Shown in pieces: positions 1 through 64,000 of a stretch of 64,000 nucleotides of DNA; the first letter of the stretch is position 1, and every line of letters starts with the position of its first letter. The position numbers and the translations under genes were made by a program. The notes below the pieces were generated by a model. It did no database searches, had not been told where the DNA came from, and worked only from the letters and a program-made list of their open reading frames with translations. The DNA is from Novosphingobium resinovorum (lineage in GTDB: Bacteria; Pseudomonadota; Alphaproteobacteria; Sphingomonadales; Sphingomonadaceae), in the NCBI RefSeq assembly GCF_001742225.1, contig NZ_CP017075.1:2666001-2730000 (forward strand), in the 5' to 3' direction.

Positions 1-692
1 ACGGCCGCTTCATCGACCCCTTCCGTCAGCAGATCGAGCCTGACGGCTTCGCCGACGAGGCGGCCGTCATCGCCGAGCGCGACCGGCACCTCGCTGCCGT
101 GCGCCGCCTGTTCGAGGATACCGACATCTTCGTGTTCACGCTGGGGCTGACCGAAGCCTGGCGATCGCGCGAGGACGGTTCGGTGTTCTCCGCCGCCCCC
201 GGCGTCGTGGGCGGAGCGTTCGACGAAAGCCGGCACGAATTCGTCAACTTCGACTTGGCCGAGACTTACGGCGCGCTGGAAACCTTCCTGGAGAAGTTCC
301 ACGCCCTCAACCCCGGCGCGCGCGTTCTGCTGACCGTCTCGCCGGTGCCGCTGATCGCCACCTACGAGCCGCGCTCGGTCCTCGTGTCCACTACCTACAG
401 CAAGTCCGTACTGCGCGTGGCCGCGGAAATGGCGCTGAAGCGTTTCGACTGGGTGGACTATTTCCCGTCCTACGAGATCATCACCGGCAGCTTCTCCGGG
501 GGGCTCTATTACGAGGACGACCGCCGCGAAGTGAATGCGCTGGGCGTGTCCCACGCCATGCGCTGCTTCATGCAGAACTACATCGAAGGCCGCGATCCCA
601 AAGCGGCGGCCGTCGCCCCCGAAGCCGTGCGCAAGGCGTCCGCCGCCGGCATCGTGTGCGACGAGGAAATCATGGACAGCGCAAGAGCATGA
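1..692 (+). CDS. GSCFA-domain protein, 5'-truncated
   Basis: The reading frame is open from base 3 at the window edge, so the N-terminus is missing. About 230 C-terminal residues are visible. The motifs FTLGLTEAW, LLTVSPVPL and TTYSKSVLR, and the block around YFPSYEI, fit the GSCFA family, which is related to SGNH/GDSL hydrolases. Family members are often found in polysaccharide loci, where a role in adding or removing acyl groups is suspected but not proven. The stop codon overlaps the start of the next gene (ATGA), so the two are probably translated together. The family call is fairly secure. The substrate is unknown. Confidence 0.8.
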   Translation, partial: GRFIDPFRQQIEPDGFADEAAVIAERDRHLAAVRRLFEDTDIFVFTLGLTEAWRSREDGSVFSAAPGVVGGAFDESRHEFVNFDLAETYGALETFLEKFHALNPGARVLLTVSPVPLIATYEPRSVLVSTTYSKSVLRVAAEMALKRFDWVDYFPSYEIITGSFSGGLYYEDDRREVNALGVSHAMRCFMQNYIEGRDPKAAAVAPEAVRKASAAGIVCDEEIMDSARA

Positions 693-1549
693 ATTCTTCC
701 ATGGAGCAGTGGCTCGTCATTTCGAACTGCCAGACCTTCGGCCTCGCCAACTGCCTGCAGGCGCAGGTGGCCGACGTGCAGGTAACCGGTGTGGATACTC
801 TTCTCTTCAACTCCGACCCCGATCGCTTCAACGCGGACATGGACAAATACAGCACGCTGTTCATCTCCGATGGTGTGAAGGCCGAAATCCCGTCCGCGCG
901 GATCGATGCCATCGCGGACCATGTCGCCCTGCCGATGCTCACCTTCCGGGCCTTCCATCCCGATCTGGTGTACCTCCAGCACGATGGCCGCCCGGTGGTA
1001 GGCCCGGTCGGCGATTATCACTCGGCGATCGCCTATGCCTGCTTCCGCGCCGGGTTGAGCGTTGCCGATACTGCGGCCCGGTTCAACGGCAGCTTCCTTG
1101 AGCGCTGCGGTTACATGGCCATGTGGGTGCCCGAGCGCGACCGCCTGGTGGACGAGATGGCAGACTTCGGCCTCGACATCGCCGCCCCGATCCGGACATG
1201 GGGGCGCCACGGCGCGTTCATGTTCAGCATCAACCATCCGTGCATTCACGTCTTGCATAACATCGCATCAGAACTGCTGCGCGCAGGCGGGCGCACTCCC
1301 GTTTCCGGTGGGATCGTGCCGCACGATAACCTCGCCACCGGCGCGGCCTTCGCGGTCTACCCGGAAATCGGAGAGGCACTGGGCGTGCCGGGAAGCTATG
1401 CATTCAAGGACGTCGGCAGCTATCGCCCCATCGACCTCGAAGACTTCATCGCCGGCTGCTTCGCAAGCTACGGGCGGATCGGTGCCGCCTCGATCGCCCC
1501 GCACCCCCAATTCGCGCAGCAGGTGGACTACGTCGAAGCGCTGATCTGA
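689..1549 (+). CDS. wcbI: WcbI-like polysaccharide biosynthesis protein
   Basis: A 286-residue protein starting at the ATG that overlaps the upstream stop; an in-frame ATG at 656 would extend back into the GSCFA gene and is less likely. The N-terminal ISNCQTFGLA block (residues 11-20) matches the GNCQ-type signature of WcbI, a coenzyme A-binding protein of Burkholderia capsule loci proposed to be an acetyltransferase. The remaining sequence has conserved His/Asp patches (TFRAFHPDLVYL, FMFSINHP). Coupling with the GSCFA gene suggests that the pair decorates a surface glycan. The family call is based on motif resemblance and context. The biochemical role is inferred. Confidence 0.7.
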   Translation: MNSSMEQWLVISNCQTFGLANCLQAQVADVQVTGVDTLLFNSDPDRFNADMDKYSTLFISDGVKAEIPSARIDAIADHVALPMLTFRAFHPDLVYLQHDGRPVVGPVGDYHSAIAYACFRAGLSVADTAARFNGSFLERCGYMAMWVPERDRLVDEMADFGLDIAAPIRTWGRHGAFMFSINHPCIHVLHNIASELLRAGGRTPVSGGIVPHDNLATGAAFAVYPEIGEALGVPGSYAFKDVGSYRPIDLEDFIAGCFASYGRIGAASIAPHPQFAQQVDYVEALI

Positions 1550-1720
1550 CGGGAGTCATTCCGGCGCGGCCGCCCGGGCGACCCGCCGGAAGCGATTATT
1601 TATAAATACATAATTGCCATAACAAGTAATTTCCTTGATTATACCGCCTATATAAAGATCGACGTCGGCATCGCTCCGTCATGCTATCTCGAATTCATAT
1701 GTCCGGCAGGCGGTGAATAT

Positions 1721-2470
1721 ATGATCAACATACCTCTCGAGAACAAGGAAGATGCTTCTAGGCTCATTGCTGATTACTTGTATTCCCTGCTAGCGGACGG
1801 GTCTCCCAATCCTGAATGGGGGAAGATCGCGTTCCTGCGCTCCATCGACCCTACGAGCCGCGTTCTCGATCTGGGCTGCGGTAACAACTCACCGAAATTC
1901 ACGAAGGATGTTATTCCCGAGTGCCACTACATCGGGATCGATGTGGAAAATTACAATCAGTCGTCCGAACGATTTGCGGACGAATACATGATCGTAAGGT
2001 CAGCGAATTTCCGCAGTGCGATTGAACTCTACGAAAACAGCATCGATGCGGTGATATCCTCGCACAATATCGAGCATTGCGAAGATCGTTACGGCACGAC
2101 CGAGGCGCTTGCCCGGTCGCTAAAAGTCGGCGGGAAAGCCTACGTCTCCTTCCCCGCCGGGGACAGTACCGCCTTCCCCAACAGGTCGGGCACGCTGAAC
2201 TACTACGACGATGAAGGCCATGTATCGGAGCCGCCGGATTTCGGCAGGATCATCTCCATCCTGACCGGCAACGGGATGAAGATCCTCTACGCGACGACGC
2301 GCTATCAACCGCCCATCCACTGGATCCTCGGCCTCGGCAACGAGGATCTGTCCGCCAGCACCGGCGAAATCAAGGACGGGACATGGTGCTACTGGGGTTT
2401 CGAGTCCGTCATCTGGGCCGAAAAGGTGGAGGGACCGCGCGGCAACGGACTCGCCACCTCGGAGTTTTGA
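1721..2470 (+). CDS. Class I SAM-dependent methyltransferase
   Basis: A 249-residue protein with a Rossmann-type SAM-binding motif I, VLDLGCG, at residues 48-54. An acidic strand follows (YIGIDVENY, about residue 71), then a post-motif SSHNIEHC that resembles the active-site edge of sugar or small-molecule methyltransferases. The gene is preceded by a 171-bp gap that is much more AT-rich than its surroundings. The start ATG follows a GGCAGGCGG stretch that can serve as ribosome binding site. Position in the polysaccharide cluster suggests O-methylation of a sugar, but the substrate cannot be read from the sequence. Confidence 0.75.
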   Translation: MINIPLENKEDASRLIADYLYSLLADGSPNPEWGKIAFLRSIDPTSRVLDLGCGNNSPKFTKDVIPECHYIGIDVENYNQSSERFADEYMIVRSANFRSAIELYENSIDAVISSHNIEHCEDRYGTTEALARSLKVGGKAYVSFPAGDSTAFPNRSGTLNYYDDEGHVSEPPDFGRIISILTGNGMKILYATTRYQPPIHWILGLGNEDLSASTGEIKDGTWCYWGFESVIWAEKVEGPRGNGLATSEF

Positions 2471-2521
2471 CGGCCAGCCCCGGCGGGCCGCTTGCGCGGC
2501 CGCCAGGGTGCTAATCCATCG

Positions 2522-3682
2522 TCAGGAAGCTGTTTCCAGCGCTTCCCCGGCGGTGCGCAGCGAGCACATTTCCCAGATCGCACAGGAGATATGGTAGAGC
2601 GAACTGCCGGGAGCCAGTTCCTCGATGAAACTGCCGTCCTCATTCATCTTGTCGCGCCACAGGTGCTGCGCTTCGGGCAGGAAGTACTTGCTGAGGCCCG
2701 TCCAGGCATCGGCGACTTCCTGCAGGTCTTCGTCGGCTCCGGTGCGGTGATAGCGCACGACCGCCACCTTGAGGCGCTCCGTCTGGGGCCACAGACGGGC
2801 CTTGCCGTTGACCACGTTCCCGTCGGTCAGCACTTCGTTGATGGCTACCCCACGCTGCGCATCGATGCCGTGGCGGCGGCCGAAAGCGGTCATCGCATCA
2901 GAAACGGCAACGGCGCCCGGGGCACCGGAACGGGCCAGACGCTCGAACAGCCATGCCCATTCGAAGCAGTGGCCCGGCTCGGCGATGCGGCCTTCGTCGC
3001 CGGGTGCGGGGGTCCAGTCCTCGCCGAAGTATTCCAGCAGCGCGCCCGATACCGGATCGACCAGCCGGGTCCGGCACAGGTCCGCTACCGCCAGCGCAGC
3101 CTCGCCGAAACGCTTACGGCCGCTCGCTTCGTGCAGCGCGCTGAACGCCTCGAACAAGTGCATGTGAGGGTTCTGTCGGCGCACGGACGGATCGACGATC
3201 TCACCCTCGCTGAATCCGCCCTCGGGATGTGTCCAGTTCGCCTCGATCGTGTCGAGCAGCGCCTCGGCCTCGTCGAAGAACGATTCCTCGGCCAATGCCC
3301 CACCCGTAGTGCCCAATGCGAACAGGACGAAGGCCTGATCGTAGAGGTCGGCCCGGCCATCGAGAACAGCGGCGTCGCGGTCCAGCCGATGGACGTAGAA
3401 GCCATCAGGGCGCCTGGCCTTCGCGATGACGACGCGCATCGTCTCGCCCACCAACTCACGCCAGGGGCCGGTCCAGCCCGCCCTGCCCGCCGCGACCATC
3501 GAATAGATGTGCCGCGCCTGCACGAACGTGCGGAAATACTCGTCGTTCGGAATGCCGTCGAGCGTCATCCGCTCGGCGAACAAGCCGGATGCAGTGCGCC
3601 CACGGCTGCTCCATACCGGCGCCGCCACGTCGATCAGCCAGGCGCGGGCTTCATGCTCAAGTTCCAAGATAGGCTGCTTCAT
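2522..3682 (-). CDS. N-acylglucosamine 2-epimerase (AGE) family protein
   Basis: A 386-residue (alpha/alpha)6-barrel type protein. Motifs typical of the AGE / mannose isomerase family are present: RQNPHMHLFEA (residues 169-179) and EPGHCFEWAWL (235-245), carrying the expected catalytic histidines. The start was chosen at an ATG overlapping the stop of the upstream fusion gene (ATGA), with AAGGAAG as ribosome binding site. A longer frame reaching 3892 would lie entirely antiparallel-free inside the neighbour and lacks homology. It is the last gene of a minus-strand unit with the heptose genes, so it may interconvert a hexose or heptose precursor. The true substrate is unknown. Confidence 0.8.
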   Translation of the reverse strand: MKQPILELEHEARAWLIDVAAPVWSSRGRTASGLFAERMTLDGIPNDEYFRTFVQARHIYSMVAAGRAGWTGPWRELVGETMRVVIAKARRPDGFYVHRLDRDAAVLDGRADLYDQAFVLFALGTTGGALAEESFFDEAEALLDTIEANWTHPEGGFSEGEIVDPSVRRQNPHMHLFEAFSALHEASGRKRFGEAALAVADLCRTRLVDPVSGALLEYFGEDWTPAPGDEGRIAEPGHCFEWAWLFERLARSGAPGAVAVSDAMTAFGRRHGIDAQRGVAINEVLTDGNVVNGKARLWPQTERLKVAVVRYHRTGADEDLQEVADAWTGLSKYFLPEAQHLWRDKMNEDGSFIEELAPGSSLYHISCAIWEMCSLRTAGEALETAS

Positions 3683-4920
3683 GTCGTGACTTCCTTGCAA
3701 TCCGTCTGGCTGACGAGGTGGAGGGCGACGAAATCGCGTAAGTTTTTGCCCGCGAACTTGTGCCCGGCGATGCCTGCGGCCCGCGCGGCGGCAAGGTCGG
3801 TGTCCTGATCGCCGACAAGGAGGCTCGCCGGGACATCTATGTCCCAGTGCTCCATCAGGTCCAGCAGCATTCCCGGCTCCGGCTTGCGCCACGGATGAGC
3901 GCGGCTGTACTCGTCTACCGTGCCATCGGGATGGTAGGGGCAGAAGCGCCAGTCGTCGATGTGTGCGCCGTGCGCGCGCAATTGCGCATTCATCCAGTCG
4001 AACAGCGCCGTAACGTTTTCGACCGGATAATAGCCCCGCGCGACGCCGGCCTGATTGGTGACCATGAAAACGTAGTAGCCCAGGTCGTTGGCGAGGCGCA
4101 CGGCCTCCATCGCGCCGTCGATCCAGCGGAAGCGGTCGGTCGTCCCGACATAGCCCTCGTCATGGTTCAGCACGCCGTCGCGATCGAGGAAGAGGGCGGG
4201 CCGGCGACGCTGCGCGGGCACTTCGACCTGGCTGCGGTCATACGATTCCGGCACGCCGATGTCGAGGAAGTATCCCTCGAAGGCGCGCGCGCGCAGCTTG
4301 CCCGCCGCCGCCAGCCGGGGCAGCACGTCCTCTTCGATCGAGAAGCGCTCGCCCAGCCCGCGCACATGATCGCGTGACAGGCAGTAGGCGCCGCCGTTGA
4401 CGTAGAACGGCGCGGCAAGCGCCTGTCCGCGCGGCACGACCGCCCTCACCTGCCCGTCGGCTTCGAAGTCGATGGTCTCGTAGCGGTCCGCCATTGGTAC
4501 CGCGCGCACCGCCAGCGATGCATTTTCCGGCCCCTCGCCCACGAAATCGGCGCTGCACAGCGCGTTCCAGTTGCAGTCGAACCAAGTATCCCCGTTCAGC
4601 AGCAGGAACCGCTCATCCAGCACCGGCAGCGCATTGGCGACGGCGCCCCCGGTGCCCAGCGGCTCGGGCTCCACCACCACGTCAATGGTGTGCCCCGGCG
4701 GCAGCGCGGCGCGCAGGGCATCGACGAAAGCGAACACCCGTTCGGACTTGTACCCCGCCAGCAGCAGCACCTTTCGGAAGCCCTGCCGCCACGCCTCACG
4801 AACGAGCAGCTCGATAAAAGGCGTGCCGCCCACCGGCAGTAGCGGCTTGGGCGTCTCCCGGGTCAGGCTGCCCAGGCGGGTGCCCAACCCGCCCAGCAGG
4901 ATCGCGCATTGATCGACCAT
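3679..4920 (-). CDS. Fused heptose-1-phosphate nucleotidyltransferase / HAD heptose bisphosphatase
   Basis: A 413-residue two-domain protein. Residues 1 to about 230 are a sugar nucleotidyltransferase with GGLGTRLG (10-17), PKPLLPV (24-30) and NGDTWFD, closest in style to HddC / mannose-1-phosphate guanylyltransferases. Residues 241-400 are a HAD phosphatase of the GmhB/HisB type, with the nucleophile motif DRDGV at 246-250, then TNQAG, a zinc-loop-like CPYHPDG and GDQDTD. The fusion would combine C7 dephosphorylation of heptose-1,7-bisphosphate with nucleotide activation. The start at 4920 follows GGAGGAG. The gene lies between the heptose kinase (35 bp upstream) and the AGE epimerase (4-bp overlap). 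NDP specificity (GDP likely) is inferred. Confidence 0.85.
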   Translation of the reverse strand: MVDQCAILLGGLGTRLGSLTRETPKPLLPVGGTPFIELLVREAWRQGFRKVLLLAGYKSERVFAFVDALRAALPPGHTIDVVVEPEPLGTGGAVANALPVLDERFLLLNGDTWFDCNWNALCSADFVGEGPENASLAVRAVPMADRYETIDFEADGQVRAVVPRGQALAAPFYVNGGAYCLSRDHVRGLGERFSIEEDVLPRLAAAGKLRARAFEGYFLDIGVPESYDRSQVEVPAQRRRPALFLDRDGVLNHDEGYVGTTDRFRWIDGAMEAVRLANDLGYYVFMVTNQAGVARGYYPVENVTALFDWMNAQLRAHGAHIDDWRFCPYHPDGTVDEYSRAHPWRKPEPGMLLDLMEHWDIDVPASLLVGDQDTDLAAARAAGIAGHKFAGKNLRDFVALHLVSQTDCKEVTT

Positions 4921-4954
4921 CAGCGGTGCTCCTCCGCGCCTGCCGTGGCCGACG

Positions 4955-6010
4955 TCATTCCGGAACCACCCAGGCTTCAACGCCTTCGAACGTCAGCCGC
5001 ACGGCACTGGCGTTGCCGCCGGCATCGTTCAGCGCCTCGATCAGATGATGGCGCAGCGAGGGGTCGGCCAGCAGCATGATGAAGCCGCCGCCGCCCGCAC
5101 CCGAGACCTTGCCGCCCCACGCGCCATTGCGCAGCGCCACGTCCAGCAGGCCGTCGATGGTGCCGTTGGAGATGGTGGTGGCGGTGTTCTTCTTGGCCAG
5201 CCATGCCTGCTGCAGCACATCGGCCGTCTGCCGGATCTTGCCGCCCAGCAGCATGGTCTTCATGCGGGTGGCATGTTCCTTGATCTCGTGCATCGAAACG
5301 ATGGTTTTGTCGTCCATCTGCTTGAGGCCGGAGATCTGGTCCTCGATGATCCGCGCGGATTCGCGCGACTGGCCGCTGAAGCAGATCACAAGCGAGGATT
5401 CGAATTCGTTCAGGTATTCGCGATGCAGGCGCAGCGGATTGACGATGACGCCAATGCCGCCCTTCAGGAATTCTATGAAGTTGAACCCGCCGAACGCCGC
5501 CGCATACTGGTCCTGCTTGCCGCCGAGCAGGCCCAACTGGACGCGCTCGATGTCATAGGCCATCTCGGCGATGTCGTAAGGGCCGAGCGGCAGCTTGAGC
5601 GCGAGCGCGAACGCCTCGATCAAAGCCACGGTCAGCGCCGAGGATGCGCCGAGGCCAGATCCCGCCGGGACGTCGATCGTGGTGGAGATGGTCAGCGGCA
5701 TCGCCTTGCCGTCGTTGTACCGCTCCATCATCAGCTTATAAGTTGCGCGGTGCAGTACCAGCCCTTCGCGGATGCTGAAATCGAGCGTCGCGGGCAACTC
5801 GTCCTCGCTGCCGAGATCATCGGCGCGGAAAACGATGCGCCCGTCGTCGCGGCTCGCCAGGTGGGCATAGGCATAGCGATCGATGGTGGCATTGAGCACT
5901 ACGCCGCCGAAGTCGTCGCAATAGGGCAGCAGGTCGGTGCCACCCCCACCCAACCCCAGACGCAACGGCGAGCGCGCGCGCACGTTTCGGTGAATCAGCC
6001 GTTCGAACAT
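4955..6010 (-). CDS. hddA: D-glycero-D-manno-heptose 7-phosphate kinase (GHMP family)
   Basis: A 351-residue GHMP-family sugar kinase. The start RARSPLRLGLGGGGTD (substrate/loop motif at residues 11-26), the ATP-binding PAGSGLGASSA (115-125) and the C-terminal KVSGAGGGGF loop are all present. This combination is characteristic of HddA, which phosphorylates C1 of heptose-7-phosphate in the GDP-D-glycero-alpha-D-manno-heptose route. Direct linkage to a nucleotidyltransferase-phosphatase fusion supports that pathway. GmhA, the isomerase for the first step, is not in this window. L-fucose kinase-like GHMP enzymes are the main alternative. Confidence 0.88.
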   Translation of the reverse strand: MFERLIHRNVRARSPLRLGLGGGGTDLLPYCDDFGGVVLNATIDRYAYAHLASRDDGRIVFRADDLGSEDELPATLDFSIREGLVLHRATYKLMMERYNDGKAMPLTISTTIDVPAGSGLGASSALTVALIEAFALALKLPLGPYDIAEMAYDIERVQLGLLGGKQDQYAAAFGGFNFIEFLKGGIGVIVNPLRLHREYLNEFESSLVICFSGQSRESARIIEDQISGLKQMDDKTIVSMHEIKEHATRMKTMLLGGKIRQTADVLQQAWLAKKNTATTISNGTIDGLLDVALRNGAWGGKVSGAGGGGFIMLLADPSLRHHLIEALNDAGGNASAVRLTFEGVEAWVVPE

Positions 6011-6040
6011 TTCATCTTCTCGTTTCGATCCAGGGAAAAA

Positions 6041-9000
6041 TCAGAGCGGAACGCCCGCCATCTGTAGCAGCTTGCGCACCGGCCATCGCCGCATTGCACG
6101 CTGACGCGACACCAGCCCGTCCAGCCCGATAAGGTTTGCATCGGCGCCCCGGCCTTCTGCGCTGACGCTCAGGCTATAGATGATCGCCGCCTTGCTGCGC
6201 CCGGCACCAAGCGCCTTCAGGTAAGTCTGCACCCCGCCTTCGTCGGCTTCGCGCAGCAGCAGCTTGCGATAGGCCATGCGCACGAAATCGTCGCCGTCGA
6301 GGGCCGACAGCTGATCCACGGTCAGGATATCGCCTTCGGAACGCGGTGCGTGGGCGAAGGCCTGCGCGACCGACTGCGGCGCATGCTGCCCGTTCGGCGC
6401 CGCCTGCGGAGCGGGTCGGCTCCAAGCCTGACGGCGCTTTTCGGGTGCCGCGGCATCCAACGCATGTGCCAGCGTATCGAGCTGTCCGAACCGGGTGACG
6501 AGGCCCGCGTGGTCCTTTGCGAAATGCTCCAGTTCGGGCACGATATCGCTCACCTGCCCAGCCCGCAGCGCAGCGATGCGCACGGCGTCGACGATGTCCG
6601 CCAAGCCGAGGCCCTGCGCCGCCGCCGCGACCAGGGCGGCAGTCTCACGCGGCTCCGGATCACGGCCGAACCCAGCGACGAAAGCAGCTTCGGGCGAAGA
6701 ATCGGCTCCCCCCTGCCGGGCAATGCACGTGTCCAGCTGCAGTGAGCCCGCCAGACGTTTGGCAGCCCAGCCCACGAAGGCGGGCGACAGCACGATTTCA
6801 CCGCGCAAGGTCGCGTAAAGCACGAGGCGGGCGGCCATTAGGTCCGCATTCGCAGCCTTTGCAGAACCCGAAACGAAGTCCGCCAGACGCAGCTCCGCCG
6901 GTGTTGCCTCGCGACCGAGGAATGCCGCGACCCCGACCGCAAGACTTGCGGCCGAAAGCCCCGCCACGGCGCTGACCTTGCCCGCTACCGTGCGCTCGCC
7001 CGCCGGTTCCCGCCGTGCCAGCCCGGAACGCAGCGCCACCATATGGATCAATTCGAGATGGGCCTGGGGATCCTTCACGCGGCGCAACGCCGCCTCGGAA
7101 AGCAGCAGCCGCAGCAGCACGCGTTCCCGCCCATTCCGCCCACCGAGCAGCGCCTGAAGCTGGGCCTTCCCCGCGCGCGAGGGCACCTGCCCGGTCAGGT
7201 CAAGGCTGGCGATATCGAGGAACTCGCTGTCGTCTTCGACCAGCAATGCCCGGTCCACCGCTGCTTCGGAAACGAGTTGCTCGATCACGCGCAGCTTCCA
7301 TCCGATTGTAGGCAGCGAGATCTTTTCGGCATACCCTGCGGGCAGCCTGTGGCGGAGGCCCGCTTCCAAACGCGAGCGATATTCCTCGCTCTGCACCGCG
7401 CCCCGCAAGTGTGCCGTGCGCAGCGTCCCGCGCTCGTCGAGGGGCATGTGCGCGTCCAACTCGCCGGTCCCGGGATTGCGGAACAGCAGGTCGCTGTAGA
7501 TGGCTTCGTGGAAGGCAGGATAAGGCTCGATCTGCATGATCCGGCGGAACCGGGACCGCCATTCCTTCGCGAAGCTGGGCGGGATGTACGCTGTCGTCTC
7601 CAGATTGCCGCTCAGCGCATCGTTAACGAGGCGCGCCGGCAGGGCATCGGGAAACGCCGCCATGAGGTTCAGGGCGACTTCGGTGTTCGACCAGTTGGCC
7701 CGCTCGGCCCGGACGATCCACCGTGTCAGCTCATCCTGATGGATTGCAGGCAGCGCCGCCGAAACGAGATGCTCCACAAGCTCTTCCCGGTCGAACTGCC
7801 CCATCAGCGACAGCGATGCGAGAATGGCAAGGCGGGCGCGATAGCTGGTGTCGGTTTCCGATCGCGCGGGCGCGCCCACCTTTTCGGTGACGAGCGCTGC
7901 GATACCGTCCACGAAAGACTGCCAGGTCGGCAGCGCCAGCGTCTCGATCTCCGCCTGGAGAGCCAGTACGGCGCTGTCGTCCAGCAAGCGGCGCACCGCG
8001 TCCTCCAACGCCTGGCCATCCTGAGCCTCGACGCGCAGTTGGCCGTTGGGCTCAAGGTCGAGGATGCTGGGCAGGTCGGCCGTGACGATGCACGGCACGC
8101 CCAGCGCCAGGCTTTCAACCGGCGGAGAACCGAACCCCTCGGCCACCGACATGTATATCGATGCCCGGCAATGCATCATGAGATCGCGCAGTTCGTCGTC
8201 CGAGGGGCTGTCCACCCAGCGCAGCCACGAATATCGCTCGAAGGCCGCCTCCAACTCGGCCTTGTCAGCCGGCTCCAGCCACCCCATCCGACCCGCGAAA
8301 CAAAGGCGCGCAACATGACCCTCCGCCTGCAACCGCTCGAACGCCCGCAGGATGTGCAGCGACTGCTTGCGTGGCTCCAGCGTGCCGACGACCAGGAATT
8401 CCGCAGACGCCGGCGCGGTCTTGCGATACGTGCGCCCAAGACCGTCGGCACCCGGCGCGATCACCCGGTATGTACGCCTGTCACCACGATTGATGCGATT
8501 GACGAAGACATCTCGCGTCGTCGTCGAGGTGAAGATGTTGTGGGTATACTTGCGCCGGTTCCCCAGCGACAGGCTGACATTGTCAGCCACACGCCAGTCG
8601 GTGGAGAAGAACTCCGAATGGGTCCACGACAGGAAATCGTGGCACAAGTTGAAAATCTTCTCCGGCCGCGTCGCCGCCGCAAAGCTGAAAAATTCGAGGT
8701 TCAGCGACTCTTCCAGCGAGATGACCGCCCGGCAGCATTCCAGCGCCTGCTCGACGGAAATCTCGCAGATGATGCGATTGCGGGCGGACAGTAGCCCGAT
8801 CCGACCCGGACTTGGATCGATGCCGAGATCCTCGAACTCGCCCGAAAGGGCGCGCAACACATCGTCGTTGTCCTCGAACAGTTGCCGCACGTTTTCAAAG
8901 AAGTCGGGATCAAGGATCCCGATCCGGTCCATGCCCAGTTCCACGAAAGCGATGGTGTCGTCGATGTATGGCCAGCGCGTGCTAAATTCGTAGCATACGC

Positions 9001-9106
9001 GCTGGATGCCCGTGCGCATCGGATTGGACACAAGATTATTGAAGTTAATCAGGAACTTGTCACGGATCAACGCCTGCGCGAGGCTTGCGGAAGCCTTGTC
9101 GGTCAT
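6041..9106 (-). CDS. Large glycosyltransferase (GT4) with C-terminal DUF4214-like modules
   Basis: A 1021-residue protein. Residues about 1-210 contain no recognised motif. Residues about 215-400 are a GT-B, family 4 type catalytic half with GTLEPRK (241-247) and the donor-binding EGFGSPPVE (323-331). The remaining 600 residues are helical and include stretches resembling DUF4214 modules (for example around AIYSDLLFRNPGTGEL). A clear one lies near the C-terminus (FVRMAYRKLLLREADEGG, about residues 945-965). DUF4214 modules are common in large surface and polysaccharide proteins. It probably adds a residue to the glycan encoded here. Donor and acceptor are unknown. It starts 3 bp after the stop of the upstream glycosyltransferase. 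Confidence 0.8.
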   Translation of the reverse strand: MTDKASASLAQALIRDKFLINFNNLVSNPMRTGIQRVCYEFSTRWPYIDDTIAFVELGMDRIGILDPDFFENVRQLFEDNDDVLRALSGEFEDLGIDPSPGRIGLLSARNRIICEISVEQALECCRAVISLEESLNLEFFSFAAATRPEKIFNLCHDFLSWTHSEFFSTDWRVADNVSLSLGNRRKYTHNIFTSTTTRDVFVNRINRGDRRTYRVIAPGADGLGRTYRKTAPASAEFLVVGTLEPRKQSLHILRAFERLQAEGHVARLCFAGRMGWLEPADKAELEAAFERYSWLRWVDSPSDDELRDLMMHCRASIYMSVAEGFGSPPVESLALGVPCIVTADLPSILDLEPNGQLRVEAQDGQALEDAVRRLLDDSAVLALQAEIETLALPTWQSFVDGIAALVTEKVGAPARSETDTSYRARLAILASLSLMGQFDREELVEHLVSAALPAIHQDELTRWIVRAERANWSNTEVALNLMAAFPDALPARLVNDALSGNLETTAYIPPSFAKEWRSRFRRIMQIEPYPAFHEAIYSDLLFRNPGTGELDAHMPLDERGTLRTAHLRGAVQSEEYRSRLEAGLRHRLPAGYAEKISLPTIGWKLRVIEQLVSEAAVDRALLVEDDSEFLDIASLDLTGQVPSRAGKAQLQALLGGRNGRERVLLRLLLSEAALRRVKDPQAHLELIHMVALRSGLARREPAGERTVAGKVSAVAGLSAASLAVGVAAFLGREATPAELRLADFVSGSAKAANADLMAARLVLYATLRGEIVLSPAFVGWAAKRLAGSLQLDTCIARQGGADSSPEAAFVAGFGRDPEPRETAALVAAAAQGLGLADIVDAVRIAALRAGQVSDIVPELEHFAKDHAGLVTRFGQLDTLAHALDAAAPEKRRQAWSRPAPQAAPNGQHAPQSVAQAFAHAPRSEGDILTVDQLSALDGDDFVRMAYRKLLLREADEGGVQTYLKALGAGRSKAAIIYSLSVSAEGRGADANLIGLDGLVSRQRAMRRWPVRKLLQMAGVPL

Positions 9107-9108
9107 CG

Positions 9109-11217
9109 TTAGCCCCGCTTGCCGAACAGCATCGACAGCAGATTGCGGGCATAGCGGCCGAAATCGTGCTTTACGGTGAAATCCTCCCAGCCGGGTCCGG
9201 GCCGGTCCTCATAGCTTTTCGCGGCGATCATCTCGGCCAGCTGTTCGGCATAGATCGTGGGAGAGGCCTTGTCGTTGACGCGCCGGACCAGCGGCGGCGC
9301 CTCGATCGACCGCGCGAGGTTCTCCGACGCGACGCCGTGCATGCCCGCCGACACCGCATCGAGCAGCGCACCTGACACCTGCCCGAACGGGATTTGCCGG
9401 ATTTGCAGGACGATATCGACCGCTTTCAGGTGCTGGATATAGTCGGCTTCGGACACCGGGCCCTTGATGACGACATGATCCTGCAACCCATACTGCTCGA
9501 TCCTTTCGCGCAGCTCGTTGCCGAGCGACTTGTCGACCGGGCCGACGAACAGGAACTGGAAGTCGATGCCCCAGTCCAGCAATTCCTTCATCACGAACAG
9601 GCACTGCTTCGCGCCCTTCATCATGTGCACTTCGCCGAAGGATGCGATGCACGGCCGCAATGCCGCGATGCCCAGTGCCAGCTTGGCCTGCAGGCGAGCT
9701 TCCGGGGTAAGTTCTGATCGCTCGAATGGATAGGGCATGGCTACCGGAAAATAATTCGCATCGATCCCGTAGAGGTCGTGAAGCACCGCTGCCGAGGTCG
9801 GGCTGTGGACGATCGTGGGGTTTGCATGCCGCACGATCTCGCGCAGGAAGGGGCGACCGTACTCGGCCAGCCTGCCGATGACCTTCCCGGGATCGGATGC
9901 ATCGATCGGCGCGCCATGTTCCTGCGAAAGAAGCATGCCGAGCCGCTTGCGTCCATAACGGTGGTTGAGAAAGTCGACCATGTGAGCGTCATGGAGGATC
10001 AGTGTTCCACCATGTTCGCACATCATGTCGAAGATCTTCAGGTACATCGGATGATTGCCGAGGACGTAGACGATCGCATCATACCGGTCCGCCTCGAAAG
10101 TGGCGTCCAGTCGGTATACCGCGTTCATGCGGGCACGATGCGAGGGCAGCATGTCGCCGTCGGTCCAGATGTCGAGCTGCGCAATTTCCGTTAGTGCCAA
10201 CGCAAGATCGAGCGAGGAGTGCGGTGGGCCGCCTTTCTGCGGGAAGATTGGCGTGACCAGTGCAATCCTGGGTCTCTCGGGCACGCTGACTGACGGATCC
10301 GATGACGCTGCTATCAGCATCTGATCCCAAAATGCGGCATAGTCCGACCCAGACGATAGCTCCGCCGCCGCGGTCGGCAAAGCTGCCAGCTCAGCCAGAT
10401 CGCGGACCTGAAGGGTATCCCCCACGGCCACGCAGCGGCCGCCGAGCCCCAGCACTTCGGGCATCGATAACGTCTGCGATCTGCCGACAGCGGGAACCAG
10501 CACCGCAAGTGACCGAGCTGCAATCCGCCCTAGCAAGGCTGGACCGGGACGCAGCACGGAAACTTCGGGCGCATCTACGGCAGCACTTTCGCTGCAGACC
10601 AGAATGCGTGCAGGGTTACGTCTCGTCAGCCCCAGCACCCCGCGCATGATGTCCTTGTTCATCGCCAACGCGCCATCGACCATCAGAACAGGCTGACCAC
10701 CGGCAAAAAGCACCTCTAGTATGGCCTCGTCCAACCCGTTGCAGGGTGCAAGCAGGCTTGCATCTATAGCAACAGGAACGGCCACCGTTGCCATGAGGCC
10801 ATCCCCTGCAGCAGAATCGCCCGCAGCCGGACGCATGCGCAGTTCTAGCAGTTGCTTGACACCCACCCCGTCGCCCTGCGGGGCAACGCCTTGATCGGTA
10901 ACGGCCAGCACTCGTACCATACTGTGGATCGTAGGCTGCACCAATTCGCGCAGGCTAACGTCGGTGACAGTTCCCGCCGGCTCGACGACAAGTACCGTTT
11001 CACGACGAAACGGCAAGGAGCGGACAATGTCGAGACCTAAATGCGCGACTGCCAAGGGGATCGGTCGCTCAGCATCCGCATACAGTTCCACGGTACGCTC
11101 AGCCAATACAGAAGCTGGAATATTGCTAATAATGGCTGTCAAAATTCGCTCAAGCGGGCCATATTTCGCAGTATGTTTTTGTAGCTGACGTATATCGAAA
11201 ATAATACGATCAGTCAT
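9109..11217 (-). CDS. Glycosyltransferase, GT4-like, with unknown N-terminal half
   Basis: A 702-residue protein. The first 300 residues are unlike any family recognised here. The C-terminal half is a GT-B glycosyltransferase: RIALVTPIFPQKGGPP begins the N-lobe, SPTSAAVLHDLYG follows in the linker, SFGEVHMMKG starts the donor-binding lobe, and GPVSEADYIQHLKAVDIVLQ continues it. The usual E-x7-E donor motif is weak. It is the first gene of the minus-strand polysaccharide unit that runs to 2522, and is preceded by AT-rich DNA that probably holds the promoter. No strong ribosome binding site precedes the ATG. Sugar specificity is unknown. Confidence 0.75.
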   Translation of the reverse strand: MTDRIIFDIRQLQKHTAKYGPLERILTAIISNIPASVLAERTVELYADAERPIPLAVAHLGLDIVRSLPFRRETVLVVEPAGTVTDVSLRELVQPTIHSMVRVLAVTDQGVAPQGDGVGVKQLLELRMRPAAGDSAAGDGLMATVAVPVAIDASLLAPCNGLDEAILEVLFAGGQPVLMVDGALAMNKDIMRGVLGLTRRNPARILVCSESAAVDAPEVSVLRPGPALLGRIAARSLAVLVPAVGRSQTLSMPEVLGLGGRCVAVGDTLQVRDLAELAALPTAAAELSSGSDYAAFWDQMLIAASSDPSVSVPERPRIALVTPIFPQKGGPPHSSLDLALALTEIAQLDIWTDGDMLPSHRARMNAVYRLDATFEADRYDAIVYVLGNHPMYLKIFDMMCEHGGTLILHDAHMVDFLNHRYGRKRLGMLLSQEHGAPIDASDPGKVIGRLAEYGRPFLREIVRHANPTIVHSPTSAAVLHDLYGIDANYFPVAMPYPFERSELTPEARLQAKLALGIAALRPCIASFGEVHMMKGAKQCLFVMKELLDWGIDFQFLFVGPVDKSLGNELRERIEQYGLQDHVVIKGPVSEADYIQHLKAVDIVLQIRQIPFGQVSGALLDAVSAGMHGVASENLARSIEAPPLVRRVNDKASPTIYAEQLAEMIAAKSYEDRPGPGWEDFTVKHDFGRYARNLLSMLFGKRG

Positions 11218-11928
11218 TTTGCAAAACCCACAGCAATTCCATCAGCTTCACTTTTACATTCACCTATTACATAATTGTAATATAGAAATTCTTTAAATAC
11301 GACACACTGCAAAACACAAATCGCTTCACCGCATTGAGAATGCCGATTTAGCAGCACTATGCTTGATCGCTTGCCACACAATTTCAACCTCAACAACTGA
11401 CTTTTCACCAAAGATTCCGGCTGGGCGAGCTTATGATACGACTGAAAGGTACACGTGGATGCGCCTGTTTACCGCTGGCGTTGATGGTGCGTCGATGATT
11501 CAATCGCTGCGGGCAATGCAGAGGTCGGCGTGAAACTGTCTAGGCCGTTTGCTATCGGAGATCACCTAAAGCGCCTGTCGGAGACGGGCAAAAGGCAGGC
11601 GACCTGCTATCCCCGATGACTCGGGAATTCAGTAAATAATTGATATATAACCATTTTCATGATGGCGTCAGATCGTAACCCGCTCCAGATTGAATAGATG
11701 ATCGGTCATGGCCAATTACCTGCCAACGGCGGCATCGAGAGGCGGCGTCCCTGCGACGGGCCGTTGAGCCGGTGCGTGCCGACAGCGTAAGTAGCCCCCC
11801 CCTTCCCAAACCCGACAGCGAAGATGGAAGCTTCTCCGCCAACACCCCGAATTAACGACACGCCTCGCGCAGGAGAACGGCATCGTCGCATCCTGACGGC
11901 TTACCGCCCCTTCCCCGTTGGGCACCCT
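11218..11928. other. Long intergenic gap, AT-rich in its first 450 bp
   Basis: No convincing gene is visible in these 711 bases. Positions 11218-11440 are strikingly AT-rich for this chromosome and lie just upstream of the minus-strand glycosyltransferase unit, so they probably contain its promoter. A 65-codon frame on the minus strand (11214-11411) ends in an ATGA overlap with that gene but has no recognisable sequence. Around 11530-11620 a short frame (VKLSRPFAIGDHLKRLSE) could be the remnant of a transposase or other gene; this is speculative. Confidence 0.5.
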
Positions 11929-12702
11929 TCAGGCATTACGGACAGCGGCTTCCCGGTCGATCGCCTTCCTGATGTCCTTTACAAAGCGCGAATGGCGCAC
12001 CGCGCCGAGAAACGCGTTCTGGATCAGATTGCCCCAGAAACGGCACGGGCGCTTGATCTGGATGAGCAGGATGTAGCGATCGTCCTCGCTCTCGTTCCAG
12101 ACTTCATGGTTGAACATGTCGTCGAACAGGAACGACCGGCCATCCTCCCAGTGCATGACGTGGAGGGTCTCCCCCTCCTCGATATGCATGCGGCACTTCT
12201 GCGCCTCACGCGGAGCCTTGAGCGCGAGGTGGTAGGTCAGCATGCCCTTGGTCATGCCCCAGTGGCGCGGGATATGCCCGCCCGCTTCCATCACCGAGAA
12301 ATTGGCGGTGACGAGGCCCGGCACTTTCTCGATCAGCGCCGCCGTCACCGGTGCGCGGGCGGCATTGGCCGGCATGCGGTAGCCGTAGCCCTTAAGGAAG
12401 AACGCCCGCCACCGCCGGTCGGCGGCGATGCGGCCGTGGTCGAAGGAAATGTCGCCGAGCGAGGGAATATCCTCGGCCCGGATGCGTGTCGCCTCGTCGC
12501 GGATCGCCTGCCAGTTGCGCTCCAGTTCGGCGATCCACGGGAAGAATGCCTTGTCCTGCACTGCAGCGTCGGGGATCAGCGAATTGCGCATGATCACCGC
12601 GTCGATCTTCGGGCGCAGTTCCTTGCCGATCTGGAAAAGCGACTTGCCCAGGAAGGGCACTTTCCAGCCCCGCGAATTGAGGGTCTGCTGCCACTTGGTC
12701 AC
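11929..12702 (-). CDS. Aspartyl/asparaginyl beta-hydroxylase family dioxygenase (LpxO-like)
   Basis: About 257 residues if translation begins at the GTG at 12702, which has AGGA upstream and lies 10 bp after the preceding stop; an ATG at 12750 would overlap that gene. The Fe(II)/2-oxoglutarate dioxygenase motifs are present: GGHIPRHWG supplies the first His, FDDMFNHEVWNES the distal His, and the IKRP region the arginine that binds 2-oxoglutarate. The family includes LpxO, which 2-hydroxylates lipid A acyl chains. In a sphingomonad the equivalent target could be the 2-hydroxy-fatty acid of the glycosphingolipid. The enzyme class is secure. The substrate is inferred. Confidence 0.8.
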   Translation of the reverse strand: MTKWQQTLNSRGWKVPFLGKSLFQIGKELRPKIDAVIMRNSLIPDAAVQDKAFFPWIAELERNWQAIRDEATRIRAEDIPSLGDISFDHGRIAADRRWRAFFLKGYGYRMPANAARAPVTAALIEKVPGLVTANFSVMEAGGHIPRHWGMTKGMLTYHLALKAPREAQKCRMHIEEGETLHVMHWEDGRSFLFDDMFNHEVWNESEDDRYILLIQIKRPCRFWGNLIQNAFLGAVRHSRFVKDIRKAIDREAAVRNA

Positions 12703-12712
12703 GCGCAGCGTC

Positions 12713-13345
12713 CTAGGCTTCCCGCTTGAGCGAGCGAATCCGCGATCCAAAGATCCGGTCCCAGAACAGCGCGGAGATGGCGAAGTTGCCGTCCTCGCCC
12801 ACGTAGTGGTGGCGCATGTGGTGGCGCTTGAACATACGGCCGATGCGGCCGCGCATCTGCCACTGGTGGCAGGCGAAATGCACCGCGTCGTACAGCACGT
12901 AGCCGGTCATGAACCCCAGCAGCAGCCAGGTTCCCTTCGCCCCCATCAGCGCGAGGCAGGCCAGCCAGATGAGCGAGCCCACCGACACGCTCACCGGCAG
13001 GGGCATCAGGCCGCGCAGGGGATCGTTGGGGCTGGCGTGGTGGTTGCCGTGGATCAGGTAGACGAACCAGCGCACCATCGGCACGTCGGATTCCCAGTGG
13101 AACAGCCAGCGATGCATCGCGTATTCGAACAGCGTCCACACGAACAGGCCCGCCGCGATCAATCCTGCGGTAGCTAACGGCTCAGGGCCATGGCGCCCGG
13201 CACCCTGCCACCCGACCAGCGCGATCAGCGGCAGCATCACCGACCAGCTCAACACGAAGGTTCGCGGCGAGATGAGCGTAAGACTTTCCAGGCGTTCACT
13301 TTTGAACAGCCGGATGCGTGACGGACTGGAAACCGGAGTTAGCAT
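12713..13345 (-). CDS. Fatty acid hydroxylase / sterol desaturase family membrane protein
   Basis: A 210-residue membrane protein with the histidine clusters of the di-iron fatty acid hydroxylase superfamily: EYAMHRWLFHWE, HGNHHASP, HFACHQWQ and KRHHMRHHYV. Several hydrophobic segments separate them. The start at 13345 follows GGAG; a longer frame to 13510 would run into the divergent SDR gene. It lies 10 bp from the dioxygenase downstream and is probably cotranscribed with it. Likely role: hydroxylation of a membrane lipid chain. The exact lipid and position are unknown. Confidence 0.82.
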   Translation of the reverse strand: MLTPVSSPSRIRLFKSERLESLTLISPRTFVLSWSVMLPLIALVGWQGAGRHGPEPLATAGLIAAGLFVWTLFEYAMHRWLFHWESDVPMVRWFVYLIHGNHHASPNDPLRGLMPLPVSVSVGSLIWLACLALMGAKGTWLLLGFMTGYVLYDAVHFACHQWQMRGRIGRMFKRHHMRHHYVGEDGNFAISALFWDRIFGSRIRSLKREA

Positions 13346-13454
13346 TGGCTCCGATGCTGGACAGTAGGAGGGTTTAGCTGTCAAGTCGAAACGCCTCCAG
13401 ACGCGGTGAACATATGGCAAGAATTGGACGAGTATCGCGCATGGCGCTCCAGCA

Positions 13455-14255
13455 ATGACGGAGGCGTTGGCCAATAGCCTTGGCGGCGAATCGATTCGCA
13501 TCCTCGTCACCGGGGCATCGGGCGGTCTGGGCGGCGCGGTGGCGCGGTTTTACGCTGCGCCCGGCGCGCGATTGAGCCTCTGGGGGCGGGACCCGGCGCG
13601 CCTCGAAACGATCGCAAAGACCTGTCGGGCGGCAGGAGCGCAAGTCCTGATCCGCAGTCTCGACATTGCCGACGTCCCGGCCGCTCTCGCCGCATTGCGA
13701 GAGGAGGACGCCGCAGATGCCTTCGATATGGTGCTTTTCTGTTCGGGCCGGGGTGACGTCCGCGCAGCGGATGCCCGCATCGAGGATGCCGCGATGGTTG
13801 CGCATCTGGGCATCGTCAACTTCACCGCCCCCGCCGCCATGGCGGCCGCGATCGCCGAACGAATGACGGCGCGAGGACATGGCCGCATCGTCCTCGTCGG
13901 CAGCGCGGCGGCATTTCACGCCCTGCCGTTCGCGGCGGCCTATTCGGGCACCAAGGCGGGCCTCGCGCGGTTCGCCGACGCGCTGCGGCTTGCCGCAAGG
14001 CCGTATGGGGTCAGCGTCACGCTCGTCTCGCCGGGGTTCATCGACACGGCGGCAGGCCGCAAGGTGCCTGGCCCCAAGCCGATGCTGATGGCACCCGACG
14101 CGGTCGCGGCCAGGATCGCGCGCGCAGCCGCTGCGGGCAAGGCGCACCTCGTGCTGCCCTGGCCCTTCACCGTGCTGCACTGGTTCGACCGCCTGCTCCC
14201 GCGTCCCCTGCGAGACCCGGTGCTGGCCGGGCTCACGCCTCCCGGGAGGGGCTGA
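13455..14255 (+). CDS. Short-chain dehydrogenase/reductase
   Basis: A 266-residue classical SDR. The nucleotide-binding TGASGGLG is at residues 19-26, the catalytic Ser lies in VLVGSAAAF, and the YxxxK pair is Y163-K167 in AYSGTKAG. The C-terminal part after VSPGFIDT is compatible with lipid- or polyol-directed SDRs such as 3-ketosphinganine reductases, but this is only suggestive. It is transcribed divergently from the fatty acid hydroxylase gene. Its 3' end overlaps that of the convergent phosphoglycerol transferase gene by 23 bp. The substrate is unknown. Confidence 0.8.
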   Translation: MTEALANSLGGESIRILVTGASGGLGGAVARFYAAPGARLSLWGRDPARLETIAKTCRAAGAQVLIRSLDIADVPAALAALREEDAADAFDMVLFCSGRGDVRAADARIEDAAMVAHLGIVNFTAPAAMAAAIAERMTARGHGRIVLVGSAAAFHALPFAAAYSGTKAGLARFADALRLAARPYGVSVTLVSPGFIDTAAGRKVPGPKPMLMAPDAVAARIARAAAAGKAHLVLPWPFTVLHWFDRLLPRPLRDPVLAGLTPPGRG

Positions 14256-15726
14256 CTTCCGGCGAGGCTACAGGTCCCAGCACGGTATCGAGCACTGCAT
14301 GGTGCAGCTGTGCCGGAGAGAGGTCGATGCGGCGGTTGTCGCCGGGCATGACCTGGCCCTGAGCGTCCATGCGGACCATGACGTAGGGGGTATGCCGCGG
14401 TCCGCCCGGCACCGACGCGCCCGGAATGCTCGGCCGGTGATCGCCGAAGAACACCAGCAGCGCAGGACGGCCAAGCGCGGCGAGGCCGGCGGTCAGCGCT
14501 TCCAGCATGGCATCGCCGCAGCGCACCAGCCGCATGTAGCCCGCGACCAGATCGGGGCTGCCGCCGCCACGGGCGTCGGGCGCCCAGGGGCCGTGATTCT
14601 CGATCGTGACCGCATAGATGAGGCTCGGCTGCGTGGCGGCCTTCGCCCGGGCCAGGATAACCTCGGTCATCGCCGCGTCGGTGACGTAGCGCCCCTCACC
14701 CGGCCCCGGAGGCGCGAAATGATCCTCGCCCACCAGTTCGGCAAAACCCCCCGCCGGCATGATCGCGTCGCGCCCGTAGAAGCGCATGTCGTGCGGGTGG
14801 ACGAACAGCGCCCGCCACCCCGGCAGGCGCGAGGGCAACGCGTATGTCCCCTCCGCGCTCGCGGTCAGGAACGGGTCGTAGAGCCGGAAGCCCAGCGCCG
14901 CCTCGTCCCGCCCGAACAGCACGCCGTATTCGGTCCGCATGGTGTAGGCGCCGAAACCGCTGACGTTGAGGTTCCCCCACTGCATAGCGTGAGCCCGCGC
15001 TGCCCGCAGCCCGGGCAGCACCAGCGCCGGATCGCCGAACAGCTCGGTGGGATCGGCGAAGCTCTCGCACTGGATGACGACGACAAGTTCGGCCGCATCG
15101 GTCGGAGACCGACGATGCGGCTGCGGACACGGCGCCGGGTCGGGTTGCGCCCGCCAGCGCCGCCAGTAAAGTAGCACGGCGGGTAGCAAACCGAGGCGCC
15201 CAGTGTCCGCTTCGACCTCGGGCACTCTCGCCACGGTGCTGCGCGGCGAACGCGGCAGCGAAAGCGCGAGGGCGGCCAGCGCCGCCGCCAGCAGCAGCAG
15301 CCCCGTGAGATGCGCCTCCGGATCGGCGCGAGAGAGCCAGCCGACCACACCCAGCAGCACCGCCGCCACCAGCGCCGCCGCCACCCGCTGCCACAGGCGC
15401 ACAGCCGAAAGATAAAACTGTGGATGGCGGAACACCGCACCCACCAGCGCAAGATCGGAAAACAGCAGCGGCTCGCCCAGCATCGCGTGCTTGGCATTGG
15501 AGGCGAGAACCAGCAGCGCCTGGACCGCGAGCGCCAGCGCCATGGCCACCACGGCGTTCCCGCAGAGCATCAGGAACAGCCCGTGGAGCGCGCCCGCCAT
15601 GCAGGCGAGCAGCCACAGCCCCCGCACGCGCCTGATCCCGCGCGGCCGCACGAGCCCGTCGAGCACGGCCGATCCGGCCCAGGTGCCGAGCAGCGTGAGG
15701 GCGAATGTCGCGATACCTGTCGTCAC
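14233..15726 (-). CDS. LTA synthase-like sulfatase-fold phosphoglycerol transferase
   Basis: About 497 residues from a GTG at 15726 preceded by AGGAC; the frame upstream lacks coding character. Hydrophobic segments fill the first 180 residues. The periplasmic domain carries sulfatase/LTA-synthase signatures: VVVIQCESF (metal-site Glu), MRTEYGVLFG with the likely nucleophile Thr, TIENHGPW, and FFGDHRPS (metal-site Asp-His). Such enzymes transfer phosphoglycerol or phosphoethanolamine to polymers or lipids. Next to kpsS it may modify the capsule or a glycolipid. It ends in overlap with the convergent SDR gene. Confidence 0.8.
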   Translation of the reverse strand: MTTGIATFALTLLGTWAGSAVLDGLVRPRGIRRVRGLWLLACMAGALHGLFLMLCGNAVVAMALALAVQALLVLASNAKHAMLGEPLLFSDLALVGAVFRHPQFYLSAVRLWQRVAAALVAAVLLGVVGWLSRADPEAHLTGLLLLAAALAALALSLPRSPRSTVARVPEVEADTGRLGLLPAVLLYWRRWRAQPDPAPCPQPHRRSPTDAAELVVVIQCESFADPTELFGDPALVLPGLRAARAHAMQWGNLNVSGFGAYTMRTEYGVLFGRDEAALGFRLYDPFLTASAEGTYALPSRLPGWRALFVHPHDMRFYGRDAIMPAGGFAELVGEDHFAPPGPGEGRYVTDAAMTEVILARAKAATQPSLIYAVTIENHGPWAPDARGGGSPDLVAGYMRLVRCGDAMLEALTAGLAALGRPALLVFFGDHRPSIPGASVPGGPRHTPYVMVRMDAQGQVMPGDNRRIDLSPAQLHHAVLDTVLGPVASPEVSPSREA

Positions 15727-16006
15727 CGTCCTGCCGTGTCGTGAGGCCTGCGGGCGAAGCGGCCTGCGGGCGGAGAAAGGCGTGATAGCGGCCCGGCCCT
15801 GACGAGGAAAGGCCCTCACCTTCACGATGTTCCCCGTGATGTTCCAAGGGCGCGCGCATACGTCTCCGTCTACATCAGCGACGGCCCGGGCAGGCTTGCC
15901 GCCGAACGCCGGGCGCATTAACGCCTTGGCCAAACGCGGCAAAGGAGGCTGAGCCGGACAAGCCAAGCCGCGCACATGACCCATTCCTCGGAGCTTTTTT
16001 TCCCGG

Positions 16007-17257
16007 ATGCCGCACCTTTCCCCTCCTCCGGTTACCGCGTCCGGTTCCCGCACGGTACTCCTGCTGCAAGGCCTGATGGGGCCCTTGTTCCGCCGCCTGG
16101 GACAGGAACTGATGCGCGCCGGCCATACCGTCCACAAGGTCAACTTCAACGGTGGCGACCGGGCGTTCTGGCGGCTGCCGGGCGGTATCGAGTATCGCGG
16201 CACGCTGGAGGAATGGCCCGCCTTCTTCGCGCGGCTGCTGCAAGACAAGGGGGTCACCGACGTCGTCCTGTTCGGCGACTGCCGCGACCATCACATGCCT
16301 GCGATCCGGATTGCCCGGGACCTGAGCGTCCCGGTCCACGTCTTCGAGGAAGGCTATATCCGGCCTGACTGGGTCACGCTGGAACTGGGCGGGGTCAACG
16401 GCCATTCGCAGCTGCCCCGCGACCCGGCCTGGTATCGCGAAACCGCGGCATCCCTGCCTCCGGTCCCGCCCCATGCGCAAGTCCCGTCCTCGTTCCGGCG
16501 CCGCGCGCTGGAAGGGCTCGCCTACAATGCCGCCGACGTGCTCACCCGCTGGCATTACCCGGGCTGGAGCAACCATCGCCCATGGCACCCCGTGGTCGAG
16601 GGCATGGGCTGGTGGCGCAAGCTGCGTCGCCGCAAGGAGCGCGAGGCTTCGTCCGCCGACCTGATGGAGAGGCTCGCGCATTCGGGCGCTCCTTACTACC
16701 TGTTCCCGCTGCAGCTTGATTCCGATGCGCAGATCCGCCTGCACTCGCCCTTCGCCGGGATCCTGCCCGCCATCCATCAGGTGATCGCCTCGTTCGCCGC
16801 CCATGCACCGAGCGACACGCGCCTGGTGGTCAAGGAGCACCCGCTCGACAACGGCGTGCGCGACTGGCGACAGGAGACGAGCGACCTCGCCAAGCGCTTC
16901 GGGGTGGAGGACCGCGTCGATTATCTCGCCACGGGCGATATCGTGCCGGTAACGCGCGGCGCGTGCGGGGTGGTTACGATCAACAGCACCAGCGGCACGT
17001 TCGCGCTGGCCGCCGGAGTGCCGGTGGTGGTACTGGGCCATGCGGTCTACGACATTGCCCAGATCACCTGCCAGAGCGGCCTCGACGCCTTCTGGACCGA
17101 TCCGGTTCCCCCTGACCCCGAGACTTTCGGCGCGTTCCGCCGCGTGCTGATCGAACGATGCCTGATCCCCGGCGGTTTCTTCTCCGAAGAAGCCTTGGAC
17201 AAGGTCGTACGGCATGCCGTGGCAAGGCTCGAAGGGCATCCGATCGCGCCGGAATAG
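16007..17257 (+). CDS. kpsS: Capsular polysaccharide biosynthesis protein KpsS
   Basis: A 416-residue protein with hallmarks of the KpsS/LipB family: EEGYIRPDW (about residues 115-123), VVKEHPLDNG (about 274-283) and the downstream NSTSGTFAL block. KpsS is a cytoplasmic retaining beta-Kdo transferase that builds the phospholipid-linked Kdo primer of ABC-exported capsules. The partner KpsC and the export genes kpsDEMT are not in this window. The gene is divergent from the phosphoglycerol transferase, with a 280-bp gap that should contain both promoters. It supports the reading that this region serves a group 2/3-type capsule. Confidence 0.85.
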   Translation: MPHLSPPPVTASGSRTVLLLQGLMGPLFRRLGQELMRAGHTVHKVNFNGGDRAFWRLPGGIEYRGTLEEWPAFFARLLQDKGVTDVVLFGDCRDHHMPAIRIARDLSVPVHVFEEGYIRPDWVTLELGGVNGHSQLPRDPAWYRETAASLPPVPPHAQVPSSFRRRALEGLAYNAADVLTRWHYPGWSNHRPWHPVVEGMGWWRKLRRRKEREASSADLMERLAHSGAPYYLFPLQLDSDAQIRLHSPFAGILPAIHQVIASFAAHAPSDTRLVVKEHPLDNGVRDWRQETSDLAKRFGVEDRVDYLATGDIVPVTRGACGVVTINSTSGTFALAAGVPVVVLGHAVYDIAQITCQSGLDAFWTDPVPPDPETFGAFRRVLIERCLIPGGFFSEEALDKVVRHAVARLEGHPIAPE

Positions 17258-17393
17258 TTCAGGAGCGGCTGCCATCGGTATCACTATCCGGAACCTTTCC
17301 GGACGATCTCGATGGCTTGCCGGACTCCTGGTGATTGCCCGCGTTTCCCTTCACGCCATTGTCCCACCGGATGGACAGCAGAGAAAGGGAACG

Positions 17394-18284
17394 ATGAAAA
17401 TCTGCCGCTATCGGCTACGGTGCGACGATCCCAACGGCGCCGAACCGATCCGCCTCGGCGTCGTGCGCGGGACGCGGGTTCATGACGTCAGTGCGATCAC
17501 CGACGCACTGCCACCGCTTCGCTGGCCCTTCCCGCCCGGCGACCAGTTCATCGCGCATCTGGACACGCTGCGCCCGCAGATGGAGGCGCTTGCCGACAGC
17601 GTCGAGGGCCAGCCGCTTGACACAGTCCTGCTCAGGAACCCGGTCGCCAACCCCGGCAAGTTCGTCTGCGGGGCGGGCAACTTCGAAGAGGTCCTGGCCG
17701 CCGGCGGGCACCCGCGCCGCCTCGGCCTGCTGTTCAAGATGACCAGCGCGGCTGCCGGGCCTGCCGACGGGGTGACCCTGCGCTGGCCCGAGCGCACGAC
17801 CTTCTACGAGATGGAAATCGCCATCGTCATCGGCAAGCAGGGCACCGAAATCCCCGCCGCCAAGGCGCTGGAGCATGTCGCGGGCTATTGCATCGGCCTC
17901 GACATGACGATGCAGGGCAGCGAGTTTCCCAGCTTCGGCAAGAGCTTCGACACATATGGCGTCATGGGGCCATGGCTCACCACCCGCGACGAGATCGCCG
18001 ATCCCGATGCCCTCGACTTTCGCCTCACCGTCAATGGCGAGGACCGGCAGGTGGACAATACCCGCCGCCTCGTCCTTGGCATCGCCGACCTCGTCGAACA
18101 TGCCGCCTCGGTGATGACCCTGCATCCGGGCGACGTGATCTTCTCCGGCACGCCGCCGCGCTCGGTCGGGCCGGTGGTGCCGGAAGACACCATGCACGCC
18201 TGGGCGGAAGGGCTCGGTGCGATGACCGTTGCGGTCACTGGCGGGCCGGGGCGCAGGACACCACTCGACGGAATGGTGCCCTGA
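17394..18284 (+). CDS. Fumarylacetoacetate hydrolase (FAH) family protein
   Basis: A 296-residue member of the FAH superfamily. FVCGAGNFEE and the metal-binding acidic residues in FYEMEIAIVIGK (about residues 141-152) are present, with GLDMTMQGSEF next (about 167-177). The late GDVIFSGTPP loop is typical. The start at 17394 follows GAAAGGGA; a longer in-frame extension to 17214 overlaps kpsS and is unlikely. Family members hydrolyse or decarboxylate beta-diketo acids such as those from aromatic degradation. It is the only gene on this strand before a convergent peptidase gene 10 bp away. The substrate is unknown. Confidence 0.85.
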   Translation: MKICRYRLRCDDPNGAEPIRLGVVRGTRVHDVSAITDALPPLRWPFPPGDQFIAHLDTLRPQMEALADSVEGQPLDTVLLRNPVANPGKFVCGAGNFEEVLAAGGHPRRLGLLFKMTSAAAGPADGVTLRWPERTTFYEMEIAIVIGKQGTEIPAAKALEHVAGYCIGLDMTMQGSEFPSFGKSFDTYGVMGPWLTTRDEIADPDALDFRLTVNGEDRQVDNTRRLVLGIADLVEHAASVMTLHPGDVIFSGTPPRSVGPVVPEDTMHAWAEGLGAMTVAVTGGPGRRTPLDGMVP

Positions 18285-18294
18285 CGCCTCCCCG

Positions 18295-20166
18295 TCACGC
18301 CATCAGCGTCTCGATCTCGTCAATCGTCGCCTTGAAGTCCGCCACCAGCCCGCGATACGGATCGGGCGCGGTCATATCGAGCCCGGCCTTCTTCAGGATA
18401 TCAACCGGATCGGCCGAACCGCCTGCGCGCAGCACGTCGAGGTAACGCTCGCGCTCCGCCTTGCCGCCGTTCAGGATCGAATGCGCGAACCACGTCCCCG
18501 CCGAGATCGAGGTGGCGTACTGGTAGACGTAGAACGTGCTGTAGAAGTGCGGGATATAGGCCCACTCGATCGCGTAGGGCGCGTCGATCACGAAGTTCGG
18601 GCCGTGATAGCGCGTCAGCAGGTCGAGATACACGCGCGTCAGACTCTCGCCCGACAGCCCCTCCCCGGCCTCCGCCATCTCGTGCATCTTCAGCTCGAAC
18701 TCGGCGAACATAGCCTGCCGGAAGAAGGTGCCGCGCATCCCTTCCAGCCGCATGCCGAGGTAGTAGATCTTCTCTTCCTTCGTCTTCGCCTGCCCCAGCA
18801 TGTACTCGGTCAGCAGCACCTCGTTGCAGGTGGAGGCGATCTCGGCGGTGAAGATCGGGTAGTCGGACAGCTCGTAGGGCTGCACCGAATCGGCCAGCAG
18901 CGAGTGCATCGCATGGCCCCATTCATGCGCGTAAGTGGACAGCCCCTCGTAGTTCTCGCCGAGGTTGAGCAGCAGGTATGGGTGCACACCGTAGGCCGAG
19001 CCGTTCATGTATGCGCCGGGGCGCTTGCCGGGACGCGGGAGCGGATCCATCCACTTCGCCGCCGTCGCCGCGCCGAGGCGCTTGACGTAGTCGGGGCCCA
19101 GCGGCTCGACGGCCTTCAGGGTGATGTTGCGCATGTCGGTCAGGGTGAACTTGCGCTCCATGCTGACCAACGGCGGGTAGATGTCGTAATAGTGCATGTC
19201 CGGCAGCTTCAGCATTTTGCGACGCAGCTCGAACGAGCGGTGAAGCTGCGGCAGACCGGCGTTCGTCTCGGCCACCAGCGTGCGGTAGACGCCCTCGGGC
19301 ACCGCTCCGGGCGCCAGCGCCATGGCAAGGCAGCTCTTGTAGCTGCGGGCGCGGGCCTCGAACACGTCGCCCTTGAGCTTGGCCGCCATCGCCGCGCCCA
19401 GCGAGCTTTCGAACTTGCCCATCTGACCAAAGAAGCCGTCCATCACTGTCTTGCGGTCCGCGCGATTAGGGGCATCACGGGTCAGCGTGTAGCCCTGCGC
19501 GTCGAGCGTCGTCTTGCGCCCGTCCGACAGCGCCACCTCGGGCCAGGGAATGTCGGAGGAGAACAACTGCTCGCGGATCGTCTGCGGGCCGGAGAGCGGC
19601 GAGGACACCGCCGCCAGCAGCGCCTCGCCTTTCGCATCGAGCGTATGCTCGGCGTCGCGCAGGGTCTTGCGCAGGCCGAAGGCGAAGCGGTTGGCAAGCG
19701 CCCTGTCGGCGGCGATGAAGCTCTCGACCTTGTCCTTGCCCAGCTTGAGCGTTTCAGGCGCCGTCCACGCGGTCGCCTCGCCGAAGGCGGCGTAGAGGTC
19801 CATGACCTGCGCGTTGCGCTCCTGGTTGGCGGAAACGCGCACGTCCTCGTCCGCCTTCAGCGAGGCGTAGACATAGACGCGGGCGAAGGTCTTCGAGACC
19901 TCGGAGATATCCTCCAGCGCCTTGAGCATGGATGGCGCGTCGGTGCCGAAGCTGTCCTTGTAGGCCGCAAGGCGCGGCAGCGCGGCGGCGACTTGCTTGC
20001 GCGCGGCATCCCAGGCGTCGAGGCCGGGATAGAGGTCGGTAAGGTCCCACTGCGCGGCGGCTGCATCGGCGGCATGGGCCGTGCCCGCCAGCATCGAGGG
20101 CAGCGCCGAGGCGAGAGGAAGCGCGGCGGCAAGGCCGATAGCGCCGCGACGGTCGGTTTCGATCAT
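18295..20166 (-). CDS. pepF: Oligoendopeptidase F-like M3 metallopeptidase with a Tat-like signal
   Basis: A 623-residue M3B-type zinc peptidase. The HEXXH site lies in AHEWGHAMHSL near residue 414, with the conserved downstream glutamate region (TAEIASTCNEVLL). The N-terminus, MIETDRRGAIGLAAALP followed by a hydrophobic stretch and AGTAHA, looks like a twin-arginine signal with a cleavage site, although the motif lacks the usual Phe after RR. Most oligoendopeptidases F are cytoplasmic, so this copy is probably exported and degrades peptides in the periplasm. It is a monocistronic-looking gene, with a palindromic repeat between it and metK. Confidence 0.85.
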   Translation of the reverse strand: MIETDRRGAIGLAAALPLASALPSMLAGTAHAADAAAAQWDLTDLYPGLDAWDAARKQVAAALPRLAAYKDSFGTDAPSMLKALEDISEVSKTFARVYVYASLKADEDVRVSANQERNAQVMDLYAAFGEATAWTAPETLKLGKDKVESFIAADRALANRFAFGLRKTLRDAEHTLDAKGEALLAAVSSPLSGPQTIREQLFSSDIPWPEVALSDGRKTTLDAQGYTLTRDAPNRADRKTVMDGFFGQMGKFESSLGAAMAAKLKGDVFEARARSYKSCLAMALAPGAVPEGVYRTLVAETNAGLPQLHRSFELRRKMLKLPDMHYYDIYPPLVSMERKFTLTDMRNITLKAVEPLGPDYVKRLGAATAAKWMDPLPRPGKRPGAYMNGSAYGVHPYLLLNLGENYEGLSTYAHEWGHAMHSLLADSVQPYELSDYPIFTAEIASTCNEVLLTEYMLGQAKTKEEKIYYLGMRLEGMRGTFFRQAMFAEFELKMHEMAEAGEGLSGESLTRVYLDLLTRYHGPNFVIDAPYAIEWAYIPHFYSTFYVYQYATSISAGTWFAHSILNGGKAERERYLDVLRAGGSADPVDILKKAGLDMTAPDPYRGLVADFKATIDEIETLMA

Positions 20167-20320
20167 GGATGTGTCCCTTGCATCCCTGCGCCCGGAAAAG
20201 CGCGTGGGGTCGATCGGCCGAAGCTATCGCCTTGGCGTATCGTTGCAAGAGAAACGCCGACGCCGATCGAACGGCATCGGCGGTTGGTCGAAGGGGCCGT
20301 ATGACCACTTCTTCTTCCTC

Positions 20321-20407
20321 CGTCATCCCCGCGAAGGCAGGGACCCATCTGATGATCGTGCAACACGAAAATTCAGGAGATGGGTCCCTGCCTTCGCGGG
20401 AATGACT
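20321..20407. repeat. Palindromic intergenic repeat, CGTCAT-CCCGCGAAGG family, copy 1
   Basis: Two arms, beginning CGTCATCCCCGCGAAGGC and ending GCCTTCGCGGGAATGAC, are nearly perfect inverted copies of about 30 nt separated by 27 nt. The spacer includes GCAACAC and TTCAGGAG, which recur in the copy at 50102-50188. It lies between the start of the peptidase gene and the end of metK and could act as a transcription terminator for metK or as a REP-type element. Confidence 0.8.
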
Positions 20408-20450
20408 GGAAGAATATGGGGCACCGCACGAGAATGCGGCACCCTCCAGA

Positions 20451-21665
<1,215 letters not shown>

Positions 21666-21709
21666 GTGATCCCTTGGGATATAAAGGAAGCTTTATGTGA
21701 GTGCGCGGT
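21666..21709 (-). promoter_or_regulatory. Structured metK leader, candidate SAM-responsive element
   Basis: On the metK strand the leader contains CTCACATAAAGCTTCCTTTA and then ATCCCAAGGGAT directly before the ATG. Two structures exclude each other. In one, AUAAAG pairs with CUUUAU around a CUUC loop, and AUCCC pairs with the Shine-Dalgarno GGGAU. In the other, UUCCUU of the first hairpin can pair with the Shine-Dalgarno AAGGGA as an H-type pseudoknot. The CACA...GCUUCC block and the pseudoknot with the ribosome binding site recall the SAM/SAH riboswitch seen upstream of metK in Rhodobacterales, but the outer stem of that class is not evident. Confidence 0.35.
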
Positions 21710-23359
21710 CTAGACCCGACGGCGCCCGAGTGCAACCACGCAAAGCGCAACCGCCATCAGCAGTGCGGCAAGCGCGAGCGGAAGAACGTTGCCCAGCCGG
21801 GCAAAGAGCGTCGGCTCATGGGCCTGCGGGATCAGCCCGTCGAGACGACCCGCCTGGTGGCGCGGCACAAAGGCTCGCACGATCCCGTCGGCATCGATCA
21901 CCGCACTGATTCCCGTAGTGGTCGAGCGCAGCACCGGCAGCCCCTCCTCGATCGCGCGCAGCCTCGCCTGCGCGAGATGCTGGGGCGGTCCCCAGGCGCC
22001 GAACCAGCCGTCGTTCGAGGGGTTGAAGATGTAGTCGGGCCGGTTGGCAGGATCGACGACCTCGCCGCTGAAGACGATCTCGTAGCAGATCTGGATTCCG
22101 GCCTTGCCATAGGCGCCGAAGTCGACGGTGCGCGGCCCCGGTCCCGGCAGGAAGTCGAGTTGCCCCGCGACCAGACGGCTGAGCCCGATCGGCCCGAGCA
22201 GAGAGCGCATCGGCAGATACTCGCCAAAAGGCACGAGGTGGGCCTTGGAATAACCTGCCAGGATCGCCCCGTTTCCATCGATCGCGGTCACCGAATTGCG
22301 CGCCGCCTTCTCCTCCTCGCCCTCCATGACGAGATCGACGGCGCCGGTCATCAGCAGTCCGTAAGGCCCGACGACACGGCCGAGGCGGCGTCGGGCGATC
22401 TCCGGATCACCGGCATACGTATAGATGCGGTAGAGATAGCTCGGATAGCCGTCGCGCAGGAAATCGCCGAGCCCGGATTCGGGCCAGAACACCGCCCGCC
22501 GGTCCCCCGGCGCGCGCGGCAGCGACAGCAACGCGAGGCGCTGGAAATTGCGTTCGAAATAGCGCGGGTCGTCGATGAACTCCTGCCGGATGTCGGGCTG
22601 GACCAGCGTGTAGCGCACAGGGCCGGGCTGCGGAGCCGGAGGGGGCGCATGCATGGCGAAACCAAGCCCGCCCGCCAGCACCGCGACGGCGGTGGGCGCA
22701 AGCACCTTGCCGGAGGGCAGCCGGGCCATGATGCCGGGTACGCCGGACAGCAGCACCAGCACGCCTGAGAGGCCATACGTCCCGATCCACGGCGCCAGAA
22801 TACCGAGCCCCCGGCTCTCGAACCCGCCCAGCAGCGCGATACCCAGCGGGTTCCAAGCAAAGCCGGTGAACAGCCACGCGCGGATCCACTCCGTCACGAT
22901 CCAGGTTGCGGCGAAAGCGATAGCGAACGCGGCGAAACCGCGCGAACCTTCGCGGCGGTCAGGCCGTGCCACCAGCCAGGCAGCCAGCACCGCCACCGCC
23001 GGGAAAAGGGCGAGGTAGAGCGCCAGCAGTACCACGGCGATCATCCCCAGCCATGCGGGCATGTTCGCCTGATAAGTGAAGGCGGTCGCGATCCAGTTGT
23101 TGCCGAGGGAGAAGTGGCCGAGCCCGAAGCACCAGCCGAGCAGGAAGACCTGCCGCCCCGTCCTTGCCCGAACCACCAGTTCGAGCAGCCAGGCGACGGC
23201 GATCAGGGTCAGCGGCCAGAGCGCAAGGGGCTGGAAGCCGCAGGCCGCGAGGACGCCGGCGGCCATGGCCGCCAGCGCGCGCCCACCCGGCCGCGGGGGC
23301 ACGGCCAGGGCAAGGGTTCTGAGGAAGGGCGAAGCGTACCGGTCGGACTGCATCGCCAT
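21710..23359 (-). CDS. lnt: Apolipoprotein N-acyltransferase
   Basis: A 549-residue inner-membrane enzyme that adds the third acyl chain to lipoproteins. About six hydrophobic segments occupy residues 30-220. The nitrilase-like periplasmic domain follows with the expected triad context: FWPESGLGDF (Glu), YSKAHLVPFGEYLP (Lys) and IQICYEIVF (Cys nucleophile). Two in-frame ATGs lie at the start (23359 and 23353); neither has a strong ribosome binding site. It is directly upstream of metK and possibly cotranscribed with it. Confidence 0.95.
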   Translation of the reverse strand: MAMQSDRYASPFLRTLALAVPPRPGGRALAAMAAGVLAACGFQPLALWPLTLIAVAWLLELVVRARTGRQVFLLGWCFGLGHFSLGNNWIATAFTYQANMPAWLGMIAVVLLALYLALFPAVAVLAAWLVARPDRREGSRGFAAFAIAFAATWIVTEWIRAWLFTGFAWNPLGIALLGGFESRGLGILAPWIGTYGLSGVLVLLSGVPGIMARLPSGKVLAPTAVAVLAGGLGFAMHAPPPAPQPGPVRYTLVQPDIRQEFIDDPRYFERNFQRLALLSLPRAPGDRRAVFWPESGLGDFLRDGYPSYLYRIYTYAGDPEIARRRLGRVVGPYGLLMTGAVDLVMEGEEEKAARNSVTAIDGNGAILAGYSKAHLVPFGEYLPMRSLLGPIGLSRLVAGQLDFLPGPGPRTVDFGAYGKAGIQICYEIVFSGEVVDPANRPDYIFNPSNDGWFGAWGPPQHLAQARLRAIEEGLPVLRSTTTGISAVIDADGIVRAFVPRHQAGRLDGLIPQAHEPTLFARLGNVLPLALAALLMAVALCVVALGRRRV

Positions 23360-23432
23360 GGGCTTGTAAGCCCGGCCCGGCGCGACGCAAGGGACCAGTT
23401 ACGGTCCCGTGCACGCGCGCCGGGAAGGAGGG

Positions 23433-24284
23433 TCAGCCCTCGACGGCCTCGGGAGCGGCCTCATCACCCGCGGCAGCCTTGCGGGTGCGGCGGCGGCGCG
23501 GCTTTTCCTCGGCGGCAGGCTCGGCCTCGGGAGCCGGAGCAACGGCTTCGGCGGCGGGCTTGGGCGTGCGCTTGCGGGCCGGCTTGGCCGAGATCGCGGG
23601 CGGAAGCATCGCGGCGTCGAAGCCGGCAGGCTCTTCCTGAGCGACGGGGGCCGGAGCCTGCTCCGCCTCGCCCCGGGGCTCTTCGCCTTCGTCCCGGCGC
23701 GGGCCGCGCGGCTTGCGCTGCTTCAGGCCGCGCGAGGCGCGATTGTCGCGCACGAAGGGATTTTCGGGCGGCTCGTAAGGGTTGGCCGACGCATCGCCAG
23801 CGTCCGCGACCGGCTCGGCCGCATCCTCGACGGCAGCGGCAGCGGGCTCCGGAGCACGCTGTTCATGCCGGGGCTCGTACTGGCGCTGCTCGTACTGGCG
23901 CGGTTCACGCTCGGGGCGCGGAGCGCGTTCGACGGGAGCCGACGGCGCTTCGCCGTAGGGATCGTCGTACGAACCGTAATCGTCGCCGTAATCGTTCTGG
24001 CGATGATCGTCGCGGCGCGGCTGATTCGGCTGGCGAGCGTCTTCCTGGCGCTGCTTCTGGTCGGCGATGACGCGGAAGTAGTGATCCGCGAACTGGAGGT
24101 AATATTCCTCCGTCACGCGGTCGCCATTGAGGTGGGCGTCGTGCGCCATCTTCCGATACTTTTCCAGAAGCTGCGGCGCATTGCCACGTGCCCTGCTGTC
24201 GATCCGGTTGGTCTGCTGGCCGCCCTGCTGGCGGTTGTTACCGCGGCCGCGCCGACGGTTGTTACCACGATTGTTGTTATTCAA
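23433..24284 (-). CDS. DUF4167-domain protein
   Basis: About 283 residues, starting at a TTG at 24284 with AGGAAAG nine bases upstream. Homologues normally begin with an Asn-rich stretch like the NNNNRGNNRRRGRG seen immediately after this TTG, which supports it over an ATG at 24344. The conserved DUF4167 core, LLEKYRKMAHDAHLNGD and YYLQFADHYFRV, occupies about residues 40-80. The rest is low-complexity: Pro/Arg/Glu-rich, then Ala/Lys-rich. The Arg/Asn-rich head suggests nucleic-acid or RNA binding. The family is widespread in alphaproteobacteria but uncharacterised. A 253-bp gap separates it from prmC. Confidence 0.85.
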   Translation of the reverse strand: MNNNNRGNNRRRGRGNNRQQGGQQTNRIDSRARGNAPQLLEKYRKMAHDAHLNGDRVTEEYYLQFADHYFRVIADQKQRQEDARQPNQPRRDDHRQNDYGDDYGSYDDPYGEAPSAPVERAPRPEREPRQYEQRQYEPRHEQRAPEPAAAAVEDAAEPVADAGDASANPYEPPENPFVRDNRASRGLKQRKPRGPRRDEGEEPRGEAEQAPAPVAQEEPAGFDAAMLPPAISAKPARKRTPKPAAEAVAPAPEAEPAAEEKPRRRRTRKAAAGDEAAPEAVEG

Positions 24285-24537
24285 GGGATGACTTTCCTCA
24301 AAACCCCGGGCTTTAAAACCCTGGCACGCTCCGGTCCCGATCAACCGGACTGCCGTACGTCACATGATCCCGACCGGCCCCCCGGCCGCCGCGATTTTCC
24401 CCATCTGCCCTGTCGGTTGCGTTGACGCCGCCGACCGCTTGCAAATGCTGGAGGCGAACCGGGTATGGGAAATCATCGTCCATCGGCCGGTTCGCGGTAA
24501 TCATTAGGGATTGTAGAGGACGATTCCAAGCGGAAAC

Positions 24538-25384
24538 TTACGCCCCAAGTACGTTTGTCCCCGAAAACGCGACGACCCGGTCGCGCCCGCCCAAATCGCG
24601 ATGAACCCGGGACGACAGCCCGGCAGCCGCGCCGATCGCCGCCACGGCGTCGGCCTGCCGCCAGCCGATCTCGACCATCGCCACACCGCCTGGGGCCATG
24701 AGGCCGGGAAGCTGGGGCACGAGGACGCGGTAGTCGTCCAGTCCCTCGGGCCCCGAGAACAGCGCGCCCGCAGGCTCGAAGGCCCGGACCGAAGTGTCGA
24801 GTTCGGCTGCATCCTCGACGTAAGGCGGGTTGGTGAGGATCAGGTCGAAGCGGCCGAGATCGGCCGACCAGCCGGCCTTTGTCCAGTCGGCCACCAGCAG
24901 CCGGGCGGCCGGAGCATGGCGATCGGCATTCGTCTGCGCGACCGCCAGCGTCTCGGCCGAGCGGTCGATGGCGACGCCTTGCGCCTCCGGCCATACCGAC
25001 AGCGCCACCAGCAGCAGCGCGCCGGTTCCGGTGCCGAGATCGAGGATGCGGGCGGGCGGGCGGGCGGCCAAAGCCTCGCGGGCGGCCTCGATCAGTGTCT
25101 CGGTATCGCCGCGCGGGATCAGCGTCGCCGGGGTGACCGCGAGTTCGAGGCCGTAGAACTCGGCCGTGCCGGTGATGTAGGCGACGGGCTCATGCGCGGC
25201 GCGCCGCTCGACCAGCGCGGCGAAGCCCTCCGGCGCCGGATCGCGCATGCGGCCGAGCAAAAGCTGCGAACGGGTGACGCCCAGCGCATGGGCCATCAGG
25301 ACTTCGGCGTCGAGGCGGGCAGTATCGCTGGTTTCCGAAAGGCGTGAAGCCGCATCGCGGATGGCTTCGACTACGGTAGTGCCG

Positions 25385-25392
<8 letters not shown>
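24538..25392 (-). CDS. prmC: Release factor glutamine methyltransferase
   Basis: A 284-residue SAM-dependent methyltransferase that methylates the GGQ glutamine of release factors. The SAM-binding [13 protein letters not shown] and the catalytic TNPPYVED motif are intact. The start codon overlaps the end of prfA by 8 bp, so it is translationally coupled with its own substrate's gene. The hisS-prfA-prmC order supports cotranscription. Confidence 0.95.
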
Positions 25393-26455
<1,063 letters not shown>

Positions 26456-26493
26456 CAGCGTGCGCCTTCCGGGGCTTCGAGACGCTGCGCCTG

Positions 26494-26568
26494 CCCCTTC
26501 GACAAGCTCAGGGTGAGCGGAGTTAGCGTAAAACTCCAACCCCGCTCAGGCTGAGCATGTCGAAGCCC
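26494..26568. repeat. Inverted repeat, CTTCGACAAGCTCAG family, copy 1
   Basis: The arms CCCCTTCGACAAGCTCAGGG...GAGCGG and CCGCTCAGGCTGAGC...GTCGAAG face each other across about 21 nt. A second copy lies at 30881-30954. This type of GC-rich dyad is common in sphingomonad and other proteobacterial intergenic DNA. Here it lies between hisS and prfA and could modulate transcription or mRNA stability between them. Confidence 0.8.
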
Positions 26569-26594
26569 TCCGCCAAGTTGTGGCCATGCTCCCA

Positions 26595-27839
26595 TCACGG
26601 CTGGATGGTCACCAGCACCTGCTCCACGGCCAGCCGCGCCGGGGTGGTTTCACCCGCGCGCAAGTTGGCGGTGGGCACGCCGTCCTTGACCACGAACGAG
26701 ACGATCGCCTTCGCGTTCGACTTCACCGCCTTGTCGAAGCGCTTGCGCGGGCTTCCCGTGGCGATGATCTCGGCATCGATTCCCTGGTGGCGCAGCGCGG
26801 TCAGCGTCTTGAGCGCGAAGTGCAGCGCCGCATCGTCCTCGACCGCGAGCATCGCCGTCAGCGGCGCTTCGGTGGTCTGGCCCGCATCGGCCACCAGCAT
26901 CGCAAGGCGCTCGATCCCCGCTGCCCAGCCGACCGCCGGGGTCTCGGGACCGCCGAGCGCGGCCATCAGGCCATCGTAGCGACCACCGCCCAGCACGGTC
27001 CCTTGCGCACCCAGCCGGTCGGTCACGAACTCGAAGGCGGTGTGACGGTAATAATCCAGCCCGCGCACCAGCGCCTCGGCGCGAGTCCAGGCGACGCCCG
27101 CCGCATCGAGGCCCGACGTCACCGCGCCGAAGAAGTCCTGCGCCTCGGCCGAGAGGAAGTCGTCGATCTTGGGCGCATCGGCGGTGAAGGGCTTGTCGCG
27201 CGGGTCCTTGGAATCGAGGATGCGCAGCGGGTTGCGCTCGAGGCGGTCTTGCGAATCCTCGGACAATACATCCTTGTGGCCGCGGAAGTATTCGACCAGC
27301 GCCGCGCGCCATGCCTCGCGGCTCTCGCCGTCGCCCAGCGTGTTGAGCTGCAGAGTCACGCCGTCCGCGATGCCCAGTTCCTTGAGCAGCTGGTCGGCCA
27401 TGACGAGGAGTTCCACGTCGGCCATCGGCTCGGCCGCGCCGATCACTTCGGCGTCGATCTGGTGGAACTGGCGATAACGGCCCTTCTGCGGGCGCTCGTA
27501 ACGGAACAGCGGCCCGTGCGTCGCGACCTTGAGCGGCGCGAACTGCTTCCAGCCGTCGGTCAGGTAGGCGCGGGCGATGCCGGCAGTGAATTCGGGGCGC
27601 AGCGTCAGCGATTCGCCGCCGCGATCCTCGAACGAATACATCTCCTTGGAGACCACGTCGGTCGTCTCGCCGAGCGAGCGCGAGAACACGGCGGTCTTCT
27701 CGAACACCGGCATTTCCACGCGGCGGAAGCGGTAGAGCTTGCGCACGAGCTCGAAGGTCTCGACGACGTGGGCGAAAGCCTCGGCATCGGCGCCGAAGAT
27801 GTCCTGGGTTCCGCGAATGGCCTGTGGTGTGGTGTTCAT
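26595..27839 (-). CDS. hisS: Histidyl-tRNA synthetase
   Basis: A 414-residue class II aminoacyl-tRNA synthetase. It begins with [15 protein letters not shown] as typical HisRS do. Motif 2 includes [20 protein letters not shown], and the HisRS-specific [22 protein letters not shown] block appears as [17 protein letters not shown]. The C-terminal anticodon-binding domain is present. The start at 27839 was chosen because the upstream extension lacks conservation. It is divergent from the M61 peptidase gene, with 116 bp between them. Confidence 0.95.
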
Positions 27840-27955
27840 GACGCGCGCGTCTAGCCGCAATGGCGCACTTCGTGAAGTGGCCCCGCCATTTTGAGAGGCC
27901 AAAACGACGGCATCAATGGTTGCCAAATGCGGCAACAAGCGCAAAGACCTGCGCA

Positions 27956-29908
27956 ATGAAGAATCTGCTCAAGGGCGCGACCCTCCTCACCTCCCTGCTG
28001 CTGTCGACTTCCGTTTTCGCGCAGGATGCCAACCGCTCCACCCCGATGGCCCCGCCGCTTCCGCCGGAAATGCCCGCCGCGAAGGACGTGCCTTATGCCG
28101 GCACCATCGGCCTGAACATCGACGCGAGTGACATTTCGCGCGGCGTCTACCGCGTCACCCAGACGATCCCGGTCGCACCCGGCGCGCGCGATCTGATCCT
28201 GCTGCAGGCGGGCTGGCTGCCGGGCAACCACTCGGAGACCGGACCTTACGGCCTCCTCGCCGACATTCACTTCTATGCGGACGGCCCCAATGGCACTCGG
28301 GAAATCGCCTGGGTGCGTGACACCGTCGCGGTCAACGCCTTCCACCTCGCGCTGCCCGAGGGGACGAAGACCGTCACCGCGAAGTTCGTCCACACCTCGC
28401 CGCTGCAGACCAGTGAGGGGCGGATCACGATGACGCAGGAGATGCTCAACCTCCAGTGGGAGAAGATGAGCCTCTACCCGGCGGGCTACTACACGCGCGG
28501 CATCCCGTACAAGCCGACGGTCACCTTCCCCCGGGGCTGGCAGGTGTTCACCGCGCTCGACGGCTTCCAGCGGACCGGCGACACCGTCACCTGGAACACC
28601 ATCGACTTCGAGCGCCTCGTCGATTCGCCGATCTTCGCCGGCATCCATTCGCAGCGCTGGGACCTGGGCCAGAACGTCTTCATGGACGTCGTCGCCGACG
28701 AGCCGGACCTCCTCGCGATCAAGCCCGAGAACCTGCAGACTTACCGCAACCTCGTGAAGGAGGCGACGACCACCTTCGGCTCGAAGCACTTCGACCATTA
28801 CGACTTCCTGCTCGCCCTCACCGACCGCATGGGCGGCATCGGGCTGGAGCATCACCGGTCCAGCGAGAACCAGCAGGAGCCCAAGTCGTGGACCGACTGG
28901 GCCGGGATGGACTGGGACCGCAACGTTATCGCGCATGAATTCGTGCACAGCTGGAACGGCAAGTTCCGCCGCGGCGCCGATGCCTGGACGCCGGACTACC
29001 AGCAGCCGATGCAGAACACGATGCTGTGGGTCTACGAGGGTCAGACCCAGTTCTGGGGCTATGTGCTGGCCGCCCGCTCGGGCGTGCAGTCGCGCGACAT
29101 GGTCATGGCGATGTTCGCCACCGCTGCGGGCAAATATGCCGAGGGCACTCCCGGCCGGTCGTGGCGCTCGGTCGAGGACACCGTCAACGCGCCGCAGCTG
29201 ATGCGCCGCCGCCCGCTGCCCTACACCTCGCTCACCCGCTCGGAAGACTACTACGTCGAGGGCGCGCTGACCTGGCTCGAGGCCGACCAGATCATCCGCA
29301 AGGGCACGGGCGGCGCCAAGGGGCTCGACGATTTCGCCAGGGCCTTCTTTGGCGTGCGCGATGGCGACTGGGGCGAAGTGACCTACGACTTCGACGAAGT
29401 CGTCAAGGTGCTGAACGGCGTCTACGCCTACGACTGGGCCGGCTTCCTGCGCACGCGCCTCTACGACACCAACCAGCCCGCACCGCTGAACGGCGTGCAG
29501 ATGGCCGGCTACAAGCTGGTGTGGAAGGACAAGCCCAACGCCTACGAAAAGGGCATCGCCGAGGAGCGCAAGACGCTCGACCTCACCTACTCGCTCGGCG
29601 TGACGCTGAACAAGGACGGCGACGTCACCGCGACCTTGTGGGACGGCCCGGCCTACAACGCGGGCATCGTCAATGCGACGAAGATCGTCGCCGTGGGCGG
29701 CCGCGCCTATTCCTCCGACGTGATGAAGGACGCGATCACCGCCGCCAAGACCGCCAAGGCGCCGATCAGCCTGCTGATCAAGCGCGGCGAGCGATATCAG
29801 ACGGTGGCGATCGACTACCACGGCGGCCTGCGCCACCCCTGGCTGGAGAGCACCACACCGGGCAAGGTCAACGGCTTCGACAAGCTGCTGACCGCGCGCG
29901 CCAAGTAA
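27956..29908 (+). CDS. M61 family metallopeptidase (glycyl aminopeptidase-like), exported
   Basis: A 650-residue protein starting with a Sec signal peptide, [19 protein letters not shown], with a cleavage site near VFAQ. The zinc site HEXXH lies in [15 protein letters not shown] (about residues 327-341), followed by the conserved [11 protein letters not shown] helix. The C-terminal 100 residues look like the PDZ domain usual for M61. It likely trims Gly/Ala N-termini of peptides in the periplasm. An upstream ATG (27860) would add a poorly conserved stretch and is rejected. Confidence 0.9.
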
Positions 29909-29918
29909 CGGGCATTTG

Positions 29919-30050
29919 GAAATCCGCTGAAGCGGATTTCGCGGCACCGGCCCTCTCCCCCACCCGACCACCCAACGATAGTACCCTATGGGTGGTCGGG
30001 TGGGGGAGAGGGCCGGTGCCGCTCCGAAAATGCCCGCCCGGGCATTTTCG
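29919..30050 (+). repeat. Tripartite stem-loop element, copy 1
   Basis: Three adjacent hairpins. The first is GAAATCCGCT-GA-AGCGGATTTC (29919-29940). The second is a perfect 34-bp stem (29941-29974 with 29989-30022) closing the 14-nt loop ACGATAGTACCCTA. The third is CGAAAATGCCCG-CC-CGGGCATTTTCG (30025-30050). The same loop occurs at 39974-39987 and, inverted, at 41707-41720. It lies just after the M61 gene and could terminate its transcript, but no U-run follows the central stem. Confidence 0.9.
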
Positions 30051-30194
30051 AACAGACTCTTACCTCCGTATTCGCGCAATCATCGCAGTATCGTCCGAAA
30101 TGGCTGTTGCGACGCAATAAACGCGACGCTAAGCCCGCGCCCAACGTGTGGCCCGCCACGCAGACGAACAGTGCGAAAATAAAGAAGGACCATT

Positions 30195-30737
30195 ATGCGC
30201 ATCGACATGATCCCCGTCGGCGACAACGCGCCGAAGAGCCTGAACGTCATCATCGAAGTTCCCGTCGGCGGCGAGCCGGTCAAGTACGAGTTCGACAAGG
30301 CCTCCGGCGCGCTCTTCGTCGACCGCATCCTGCACACGCCGATGCGCTACCCGGCGAACTACGGCTTCGTGCCGCACACCCTCTCGCCCGACGGTGACCC
30401 GCTTGACGCGCTGGTCGTCGCCCGCTCGCCGTTCATCCCGGGCTGCGTGGTCAAGGTGCGCCCGATCGCCGTCCTCAACCTCGAGGACGAGCACGGCGGC
30501 GACGAGAAGCTGCTCTGCGTGCCGATCAACTCGACCTTCCCCTACTATTCGCACGTGAACGAGAAGGAAGATCTGCCCGACATCGTCTACCAGCAGGTCG
30601 AGCACTTCTTCACCCACTACAAGGACCTGGAAAAGGAAAAGTGGGTTCGCGTCGGCACCTGGGGCAACGCCGCCGATGCCGCCCGCATCGTCGAAGAGGC
30701 GATCGAGCGCTACGAGGCCTCGAAGACCGAAGCCTGA
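30195..30737 (+). CDS. ppa: Inorganic pyrophosphatase
   Basis: A 180-residue family I soluble pyrophosphatase that hydrolyses PPi and drives biosynthetic reactions. All core motifs are present: VKYEFDKASGALFVDR, MRYPANYGFVPHT and the metal-binding signature DGDPLDALVV. The length is normal for bacteria. The ATG follows AAAGAAGGA. It is probably a single-gene unit ending in a hairpin at 30754-30797. Confidence 0.97.
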   Translation: MRIDMIPVGDNAPKSLNVIIEVPVGGEPVKYEFDKASGALFVDRILHTPMRYPANYGFVPHTLSPDGDPLDALVVARSPFIPGCVVKVRPIAVLNLEDEHGGDEKLLCVPINSTFPYYSHVNEKEDLPDIVYQQVEHFFTHYKDLEKEKWVRVGTWGNAADAARIVEEAIERYEASKTEA

Positions 30738-30753
30738 GCCAGAACGATTTACC

Positions 30754-30797
30754 GCGTTTTCCGAGTCATCAGGTGATCCCACCTGATTAGAAAACGC
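30754..30797 (+). repeat. Interrupted hairpin downstream of ppa
   Basis: GCGTTTTC (30754-30761) pairs with GAAAACGC (30790-30797). Inside it ATCAGGTG (30768-30775) pairs with CACCTGAT (30780-30787), with a short internal bulge. There is no poly-T tract, so a factor-independent terminator is doubtful. The composition resembles a dispersed alphaproteobacterial palindrome. Confidence 0.6.
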
Positions 30798-30880
30798 TCT
30801 AGAGTTCACTTCCCATGTGGACGGGGGCCGGCAGCGCAAGCTGTCCGGCCCCTTGGCTTATGGGGGACACCCGGCCTCGA

Positions 30881-30954
30881 AGGGCTTCGACAAGCTCAGC
30901 CTGAGCGGGACTGAAAGAGACCCCAGATCCGCTCACCCTGAGCCCGTCGAAGGG
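30881..30954. repeat. Inverted repeat, CTTCGACAAGCTCAG family, copy 2
   Basis: The arm GGGCTTCGACAAGCTCAGCC...GAGCGG faces GCTCACCCTGAGCCCGTCGAAGGG across about 20 nt. It matches the copy at 26494-26568. It lies between ppa and the convergent SDR gene, a typical place for bidirectional terminators. Confidence 0.8.
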
Positions 30955-30965
30955 TGGCCCCCGCC

Positions 30966-31715
30966 TCAGCTCACCACGCGGCCGCCGTTGACGCCGATGG
31001 TCTGCCCGGTGACGTAGCTCGAAGCCTCGTGGCACAGCCATGCGCAGGCATTCGCGATATCGGCGGGCTCGCCCATGCGGCGTACCGGAATCGACTGGAG
31101 CAGCACTTCGGTCGGGACCTGGAAGCGCTCGCGGTTGGCCTCGGACATGATCGTGCCCATCACCGATCCGGGCGGGATGTTGTTCACGGTGATCCCGTAA
31201 GGCCCGAATTCCTGCGCCATGGAGCGCGTCATCGTCACCACCGCGCCCTTCGACGAGGAATAGCAGATCATGTTGAGCGCGCCGGTCTGCGCCGACGAGG
31301 ACGAGACGTTGACGATCCGCCCCCAGCCTGCATGCTTCATGTCCTTGATGACCAGCTGCGTCATCACCATCGGCCCACGCACATTGATCGCGTAGACGAA
31401 GTCCCAGCGCTCGTCGGTCAGTTCCTCGAACGGCGTGAAATCGGTCACGCCCGCATTGTTGACGAGGATCGAGATCGGCCCCAGCGCATCGCGGCACTTC
31501 TCCACGGCGGCGGCAGCCTGTTCGCGGTTGGAGATGTCGGCGCCCAGCGCGATGGCAGTGCCGCCCGCATCCCTGATCGCCTTCACCGTATCCGCGCAGC
31601 GCGCCTCGTCGAGATCGAGCACGCCCACCGCGATGCCGTCCTGCGCCAGCCGCTTCGAGCAGGCCGCGCCGATCCCGGCAGCGGCCCCGGTGACGATGGC
31701 AACACGATACGTCAT
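30966..31715 (-). CDS. SDR family oxidoreductase (FabG-like)
   Basis: A 249-residue classical SDR with TGAAAGIGAAC at residues 10-20, NNAGV, SSSSAQTG including the catalytic Ser, and YSSSKGAV (catalytic Tyr and Lys). The C-terminal YVTGQTIGVNGGRVVS is typical of 3-oxoacyl-ACP or acetoacetyl-CoA reductase-like members. A convergent gene lies upstream on the other side of a repeat. No partner gene reveals the substrate. Confidence 0.87.
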   Translation of the reverse strand: MTYRVAIVTGAAAGIGAACSKRLAQDGIAVGVLDLDEARCADTVKAIRDAGGTAIALGADISNREQAAAAVEKCRDALGPISILVNNAGVTDFTPFEELTDERWDFVYAINVRGPMVMTQLVIKDMKHAGWGRIVNVSSSSAQTGALNMICYSSSKGAVVTMTRSMAQEFGPYGITVNNIPPGSVMGTIMSEANRERFQVPTEVLLQSIPVRRMGEPADIANACAWLCHEASSYVTGQTIGVNGGRVVS

Positions 31716-32049
31716 GCATTCTCTCCCGAAGATTTGCGCGCAGGATTACCGGGAATTGCGCCACGCAGAAGCAGTGCTTGGTGGCAGAGAAGCAGAATCC
31801 GCCACGGCGACGTCACAGGTCGTCCCGTGCCTGTTCGGGACGACGGCAATGCAAACCCCGATCCAGTCCCTGCGTCGAGCCTTCGCGCCTATCCGTCAGC
31901 CCGCCACATGCACCTGTTCGACACGTGACTTCTTTCGACGAACGACATGCGAAGTAACATCTAAGCAATCGACATATAGTGTTCGTCACGCCTATTGTCC
32001 CTGCGTTCACCACAACACATTTCCAGTGGCCCACAGGGCAAGGACAACG
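31716..32049. other. Intergenic gap between divergent SDR and sseA genes
   Basis: No gene is visible. A perfect 9-bp hairpin, GTCGTCCCG with CGGGACGAC, occupies 31819-31844. The last 100 bases before sseA are AT-richer than their surroundings and probably carry its promoter. The gap should contain promoters in both directions. Confidence 0.5.
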
Positions 32050-32901
32050 ATGACTTATGAAACGTTGATCGCGGTCGACGCGCTCAAGGACATGCTCGCG
32101 TCAGGCGCGGACGTACTGATCTTCGATTGCGAATTCGAACTCGGCGCTCCGGACAAGGGGCATGACATTTATCTGAAGGGCCATATCCCCGGCGCGCGCT
32201 ACGCCCATCTCGACGAGGACCTCGCCTCCCCGCCCGACGGCAGCAACGGTCGGCACCCGCTTCCCGCTCCCGTGGCGATGGTCGCCTGGCTGCGCGCGCA
32301 GGGACTGCGCAAGGGCCAGCAGGTCGTCGCCTACGACAGCAACGGCGGCGCCTGGGCGGCGCGGCTGTGGTGGTTGCTGCGCTGGCTGGGCCACGCCCCG
32401 GTCGCGGTGCTCGACGGCGGCAAGCCGGCCTGGGTCGATGCCGGACTGCCGCTGGAGACGAGCACCCCGCAAGTCGCCGCCTCGGGCGATTTCGAGCCGG
32501 GCGATCCTCTCGTGCCCGGCCCTGTGAACGCGGCCGAAGTCCGCGCGAACATCGACACGCGCGCCGCGAAAGTGCTGGACGCCCGCGATCCGTCGCGCTT
32601 TGCCGGCACCCCCAATCCGCTCGATCCGGTGGCCGGGCATATCCCGGGCGCGCGCAACCGTTTCTTCCGCGACAACCTCGATGCCGACGGCCGTTTCCGC
32701 CCGGCCGGGGAACTCGCCTCCGAATTTATCGCATTGCTGGGCGAGGCCCCGGCGATCCTCCAGTGCGGCTCGGGCGTGACCGCCTGCCACAACGCGCTGG
32801 CCATGGCGGTGGCGGGATTGCCCGCCGGACGGCTCTATCCCGGCTCCTGCAGCGAGTGGATAGCCGACCCTGCAAGGCCCGTGGCGACAGGGTCCGATTA
32901 A
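32050..32901 (+). CDS. sseA: Thiosulfate/3-mercaptopyruvate sulfurtransferase
   Basis: A 283-residue tandem rhodanese. The first rhodanese domain (about residues 1-130) is inactive. The second carries the catalytic cysteine in LQCGSGVTACHNAL; the CGSGVTA loop is typical of 3-mercaptopyruvate sulfurtransferases. HIPGARNRFF is the conserved domain-two entry. The start ATG follows AAGGACAACG. The frame is open far upstream, but that part is antisense to the SDR gene and not coding. Role: sulfur transfer to cyanide or thiols in the cytoplasm. Confidence 0.9.
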   Translation: MTYETLIAVDALKDMLASGADVLIFDCEFELGAPDKGHDIYLKGHIPGARYAHLDEDLASPPDGSNGRHPLPAPVAMVAWLRAQGLRKGQQVVAYDSNGGAWAARLWWLLRWLGHAPVAVLDGGKPAWVDAGLPLETSTPQVAASGDFEPGDPLVPGPVNAAEVRANIDTRAAKVLDARDPSRFAGTPNPLDPVAGHIPGARNRFFRDNLDADGRFRPAGELASEFIALLGEAPAILQCGSGVTACHNALAMAVAGLPAGRLYPGSCSEWIADPARPVATGSD

Positions 32902-33028
32902 AGGACTGCAACCTGCGATATGACAGCACTTGTGAATTGCATTACGGCGAAAAAACGCGTCCCCTGAACATCTTGGCGCGGAGGCTTCGGCGCCGGGACG
33001 GGTTTGGTCCTCGGGAACAGAGACAGGC

Positions 33029-35965
33029 ATGCAAGAGGCGCGGTGCGCGGGTGTTCTGAGGGGTCTCCTGGCGGCGGTGCTCACAGTTACCGCCCCCGCA
33101 CCGGTCCTTGCGGCAACACCGACAGCCCCTTCGCCCTCGGAACTGCGCGACTTGCGCGGCTACGATACCGGCGGCGATCCCGAAGCGGCGCTGCGCCACG
33201 TCGATGCGGTGCTCGCCCGCGCGGGAACCGCGCCCCGCGTCGATCCGGTGGACCTGCTCTATGCGCAGGCGGTGAAGGCGAGGGCACTCTCCTCGCTGGA
33301 CCGGACCGAGGAGGCGCTGACGCTGCTGCGCGCCGTCGATACCGGCCTCACCGCCCGCAAGGCCCCGCTCACGCCCGAGCGGGCCAGCCTGCTGCTGCAT
33401 ATCGGCTCGGAACTCGGCGCCCTGGGCCAGCTGGACGAGGCGCAGGACTACACCGCCCGTGCACTGAACCTCGCCGAAAAACTGGGCGGCCGCCAGAGCC
33501 CCGAATATGCCGAAGCGCTCTACGGCATGGCCTTGCTCGACTACCTGCGCGGCGCGCAAGGGGCGGCCATTCCCAAGATCGCCGAGGCGCTGGCGATCGC
33601 CCGCGCCCACGCACTGGCCACCGGGGAGAACCTCGACGGCCCGGCCGAATACGGCATCAGCCTCAGCGCGCTGCAGCTCAACGTTTCCGACGGCGACAGC
33701 GCAATTCTCACCGCGCGCGAAGCGCTGGCATGGGCCGAAGCGCACTTGCCCGAAAATCACCGCGTGCGTGTGCAGGCCGTGCAGCAACTGGGCGCGATCC
33801 TCGCCGAAACCGACCAGTACGCGCAGGCGATCCCGATCCTGCGTGCAGCCCTTGAAAAGCGCCGCGCGATCCTGCCCGCCAACGACCCGAAGCTGGCGCT
33901 CTCGCTCCACGCCCTCGCCTTCGCGCTCGACAATGCAGGAATGCGCGCGGAAGCCGGGCCGCTCTACGACAAGGCGGTGGCGATCTTCGAGGGCAACCCC
34001 GATCGCATCCAGGCCAACAGCCTCGCCACCATGATCGGCCAGCAGGCGCGCATGGCCCAGTGGGAGGGCGACCAGACGCGCGGCCTGGCCCTGCGCGAAA
34101 AGGCGCTGGCCGTAGCCCGCCGCTATTCCGCTTCGCCGGAGGACCTGGCGGTGCTGACCGCCGAGTACAACCTCGCCTCCGCGCTCGTCAGCGCCGGGCG
34201 GGTGGACGAGGCCCGGCCCCTGCTCGATCATGCGCGCAAGGGCTTCCTCGCCGGCACCGGGCCGACGAACAAGCGGCGTTTCACCGCAGCGTCGCTGTCC
34301 GCCCGCATCGCCGTCAGGGAGGGCCGCAAGGCCGAGGCTCTGGCCACCCTGACCGACGCGCTGGCGCCGCTGCGGACCCGCCTGCTCGACCGCGCTACCG
34401 CCCGGCGCGACATCGTTACGATGGCAGCCGAATCGCGCGCCGCCTTCATGCAACTGGCCCGCATCGCCATCGATACCAACGTGCCGGACCGCGCCTTCGA
34501 CGCCTTGCAGATGGCCAACCTTGGCGACCTGCAGGGGGCCTTCTCTTCGCTCGCCGCGCTTCGGGACGACTATGGCCCCGAGGCGCGCGAGGCGATCCGC
34601 AGCTACCTCACCCTCGCGGCAGAGGGGCGACAGCTGCGCAAGCGCCTCGACCGCGCGCTGATCGCCGGGGACCGCGCCATCATCGCAGACCTCGAAGCAA
34701 AAGTCGCCGAAAGCGATGCGCGTGCGCGCGAAGCGGACGCGCGCCTTGCCGCTCTGGTGCCGGGCTACCGTTCGCTCACCGCCGTCGAACCCGCGCGCCT
34801 TGCCGATGCCCGCGCCCGGCTGAAGCGCGGGCAGGCGCTGCTGCTCGTCGGCGCCGACGAAGGCGGTCTGGTGACCCAGCTGGTCTCGCATGATGGTGTC
34901 GTCTCGGGCGATGCCGAAGTCTCGGGGCGGCACCTGATGCAGCTGCAGCAGCGCCTGCGCGCCTCGATCGAGAACGGCCTGCTCGACGAAGGCCGTGCCG
35001 GGTTCGACCGGCAGGCGGCGTTCGAACTGTTTCGCCTGATCTTCCCGGACCCTGTCCGCAAGGCGCTGCGATCGGTGCGCGAACTGGAAATCCTCGCCCC
35101 CGGCAGCCTTGCCACCCTGCCTTTCGCTGCACTGGTGACGCGCACGCCCGAGGGCGCGGACACCGATCCTCAGGCTCTGCGCAATACGCATTGGCTGGTC
35201 CGCGATCTTGCCACCAGCGTGATGATCCGCGCCGATCCCCTGCCCCGGCGGGCGGAGACAGGAAAGGGAACAGCTACCTTCGCGGGCATCGGCGCCCCTC
35301 TGCTGGGACCGCCGACCATGCTGGCGACGCGATCCGCCTCGGCGCTCAAAGTGGGCGACGTCAGCGTGGAATCGCTCGCCCGGCTCGGCAGCCTGCCCGA
35401 TGCCGAGCGTGAACTGCGCACCATGGCCAGTCACTTCGCGGGCGACAGCCAGCTCCTGATCGGCCCGCAGGCGACCGAGGCGGCGGTAAAGCAGGCCCCT
35501 CTCGACCAGGCGCGGGTGATCGCCTTTGCGACGCACGGCCTCATCGGCGGAGGCTTGCGGGGCCTGGTGGAGCCGGCCCTCGTCATGACCCCGCCCAAGC
35601 TCGCGACGCCGCTCGACGACGGGCTGCTGACCGCCTCGGAGATTGCGCGGCTGCGCCTCGATGCGGACTGGGTTATCCTCTCCGCCTGCGATACCGGCGC
35701 GGGCGATAGCGAGAATGCGCCGACCTATTCGGGGCTCGCGCGGGCCTTCATCTCGGCGGGATCGCGGGCACTCCTGCTCTCGCACTGGCCGGTGCGCGAC
35801 GACGTGGCCGGACGGCTGACGCTGCGTACGCTCGAAGGAGCACATGGCAAGGTTTCGCGGGCGGAGGCGCTGCGGCGCGCGCAAGTCGAGGTACTGAAGG
35901 CACACGACGTGCCGGGCGGGGCGCATCCTGCGACGTGGGCTGCGTTCGTGCTGGTGGGGGATTGA
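33029..35965 (+). CDS. TPR-CHAT caspase-like protease, predicted exported
   Basis: A 978-residue protein. The N-terminus (MQEARCAGVLRGLLAAVL, then a hydrophobic stretch and VLAATPT) looks like a signal peptide. Residues about 40-480 are helical TPR-like repeats. The C-terminal third is a CHAT domain, a caspase-clan cysteine peptidase. The His is H836 in FATHG, the Cys is C887 in LSACDTG, and SHWPVRDD lies near residue 915. CHAT proteases can be activated by binding partners through their TPRs, as in HetF and the type III-E effector TPR-CHAT. No partner gene is adjacent, and the target is unknown. Confidence 0.88.
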   Translation: MQEARCAGVLRGLLAAVLTVTAPAPVLAATPTAPSPSELRDLRGYDTGGDPEAALRHVDAVLARAGTAPRVDPVDLLYAQAVKARALSSLDRTEEALTLLRAVDTGLTARKAPLTPERASLLLHIGSELGALGQLDEAQDYTARALNLAEKLGGRQSPEYAEALYGMALLDYLRGAQGAAIPKIAEALAIARAHALATGENLDGPAEYGISLSALQLNVSDGDSAILTAREALAWAEAHLPENHRVRVQAVQQLGAILAETDQYAQAIPILRAALEKRRAILPANDPKLALSLHALAFALDNAGMRAEAGPLYDKAVAIFEGNPDRIQANSLATMIGQQARMAQWEGDQTRGLALREKALAVARRYSASPEDLAVLTAEYNLASALVSAGRVDEARPLLDHARKGFLAGTGPTNKRRFTAASLSARIAVREGRKAEALATLTDALAPLRTRLLDRATARRDIVTMAAESRAAFMQLARIAIDTNVPDRAFDALQMANLGDLQGAFSSLAALRDDYGPEAREAIRSYLTLAAEGRQLRKRLDRALIAGDRAIIADLEAKVAESDARAREADARLAALVPGYRSLTAVEPARLADARARLKRGQALLLVGADEGGLVTQLVSHDGVVSGDAEVSGRHLMQLQQRLRASIENGLLDEGRAGFDRQAAFELFRLIFPDPVRKALRSVRELEILAPGSLATLPFAALVTRTPEGADTDPQALRNTHWLVRDLATSVMIRADPLPRRAETGKGTATFAGIGAPLLGPPTMLATRSASALKVGDVSVESLARLGSLPDAERELRTMASHFAGDSQLLIGPQATEAAVKQAPLDQARVIAFATHGLIGGGLRGLVEPALVMTPPKLATPLDDGLLTASEIARLRLDADWVILSACDTGAGDSENAPTYSGLARAFISAGSRALLLSHWPVRDDVAGRLTLRTLEGAHGKVSRAEALRRAQVEVLKAHDVPGGAHPATWAAFVLVGD

Positions 35966-35966
35966 G

Positions 35967-36123
35967 GGGCGGGCTTTCGGCCCACCCCGTCCGGCTAAGC
36001 AGCAAGCTGCCAAGCCTCCCGGCCGTCCCGCAAGCGGAAGGGCGTTCTCTCTGCTCCCTCCCGTTTGCGGGAGGGCGCTCCCCTCTTCTCCCCTCCCGCT
36101 TGCGGGAGGGGCTGGGGGTGGGC
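35967..36123. repeat. Stacked palindromes, CCCGCAAGCGGGAGG family, copy 1
   Basis: Three successive short stems of the CTCCCGCTTGCGGGAGGG type occupy about 36025-36110. They are flanked by GCCCACCCCGTCC at the left and GGGGGTGGGCC at the right, which also face each other. The same arrangement recurs at 38433-38555. It lies between convergent genes and may terminate both. Confidence 0.75.
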
Positions 36124-36133
36124 CTCCTTCCGC

Positions 36134-36679
36134 TTACTTCGCCAGTTCAGCCTCGATCGCGCCGGTCAGCAGCGGGTCCTGCGGCGCGGTGCCCGGCGCG
36201 AAACGGCCCGCGACCGAACCGTCGCGCGCGATCAGGAACTTCTCGAAGTTCCACAGCACTTCGGGATCGTCGTTCGGGACGATGCCGTAGCCCTTGAACT
36301 TCTCCTTCATGCCCTCGACGTCGCCCTGCTTGGTGGGCACCGCCTCGGTCAGCGCGGCGTAAAGCGGCTGCTTGGCCTCGCCGGTAACGTCGGCCTTGGC
36401 GAAGAGCGGGAACGAGACGCCGTAGTTGATCGAGCAGAACTCGGCGATTTCCTCATGCGTGCCGGGCTCCTGCGCGCCGAAGTCGTTGGCCGGGAAGCCC
36501 AGCACCTCGAAGCCCTTGTCCTTGTATTCGCCGTAGATCGCCTCGAGGCCCTCGTACTGCGGGGTGAGGCCGCACTTGGACGCGACGTTGACCACCAGCA
36601 GCACCTTGCCGGCGTGATCGCCGAGGGTGTCGGGCTTGCCGTCAATGCGGGTGAGCGGGATGGAGGCGAGGTCGGCCAT
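36134..36679 (-). CDS. Glutathione peroxidase (Cys type)
   Basis: A 181-residue GPx-family thiol peroxidase. The peroxidatic cysteine is C36 in VNVASKCGLTPQY; the catalytic Gln is in GFPANDFGAQEPG and the Trp in LWNFEKFLI. The second signature, NDFGAQEPG, is intact. Cys-type bacterial members generally use thioredoxin or glutathione to reduce hydroperoxides. The start at 36679 was chosen over an ATG five codons upstream. Confidence 0.93.
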   Translation of the reverse strand: MADLASIPLTRIDGKPDTLGDHAGKVLLVVNVASKCGLTPQYEGLEAIYGEYKDKGFEVLGFPANDFGAQEPGTHEEIAEFCSINYGVSFPLFAKADVTGEAKQPLYAALTEAVPTKQGDVEGMKEKFKGYGIVPNDDPEVLWNFEKFLIARDGSVAGRFAPGTAPQDPLLTGAIEAELAK

Positions 36680-36740
36680 TGAATGTTCTCCCATTAGAGT
36701 TCGGGCGGGTTATGCGCACGACTGGATGACCGCCGCAAGA

Positions 36741-37700
36741 CTATGCAGGCAAACCGCCGAGGACCGGAGAAATCCACTCCGGGTCATGCGCGAAGGGCAT
36801 CTCCGCGCCGCCGCGCAGGGCGGTGAGGATCGCGGCGAAATCGGTTTCGGCACGCCAGCCGAGCAGGCGCGCGGCCTTGGCGGGATCGTAGACGCGCTCG
36901 ATCCTCTCGGGCAGAACCCAGCCCGCGCGGGCGTAGAGGTCGGCAGCATCGGGATGGTAACGGGCGATCACGGCGCGCGCATCGCTGGCCAGTTCCGCTG
37001 CATCCTCGCGCGCGAAAGGCGGCGGGGCGGAGAGTACGAAAGTCTCGCACCCCTCGATCCGCTCCAGCGCGGCAAGGTGGGCGAGCGCGGCATCACCAAC
37101 GGTCAGGCGGCGGTTGAGGAACTCGTTCGCCTTGAGGTTGGGGCCGGAGGGGACCACGTGCGTATCGTCGTCCTCCGGGAAGAACCGCCCGGTGCGCAGG
37201 ATCGCCACCGCCATGCCGCTTTCGCGCGCGACGAGGCGGCACAGGTCCTCGGCGGTGCGCTTGGTGATGCCGTAGACATTGCGCGGAGCGAGCGGGCCGA
37301 ACGCCTCGTCCATCCACCACGCGCCGTGTTCACCCGCCCCGGCGCGCACGTCGTCGCGAACCATCAGCGAGGTGGTGGAGGTGAACACGAAGCGCGCGTG
37401 TCCCGCATCCACCGCCGCTTCCAGCAGGTTGAGCGTGCCCGTCACGTTGACATCGACGAAGGCCTGCCGCCCGAAGCGCGCGATGTCCGGCTTGTGCAGA
37501 GCGCCCGAGTGGATCACCGCCTCGATCCCGTGGTCCGCGACGGTGCGGAACACCAGCGCGCGGTCTGCCACCGAACCCAGCACCGTCGTCGCGGCGCCCG
37601 TCGCCACGTCGAGGCCGATCACTTCGTGCCCGCGCAAGGCCAGCAGCGGCGCCAGATGCCGACCCAGCCAGCCGGAAGAGCCCGTCAGCAGGATACGCAT
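36741..37700 (-). CDS. NAD-dependent sugar epimerase/dehydratase family protein
   Basis: A 319-residue extended SDR. The N-terminal dinucleotide-binding LLTGSSGWLGRHL is at residues 4-16, and the catalytic YxxxK lies in VYGITKRTAED. The sequence is of the UDP-glucose 4-epimerase / nucleoside-diphosphate-sugar epimerase type. The start at 37700 lies 4 bp after the stop of the GST gene on the same strand. The substrate is unknown. It does not lie near the capsule locus. Confidence 0.85.
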   Translation of the reverse strand: MRILLTGSSGWLGRHLAPLLALRGHEVIGLDVATGAATTVLGSVADRALVFRTVADHGIEAVIHSGALHKPDIARFGRQAFVDVNVTGTLNLLEAAVDAGHARFVFTSTTSLMVRDDVRAGAGEHGAWWMDEAFGPLAPRNVYGITKRTAEDLCRLVARESGMAVAILRTGRFFPEDDDTHVVPSGPNLKANEFLNRRLTVGDAALAHLAALERIEGCETFVLSAPPPFAREDAAELASDARAVIARYHPDAADLYARAGWVLPERIERVYDPAKAARLLGWRAETDFAAILTALRGGAEMPFAHDPEWISPVLGGLPA

Positions 37701-37704
37701 GGGA

Positions 37705-38391
37705 TCAGGCGGGGGCGCGGTAGTCGGCGATGATTGCGCCGGCTTCGGCCAGTTCGGCCTCGTGGCTTTCCTCGCGCCAGGTCTCGGCGAGGGCTTCCTC
37801 CTCCCACTGGCGCATGGCTGGGTGGGCCAGCATCGCATCGACCCAGGCCTGCCCGCCGCCGACGTCGAGGCCATACGTGCGGATGCGGAAGGCAACCGGC
37901 GCGTAGAAGGCATCGATGGCGGTGAACTCGGCGCCCGCCAGCCAGGGGCCGCCGAAGCGATCCAGCCCTTCCTCGAACATCTCGCGCAGGCGGTGGATCT
38001 CGCGGACCAGCGCGCCGCTCATCGGCCTCAGCTTCACGCGCACGCCGACGTTCATCGTGCACACATTGCGCAAGGCGGAGAAGCCCGCGTGCATCTCGCA
38101 TACCGCGCTCTGGGCGAAGGCGCGGGCGTCCGGGGCCTTGGGCCAGACGGTGGGGTGGCGATCGGCGAGATAGAGCGTGATGCCGAGCGAATCCCACACG
38201 GTACGCTCCTCGTCGATCAGCGCGGGCACCTGGCCGGTGGGGGAAAAGCTGCGGAAAGCGTCGTAGTTCACCGGCATGGTGAAGGGCTCAAGCTCATCCT
38301 CGAACGGGATGGCGAGCGCCTTCATCAGCACCCACGGGCGCAGCGACCAGCTCGAATAGTTCCGGTTCGCGGTGATGAGGGTGTAAGTCAT
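37705..38391 (-). CDS. Glutathione S-transferase family protein
   Basis: A 228-residue GST. The thioredoxin-like N-terminal domain begins MTYTLITANRNYSSWSLRPW, a motif of the YfcF/maleylacetoacetate isomerase-like bacterial GSTs with a serine-rich catalytic start. PVNYDAFRSFSPTGQVPALI and the helical C-terminal domain with EFTAIDAFYAPV follow. The start at 38391 was picked because the residues upstream are not conserved. It is cotranscribed with the epimerase gene 4 bp downstream. The physiological substrate is unknown. Confidence 0.88.
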   Translation of the reverse strand: MTYTLITANRNYSSWSLRPWVLMKALAIPFEDELEPFTMPVNYDAFRSFSPTGQVPALIDEERTVWDSLGITLYLADRHPTVWPKAPDARAFAQSAVCEMHAGFSALRNVCTMNVGVRVKLRPMSGALVREIHRLREMFEEGLDRFGGPWLAGAEFTAIDAFYAPVAFRIRTYGLDVGGGQAWVDAMLAHPAMRQWEEEALAETWREESHEAELAEAGAIIADYRAPA

Positions 38392-38432
38392 GGATGGTCC
38401 CTTGCGAAGAGTGCGCGAGGGATAGCGTGATC

Positions 38433-38555
38433 GGCGGGTTCTGCCCACCCCGTCCGGCTAGTTCGCTGCGCTCTCAAGCCTTCCGGCCCTCCCGCAAGCG
38501 GGAGGGCTTGGTCGTTCTTCTCCCCTCCCGCTTGCGGGAGGGGTCGGGGGTGGGC
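38433..38555. repeat. Stacked palindromes, CCCGCAAGCGGGAGG family, copy 2
   Basis: Two strong stems, CCCTCCCGCAAGCGGGAGGG (38488-38507) and CCCCTCCCGCTTGCGGGAGG (about 38522-38541), are flanked by GCCCACCCCGTCCGGCTA at the left and GGGGGTGGGCC at the right, as in the copy at 35967-36123. It lies between the GST gene and scoB on the same strand. Confidence 0.78.
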
Positions 38556-38565
38556 CTTCCCGCGG

Positions 38566-39201
38566 TCAGCTCACGTAATGCGCCGTCGTCTTCGCGGCGA
38601 CTTCCTCGGCCGTCACGCCGGGCGCGAGTTCGATCAGCCTGAACGGGCTGTCGTGATCCGGACGCTGGAACACCGCGAGGTCGGTGATCACCATGTCCAC
38701 CACGCCCACGCCCGTCAGCGGCAGGGTGCAGGCGGGGATGAGCTTGGGATCGCCGTTCTTTGAGGTGTGCTCCATGACGACGATGATCTTCTTCACGCCC
38801 GCGACGAGGTCCATGGCGCCGCCCATGCCCTTGATCATCTTGCCGGGGATCATCCAGTTGGCGATGTCGCCGTTCTCGGCCACTTCCATAGCGCCCAGCA
38901 CCGTCAGGTCGATGTGCCCGCCGCGGATCATGCCGAAGCTGGTGGCGCTGTCGAAATAGGCCGAGTGCGGCAGTTCGCTGATGGTCTGCTTGCCTGCATT
39001 GATGAGATCGGGATCGACCTCGTCCGGGTAGGGAAACGGACCGATGCCGAGCATGCCGTTCTCGCTCTGCAGGGTGACGGTGATGTCCTCGGGCACGTAG
39101 TTCGCCACTAGCGTCGGAATGCCGATGCCGAGGTTCACGTAGAACCCGTCCTGCAGTTCCTTCGCCGCGCGGGCGGCCATTTCGTTACGATTCCAGGGCA
39201 T
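38566..39201 (-). CDS. scoB: 3-oxoacid CoA-transferase subunit B
   Basis: A 211-residue beta subunit. The catalytic glutamate lies in [11 protein letters not shown]. The block [15 protein letters not shown], followed by CTLPLTG and VITDLAVF, is characteristic of succinyl-CoA:3-ketoacid transferases (ScoB, animal SCOT). It forms a heterotetramer with ScoA and moves CoA between succinate and acetoacetate, or a related pair such as 3-oxoadipate. The start codon overlaps the stop of scoA by one base, so the subunits are translated together. Confidence 0.92.
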
Positions 39202-39908
39202 TATGCCGCCTCCCTTTCGCGCGTCGTCGTGAACTCGATCTTCTTGTCGTAAGGCGCGCCCACAACGATGCGCTGGACGAAGACGCCGGGCAGGTGGATC
39301 GCGTCCGGATCGAGCGAGCCGGTGGGGACGATCTCCTCCACCTCGACCACGCAGACCTTGCCGCACGTGGCGGCGGGGACGTTGAAGTTGCGCGCGGTCT
39401 TGCGGAACACGACGTTGCCGGTTGCGTCCGCCTTCCACGCCTTGACGATCGACAGGTCGGCGAAGATGCCTTCCTCGAGGATATAGTCCTCGCCGCGGAA
39501 CTGCTTCACTTCCTTGCCCTCGGCGACCTGGGTGCCCACGCCGGTCTTGGTGTAGAAGCCCGGAATGCCCGCCCCGCCGGCGCGCATGCGCTCTGCCAGC
39601 GTGCCTTGCGGGCAGAACTCGACCTCGAGTTCACCGGCGAGGTACTGGCGTTCGAACTCCTTGTTCTCGCCCACGTAGGACGAGATCATCTTCTTCACCT
39701 GCTTGGTGCGCAGCAGCTTGCCGATGCCTTCGTTGTCGATGCCGGCATTGTTCGAGGCGAACGTCAGGTCCTTCACGCCCGCATCGCGGATCGCGTCGAG
39801 CAGCCTTTCAGGGATGCCGCAAAGCCCGAAACCGCCACTGGCGATCAGCAGGCCGTCCTTGAGCACGCCTTCCAGCGCGGCCTCCGCACTGGGGTAGATC
39901 TTGTTCAT
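39201..39908 (-). CDS. scoA: 3-oxoacid CoA-transferase subunit A
   Basis: A 235-residue alpha subunit of the CoA-transferase. It has the CoA-transferase signature [10 protein letters not shown] at about residues 21-30 and the [18 protein letters not shown] block. Together with scoB it activates or uses beta-keto acids. It starts divergently from the LysR gene. The 196-bp gap between them holds a large stem-loop element and an operator-like dyad. An alternative reading as 3-oxoadipate CoA-transferase (PcaI) cannot be excluded without aromatic-degradation neighbours. Confidence 0.92.
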
Positions 39909-39935
39909 CGAGGCAGATCCTCTTCTTTTTTAGCG

Positions 39936-40025
39936 AGAGGCGGCACCGGCCCGCGCCCCCACCCGGCCACCCAACGATAGTACCCTATGGGTGGCCGGGT
40001 GGGGGCGCGGGCCGGTGCCGCCTCT
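39936..40025 (+). repeat. Stem-loop element, copy 3 (central stem only)
   Basis: A perfect 38-bp stem (39936-39973 with 39988-40025) closes the 14-nt loop ACGATAGTACCCTA, in the same orientation as copy 1. Relative to copy 1 the stem has three base-pair changes, each compensated on the opposite arm. The flanking smaller hairpins of copies 1 and 2 are absent. It lies in the scoA-LysR gap, about 28 bp upstream of the scoA start. Confidence 0.9.
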
Positions 40026-40080
40026 ACTTCAGCAGACAAAACCTAGACAGCTTCTCCCATCACGAATAGCGATTGTTTTT

Positions 40081-40094
40081 TATCGGTTCCGATA
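40081..40094 (+). promoter_or_regulatory. Candidate LysR operator
   Basis: The dyad TATCGG-TT-CCGATA lies 11-24 bp before the LysR start, in an AT-rich stretch. It fits the T-n-A type operators bound by LysR proteins that control themselves and a divergent target, here scoAB. This is inferred from position and symmetry only. Confidence 0.4.
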
Positions 40095-40104
40095 GACACT
40101 GATT

Positions 40105-40995
40105 ATGAAACGCATCGCCCTGTTCCATCTCGAAACCCTGATGTGGATCGATCGCCTCGGCACCTTCGCGGCGGCGGCGCAGCGGCTGAACACCACGCAG
40201 CCCGCGATTTCCGCGCGTGTGCGCGAGATCGAGGAGCAACTCGGAGTGCCGCTGTTCCAGCGCGAGGGACGGCGCATGGTGCTTTCCGCGCGCGGGCGGC
40301 GGCTGGTGCAGGCGAGCGAGCCGCTCTACCACGGCCTCGAACAGGTGCTGCTGGAGGCGAGCGACTTCGCGGGCGCCACCGCCGCCGTGCGTATCGGCTC
40401 GGGCGAGATCGCCGCGGCCAGTTGCCTGCCCGCCTTCATCCAGGCCATCGAGCGCGACCGTCCCGGCGTCGCCATGGAGATCGAGATCGACCTCACCGCG
40501 CCGCTGCTCCAGCAATTGCTGGCGGGCACGCGCGACATCGTCTTCCTCGCCGGGCCGGTGGCGAGCCCGGGGATGCGCACGGCCTCGATCGGCTCGGTGG
40601 AGCTGGTATGGTGCGCGGGCGCCGAAGTGGCGCAGGACGGCGGTTTCGCGAAGGCCCTGCCGGTCTGGTCCCTGCCCGATCACTCGCCGCTCCACGCGGT
40701 GACGCACGAGACGCTGGAGGGCCACGGCATCGTCCCGCGCGCGCTTCACACCTGCAACAACGTGCGCACCCTCATCGAGATCGTCGCCAGCGGCCAGGGC
40801 GCCGCCGTGCTGCCCGAGACCATGGTGCACGACCGCCTCGCCGCGGGAGACTTGCGCGAGGTGCTGCCGCGCCCCCGCCATCACGTGCATTTCGAGGCCG
40901 CGATCCGCACTCGCGAACGCGACCCCGTAATCCTCGACCTCTTCGCCCGGGCGAGCGAACTGCGCATAGAAATGTCAGCCCAGACGCGGGCCTGA
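40105..40995 (+). CDS. LysR family transcriptional regulator
   Basis: A 296-residue LTTR. The N-terminal winged helix covers residues about 1-65, with FAAAAQRLNTTQPAISARVR as the recognition region. The periplasmic-binding-like effector domain follows. It is divergent from scoAB, the classic arrangement for a regulator of the adjacent metabolic operon; its inducer may be a keto acid. Its stop is 7 bp from the convergent DUF2141 gene. Confidence 0.9.
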   Translation: MKRIALFHLETLMWIDRLGTFAAAAQRLNTTQPAISARVREIEEQLGVPLFQREGRRMVLSARGRRLVQASEPLYHGLEQVLLEASDFAGATAAVRIGSGEIAAASCLPAFIQAIERDRPGVAMEIEIDLTAPLLQQLLAGTRDIVFLAGPVASPGMRTASIGSVELVWCAGAEVAQDGGFAKALPVWSLPDHSPLHAVTHETLEGHGIVPRALHTCNNVRTLIEIVASGQGAAVLPETMVHDRLAAGDLREVLPRPRHHVHFEAAIRTRERDPVILDLFARASELRIEMSAQTRA

Positions 40996-41002
40996 CCCGG
41001 GT

Positions 41003-41512
41003 TTACATGTACTTCATCTGGATCCGGATCGACTTCACGCCCTCGCCCACCGGCACGCCGACCTTGGTGTAGCTGGGCTTGCCAAGATTGAAGATGTTGA
41101 TCGACGGGTTGTTCGACATCGCACCGCCATCGGTGCGGATATCGGTCTCGCCATTGCCATTGACGTCATGGCGCACCGCGACGCCGTATGTGCCCGAGGC
41201 CGGAAGCGGCACGCAGAAGGTCATGGACCCGGCGCGGGCCGGAACCTCGATGCGCGAGAGCCACTTGCCCTTGACCAGCCACTCGCCCGAAGTCGCGCGG
41301 TAGGACTGGACGCGCACCTTGCCCGAGGACGACTTGATGCCGTCCACGGTGACCATCATCGCCGGCCCCTTGTCAGACTGGCAGCGGCGCATCTCGTTGG
41401 GGATCTCGTTGCGATATTGGGCCAGCGCCGGAACCGGCGCGGCGAGACCGGCCATCGCGACAAGCGCGGCAGCGGTGCTGGTACGGCGAAGCAAGGCGTT
41501 GGTCTTGATCAT
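41003..41512 (-). CDS. DUF2141 protein, exported
   Basis: A 169-residue protein with a cleavable signal (TSTAAALVAMAGLAAPVPAL followed by AQ). The mature part has the DUF2141 pattern: SSGKVRVQSY, PASGTYGVAVRHDVNGNGETD and the final basic VKSIRIQMKYM. The DVNGNGETD stretch resembles a Ca-binding loop. The family is of unknown function and is common in sphingomonads. It is a single-gene unit. Confidence 0.85.
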   Translation of the reverse strand: MIKTNALLRRTSTAAALVAMAGLAAPVPALAQYRNEIPNEMRRCQSDKGPAMMVTVDGIKSSSGKVRVQSYRATSGEWLVKGKWLSRIEVPARAGSMTFCVPLPASGTYGVAVRHDVNGNGETDIRTDGGAMSNNPSINIFNLGKPSYTKVGVPVGEGVKSIRIQMKYM

Positions 41513-41640
41513 CTCTTTTCCGTCTACTGGGTTCTTGGCAAATTGGCAGCCTGAAACCCTCCTGTGGCGCCCAAGTGCCCGAAAAGCGGTGAACCCGCAC
41601 TGAACTTTCCGTTAGACCACGCGAAAGCCGAAGATCGGTC

Positions 41641-41781
41641 GTCTGGAAAATGCGCGATTGCGCATTTTCGGTGCGGCACCGGCCCTCTCCCCCACCCGAC
41701 CACCCATAGGGTACTATCGTTGGGTGGTCGGGTGGGGGAGAGGGCCGGTGCCGCGAAATCCGCAGAAGCGGATTTCCAGAC
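41641..41781 (-). repeat. Tripartite stem-loop element, copy 2 (inverted)
   Basis: Bounded by perfect 9-bp terminal inverted repeats, GTCTGGAAA (41641-41649) and TTTCCAGAC (41773-41781). Inside are GAAAATGCGC-GATT-GCGCATTTTC (41646-41669), the 34-bp perfect central stem (41673-41706 with 41721-41754) around the inverted loop TAGGGTACTATCGT, and GAAATCCGC-AGAA-GCGGATTTC (41755-41776). The order and loop are the reverse complement of copy 1, so the element is oriented. It lies between DUF2141 and rpe, both of whose promoters must be near. Confidence 0.9.
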
Positions 41782-41883
41782 ACCCTGCTCCACAAGATCG
41801 CGTGTGGAAAACGCACCCCCATACGCTTGTCGCCCCAAGATGTAGTGGCGTATCGCTGGGAAAAGGAGCGTTCGTTTCCCGCC

Positions 41884-42546
41884 ATGACAATTCCGCTGAT
41901 TTCCCCTTCGATCCTGTCCGCCGACTTCGCCCGGCTCGGAGAGGAAGTGCGCGCCATCGACGAGGCAGGCTGCGACTGGATCCACGTCGACGTCATGGAC
42001 GGCCACTTCGTCCCCAACATCACCATCGGTCCGGCCGTGGTGAAGGCCCTGCGCCCGCACAGCGCCAAGCCCTTCGACGTCCACCTGATGATCTCTCCGG
42101 TCGATGCCTATCTCGAAGCCTTCGCGGACGCGGGCGCGGACTACATCACCGTCCACCCGGAAGCCGGGCCGCACGTCCACCGCACGGTGCAGACGATCCA
42201 CAATCTCGGCAAGAAGGCGGGCATCTCGCTGAACCCGGCGACGCCCGCCAAGATGCTGGACTACCTTATCGACGACATCGACCTCGTCCTCATCATGAGC
42301 GTCAACCCCGGCTTCGGCGGCCAGAGCTTCATCTCCAGCCAGCTTCGCAAGATCGAGGCGGTGCGCAAGATGATCGACAAATCCGGCCGCGACATCCGCC
42401 TCGAAGTGGACGGCGGCGTCGATGCCAAAACGGCGCCGCTGTGCGTCTCGGCCGGTGCCGACGTGCTGGTGGCGGGCTCCGCGACCTTCAAGGGCGGGCC
42501 GTCGCAGTACGCCGCGAACATCAAGACCCTCAAGGGCCTCGAATAA
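41884..42546 (+). CDS. rpe: Ribulose-phosphate 3-epimerase
   Basis: A 220-residue TIM-barrel enzyme of the pentose phosphate / Calvin pathways. The beginning [16 protein letters not shown], the metal/substrate-binding [16 protein letters not shown] and [12 protein letters not shown] are all intact. The start ATG at 41884 gives the normal length. It is 3 bp upstream of the heparinase-like gene and probably cotranscribed with it. Confidence 0.96.
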
Positions 42547-42549
42547 GGC

Positions 42550-44424
42550 ATGGGCGCCGACACCCGCTTCAGCCCGGCGGCATGGAACCCGGACAATGCC
42601 CGGGCGCTTCCCCTGTCGCGTGAGACTGAGGAGGGTGTGGTGACCGGAATTGCTGACAACCGCGCGCCAGCTCCGGCCGAAACGCCCCATATCGAGCCCG
42701 GTCGTGCGCTGGCGCTGGTCGATTTCTCTCCGCCGTCTGTGGGCGTCGGCGAGCGGCTGATCCGCATGGCCTATCGCCTTGGCGTGCCCGGCGCGATGCT
42801 TTCCGGGCCGATGGGCAAGAAGGCGCGCACCCGCCTGCTGGCGACCGTCAACAACACCCTGCCCGGCAGCCGTGCGGCAGGCACCGCGATCCGGGCCGGG
42901 CACTTCCTCGTCCACGGCGCCAAGACGCCGATCGCGCAAGTCGATTTTGCAGGCGCCGCGCGGGTCACGCCGCCGCTGGAGAAGGTGGTCCATTCCTTCT
43001 CCTGGCTCACCGACCTCGAAGCCTGCGCCGCGCGCGAACAGGCCGCGCCGGTCGCGGAACGCGTGCTCATGGCCTGGCTTCAGGCCAACCCCAAGCCCCC
43101 CACAAAGCCGGGCAAAGGCCCGGCGTGGAGCGTGGGCAACACCGGCGCGCGTCTTGCCAACTGGCTGGCCCATGCCCCGCTGATCCTCTCGGGCGAGAAG
43201 GCGCTGCGCATCCGCACGCTGGCGCACATCGCCGCCACCGCGCGCTGGCTCGACCGCCACGTCACCAATGCCGAGGACGGTCTTGCCGAAGTGGCGGGCT
43301 GGGTCGGCATCGTCGCCGCCGGATTGCTGCTGCCCGACGGCCGCCCCCGCCGCCTCTATGGCGAGGCCGGGCTGATCAAGGCGCTCGGCGAACTGATGGG
43401 CGACGACGGCGGCGTCCTGTCGCGCAGTCCGCTCGCGCAGATGGAAGCGATCGCGCTTCTGGTGCGGCTGCGCGGCTGCTATCACGCCACCCGCCGCGAC
43501 GCCCCGCCCGCCGTTGAGCGCGTGGTCGAACTGCTGGTGCCGCCACTGCTGGCGCTGACGCACGGCGACGGCGGCCTCGGTTCGTGGCAGGGCGGCTGGG
43601 CCGTCGACGGCGCGGACGTCGAGGCGCTGATCCAGGCCAGCGGCGTGCGCACCCGCCCCTTACGCGACGTGCGCCAATGGGGCTACCAGCGTGTCTCCGC
43701 GCACAAGTCGATCCTGCAATTCGATACCGCGCCGCCGCCGATGCCCGCGCAGGCCCGCTTCGGCTGCGCCTCGACGCTCGCCTTCGAGTTCTCCCATGGG
43801 CCGCATCGCATCGTCGTCAACTGCGGCGGCGCGGCGAGCGGCGGCGGGCTGGTTCCCGTCCGGCTTGAGCAGGGCTTGCGGGCGACGGCGGCGCACTCGA
43901 CGCTGACCCTCGATGACGCGAATTCCACGGCCGTGTTGATCAACGGCATGATCGGATCAGGCGTCACCGAAGTGGCGGTTGACCGCAAGACCCTGCCGCA
44001 GGAAACCGGCTCTAACGCCACCCGTCTGGAGGCCAGCCACAACGGCTATGCCACCCGCTATGGCCTGACCCACCAGCGCATCCTGCTGCTGCGCGACGAC
44101 GGCAGCGAACTGCGCGGCGAAGACCTGCTGCTTCCGGCCGGCAAGAAGGGCAAGCGCGGCAAGGTGGGCTTCGCGATCCGCTTCCACCTTGGCCCGGAGG
44201 TGGACGTCAACCTCACCGCCGACGGCAAGGGCGCCGGGCTCTCGCTGCCCGACGGCAGCTACTGGCAGTTCCGCTCCGCCACCGACGAGGGCGAGATGAC
44301 GGTCGAGGATTCGCTGTGGGTCGATGGTCAGGGCCGCCCGCAGGCGACGCAGCAGATCGTCGTGCAGGGCATGGTCTCGCGCGGCGGCGGGACTTTCGGG
44401 TGGATCATCAAGAAGATGAATTGA
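42550..44424 (+). CDS. Heparinase II/III-family protein
   Basis: A 624-residue protein. The N-terminal half forms an (alpha/alpha) toroid rich in helices (for example NWLAHAPLILSGEKALRIRT). The C-terminal beta-sandwich holds the conserved HSTLTLDDANSTAV block of the heparinase II/III family. These are polysaccharide lyases or hydrolases acting on uronic-acid glycans or processing the cell's own exopolysaccharide. No signal peptide is visible. It is preceded by rpe at 3 bp, a pairing common in alphaproteobacteria. The substrate is unknown. Confidence 0.85.
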   Translation: MGADTRFSPAAWNPDNARALPLSRETEEGVVTGIADNRAPAPAETPHIEPGRALALVDFSPPSVGVGERLIRMAYRLGVPGAMLSGPMGKKARTRLLATVNNTLPGSRAAGTAIRAGHFLVHGAKTPIAQVDFAGAARVTPPLEKVVHSFSWLTDLEACAAREQAAPVAERVLMAWLQANPKPPTKPGKGPAWSVGNTGARLANWLAHAPLILSGEKALRIRTLAHIAATARWLDRHVTNAEDGLAEVAGWVGIVAAGLLLPDGRPRRLYGEAGLIKALGELMGDDGGVLSRSPLAQMEAIALLVRLRGCYHATRRDAPPAVERVVELLVPPLLALTHGDGGLGSWQGGWAVDGADVEALIQASGVRTRPLRDVRQWGYQRVSAHKSILQFDTAPPPMPAQARFGCASTLAFEFSHGPHRIVVNCGGAASGGGLVPVRLEQGLRATAAHSTLTLDDANSTAVLINGMIGSGVTEVAVDRKTLPQETGSNATRLEASHNGYATRYGLTHQRILLLRDDGSELRGEDLLLPAGKKGKRGKVGFAIRFHLGPEVDVNLTADGKGAGLSLPDGSYWQFRSATDEGEMTVEDSLWVDGQGRPQATQQIVVQGMVSRGGGTFGWIIKKMN

Positions 44425-44508
44425 TGGTAACCGCGCCTTGAAGCCCCCGATGGGCCGTGTATATTGGCATTGTTGTTTCTGGTTTGATGAAAATCACCTT
44501 CGAACAAA

Positions 44509-44540
44509 GAAAGGCGCGCCATGCCAGTGGCGCGCCTTTC
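44509..44540 (-). terminator. Strong hairpin, probable terminator
   Basis: A perfect 12-bp stem, GAAAGGCGCGCC with GGCGCGCCTTTC, with an 8-nt loop. On the minus strand it is followed by TTTGTT, giving a T-rich tail, so it probably terminates transcription of the small minus-strand frame at 44582-44683. It may also serve the plus-strand heparinase gene. Confidence 0.6.
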
Positions 44541-44581
44541 GCCGTTTGGGGGACAGGTGCCAGCCCATCCCCCGCCCGTCA

Positions 44582-44683
44582 TCACTTGTTGCGGCTCATC
44601 TCCACGATCTTGAGAACAAGCGTCGTGAAGGCCAGGCACGCCATGATGATCAGGGTTGTTGTTTCTACTTTGATTTCAATCAC
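44582..44683 (-). CDS. Possible 33-residue membrane microprotein
   Basis: A GTG-initiated frame with AGAGGGGG directly before it. It reads [10 protein letters not shown], then a hydrophobic run [17 protein letters not shown] (residues 11-27), then the basic tail EMSRNK. It has one predicted transmembrane helix. The size and charge pattern recall single-helix toxins and small membrane proteins, but no family is recognised. A terminator-like hairpin lies 42 bp downstream. The start codon spacing is short, so expression is uncertain. Confidence 0.4.
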
Positions 44684-44877
44684 CCCCCTCTGCAGCCAGA
44701 ATTCGGGTTTCCCCGCGCTGCTCCAGCGGCTTAGCCGAAAACGGCGGGCGGCAGCGGTTAACGCTCCTTCACCGCCCCGCCCAACCCGCGCCCCGGAAAG
44801 CGGCCCCGCCCTTGCCCCCGTGGCCCTGCCGTCCTAAGGGCGCGCGCAAAGAGCCACTCGCCAGGGAAGCCCGCCTC

Positions 44878-46470
<1,593 letters not shown>

Positions 46471-46506
46471 GGGTAACCCAGTAACCCGGCAGGAGAAGCA
46501 GCGACG

Positions 46507-46704
46507 ATGATGGTCACCGGACTCGGCCCCCTCGTCGTCGTCGGCTTCCTTGCCGGACTTACCCTCGCGGCCGTGCTTTTGAGGCTGGGCCGCCTGAACT
46601 CTCCGTTAAGTGCGCTGGGGGCGGCTGCCCTGCCGTTCGGCTGCGCGGCCCTGCCGGTGCTGGTGCTGGTGGCGATCTCCGTGGCCGCAGCATACTCGTA
46701 CTGA
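46507..46704 (+). CDS. Small two-helix membrane protein, unknown
   Basis: 65 residues. Two hydrophobic segments, LVVVGFLAGLTLAAVLL (about 9-25) and ALPVLVLVAISVAAA (about 48-62), are separated by a loop with Arg residues. The ATG follows GGCAGGAGAAG, a good ribosome binding site, and lies 36 bp after purH, so cotranscription is likely. No family is recognised. Confidence 0.7.
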   Translation: MMVTGLGPLVVVGFLAGLTLAAVLLRLGRLNSPLSALGAAALPFGCAALPVLVLVAISVAAAYSY

Positions 46705-46875
46705 GATCGAACGTTCCCGCCGTTCATCGCTGGCGATCAACCGTTCATCGATAATTGCACTTGTTAACGGTTCCGTTCACTGGACGGCAACCCATTTGCG
46801 GCCAAAGGGGCGCAACACATTTTCCGGACCGGTATCACGCCGTTCCCCAAAAGAGACATTTCGAAAGCAGACGTC

Positions 46876-47025
46876 ATGGGTATCTTCAAAGCCGACTTCT
46901 ACCGCTACTTTGCCTTCGGGTTCGCCGGTGGCGCGCTGCTGGTGATCGGCGCGATGGGCATTGGCCATGTCTCACCGCTCTCGAACGATCTCGTGCCGCC
47001 TGCACAGGCCGCCCAAGCCGAGTAA
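46876..47025 (+). CDS. Small single-helix membrane protein, unknown
   Basis: A 49-residue frame that starts MGIFKADFYRYFAFGFAGGA, continues with the hydrophobic LLVIGAMGIGH, and ends in a short polar Pro/Ala-rich tail. The first residues form a conserved-looking amphipathic entry, with aromatic residues before the helix. Codon use resembles the surrounding genes. It lies 38 bp before zur. The ribosome binding site is weak. Probably real, but its function cannot be inferred. Confidence 0.6.
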   Translation: MGIFKADFYRYFAFGFAGGALLVIGAMGIGHVSPLSNDLVPPAQAAQAE

Positions 47026-47062
47026 GCCTGCACTGATTGCACAAGTCCGCGACAGGCCCCAT

Positions 47063-47533
47063 ATGGGCGCCATGTCCGGCAACCATCATCACCACGAACA
47101 TTCCGGCGACAGCCTTGTATCGGCCGCCCGCAACGCCCTCGTCGAAGCGGGCGAGCAGTGGACCGAGATGCGCGCCGACGTCTTCGGCGCCCTCGCCGAG
47201 CGGGAACGCCCCGCCTCCGCCTACGATCTTGCCGAGAGCGTCTCGGCCCTGCGCGGCAAGCGGGTGGCGCCCAACAGCGTCTACCGCATCCTCGACCTGT
47301 TCGTGCGCACCAACCTCGCCCGCCGGGTCGAGAGCGCCAATGCCTATGTCGCCAACAGCCACCCGGGTTGCCAGCACGACTGCATCTTCCTGATCTGCGA
47401 CAGCTGCGGCCAGGCCGTCCACATCGACGACGACAAGCTGACCGGCGCCCTCATCGCCGCCGCCAAGGGCGCGGGCTTCGCCGACGTGCGCCCGGTCGTG
47501 GAACTGCGCGGCATCTGTGCGCAGTGTAGCTAG
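47063..47533 (+). CDS. zur: Fur family regulator, Zur-like
   Basis: About 156 residues. A His-rich head (SGNHHHHEHSGD) is followed by the winged helix with APNSVYRILDLFVR. The dimerisation domain has VESANAYVANSHPGCQHD, matching the Zur pattern RIESLNAFVAC-HPGH, and two structural zinc CxxC pairs in LICDSCGQ and GICAQC. Zur represses zinc-uptake genes when zinc is sufficient. A second ATG at 47072 is possible. Target genes are not in this window. Confidence 0.78.
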   Translation: MGAMSGNHHHHEHSGDSLVSAARNALVEAGEQWTEMRADVFGALAERERPASAYDLAESVSALRGKRVAPNSVYRILDLFVRTNLARRVESANAYVANSHPGCQHDCIFLICDSCGQAVHIDDDKLTGALIAAAKGAGFADVRPVVELRGICAQCS

Positions 47534-47544
47534 CGGAAGCCCCC

Positions 47545-47931
47545 TCAGCTCGTCTGCGTCAGGCTGAGCAGGTTGCCATCGGGATCACGGAACCACGCGG
47601 CCTTCATCGCGCCGTCCACCGACGTCCAGAGCCCCGCGACGTTCTGATTCTCCTCATCGAACACGAGGAACTCGACCCCCTTCGCGCGCAGCTGCGCCAT
47701 CGTCGTCTCGATATCCGGGATCGACCAGCCGAGCACGGTATACTCGTGCGATTCCCATTCCCGGTTCGAGGTCAGCCGCAGGATCGCCCCGCCGCCCATG
47801 TCGTAGATCGTCGCGTACTCGTCCAGCGACAGTTCCGGCAGTTCCAGCACATCGCCATAGAACGCTTCGGCCCGCGCGCGGTCGGTCGTAGAGATGAACG
47901 TAATCGCGCGTGCCTCAGGAACGATCGCCAT
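47545..47931 (-). CDS. VOC/glyoxalase-like protein
   Basis: A 128-residue single-fold VOC protein. ITFISTTDRARAEAFYGDVL opens it, and the C-terminal AAWFRDPDGNLLSLTQ is the usual metal-site strand end. The start at 47931 follows AAGGGGATAC and is preferred over the ATG five codons upstream. Members include glyoxalases, antibiotic-binding proteins and dioxygenases; the metal residues are not all evident, so the function is open. It is convergent with zur and divergent from dxs. Confidence 0.8.
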   Translation of the reverse strand: MAIVPEARAITFISTTDRARAEAFYGDVLELPELSLDEYATIYDMGGGAILRLTSNREWESHEYTVLGWSIPDIETTMAQLRAKGVEFLVFDEENQNVAGLWTSVDGAMKAAWFRDPDGNLLSLTQTS

Positions 47932-48025
47932 TGTATCCCCTTTCATTCCAATCGCCTGCTCTTGACGCAGATTAACGGTCACGGTCAATCGACACGCAAG
48001 TCTCAAAGGTGTAAGGGGCCGACAA

Positions 48026-49948
48026 ATGAACGCCAATCCGGCCACTCCTTTGCTCGACACGGTTTCGACTCCCGATGACCTGCGCAGGCTGAAGCCCGCG
48101 CAGCTGCGCCAGCTTGCCGACGAACTGCGGACCGAGATGATCTCGGCCGTGGGTCAGACCGGCGGCCACCTCGGCTCCGGCCTTGGCGTGGTCGAACTGA
48201 CCGTGGCGATCCACTACGTCTTCGACACGCCCGTCGATCGCCTGATCTGGGACGTCGGCCACCAGGCCTACCCGCACAAGATCCTGACCGGCCGCCGCGA
48301 TCGTATCCGCACCCTGCGCCAAGGTGGCGGCCTGTCCGGCTTCACCAAGCGGTCGGAGAGCGAGTACGACCCCTTCGGCACCGCGCACAGCTCCACCTCG
48401 ATCTCCGCCGCGCTGGGCTTCGCGATGGGCAGCAAGATCAAGGGCCAGCCCGGCCGCGGCATCGCCGTGATCGGCGACGGCGCGATGAGCGCAGGGATGG
48501 CCTACGAGGCGATGAACAACGCGCGCGAGGCCGGAAACCGCCTCGTCGTCATCCTCAACGACAACGACATGTCGATCGCCCCGCCGGTCGGCGGCCTCTC
48601 GGCCTATCTCGCGCGTCTCGTATCCTCGGGCCAGTTCCTGGGCCTGCGCGAACTTGCCCGCAAGTTCGCCCGCAAGCTGCCCCGCCCGCTGCACCTCGCC
48701 GCCAAGAAGACCGACGAATTCGCGCGCGGCATGGCCATGGGCGGCACCCTGTTCGAGGAACTGGGCTTCTATTACGTCGGCCCGATCGACGGCCACGACC
48801 TCGACGCCCTCGTCCCGGTACTGGAAAACGTGCGCGACGCCGGCGAAGGCCCGATCCTCGTCCACGTCGTCACGCAGAAGGGCAAGGGCTACGGCCCGGC
48901 CGAAAGCGCGGCGGACAAGTACCACGGCGTCCAGAAGTTCGACGTCATCACCGGCGAGCAGGCCAAGGCCCCCGCCGGTCCGCCCAGCTACACCGGCACG
49001 TTCGCCAAGGCCCTCGTCGCCGAAGCGGAAAAGGACGCCACGATCTGCGCGATCACTGCCGCGATGCCGTCGGGCACGGGCCTAGACAAGTTCGCGCAGA
49101 TGTTCCCCGAACGCAGCTTCGACGTCGGTATCGCCGAACAGCACGCCGTCACGTTCGCGGCGGGCCTCGCCGCGCAGGGGATGCGCCCGTTCTGCGCGAT
49201 CTACTCCACTTTCCTGCAGCGCGCCTTCGATCAGGTCGTGCACGACGTGGCGATCCAGAACCTGCCCGTGCGCTTCGCCATCGACCGCGCCGGGCTCGTC
49301 GGTGCGGACGGCGCCACCCACGCCGGCTCGTTCGACGTCACCTACCTCGCCACCCTGCCCAACATGGTGGTCATGGCCGCGGCCGACGAAGCCGAACTTG
49401 TCCACATGGTCCACACCGCCGCGCAATACGACGCAGGCCCCATCGCCTTCCGCTACCCGCGCGGCAACGGCACCGGCGCCGCCCTGCCCGAGACTCCCGA
49501 ACTGCTGGAGATCGGCAAGGGCCGCGTGGTGCGTGAAGGTACCAAGGTCGCCCTCCTATCGCTCGGCACCCGCCTCGGCGAAGCCCTCAAAGCCGCCGAC
49601 CATCTGGAGGCCAAGGGCCTGTCCACCACCGTGGCCGACCTGCGCTTCGCCAAGCCGCTCGACACCGACCTCATCCGCCGCCTGATGCTGTCTCACGAAG
49701 TCGTGGTGACCGTGGAGGAAGGCTCGATCGGCGGCCTCGGCGCCCACGTGCTGACGATGGCCAGCGACGAAGGCCTGACCGACGCCGGGCTAAAAATCCG
49801 CACCATGCGCCTGCCCGACACCTTCCAGGACCACGACAAGCCCGAGACGCAGTACGACGAAGCAGGGCTGAACGCACCGCAGATCGTCGATACGGTGCTG
49901 AAGGCGCTGCGGCATAACAGCGCAGGGGTGAACGAGGCGCGGGCTTAA
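48026..49948 (+). CDS. dxs: 1-deoxy-D-xylulose-5-phosphate synthase
   Basis: A 640-residue TPP-dependent enzyme that condenses pyruvate and glyceraldehyde-3-phosphate, the first committed step of the MEP isoprenoid pathway. [13 protein letters not shown] (substrate entry), the TPP motif [16 protein letters not shown] and the transketolase region [20 protein letters not shown] are intact. The length is normal. The 94-bp gap to the divergent VOC gene should hold its promoter; no thiamine riboswitch fold is evident there. Confidence 0.97.
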
Positions 49949-50101
49949 CGTTTTATGGGAAGTCCTGGGGCCATCGCCCCAGACCCCGATACTGTCGGCG
50001 CCGCGCGCGCAGCCGCGTTGAACAGGATTTCCAGCCTTGCGTGATTATTTGCCCAGCTTTCGACGTAGACGAATAACTCAGAAACCTGGTTAATCGCACT
50101 T

Positions 50102-50188
50102 CGTCATTCCCGCGAAAGTGGGAGCTCAACTGATGCCCGGGCAACACAAGCCGTCAGGAGATGGGTTCCCGCCTTCGCGGGAATGACG
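50102..50188. repeat. Palindromic intergenic repeat, CGTCAT-CCCGCGAAGG family, copy 2
   Basis: The left arm CGTCATTCCCGCGAAAGTGG faces the right arm CCGCCTTCGCGGGAATGACG. The spacer again contains GCAACAC and TCAGGAGATGGG, as in copy 1 at 20321-20407. It lies between dxs and a convergent small gene and could terminate both. Confidence 0.8.
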
Positions 50189-50199
50189 ATAAAGGTTGG

Positions 50200-50460
50200 C
50201 TAGCTGCCGTTCGGCCTATCGCGCCAAGAACGGACTTTTGCGATCAGCAGATTGACGCACAAGGCAAGTCCGATTGCGACCGCAATTACAGCCCCCATCA
50301 TGATCCACATGGGTGTGTAGTCGCCAACGCAGGGCGGTTTCCGTCCTTCGCACCCGCCACCGCCCATGATGCTCGCGATGAACAAGATAAATGCGATAGG
50401 AGTCATCAGCACAAAAGCGGTGAGACACCCCCAGTTCGTTGGACGGTTTGCGTAGCTCAT
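50200..50460 (-). CDS. Small membrane protein with two predicted helices
   Basis: 86 residues. The segments CLTAFVLMTPIAFILFIA (about 12-29) and MWIMMGAVIAVAIGLALC (about 51-68) are hydrophobic. A Cys/Gly-rich connector, GGGGCEGRKPPC, lies between them. The ATG follows AGGATCG. No family is recognised. It lies between convergent genes and repeats. Confidence 0.65.
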   Translation of the reverse strand: MSYANRPTNWGCLTAFVLMTPIAFILFIASIMGGGGCEGRKPPCVGDYTPMWIMMGAVIAVAIGLALCVNLLIAKVRSWRDRPNGS

Positions 50461-50626
50461 TCTGCGATCCTGACTGGCGAGGTTACTGTCCGCAATGGCG
50501 GCGAAAGCTGCCGTGGCGCCTCTGACAACTGCCGCAGGCCATCAATATGCACGCAGCCCCGCCTCACGCGCGACGACGCCAGTAACGGGGTGCAGGGGGC
50601 GATGGCCCCCTGCCTTACCTTCTCTC

Positions 50627-51919
50627 TTACCAGTCGTAGGCTTTGGGCAGATAGGTCTCGTCCAGATCCTTGTACCGTTCGCGCAGCCGCGCCTGATGGC
50701 TGTCCACGGGCTGCTTCACCCCGTCGATCCACACCGAGACCGGCGCGGAAGACAATTCGAGCGGGTCGCCGTCCCACAGCACCACGTCGCCCGCCGCGCC
50801 GGGGGCGAGCACCCCGGCTTTTCCGCCGAAGCCGCTGATCTCGGCCGGGATCGAGGTGATCGCCGCCAGTGCTTCGCCCCAGGTGAGGCCCGAAGCGCCG
50901 GGGATCTTCGTCAGGGCGACGAGGTTGCCGGCCTGCTGCGGGGCGTTGCGGGGCTGGTCCATGCCCATGAACATGCCGATGGCGACCTTGACGCCGGCCT
51001 TCTTCATGCGGCCGACGTTGGACATGGTGGCGGCCAGCGTCTCGAAGGTGGCGGGCAGGTCGCGCATCGGCATCGTCACGACGGGAACGCCCGCCGCCGC
51101 GATCTCAGGCGCGACGAGCCAGCCTTCGGTGGCGCCGACGAGGACGAGGTCGAGCCTGGGAAACTCGGCCTTGAGCGCGAGGACGCCGCGGATGTCCGAG
51201 GCGCGTTCGACGCCGACGTAGAGGGTCTGCGTGCCGTCGATAACTTTCGCCAGCGCGGCGGCGTCGGCGCGGGTCAGCAGGACGTCGCCCTGTCGCTGCG
51301 CGCCTACCGGCAGCGCGGCGACTTCGCGGGCTTCGCGCAGGGCGTTGCGCAGCGCGGTGTGCGCCGCGACGCGGCTGCCGCCGGAGAGACGCGCGCCCGA
51401 TTCGCCAAGCTCCACGTACTGGAACGCGCGCGGCTTCATGACGATCGCCGCGTCCTGGCCGAGGTCGATCACGGCGCCTTGTCCGGCGAAGATCGAGGCT
51501 CCGTTCATCGGCGCGACGCTGGCGCGGGTGACGCCCCCTTCGCGGCTGACGGCGATGTGTTCGCTGGAAGGGTTGAGCGCGGTGGCGACGTCGAGCGCGG
51601 CGTTGAAGGGGGACTTTTCGGCCGAGGTGTCGTTGCTGTCGTCGACCGCTTCGACGTCCCACAGGCCGAGGTCGGTGACGGCGGAGAACAGGCCCGGTGT
51701 GACCCACTTGCCCGTCCCGTCGATCACTTGGGTGCCGCCCGGTGCCGCCGTGTCCCGTCCTACCGAAACGATCTTTCCAGCCCGGACGACGACGGTTGCG
51801 TGTTCGATCGGGGCGCTGCCGTCGCCGGTGCCGACGGTCGCGTTGGTAATGGCAAAATCCTGAGCGGAAACGGAAATCGGCGCGGCGCCGAGAAGGATGG
51901 CGAGGATCAGGCGATTCAT
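50627..51919 (-). CDS. Amidohydrolase-like protein lacking the HxH metal motif
   Basis: A 430-residue exported (signal LILAILLGAAPISVSA) paralogue of the upstream amidohydrolase. The composite beta-barrel frame is clear: VVRAGKIVSVG at the start and LAPGAAGDVVLWDGDPLELS at the end. At the usual metal site it reads GLFSAVTDLG instead of GxxDxHxH, and no other obvious His cluster replaces it. It may therefore be a catalytically inactive partner. Its start overlaps the stop of the active-looking neighbour by 4 bp, so the two are produced together. Confidence 0.85.
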   Translation of the reverse strand: MNRLILAILLGAAPISVSAQDFAITNATVGTGDGSAPIEHATVVVRAGKIVSVGRDTAAPGGTQVIDGTGKWVTPGLFSAVTDLGLWDVEAVDDSNDTSAEKSPFNAALDVATALNPSSEHIAVSREGGVTRASVAPMNGASIFAGQGAVIDLGQDAAIVMKPRAFQYVELGESGARLSGGSRVAAHTALRNALREAREVAALPVGAQRQGDVLLTRADAAALAKVIDGTQTLYVGVERASDIRGVLALKAEFPRLDLVLVGATEGWLVAPEIAAAGVPVVTMPMRDLPATFETLAATMSNVGRMKKAGVKVAIGMFMGMDQPRNAPQQAGNLVALTKIPGASGLTWGEALAAITSIPAEISGFGGKAGVLAPGAAGDVVLWDGDPLELSSAPVSVWIDGVKQPVDSHQARLRERYKDLDETYLPKAYDW

Positions 51920-53298
51920 TTCACGTCTCCTTCGCCGGGCTGGCCAAGCTCGAAATCGCTGACCGGCTTTCGCTTGGGGTCATCGGCGTCGTAGAGCAGC
52001 GCACCGTCCGACCAGACCTTCTCCGGGCGCGAATAGACCGACAGCGGATTGCCGTTCCAGAGCACCACGTCGGCCATCTTCCCGGCCTCCAGACTGCCGG
52101 TTTTCTCGCCGATTCCCATGGCCTTGGCGGCATTGTAGGTGAACCAGCCGACGACCTGCCCGTCGGGCACGTCCACCCCGATCCGCCTGCCTGCCGCCTG
52201 CGCGCGCGCCGCCGCCTGATTGAGCCGCTGGATGCCGTTCTCGTCGTCGGAATGGATCACCACGCAGGCCCCCTGCTTGGCCAAAAGTGCAGCGTTTTCA
52301 GGGATGCCGTCGTAGGCTTCCATCTTGAAGCCGTACCAGTCTGCCCAGATCGCGGCGCAAACGTCGTTGGCCTTGAGCAGGTCGCCGATCTTGTAAGCCT
52401 CGACCGCGTGGTGGAAGGCGGTGACCTTGTAGCCCATCTCCTTGGCCATATCGAGGACCTGCGCCATCTCGTCGGCGCGATAGCAATGATTCTGAACGAG
52501 AATCTCGCCCTTCAGCACGCCTTCGAGGGTGTCCTTGCCGAGATCGCGATCGGCATGATCACCGTCCATATACTTCTTCGCATCGATCCACGCCTGCCGG
52601 TCGACCGAGAAATTCCCCATGCGAGTCATGGGCTTCTGGTTCCTGGCGCCGTAGACCCGCTTGGGGTTCTCGCCGCAGGCCATCTTCAGCGAATAGGGCG
52701 CCCCGGGGTACTTCATGCCCTGCACGGTGCGGCTGGGCACGTTCTTGAGCGTCACCGCCCGCCCGCCGATGAGGTTGCCGGAACCGGGGAGAATCTGCAG
52801 CGTGGTGACGCCGCCATTGATGAGCGCCCGCGTGAAACCGGGGTCCTGCGGCCAGACCGAATGCTCGGCCCAGACGTCCGGCGTGGTCGGGCTGGTCATC
52901 TCGTTGCCATCCGACAGCGCATCGACCGAAGGGCTGGGATAGACGCCGAGGTGCGAGTGGATGTCGATCACGCCCGGCGTCACGAACTTGCCGGAGCCGT
53001 CCACGCGATCGTAACCGGCCGGAATCGCTAGGTCCGCCGCCCCGACGGCGACGACTTTGCCGTTCTCGAACAGGACGGTGCCGTTGTCGATCCGCCCACC
53101 ACGCCCGTCATAGACCGTCGCGCCGACCAGCGCCGTCGGCCGGCCCGGATAGGGCTTGTAAGTCGAAGAATAGGGTGCTGGTCCGGACTTCGCGTCCTTG
53201 TCCTTCTTCTTCGCATCGGCGGCCTGCGTGGTCATCACGAGAGCGGCGCTCATGACCAGGCCACACAGCAGACGCCGCTTCCAAGGCGTTTCCCTCAT
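51916..53298 (-). CDS. Exported amidohydrolase (imidazolonepropionase-like)
   Basis: A 460-residue protein from the ATG at 53298, preceded by AGGGGAAA. A signal peptide (RLLCGLVMSAALVMTTQAADA) precedes a Lys-rich linker. The amidohydrolase fold shows the metal motif GVIDIHSHLG, the later HHAVEAYK, the metal-site HSDDENG and the barrel end LEAGKMADVVLWNGNPL. It likely cleaves cyclic or dipeptide amide bonds in the periplasm. It lies 64 bp downstream of a POT peptide transporter gene and overlaps the next amidohydrolase gene. Confidence 0.88.
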   Translation of the reverse strand: MRETPWKRRLLCGLVMSAALVMTTQAADAKKKDKDAKSGPAPYSSTYKPYPGRPTALVGATVYDGRGGRIDNGTVLFENGKVVAVGAADLAIPAGYDRVDGSGKFVTPGVIDIHSHLGVYPSPSVDALSDGNEMTSPTTPDVWAEHSVWPQDPGFTRALINGGVTTLQILPGSGNLIGGRAVTLKNVPSRTVQGMKYPGAPYSLKMACGENPKRVYGARNQKPMTRMGNFSVDRQAWIDAKKYMDGDHADRDLGKDTLEGVLKGEILVQNHCYRADEMAQVLDMAKEMGYKVTAFHHAVEAYKIGDLLKANDVCAAIWADWYGFKMEAYDGIPENAALLAKQGACVVIHSDDENGIQRLNQAAARAQAAGRRIGVDVPDGQVVGWFTYNAAKAMGIGEKTGSLEAGKMADVVLWNGNPLSVYSRPEKVWSDGALLYDADDPKRKPVSDFELGQPGEGDVK

Positions 53299-53362
53299 TG
53301 GCAATTTCCCCTGTTGCAATACGAAACCGGCCCAGGGAGCACCCCGGGCCGGTCAGTCATTC

Positions 53363-55015
53363 TCAGTGCCTGATGGTCGGGTGGAGGCCCGCTTCCTGTG
53401 CCTCCAGCCCGATCCCGGCCTGCCCCTCAAGGTCGGCGTCCATGCCCCGGTCCGCCAGCGTGTCGAGGTGCATCCAGCGTCTGACCAGCGGCGAGACCGC
53501 CAGCACCACGACCGCCACGCCCAGCGTGATCCAGCCGATCTTCGAATAGATCGAGAGGGTCAGCGCCTTGTCCATGGTGCCGCTTTCGCCGCCGGTGGCC
53601 TCGCCGATCTTGCCCGCCACGAAGTTGCCCACGGCGGTCATGTAGAACCACGCGCCCATGATGAAGCTGCCCAGATGCAGCGGCGCCAGGCGCGTCATCG
53701 CCGAGAGCCCCACGGGCGACAGGCACAGCTCGCCGGTCGTGTGCAGCATGTAGATCAGGAACACGAAGACCACCGAGGTCATCACCGCCGGATCGCCGGT
53801 TCCCGCACCCCATACGAAGACGAGGAAGCCGAGGCCGACCTGCGCCAGCGCCAGTGCGAACTTGGCAGGTGCGCTGGGCTCAAGGCCCTTCTTGCCGAGC
53901 CAGGCCCACAGGCCCGCGAAAATGGGGCCGAACAGCACGATGTAGATCGGGTTGATCGACTGGAAGAGGCTGGTCGGCACTCCGCCGCGATCGACGAACT
54001 TGTCGGTATAGAGGCTGAGGCTGCCGCCCGCCTGCTCGAACAGGCCCCAGAAGATCGGGTTGAGCGCGATCAGGAACAGGATCGCGAAGATACGCTCGCG
54101 CGGTTCCTTGGGCAGCTTGAACGCTTCGTAGAGCGTATAGGCAAGCATCGCGACGCCCGAGACCATCAGCAGGGTCTGGATCACGGAGACGTACTGGATC
54201 AGGAACCAGATCACCGCGACCGAAGCGATGGCCACTCCGTAGAGCGTGAACTCGCGGTTCTTCGTCAGCGGCTTGGGCGGCTCGCCCCGGCCCTTGAGCG
54301 CAGGTCGACCGAGCACGAAGATGACGAGGCCCAGCAACATGCCGATACCCGCAAGGCCGAAGCCCCACGACCAGCCGATCGTCTCGCCCAGATAACCGAC
54401 GAGGATCGTGCCCAGCGTCGCGCCGGTGTTCACGCCCATGTAGAAGATCGTGTAGGCCGCGTCGCGCCGGGTGTCGGTCATCTTGTAGAGCTGCCCGACG
54501 ATCACCGAGATGTTCGCCTTGAGGAAGCCCGAACCGACGATGATGAGCGCCAGCGCCAGCCAGAATACATTGATTGCCGGGTCGCCCTGCTTCGTCGCCG
54601 GGTCGGTGACGCCCTGAAGGCCCTCGTAGGCCATGAACAGGTGGCCCACCGCGAGCACGATGCCGCCGAACAGCACGGCCTTCCTCTGCCCCAGCCAGCG
54701 GTCGGCGATGTAGCCACCCAGTACCGGGGTGATGTAGACGAGGCTGGTATAGGCGCCGTAGATGAGGTTCGACTGGCCGTCGGAAAACAGCCAGAACTTG
54801 ACGAGGTAGAGGATCAGCAGCGCCCGCATGCCGTAGTAGGAGAAACGCTCCCACATCTCGGCATAGAACAGCACGAAGAGGCCGCGAGGGTGGCCGGCGA
54901 ATTCATCGCTCCTGCGGGTGGCGATGATGCCGCCCACGGCGAGCACGGCGAAGAGGAAGACCGCGCCCGCAGCGCCGATCCAGTCCCCTTCCGTCCAGAG
55001 TGACATGTCTTTCAT
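53363..55015 (-). CDS. POT family proton-dependent peptide transporter
   Basis: A 550-residue MFS protein with about 14 hydrophobic segments. The POT signatures EMWERFSYYGMRALLILYL (about residues 53-71) and GGYIADRWLGQRK, and the later FYMGVNTGATLG, identify a di/tripeptide importer coupled to protons. It precedes two exported amidohydrolase genes, suggesting a unit for periplasmic peptide breakdown and uptake. The divergent gene upstream is ihfB. Confidence 0.92.
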   Translation of the reverse strand: MKDMSLWTEGDWIGAAGAVFLFAVLAVGGIIATRRSDEFAGHPRGLFVLFYAEMWERFSYYGMRALLILYLVKFWLFSDGQSNLIYGAYTSLVYITPVLGGYIADRWLGQRKAVLFGGIVLAVGHLFMAYEGLQGVTDPATKQGDPAINVFWLALALIIVGSGFLKANISVIVGQLYKMTDTRRDAAYTIFYMGVNTGATLGTILVGYLGETIGWSWGFGLAGIGMLLGLVIFVLGRPALKGRGEPPKPLTKNREFTLYGVAIASVAVIWFLIQYVSVIQTLLMVSGVAMLAYTLYEAFKLPKEPRERIFAILFLIALNPIFWGLFEQAGGSLSLYTDKFVDRGGVPTSLFQSINPIYIVLFGPIFAGLWAWLGKKGLEPSAPAKFALALAQVGLGFLVFVWGAGTGDPAVMTSVVFVFLIYMLHTTGELCLSPVGLSAMTRLAPLHLGSFIMGAWFYMTAVGNFVAGKIGEATGGESGTMDKALTLSIYSKIGWITLGVAVVVLAVSPLVRRWMHLDTLADRGMDADLEGQAGIGLEAQEAGLHPTIRH

Positions 55016-55332
55016 GGTGCTGATGCCTTCGCGCCCTGAATGTTTGTATATTGTTTCTTGGTCCCGCGGGCCACCGGCCGCGCGTGAAGGAACAGGAGGT
55101 TAGCGCGCTATTTTCCCCTGTAAATGGGGCGAGGCCGCCACGGATGGTGCTTGCCCCACGCTCAAATGATCACTTTTGCGCATCTCACGCGAGGCATTGC
55201 GCGAAGCGCACGCTGGTGGCATTTTCACGACAGGCCATGGGGAGGCCAGACGTAATTTTCTGTTTCGGTGCGCGGGTGAACAATTTTTAACACCCTGCCG
55301 CCATGGGCACGCTTTTTTGGGGGAAAGTCGCG
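55016..55332. other. Divergent promoter region, POT transporter and ihfB
   Basis: A gap of 317 bp without a recognisable gene. The part nearest ihfB (55240-55300) is AT-richer, with GTGAACAATTTTTAACAC just before the GGGGGAAAG ribosome binding site. Next to the POT gene a TTGTATATTGTTTC stretch on the plus strand is AT-rich and could belong to the minus-strand promoter. These are positions of interest, not mapped promoters. Confidence 0.45.
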
Positions 55333-55617
55333 ATGATCAGGTCCGAACTGCTTCAGGTACTGGGCAAGGACAACCCGGAACTGCGTGCCGAGGACGTCGA
55401 GCGCGCCGTCGATACCTTCTTCGAGGAGATCAGCCAGCGCCTCGCCGACGGCGGGCGCGTGGAACTGCGCGGATTCGGCGCCTTCTCCACCCGCCACCGC
55501 GACGGCCGCAAGGGCCGCAACCCGCGCACCGGCGAAAGCGTCGAAGTACCGGAAAAGCGCGTCCCCTACTTCAAGCCCGGCAAGGAAATGCGCGTCCGCC
55601 TCAACGTCGGGGAATAG
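55333..55617 (+). CDS. ihfB: Integration host factor beta subunit
   Basis: A 94-residue DNA-bending protein. It begins [20 protein letters not shown], and the beta-arm region [26 protein letters not shown], with its proline-tipped arm, is standard for IHF. The start at 55333 follows GGGGGAAAG; the upstream ATG at 55303 would add 10 non-conserved residues. It pairs with IhfA encoded elsewhere and acts in the nucleoid. Confidence 0.95.
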
Positions 55618-55686
55618 AAGACCGCGTTCAGAAGATTGCGCCGCCGCTCACAGGCGGCTAGACGCTGCCACGCCCAGCCGGGCCGT

Positions 55687-55770
55687 GCGGGCGTGGCGGA
55701 ATGGTAGACGCTGCGGACTTAAAATCCGCTTGGGATTCCAGTGCGGGTTCGAGTCCCGCCGCCCGCACCA
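55687..55770 (+). tRNA. tRNA-Leu (anticodon TAA)
   Basis: Acceptor arm GCGGGCG (55687-55693) pairs with CGCCCGC (55760-55766), followed by the discriminator A and an encoded CCA. The anticodon stem GCGGA/TCCGC closes CTTAAAA, giving anticodon TAA for leucine. The variable arm is long, as in class II tRNAs, and the T-arm GGTTCGAGTCC is canonical. Confidence 0.97.
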
Positions 55771-55937
55771 GATTTTCGATACCGACGAATACTGCGCATT
55801 TATTCGGCGAGCGAATTTTGTTCAATCGTTTGCGTTTACAAATGCGTAACTTGAGAACTGGTATCAATTACTAAGTACCCACCTTTCATGGTATCGTCCG
55901 GACACCACGGCATGGGTACTTAGGGGTGATCTTTCGC

Positions 55938-56552
55938 ATGTCCTTCCCGGAAAGCCTGTCCGCCGGCAGCAAGCCGAGCTACGAGGACCAGCGCGCCAGT
56001 CCGCGCTTCGCCTTGCTGCTACGCGCCGCGAAGCTGATCGGGGCGCATGGCGAATACCTCTGCATCGTGCGCGACGTGTCCGAGACCGGCGTGAAGCTGC
56101 GCCTGTTCCACTCGCTAGCCACCGAGCGTCGCCTGGCCCTCGAAAGCGCGGCCGGGGACCGGCTTGCGGTCGAGAAGGTCTGGGAGAACGGCGGGGAGGC
56201 GGGCTTCCGCTTCGACGTCCCGATCGAGGTCCAGCGCTTCATCGCCGAGGCCGGCCCCTATCCCAAGCGCCCGATCCGCGTCTGCGTCGGCCATCCGGTG
56301 CAGGTGACGATCGCGGGGGAAACTTCGGCCGCCAAGGTGCGCGATCTCTCGCGCCAGGGCGCCGGGATCGAGACCGAACATTATCTCGCGATCGGGCAGC
56401 ATTTGCGCATCGGCTCCGCCCTCATGCCCGAATTCGAGGCCACCGTATGCTGGCGCCGGCATCCGTCCTACGGCATCGTCTTCCGGCAGTTGATGAGCCT
56501 CGAGGAACTGGCGGTCCGCGCCTTCCACATGCAGGAAGCGGGCGCCCGCTAG
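55938..56552 (+). CDS. PilZ-domain protein (two tandem PilZ-like folds)
   Basis: 204 residues from the ATG at 55938 (AGGGG upstream; a GTG at 55926 is possible). The N-terminal half has YEDQRASPRFALLLRA, a RxxxR-type entry, and VRDVSETGVKLRL matching the (D/N)-x-S-x-x-G PilZ core. The second half repeats the pattern with KVRDLSRQGAGIET. PilZ domains bind cyclic di-GMP and control motility or exopolysaccharide. It lies after the tRNA gene and ends 4 bp into the convergent ABC permease gene. Confidence 0.8.
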   Translation: MSFPESLSAGSKPSYEDQRASPRFALLLRAAKLIGAHGEYLCIVRDVSETGVKLRLFHSLATERRLALESAAGDRLAVEKVWENGGEAGFRFDVPIEVQRFIAEAGPYPKRPIRVCVGHPVQVTIAGETSAAKVRDLSRQGAGIETEHYLAIGQHLRIGSALMPEFEATVCWRRHPSYGIVFRQLMSLEELAVRAFHMQEAGAR

Positions 56553-57793
56553 CCTTCGGAAACGACGCGCCGCCACCACTTGCGACCTGCCCCCTGCGGC
56601 CCCGACTTCATCGCCCGCCTGCGAAACAGCATCGAGCCGCCACGAACCAGCAGCACCACCCACATCACCTGCCACCCAAGCGCCGCGACGTGCGGCCAGA
56701 GCGCCGGCTCCTGCGCGGCGCGGGCCAGCATCGCGAAGGGCGAGCTGAACGGCAGGACCACCGCCAGCATCTCGACCGCGCTGCCCGGTTGGGTCATCGC
56801 GTAAGTCGCGAAGAAGAACAACATGAGCTGCATCATCGTGACGGGCATAGACAGCGTTTGCACCTCGCGCACCGTGTTCGCCAGCGAGCCGATCGCGAGG
56901 AACACCGAGCCCAGCAGCAGGTAGGCCATCGCGAAGTAGATCACCCCCAGCCCGACCAGCATCGGCCAGCCGACCGCCGGTTCGGGCAGTGCCACGACCG
57001 ATCCCGCCGACAGGTAGATCGCTCCGCCGACGCTACCCCACACCGCGATGCCGACCAGCGACACGCCGAGCATGGCGAAGAGCTTGCCGAAGAACACCGA
57101 CTCCATCGGGATCGCGGCGGCCAGCACCTCGATGATCTTGTTGCCTTTTTCCTCGACAAGGTTGGACAGGACCATCCCGGCCAGCATCATCGTCAGCAGG
57201 AACAGCAAGGTCTGCGCGCCCTGCGCCGTACGTAGGCGGCTGCGCGAATCGCCGGGCGCCGCCACCGAGGTCTTGGCCAGCTTCACCTGTGGCCAGAAGG
57301 CCAGAGATCCGTCACGAACCTCGGCCGCGATCAGTTCGACATCCCCCCGCCAGTCCTTGATGAGCGGTCCCGGCCCGGTCAGCACCGGCGCGGCGGGAGA
57401 GCCCGACAGCACGCCCGCGAAAGCACCCTTGCGTGACGCCAGCACCACACCCGGATCGGCCTGCTCGGCCGGGGTCAGGTCCTTGACCACATGCATGTCC
57501 GGCAGGCCGCCTCCGAGCCGGTCGGCCAGTGCATCGCGGGCACGGACCATCGCCTTCGCGTCGGCCTCGGCCATGACCACGCCGATCGCAGGCGCCTCGC
57601 CGCTCTGATCGACGCGCTGGCCGACGCTGCCTGCCAGCAGTCCGACGATCACCGGGAACAGCGGACCGAGCAGGAAGAAAAAGAACGTGCGCGAGAACAG
57701 GATCGCGGTGAAGTCGCGCCGGGCCACCACCCAGGCTGCGGCCAGCATCGACAGGCGGCCGCGATGACCGGGCGCGGAAAGATCGAAGTTCAT
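56549..57793 (-). CDS. ABC-2 type exporter permease (NatB-like)
   Basis: A 414-residue membrane protein. One hydrophobic segment at the N-terminus (FFFFLLGPLFPVIVGLLAG) is followed by a large extracytoplasmic domain, then about five helices, including LLFLLTMMLAGMVLSNLV. This layout is characteristic of ABC-2 permeases of the NatB type. The longer frame to 58729 is antisense to queG and lacks conservation, so the start at 57793 is preferred. It overlaps the ATPase gene by 4 bp (ATGA). The substrate is unknown. Confidence 0.87.
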   Translation of the reverse strand: MNFDLSAPGHRGRLSMLAAAWVVARRDFTAILFSRTFFFFLLGPLFPVIVGLLAGSVGQRVDQSGEAPAIGVVMAEADAKAMVRARDALADRLGGGLPDMHVVKDLTPAEQADPGVVLASRKGAFAGVLSGSPAAPVLTGPGPLIKDWRGDVELIAAEVRDGSLAFWPQVKLAKTSVAAPGDSRSRLRTAQGAQTLLFLLTMMLAGMVLSNLVEEKGNKIIEVLAAAIPMESVFFGKLFAMLGVSLVGIAVWGSVGGAIYLSAGSVVALPEPAVGWPMLVGLGVIYFAMAYLLLGSVFLAIGSLANTVREVQTLSMPVTMMQLMLFFFATYAMTQPGSAVEMLAVVLPFSSPFAMLARAAQEPALWPHVAALGWQVMWVVLLVRGGSMLFRRRAMKSGPQGAGRKWWRRVVSEG

Positions 57794-58782
57794 CGGCGCG
57801 GCTCCTCGGGCTTTTCCGCTTCGAGGGCGCGGGCGGCAGCCTCCCCGGCGATGGCGACGAAGGCATCGTGCAGCCCGGCGCGCTCGATGGACAGCGACAG
57901 GATACCCGCCTCCCCCGCGATCAGCGCGCGCAGCAGCGGCTCGATTCCGCCTTCGGGCAGCGCGAAGTTCCAGTACCGCCCCTCGCGCCGCGAATCGGTC
58001 GGCAAGGCAGCGCGCCACAGTCCCTCGTCGGCCTGCGTTTCGAGCCGGACCTGTGCGGGAATCCGGTCGCGCGCGACGTCGACCGGCCCCGCGAACGGGA
58101 CGCGACCTCCCGCGATGATCGCGACCTCGTCGCACAGGCGCTCGGCATGCGCGATGACGTGGGTGGAGAAGATCACGGTCGTGCCGTCCTCCGCCAGACC
58201 GCGCATCATCGCCTCCAGCTTGCCCTGGTTGAGCGCATCGAGGCCGGAGAACGGCTCGTCGAAGATGACCAGGCGCGGGCGATGAACCAGCGTGCCAAGG
58301 ATCTGCACCTGCTGCGCCATGCCTTTGGAAAGCTGGCGAATCTGACGATCCGCGGCATATCCGAGGCCATGCCGCTCGAGCAGTTCGTGCGCGCGGCGAC
58401 GGCCTTCCTTCAGCGGCAGGCCCCGCAGCGCGCCGAGAAAGGCGATCGCCTCCGTCGCCTTCATGGACGGGTAGAGGCCGCGCTCCTCGGGCAGGTAGCC
58501 GATGGCGTGGGCGACGTCGTGCGGCCGCTCGGCGCCGAGAATGCGACGGTAACCCGAATCGGGCTCGATGATACCCAGCAGCATGCGCAGCGTCGTCGTC
58601 TTGCCCGCACCGTTGGGGCCGAGGATGCCATAGACCGAGCCCTGCGGCACCGAGAGGTCGACACCGCCCACGGCAGTGGTCCCCTCGAACCGCTTGACGA
58701 GCCCCCGCGCCTCGATCGCCAGGGGGCAATCGAAACCTGACACATTGCCGGTCAACCGAGGATCTCCTACTTGCGCATCCAT
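57790..58782 (-). CDS. ABC transporter ATPase (NatA-like)
   Basis: About 330 residues. It shows Walker [11 protein letters not shown], signature [10 protein letters not shown], Walker [13 protein letters not shown] and the switch His in [11 protein letters not shown]. The ATG at 58782 follows AGGGGG but lies opposite the start of queG. A TTG at 58755 with AGGAGA upstream is an alternative that would remove the overlap. It works with the permease encoded next to it in an exporter. Confidence 0.9.
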
Positions 58783-59902
58783 GAAGCCCCCTGGGTCTAG
58801 CACGTGCGCCCCTGATGGCGCAGTCCCGGTTAAGACCGCCCTAAGCAATTTTGCCGAGGCGGTGGAGGGAGAGGCGCGCGCTCTCGGCTTCTGCGCTTTC
58901 GGCGTGGCTTCGGCCGCGACGGACGAGGACCGCGCGGCGCGGCTTGACGCCTGGCTGGCAGCGGGGATGCACGGCTCGATGGGCTGGATGGAGGAGCGCG
59001 CGCACCATCGCCGCAGTCCGCAGGGGCTCTGGCCCGAAGCCCGCAGCGTCATCGCGCTGGGCATGAGCTATGCCCCCGCCGCCGACCCGCTGCGACTGGC
59101 GGACGAAGGCGGGATCGGCCGGATTTCGGCGTATGCGCAAGGCGCCGATTATCACGACACGGTGAAGAAGGCGCTCAAGAACCTTGCCCGCTGGATGGTG
59201 AGCGAGGGGGACAAACGCGGGCTGGGGCCGGTCGGGGTGAAAGTCTTCACCGACACCGCGCCGGTGATGGAAAAGCCGCTCGCCGCTGCCGCAGGGCTCG
59301 GCTGGCAGGGCAAGCATACCAATGTCGTCAGCCGCGAACATGGATCATGGCTGTTCCTCGGCGAGATCTACACGACACTGGACCTGCCGCTCTCGGCCCC
59401 GGCGCGCGATCGCTGCGGATCGTGCCGGGCCTGCCAGGACGCTTGCCCGACCGATGCCTTCCCGGCGCCCTACCGCCTCGATGCGCGGCGCTGCGTCAGC
59501 TACCTCACCATCGAGCACAAGGGGCCGGTGCCCGAGGACATGCGCGAGGGGCTGGGCAACCGCATCTACGGCTGTGATGACTGCCTCGCGGTCTGCCCGT
59601 GGAACAAGTTCGCCGAGACGGCGCATACGATGAAGGCGTTCCTGCCGCGCGCGGAACTGACGGCGCCGGAGCTGGCGGATCTGCTCACGCTGGACGATGC
59701 GGGGTTTCGCAAGCTGTTCTCGGGAAGTCCGATCAAGCGGATCGGGCGGGACCGGTTCGTGCGCAACTGCCTCTATGCGGCGGGCAACAGCGGCCGGAAG
59801 GTGCTGCTGGCGCAGGTGGAGCCGCTGCTGGCGGATGCAGACGATGCCGTTGCAGATGCGGCACGATGGGCGAGAGGCAAGCTGACGTCGTCCCGGACTT
59901 GA
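58781..59902 (+). CDS. queG: Epoxyqueuosine reductase
   Basis: A 373-residue cobalamin- and iron-sulfur-dependent enzyme for the last step of queuosine in tRNA. The signature Fe-S motifs [16 protein letters not shown] and [13 protein letters not shown] are intact, as is [20 protein letters not shown]. The N-terminus is uncertain: only the ATG at 58781 precedes the conserved [14 protein letters not shown] region, and it overlaps the ABC gene start. The last codons and stop lie inside a palindromic repeat arm. Confidence 0.92.
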
Positions 59903-60005
59903 TCCGGAACCGGTGGCGGTCTTTAGGCGCGACCTCGGGTAAAGGCGCCCTGCCGACAGCAAGGCGGTTCACGGCCAGCGGTTCCGGATCAAGTCCGGGA
60001 CGACG
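59886..60005. repeat. Inverted repeat, CGTCCCGGACTTGATCCGG family
   Basis: Perfect 27-bp arms at 59886-59912 and 59979-60005, beginning CGTCGTCCCGGACTTGATCC and ending GGATCAAGTCCGGGACGACG. The left arm carries the last codons and stop of queG. The right arm ends 6 bp before the stop of the convergent flavoprotein gene. It could terminate both transcripts. Confidence 0.88.
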
Positions 60006-60011
60006 CCATTG

Positions 60012-61238
60012 TCAGACCAGTTCCTTGAGCGGCACGCCCGCGTCGGCGAGGCGCTCGACGTCCGGCGTGGCGCCCGCCTCGACCAGCTTTCGGCCCTGCA
60101 CGTAGTCCTTGACCATGTTCACGCAGTCCAGCGCCACGACCTTGCCCTGCTTGAGGTAGACCACCGAGAAGCTGCGCCCCTCGACGTCGCCGCGCGTCAC
60201 CGTCTGGTCGAAGCCCATGTTGATCCCGGCCGTCTGCAGCTTGAGATCATACTGGTTCGACCAGAACCACGGGAACGCCTTGTACGGCTTTGCGTCCCCG
60301 CAGATCGCCTTGGCCACGCACGTCGCCATGTCGTTGGCGTTCTGCACCGATTCCACCCGCATCACCGTGCCGCCCGCATAGTCGCAGGCGAAGGCCGCGC
60401 AGTCGCCGATCGCGTAGATGTCCGGTAGCGAGGTGCGGCAGAACTCGTCCACGTCCACGCCGTTGGCGCCCGAGGCACCTGCGAGGATCAGCGGACCGAC
60501 GGCGGGCACGATGCCGATGCCGACGATCACCGCCTCGGCGGGGATCACCTCGCCATCGACCAGCTTCACGCCCGTTACCCGGTGGCCGTCACCTTCGAGG
60601 CATTCCACCGCAACGCCGGTGCGCAGGTCCACCCCGTGATCGCGGTGTTCCTTCTGATAGAACTCGGACAGTTCCTCACCCGCGACGCGCGCCAGCACGC
60701 GCGGCAGGGCTTCGAGCAGCACCACGTTCAGCCCCATCTTCGACAGCACCGCCGCTGCTTCCAGCCCGATGTAGCCGCCGCCGATGACGACGATGTTCTT
60801 CGTGCCCGCATCGACTTCGGCCATCAGAGTGTCGCAGTCCTCGCGGGTGCGCACCGCGTGGACGCCCGCCAGTTCGGCGCCGCCGCACGACAGGCGCCGC
60901 GGATCGCCGCCGGTCGCCCAGACCAGCTTGCCGTAACCGAAGGTCGTGCCGTTCGAGAGCGTCAGTTCCTTCGCCTCGGCGTCCACCTTGGTGACTTCGG
61001 TGGAGAGCCTGAAGGTCACCTCCTTCTCGGCCCAGAACGTCGGTGGACGGATGTAGAGACGGTCGAAGGTTTTCTCGCGCGCGAAGTATTCCTTCGAAAG
61101 CGGCGGGCGCTCGTAAGGATGCTCCGGCTCGCGGCCGATGACGGTGATGGTTCCGGTGAACCCGTTCTGGCGCAGGGCGAGCGCACATTGCGCTCCCCCA
61201 TGTCCCGCTCCCACGATGACGACGTCTGATTTTTCCAT
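60012..61238 (-). CDS. FAD-dependent ferredoxin/rubredoxin reductase-like flavoprotein
   Basis: A 408-residue pyridine nucleotide-disulfide oxidoreductase-like protein. FAD-binding [13 protein letters not shown] at residues 6-18, the NAD-binding [12 protein letters not shown], and the FAD-site [10 protein letters not shown] are intact. The C-terminal reductase domain ends with [16 protein letters not shown]. The family feeds electrons from NADH to ferredoxins of P450 or dioxygenase systems. No ferredoxin or oxygenase gene is adjacent. The start at 61238 is preferred over 61274. Confidence 0.88.
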
Positions 61239-61331
61239 GGCGCGTTGAGTTCCGCAATTTAACCGCGCGGTCAATGCCCCAGACGAAATCTAGTTACCTT
61301 GATAGGGGGCATCGCATTGCTGGACAAACGT

Positions 61332-62324
61332 TCAGCCTACAGGCTGCTTCATCGCGTCCATCGTCAGTTCCAGCGAGCGAATCTGCGCCTCGGGATCATA
61401 CGTGGCGATGCTGACGATCAGTTCGTCCGCCTGCGTGCGGGCGACGAAGTCCTCGATCCCCTGCCGCACCGTCGCCGGGCTGCCGACCGCGCTGACCGAG
61501 CGCACCTGCTCCAGCATCGCCCGCGCCGCGCCGGGAAGACCGGCGCGGTAATCGCGTACCGGCGGCTTCAGGCGGCCCGGATTGCCCGAGCGCAGCGCCA
61601 CGAAGCTCTGGTCGGTGGAGGAGGACAGGTAGACCGCCTCCTCGTCCGTATCGGCGGCGACCACGTTGATCGCGGCCATGAAGTGCGGCTTCGCCAGGGT
61701 TTCGGAGGGCTCGAACCGCTCGCGGTATACCCGCGCGGCATCATCCAGTGCGGCGGGAGCGAAGTGCGAGGCGAAGGCGTAAGGCAGGCCCAGCATCGCC
61801 GCCAGCTGCGCACCGAACAGGCTGGAGCCGAGAATCCACATCTCGACATCCGCCCCCGCGGCCTGAGGCGAAGGAACGCCGCCCGCCGCCTGCCCCTGGA
61901 ACCGGGCACGCAGTTCCACCACGTCGTTGGGGAAGCGCTCGGACGCGGCGTGGATGTCCTTGCGCAGCGCATGGGCCAGCCGCCCGTCGGCGCCCGGCGC
62001 GCGGCCGAGACCGAGATCGACGCGGCCGGGGAACAGCGCCGCCAGCGTGCCGAACTGCTCGGAGATCACGTAAGGCGTGTGGTTGGGCAGCATGATGCCG
62101 CCCGCGCCAATGCGGATCGTGCTGGTCGCATTGCCGAGATGGGCGAGGACCACCGAGGTCGCGCCGCCCGCGATGCCGTCCATGCCGTGATGCTCGGCCA
62201 CCCAGTAGCGCCGGTATCCCGCGCGCTCGGCCGCCTGCGCGGTCCGTACGGAGATATCGAGCGCCTCCGCGACAGTGCCGTCTTCGCGGACGGTGACGAG
62301 ATCGAGGACGGACATCGGGATCAT
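61332..62324 (-). CDS. Luciferase-like monooxygenase (LLM) family protein
   Basis: A 330-residue flavin-dependent LLM-family protein of the YhbW type. YWVAEHHGMDGIAGGATSVV, the GAGGIMLPNHTPYVISEQ block and the LGLGRAPGADGR loop are characteristic. Most members use reduced FMN to oxidise small substrates. It lies 94 bp from the flavoprotein gene and 10 bp from the TPR gene, both on the same strand. The substrate is unknown. Confidence 0.87.
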   Translation of the reverse strand: MIPMSVLDLVTVREDGTVAEALDISVRTAQAAERAGYRRYWVAEHHGMDGIAGGATSVVLAHLGNATSTIRIGAGGIMLPNHTPYVISEQFGTLAALFPGRVDLGLGRAPGADGRLAHALRKDIHAASERFPNDVVELRARFQGQAAGGVPSPQAAGADVEMWILGSSLFGAQLAAMLGLPYAFASHFAPAALDDAARVYRERFEPSETLAKPHFMAAINVVAADTDEEAVYLSSSTDQSFVALRSGNPGRLKPPVRDYRAGLPGAARAMLEQVRSVSAVGSPATVRQGIEDFVARTQADELIVSIATYDPEAQIRSLELTMDAMKQPVG

Positions 62325-62334
62325 GGGAGAAACC

Positions 62335-63216
62335 TTATTTTGCCGGATCAGGAGAGCCGAGCTGGGATAGGTACTGCTTCGCCGTCACCGCAGCGTCACT
62401 GGAAGGCGCGGCCGCAACGACCGATTCCCAGCTGCGCCGCGCGGCGGCATCGTTGTGCGAAAGCATGGCGATGACGCCCGCCTCCAGCCCGATCTCGGGG
62501 TCTTGCGGAGCGAGGCTCGCAGCTTTCTCGATCTGGGTCTGCGCCTGTGCCAGCTTGTCCTGACGGCGCGAGAGCGTGGCCGAAAGCAGCCACGCCTGCG
62601 CATTGTCCGGCTGCGCGGCGCGGGCTTCGGCAAGGGCGTTGGCGGCCTCGTCGGGCTGCTTCACGGCGACCAGCCCGCGCGCACGGTCGAGCGCTATCGA
62701 GGCGGTGAGGTCCGCATCGCCGACGATCTTGGCGTCCGTCGCTGCAGGGGCGAGCAGCGAGAGCGCCTGCCCCGCCTGCCCGGCGGCGAGCGCGGCATTG
62801 CCCGCCATCGCCCCCAGACGCGCGCGGCTGGCATGGTCGGCAGGATCCGCGGCATCGCGGGCATTGGTGAAGGCGGTGCGCGCCTCGTCCCAGCGGTCGA
62901 GGTCGCTGAGCGCCACGCCGAGGCACAGGCCCGCACGCACCTGCTCGCGCCCGATGGCGTCGGCCACCGCGCTGCGGGCGAGTTCGGCGGATTTCTCCGG
63001 GTTCGCCTCGACCGCGCTCATGCAACCGGCGCTGCTGCGGGCGGCAGGCATCGCGACGTTCTGCGCCTCGCGGGCGCGGCGGTCGCGGTCTTCCTTGTCC
63101 TTCTTCTCGATGATCTCCAGCGGCAGCTGCGAAGCATAGGGCCGTGCCGAACTCGGCAGGCTGGAAGCAGGGCCGACCTGGGCCATCAGCGGAAGGAGGA
63201 GAAGCAGCGAGGACAT
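62335..63216 (-). CDS. TPR-repeat protein, predicted exported
   Basis: 293 residues. A hydrophobic start (MSSLLLLLPLMAQVGP) suggests a signal peptide or anchor, then a short charged stretch (EKKDKEDRDRRAREAQ). The rest consists of TPR-like helix pairs (for example DEAANALAEARAAQPDNAQAWL). Such proteins act as scaffolds in the periplasm. It begins 5 bp after the alpha/beta hydrolase stop and is likely cotranscribed with it. The function is unknown. Confidence 0.75.
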   Translation of the reverse strand: MSSLLLLLPLMAQVGPASSLPSSARPYASQLPLEIIEKKDKEDRDRRAREAQNVAMPAARSSAGCMSAVEANPEKSAELARSAVADAIGREQVRAGLCLGVALSDLDRWDEARTAFTNARDAADPADHASRARLGAMAGNAALAAGQAGQALSLLAPAATDAKIVGDADLTASIALDRARGLVAVKQPDEAANALAEARAAQPDNAQAWLLSATLSRRQDKLAQAQTQIEKAASLAPQDPEIGLEAGVIAMLSHNDAAARRSWESVVAAAPSSDAAVTAKQYLSQLGSPDPAK

Positions 63217-63221
63217 GGGGA

Positions 63222-63998
63222 TCAGGACTCCGGGGTGCCCTCTGCGCGCGGCCCTGCCAACGGAAGCACCAGTTCCGCGACGGTGCGCAGGAGCAGGCGA
63301 ATGTCGGCATCACGCGAGAGGCGATGATCGCCGTCCTTGATCAGCGTGACCTGCACGTCGGCTGAACGCAGTTTCTCCGCCAGCTTCAGGGAGATTTCGA
63401 AAGGCACGTCGGGATCGCGCTGGCCGTGGAGCAGGCGCACCGGGGCGTCGATGGCGATCTCGCCCTCCAGCATAAGGTTGGCCTGTCCGTCTGCCCAGAA
63501 ACCGGGGTGCGTGGGGGTCGGCTCGGGGCCGTAGGGATTGTCCTCGAAGAGGATTTCCCCGTCCGCGAGCAGCGCCTTATCCATCTGGGGGATGCCCCAT
63601 TCGGTGAAGTCCGGCGCCGGTGCGATGCCGACGAGGCCCGCCAGCCGGTCCCCCAGCGCGAGGCCCGCCATCAGCATCAGCCAGCCGCCCATCGAGGAAC
63701 CGACCAGCACGATCTTCTCGTCCGTCTCCAGCGCGGCGACGAGGGCGAGCACTTCCTGTTTCCAGCGCGTGAGAGTGCCGTCGGCAAAGTCGCCCGGCGA
63801 TTCGCCGCAGCCGGAATAGTCGAACAGCAGGCAGGGGAGCCCGCTGGCGCGCGCCATCTCGAACAGGGCGGCGGCCTTGGAACCGGCCATGTCGGACATG
63901 TAGCCGGGGAGGAAGACGATGACCGGGCCAGTGCCGGGAGTGAAACGGTAGGCGATCGAACGCCCGTCGGAGAGATCGAGATAGCTGGTCGAAGTCAT
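63222..63998 (-). CDS. Alpha/beta hydrolase
   Basis: 258 residues, complete just inside the window end. The nucleophile elbow GSSMGG lies in IVLVGSSMGGWLMLMA (about residue 101), and the acid and histidine follow in LLHGQRDPDVPFE and DGDHRLSRD. GYMSDMAGSKA carries the oxyanion region. The family matches serine esterases/acylhydrolases. It forms an apparent operon with the TPR gene. The substrate is unknown. Confidence 0.88.
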   Translation of the reverse strand: MTSTSYLDLSDGRSIAYRFTPGTGPVIVFLPGYMSDMAGSKAAALFEMARASGLPCLLFDYSGCGESPGDFADGTLTRWKQEVLALVAALETDEKIVLVGSSMGGWLMLMAGLALGDRLAGLVGIAPAPDFTEWGIPQMDKALLADGEILFEDNPYGPEPTPTHPGFWADGQANLMLEGEIAIDAPVRLLHGQRDPDVPFEISLKLAEKLRSADVQVTLIKDGDHRLSRDADIRLLLRTVAELVLPLAGPRAEGTPES

Positions 63999-64000
63999 GG

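Follow-up and report, generated by a model that had tools for sequence, protein, structure and literature searches.

Template switching in hairpins of rRNA leaves footprints that comprise compensatory changes, repaired arms and fully inverted loops (Monttinen and Loytynoja 2022, PMC8794818, in the part available to us). REP elements of the GTAG and CGTC families are dispersed hairpins with complementary changes in stems of 5-13 bp, as given in the accessible part of PMC3733652. Among insertion sequences (ISs), the IS1031 group targets TNA, according to the section of PMC12016507 at hand. Compensatory base changes are usually taken as the best evidence of a selected RNA structure. The bacterial repeat considered here has textbook covariation, and yet the arms and loops of its resident copies are under no clear constraint. 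Between close relatives its loop has often been inverted in situ, and this suggests that the matching of the arms is kept by errors of DNA copying across the hairpin more than by a function of RNA. The whole reading, to which we assign a probability of about 70%, is that the repeat is a dispersed non-coding mobile hairpin, rewritten in place by template switching and, for some copies in Novosphingobium, most likely moved by an IS5-type transposase acting in trans.

Hairpins of the window

The window is a stretch of 64,000 nucleotides from the genome of Novosphingobium resinovorum. As stated in the preliminary description, it contains three perfect hairpins with long stems, of 34, 38 and 34 bp; there are 14 nucleotides between the arms in each. 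The span 29919-30050 includes the large hairpin of copy 1 and the two small hairpins flanking it. The features are as follows.

29941..30022, plus strand: copy 1, perfect stem of 34 bp, arms 29941-29974 and 29989-30022, loop ACGATAGTACCCTA at 29975-29988
29919..29940, plus strand: small hairpin left of copy 1, GAAATCCGC..GCGGATTTC, read from the sequence
30025..30050, plus strand: small hairpin right of copy 1, CGAAAATGCCCG..CGGGCATTTTCG, read from the sequence
30053..30062, plus strand: copy 1, right end with CAGACTC followed by TTA, resembling an IS5/IS1031-type end and TNA; a clear left end is absent
39936..40025, plus strand: copy 2, perfect stem of 38 bp, arms 39936-39973 and 39988-40025, loop at 39974-39987
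41673..41754, minus strand: copy 3, perfect stem of 34 bp, arms 41673-41706 and 41721-41754, minus-strand loop at 41707-41720
41646..41669, minus strand: small hairpin left of copy 3, GAAAATGCGC..GCGCATTTTC, read from the sequence
41755..41776, minus strand: small hairpin right of copy 3, GAAATCCGC..GCGGATTTC, read from the sequence

The small hairpins flanking copies 1 and 3 are AT-rich. Copy 2 has neither small hairpins nor IS-type ends and sits between two divergent genes. The observation that one loop is shared by the three copies and inverted in the third was correct: ACGATAGTACCCTA has three exact matches in the window, one of them on the minus strand (shuffled mean 0.06 at up to two mismatches). 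Copies 1 and 3 share the same arms, and copy 2 differs from them at three pairs, with both arms changed each time (two T-A/G-C differences and one A-T/G-C). Thus three compensated changes of exactly the types described do exist, but they had been assigned to copies 1 and 3, and the odd one out is copy 2.

The contrast drawn earlier with REP palindromes holds for stem length, as the stems here have 34-38 bp and an outer extension that varies between copies. Membership in the RAYT-linked REP elements, tried by the stem length of 5-13 bp in the consulted part of PMC3733652, was rejected on the same ground. Further long inverted repeats, of other sequences and 84-92% complementary, lie at 20322-20406, 50101-50189 and 59883-60008; presumably, these are the simpler palindromes that had been meant. 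The window also contains CCCTCCC..GGGAGGG..GGGGGTGGG arrays at 36056-36122 and 38487-38554, which are G-quadruplex-type motifs by pattern and look, by eye, like the intrastrand triplex motifs treated in the available part of PMC4666352.

Distribution of the family and its IS5-type ends

The hairpins of the window are copies of a dispersed DNA hairpin of many Alphaproteobacteria. The DNA search found 15 copies in the window's genome. A covariance model (E-value 0.01) found the family in 162 of 195 Novosphingobium genomes and in 124 of the 149 genomes of the genus that are at least 90% complete, the window's own being included in both counts. In the class the distribution is patchy (32 of 387 genomes, covariance model, E-value 1e-5). 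Among the matches listed from a scan with a one-arm pattern, hairpins also occur in Sphingopyxis, Sphingomonas, Erythrobacter, Acetobacteraceae, Roseospira and a Kiloniellales bin. Thus the search of the genome and its relatives, proposed in the preliminary description, excludes an origin of the three copies by one recent duplication without further copies elsewhere. The hairpin was found in two of 72,556 plasmid records, and no phage copies were found. No paper naming this repeat was found, as judged from titles and abstract openings among the matches listed.

Contrary to the preliminary description, the loop is not invariant: it is exact in only five of the 15 copies, and other copies have, e.g., ACGGTAGTATCCTG or CGGAAGTATACTTGA. 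Nor is the element oriented. Both types of small hairpin adjoin 12 of the 15 copies, and relative to them the loop points one way in eight copies and the opposite way in four (both counts by eye); the orientation varies between orthologs as well. At five loci (L006, L207, L220, L255, L427) other hairpin sequences are inserted within one arm of the core, and the arms may act as insertion targets.

The family is probably mobile. In 299 distinct elements, GAGNCNGTTTG-type ends next to TNA were found by our pattern at both ends in 20, at one end in 20 and at neither in 259. The same TNA stands at both ends of 17 of the 20 two-ended copies, each ortholog being counted separately; 1000 shuffles give 6.0 on average and at most 12. 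The genome G125 contains an IS of 905 bp (L466, L476) with the ends GAGTCTGTTTGGAAAATC and TTA and TAA duplications, encoding a 274-aa transposase of the IS5 family (NF033580, PF01609, PF13340). The ends GAGTCTGTTTGGAAAATG of elements in the window's genome, in those copies that have ends, match those of this IS, and L466 appears to belong to the IS1031 group. A related end pair, GAG.C.GTTTCGAAA with TAA and TGA, was found at L464 and L475. The scan for terminal repeats around DUF4096 genes yields many chance pairs, and a close match to the element ends was seen only at L466/L476. Thus two features of MITEs are present, terminal repeats in common with an autonomous element of the IS5 family and a 3-bp TNA duplication. 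In the window, IS-type ends are reduced to the right end of copy 1 and degenerate ends of copy 3, with none at copy 2; copies 1 and 3 retain remnants of such ends. The window's own genome yielded no such IS: none of the 9 DUF4096 loci examined there, of 13, has these ends, and its nine end-like places are all at hairpin copies or solo forms.

One probable insertion can be followed between genomes: at L338 in G005 the unit has TAA on both sides, with the right end duplicated, and L426 in G125 is the empty site. The site of L331/L439 differs by more than an insertion. The core of copy 2 is absent from the same site in the 13 relatives listed, including G029, the site not being a clean insertion. 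The site of copy 1, which in G029 holds another hairpin, is not clean either.

Compensatory changes and loop orientation

The covariance model and covariation test proposed earlier were applied to 18 aligned copies, 17 of them distinct, with the one identical row counted once. The covariation is strong. In this alignment 99.0% of 577 cells are paired; 8 of the 34 pairs are changed on both sides (36 cells), with one-sided changes in three cells and six cells unpaired. The covariation score was reached in none of 500 shuffles, and the number of further pair types in 91 of 500. In a looser collection, 116 of 213 elements have no mismatch in the 31-bp core. The copies of G005 have 0 to 12 stem mismatches, 3.9 on average (ungapped). 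Counts of G-U versus A-C mismatches as a test of RNA against DNA were dropped, because one arm had been fixed by the pattern and the hairpin itself is symmetric.

The genomes G005 and G125 are about 99% alike and have 93 rows each over both strands, that is, about 47 copies. From the 38 and 39 copies fetched, 33 orthologous pairs were formed, and two more were added by collinearity. The loop orientation in these 35 pairs is the same in 28, flipped in place in six and unclear in one (L321/L365), about one flip per six orthologs at a divergence of about 1%. Four flips are exact reverse complements of the loop (L044/L330, L323/L324, L346/L360, L317/L427), although in L317/L427 one arm has an uncorrected insertion in one genome. 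The flipped loops of L351/L318 and L378/L374 also differ by a few bases, and one partner of each is much better paired. In L351/L318 one genome has a degenerate left arm, and in the other genome this arm pairs perfectly with the right one. A pair of L378/L374 that is T-A in one partner is A-T in the other, and bases mismatched in one are paired in its counterpart; this is the single candidate for a compensated change together with loop inversion. Among the alignments listed, the flanks of flip pairs are collinear on both sides and their direction is unchanged. All flips are read without polarity. The small flanking hairpins, with short loops of 3-8 nt, do not flip: in 34 pairs (L321/L365 left out) 56 of the 68 sides have one and 12 have none, 51 being identical, 5 changed and 0 flipped.

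Five of the 16 loci fetched from the genome G070 have orthologs among those of G005 and G125. L499 is an exact seventh flip relative to L358 of G125, with flanks 92.8% alike, and L513 has the same orientation as its ortholog. The other three shared sites (L504, L506, L512) hold a different version of the core, and thus exchange between copies may occur too. In the Kiloniellales bin, the paralogs L214 and L224 have opposite loops within like flanks.

In the 28 same-orientation pairs, substitutions number 22/1897 in the arms (0.012 per site), 8/420 in the loop (0.019 per site) and 30/2295 in the adjacent DNA (0.013 per site); the outer-flank rate, 277/20751, is too high because of two pairs (L329/L328, L356/L385). 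Thus the rates in arms and loop are close to that of the neighbouring DNA, and selection for pairing is undetectable in resident copies. Among these pairs, 13 have a G005 stem with 0-2 mismatches; summed over them, substitutions are fewer in the arms (6/878) than in the DNA beside them (11/1066), which may reflect either weak constraint or correction. The arm changes between orthologs are mostly one-sided and uncorrected. Changes of both sides in situ are few, L378/L374 and the Sphingomonas orthologs L210/L274, where two pairs have changed, and thus correction is slow.

At L320/L438 and L355/L433 the palindrome was deleted at short direct repeats. The same has happened in the window's genome (G000), where the solo forms L188 (C1:1924638) and L192 (C1:1198933) have both small hairpins and a core of a few bases. 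Such deletions speak for formation of the hairpin in the cell.

Probable template switching and its alternatives

The preliminary description had left the choice between selection and a copying mechanism. Copying is the better supported of the two, given the in-place flips and the rates of change in same-orientation copies. The covariation reported there is real, but copying from arm to arm most likely produced it. Some Novosphingobium copies are the core of a MITE-like unit of about 160 bp, in which the 34-bp core hairpin has a small hairpin on either side and IS5/IS1031-type ends outside these. To judge by the ends, the target duplications and the empty site, an IS5-family transposase would most likely move this unit in trans into TNA sites, often near stop codons. 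The resident core would then fold when single-stranded in replication, and the polymerase could switch template between the arms. One arm would be rewritten from the other, giving perfect pairing and simultaneous changes in both arms; if the copied stretch included the loop, the loop would be inverted. Copies left unrewritten would decay, or the palindrome would be lost between short direct repeats. The flipped outcome itself is observed, and from it and the compensated changes we infer the template switching and its replication step.

One alternative is a dedicated enzyme, a recombinase or hairpin-specific transposase with the inner stem and loop as its target, which would invert the loop and disperse the core. 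Class-wide, the copies listed retain the inner stem; their outer stems vary, many of them being paired all the same, and the small hairpins and ends differ. Only L399 of these copies has an end repeat of 10 bp, with CCGTTTGAGA, and the remainder have at most 7 bp. A MITE is expected to keep its ends, and thus the kept inner stem is the strongest hint at something beyond a simple MITE. The inner stem has the G-tract pattern GGG N GG NN GGG N GGGGG N G N GGG, where separators on the G-rich arm are almost never G. In 132 distinct perfect 31-bp stems, 130 of which fit the G-quadruplex motif, C occurs in 0 of 924 cells at the seven variable positions of the C-rich arm. However, this count is partly conditioned by the collecting pattern, which fixed the C-tracts (up to three substitutions) and demanded A or G at position 7; the remaining six free positions give 0/792, in cells that are not independent, as the elements are related. 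Outside these stems there are two exceptions with C at position 28, L418 and the second element of L244. The inner stem and loop might form an ancient, independent module of the Alphaproteobacteria with a G-tract code of its own, moved and flipped by a dedicated activity, with the IS5-type ends as a local vehicle. This is unlikely, and slightly more so given the conditioned counts and the two exceptions. The enzyme could also explain why copy 2 lacks IS-type ends at a site empty in relatives, and why the core is another version at three of the five sites shared with G070. On the other hand, inspection by eye of the ten protein clusters that recur most often around 167 loci showed no transposase gene, and arms 14-17 nt apart would leave little room for ordinary synapsis. 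We regard such an enzyme as improbable.

An RNA element under selection is likewise improbable; here the hairpin would serve in mRNA as a terminator, as a stabiliser or as an RNase III site, and selection would maintain the pairing. All 15 copies of the window's genome are intergenic (simple gene caller). In favour of this reading, a stop codon lies within 60 bp of 11 of them by the same caller; both plasmid places inspected, of six, are between convergent genes; and the best-paired copies changed slightly less in the arms than beside them. However, nine copies are in tandem, three in convergent and three in divergent gaps, compared with 32, 10 and 9 of all gaps in the window, and a general role as a terminator of convergent genes is unsupported. 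The rates in resident copies argue against such selection, flips would alter the RNA loop, and no Rfam family matches the window at the gathering score except one tRNA. The loop both changes and flips, and its proposed role as a recognition site for a protein or RNA is unsupported for resident copies. At five loci from different genera (L045, L209, L212, L264, L422) the core lies in the spacer between rpsL and rpsG, the genes being named from translations. Its pairing there is partly decayed; the str operon may have co-opted it for a role in the mRNA.

An artefact, in which assemblers set the loop at random between perfect inverted arms, is very unlikely: 34-bp arms would make short-word assembly graphs ambiguous for the loop, some draft contigs end within the hairpin and one scaffold gap falls at the loop, but the G005 chromosome equals the complete record NZ_CP029761.1 in length, G125 is in three contigs, reads above about 120 nt would span the hairpin, and some flips are accompanied by arm changes.

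If reads confirm the flips, template switching on a mobile hairpin would provide a natural, countable assay of this process in bacteria and a caution for RNA discovery based on covariation. The unit resembles MITEs of the IS5 family and IS1031 group (TNA rule in PMC12016507 and MITE review PMC10969869, each in the part available) in its GAGNCNGTTTG(GAAA) ends and the TNA duplications on 20 copies. It differs in that conservation reaches further in the core than at the ends, which most of the collected copies lack by our pattern. With the RNA hairpins of PMC8794818, as far as the accessible text describes them, it shares inversion of the loop with the arms kept, seen here between orthologs, and probably compensatory changes made in single events and arm repair. 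In those hairpins, however, the inverted loops typically have 4 nt, and some 7-8 nt, whereas here they have 14-17 nt, and the flips, in 6 of 35 orthologous pairs, affect a dispersed intergenic repeat.
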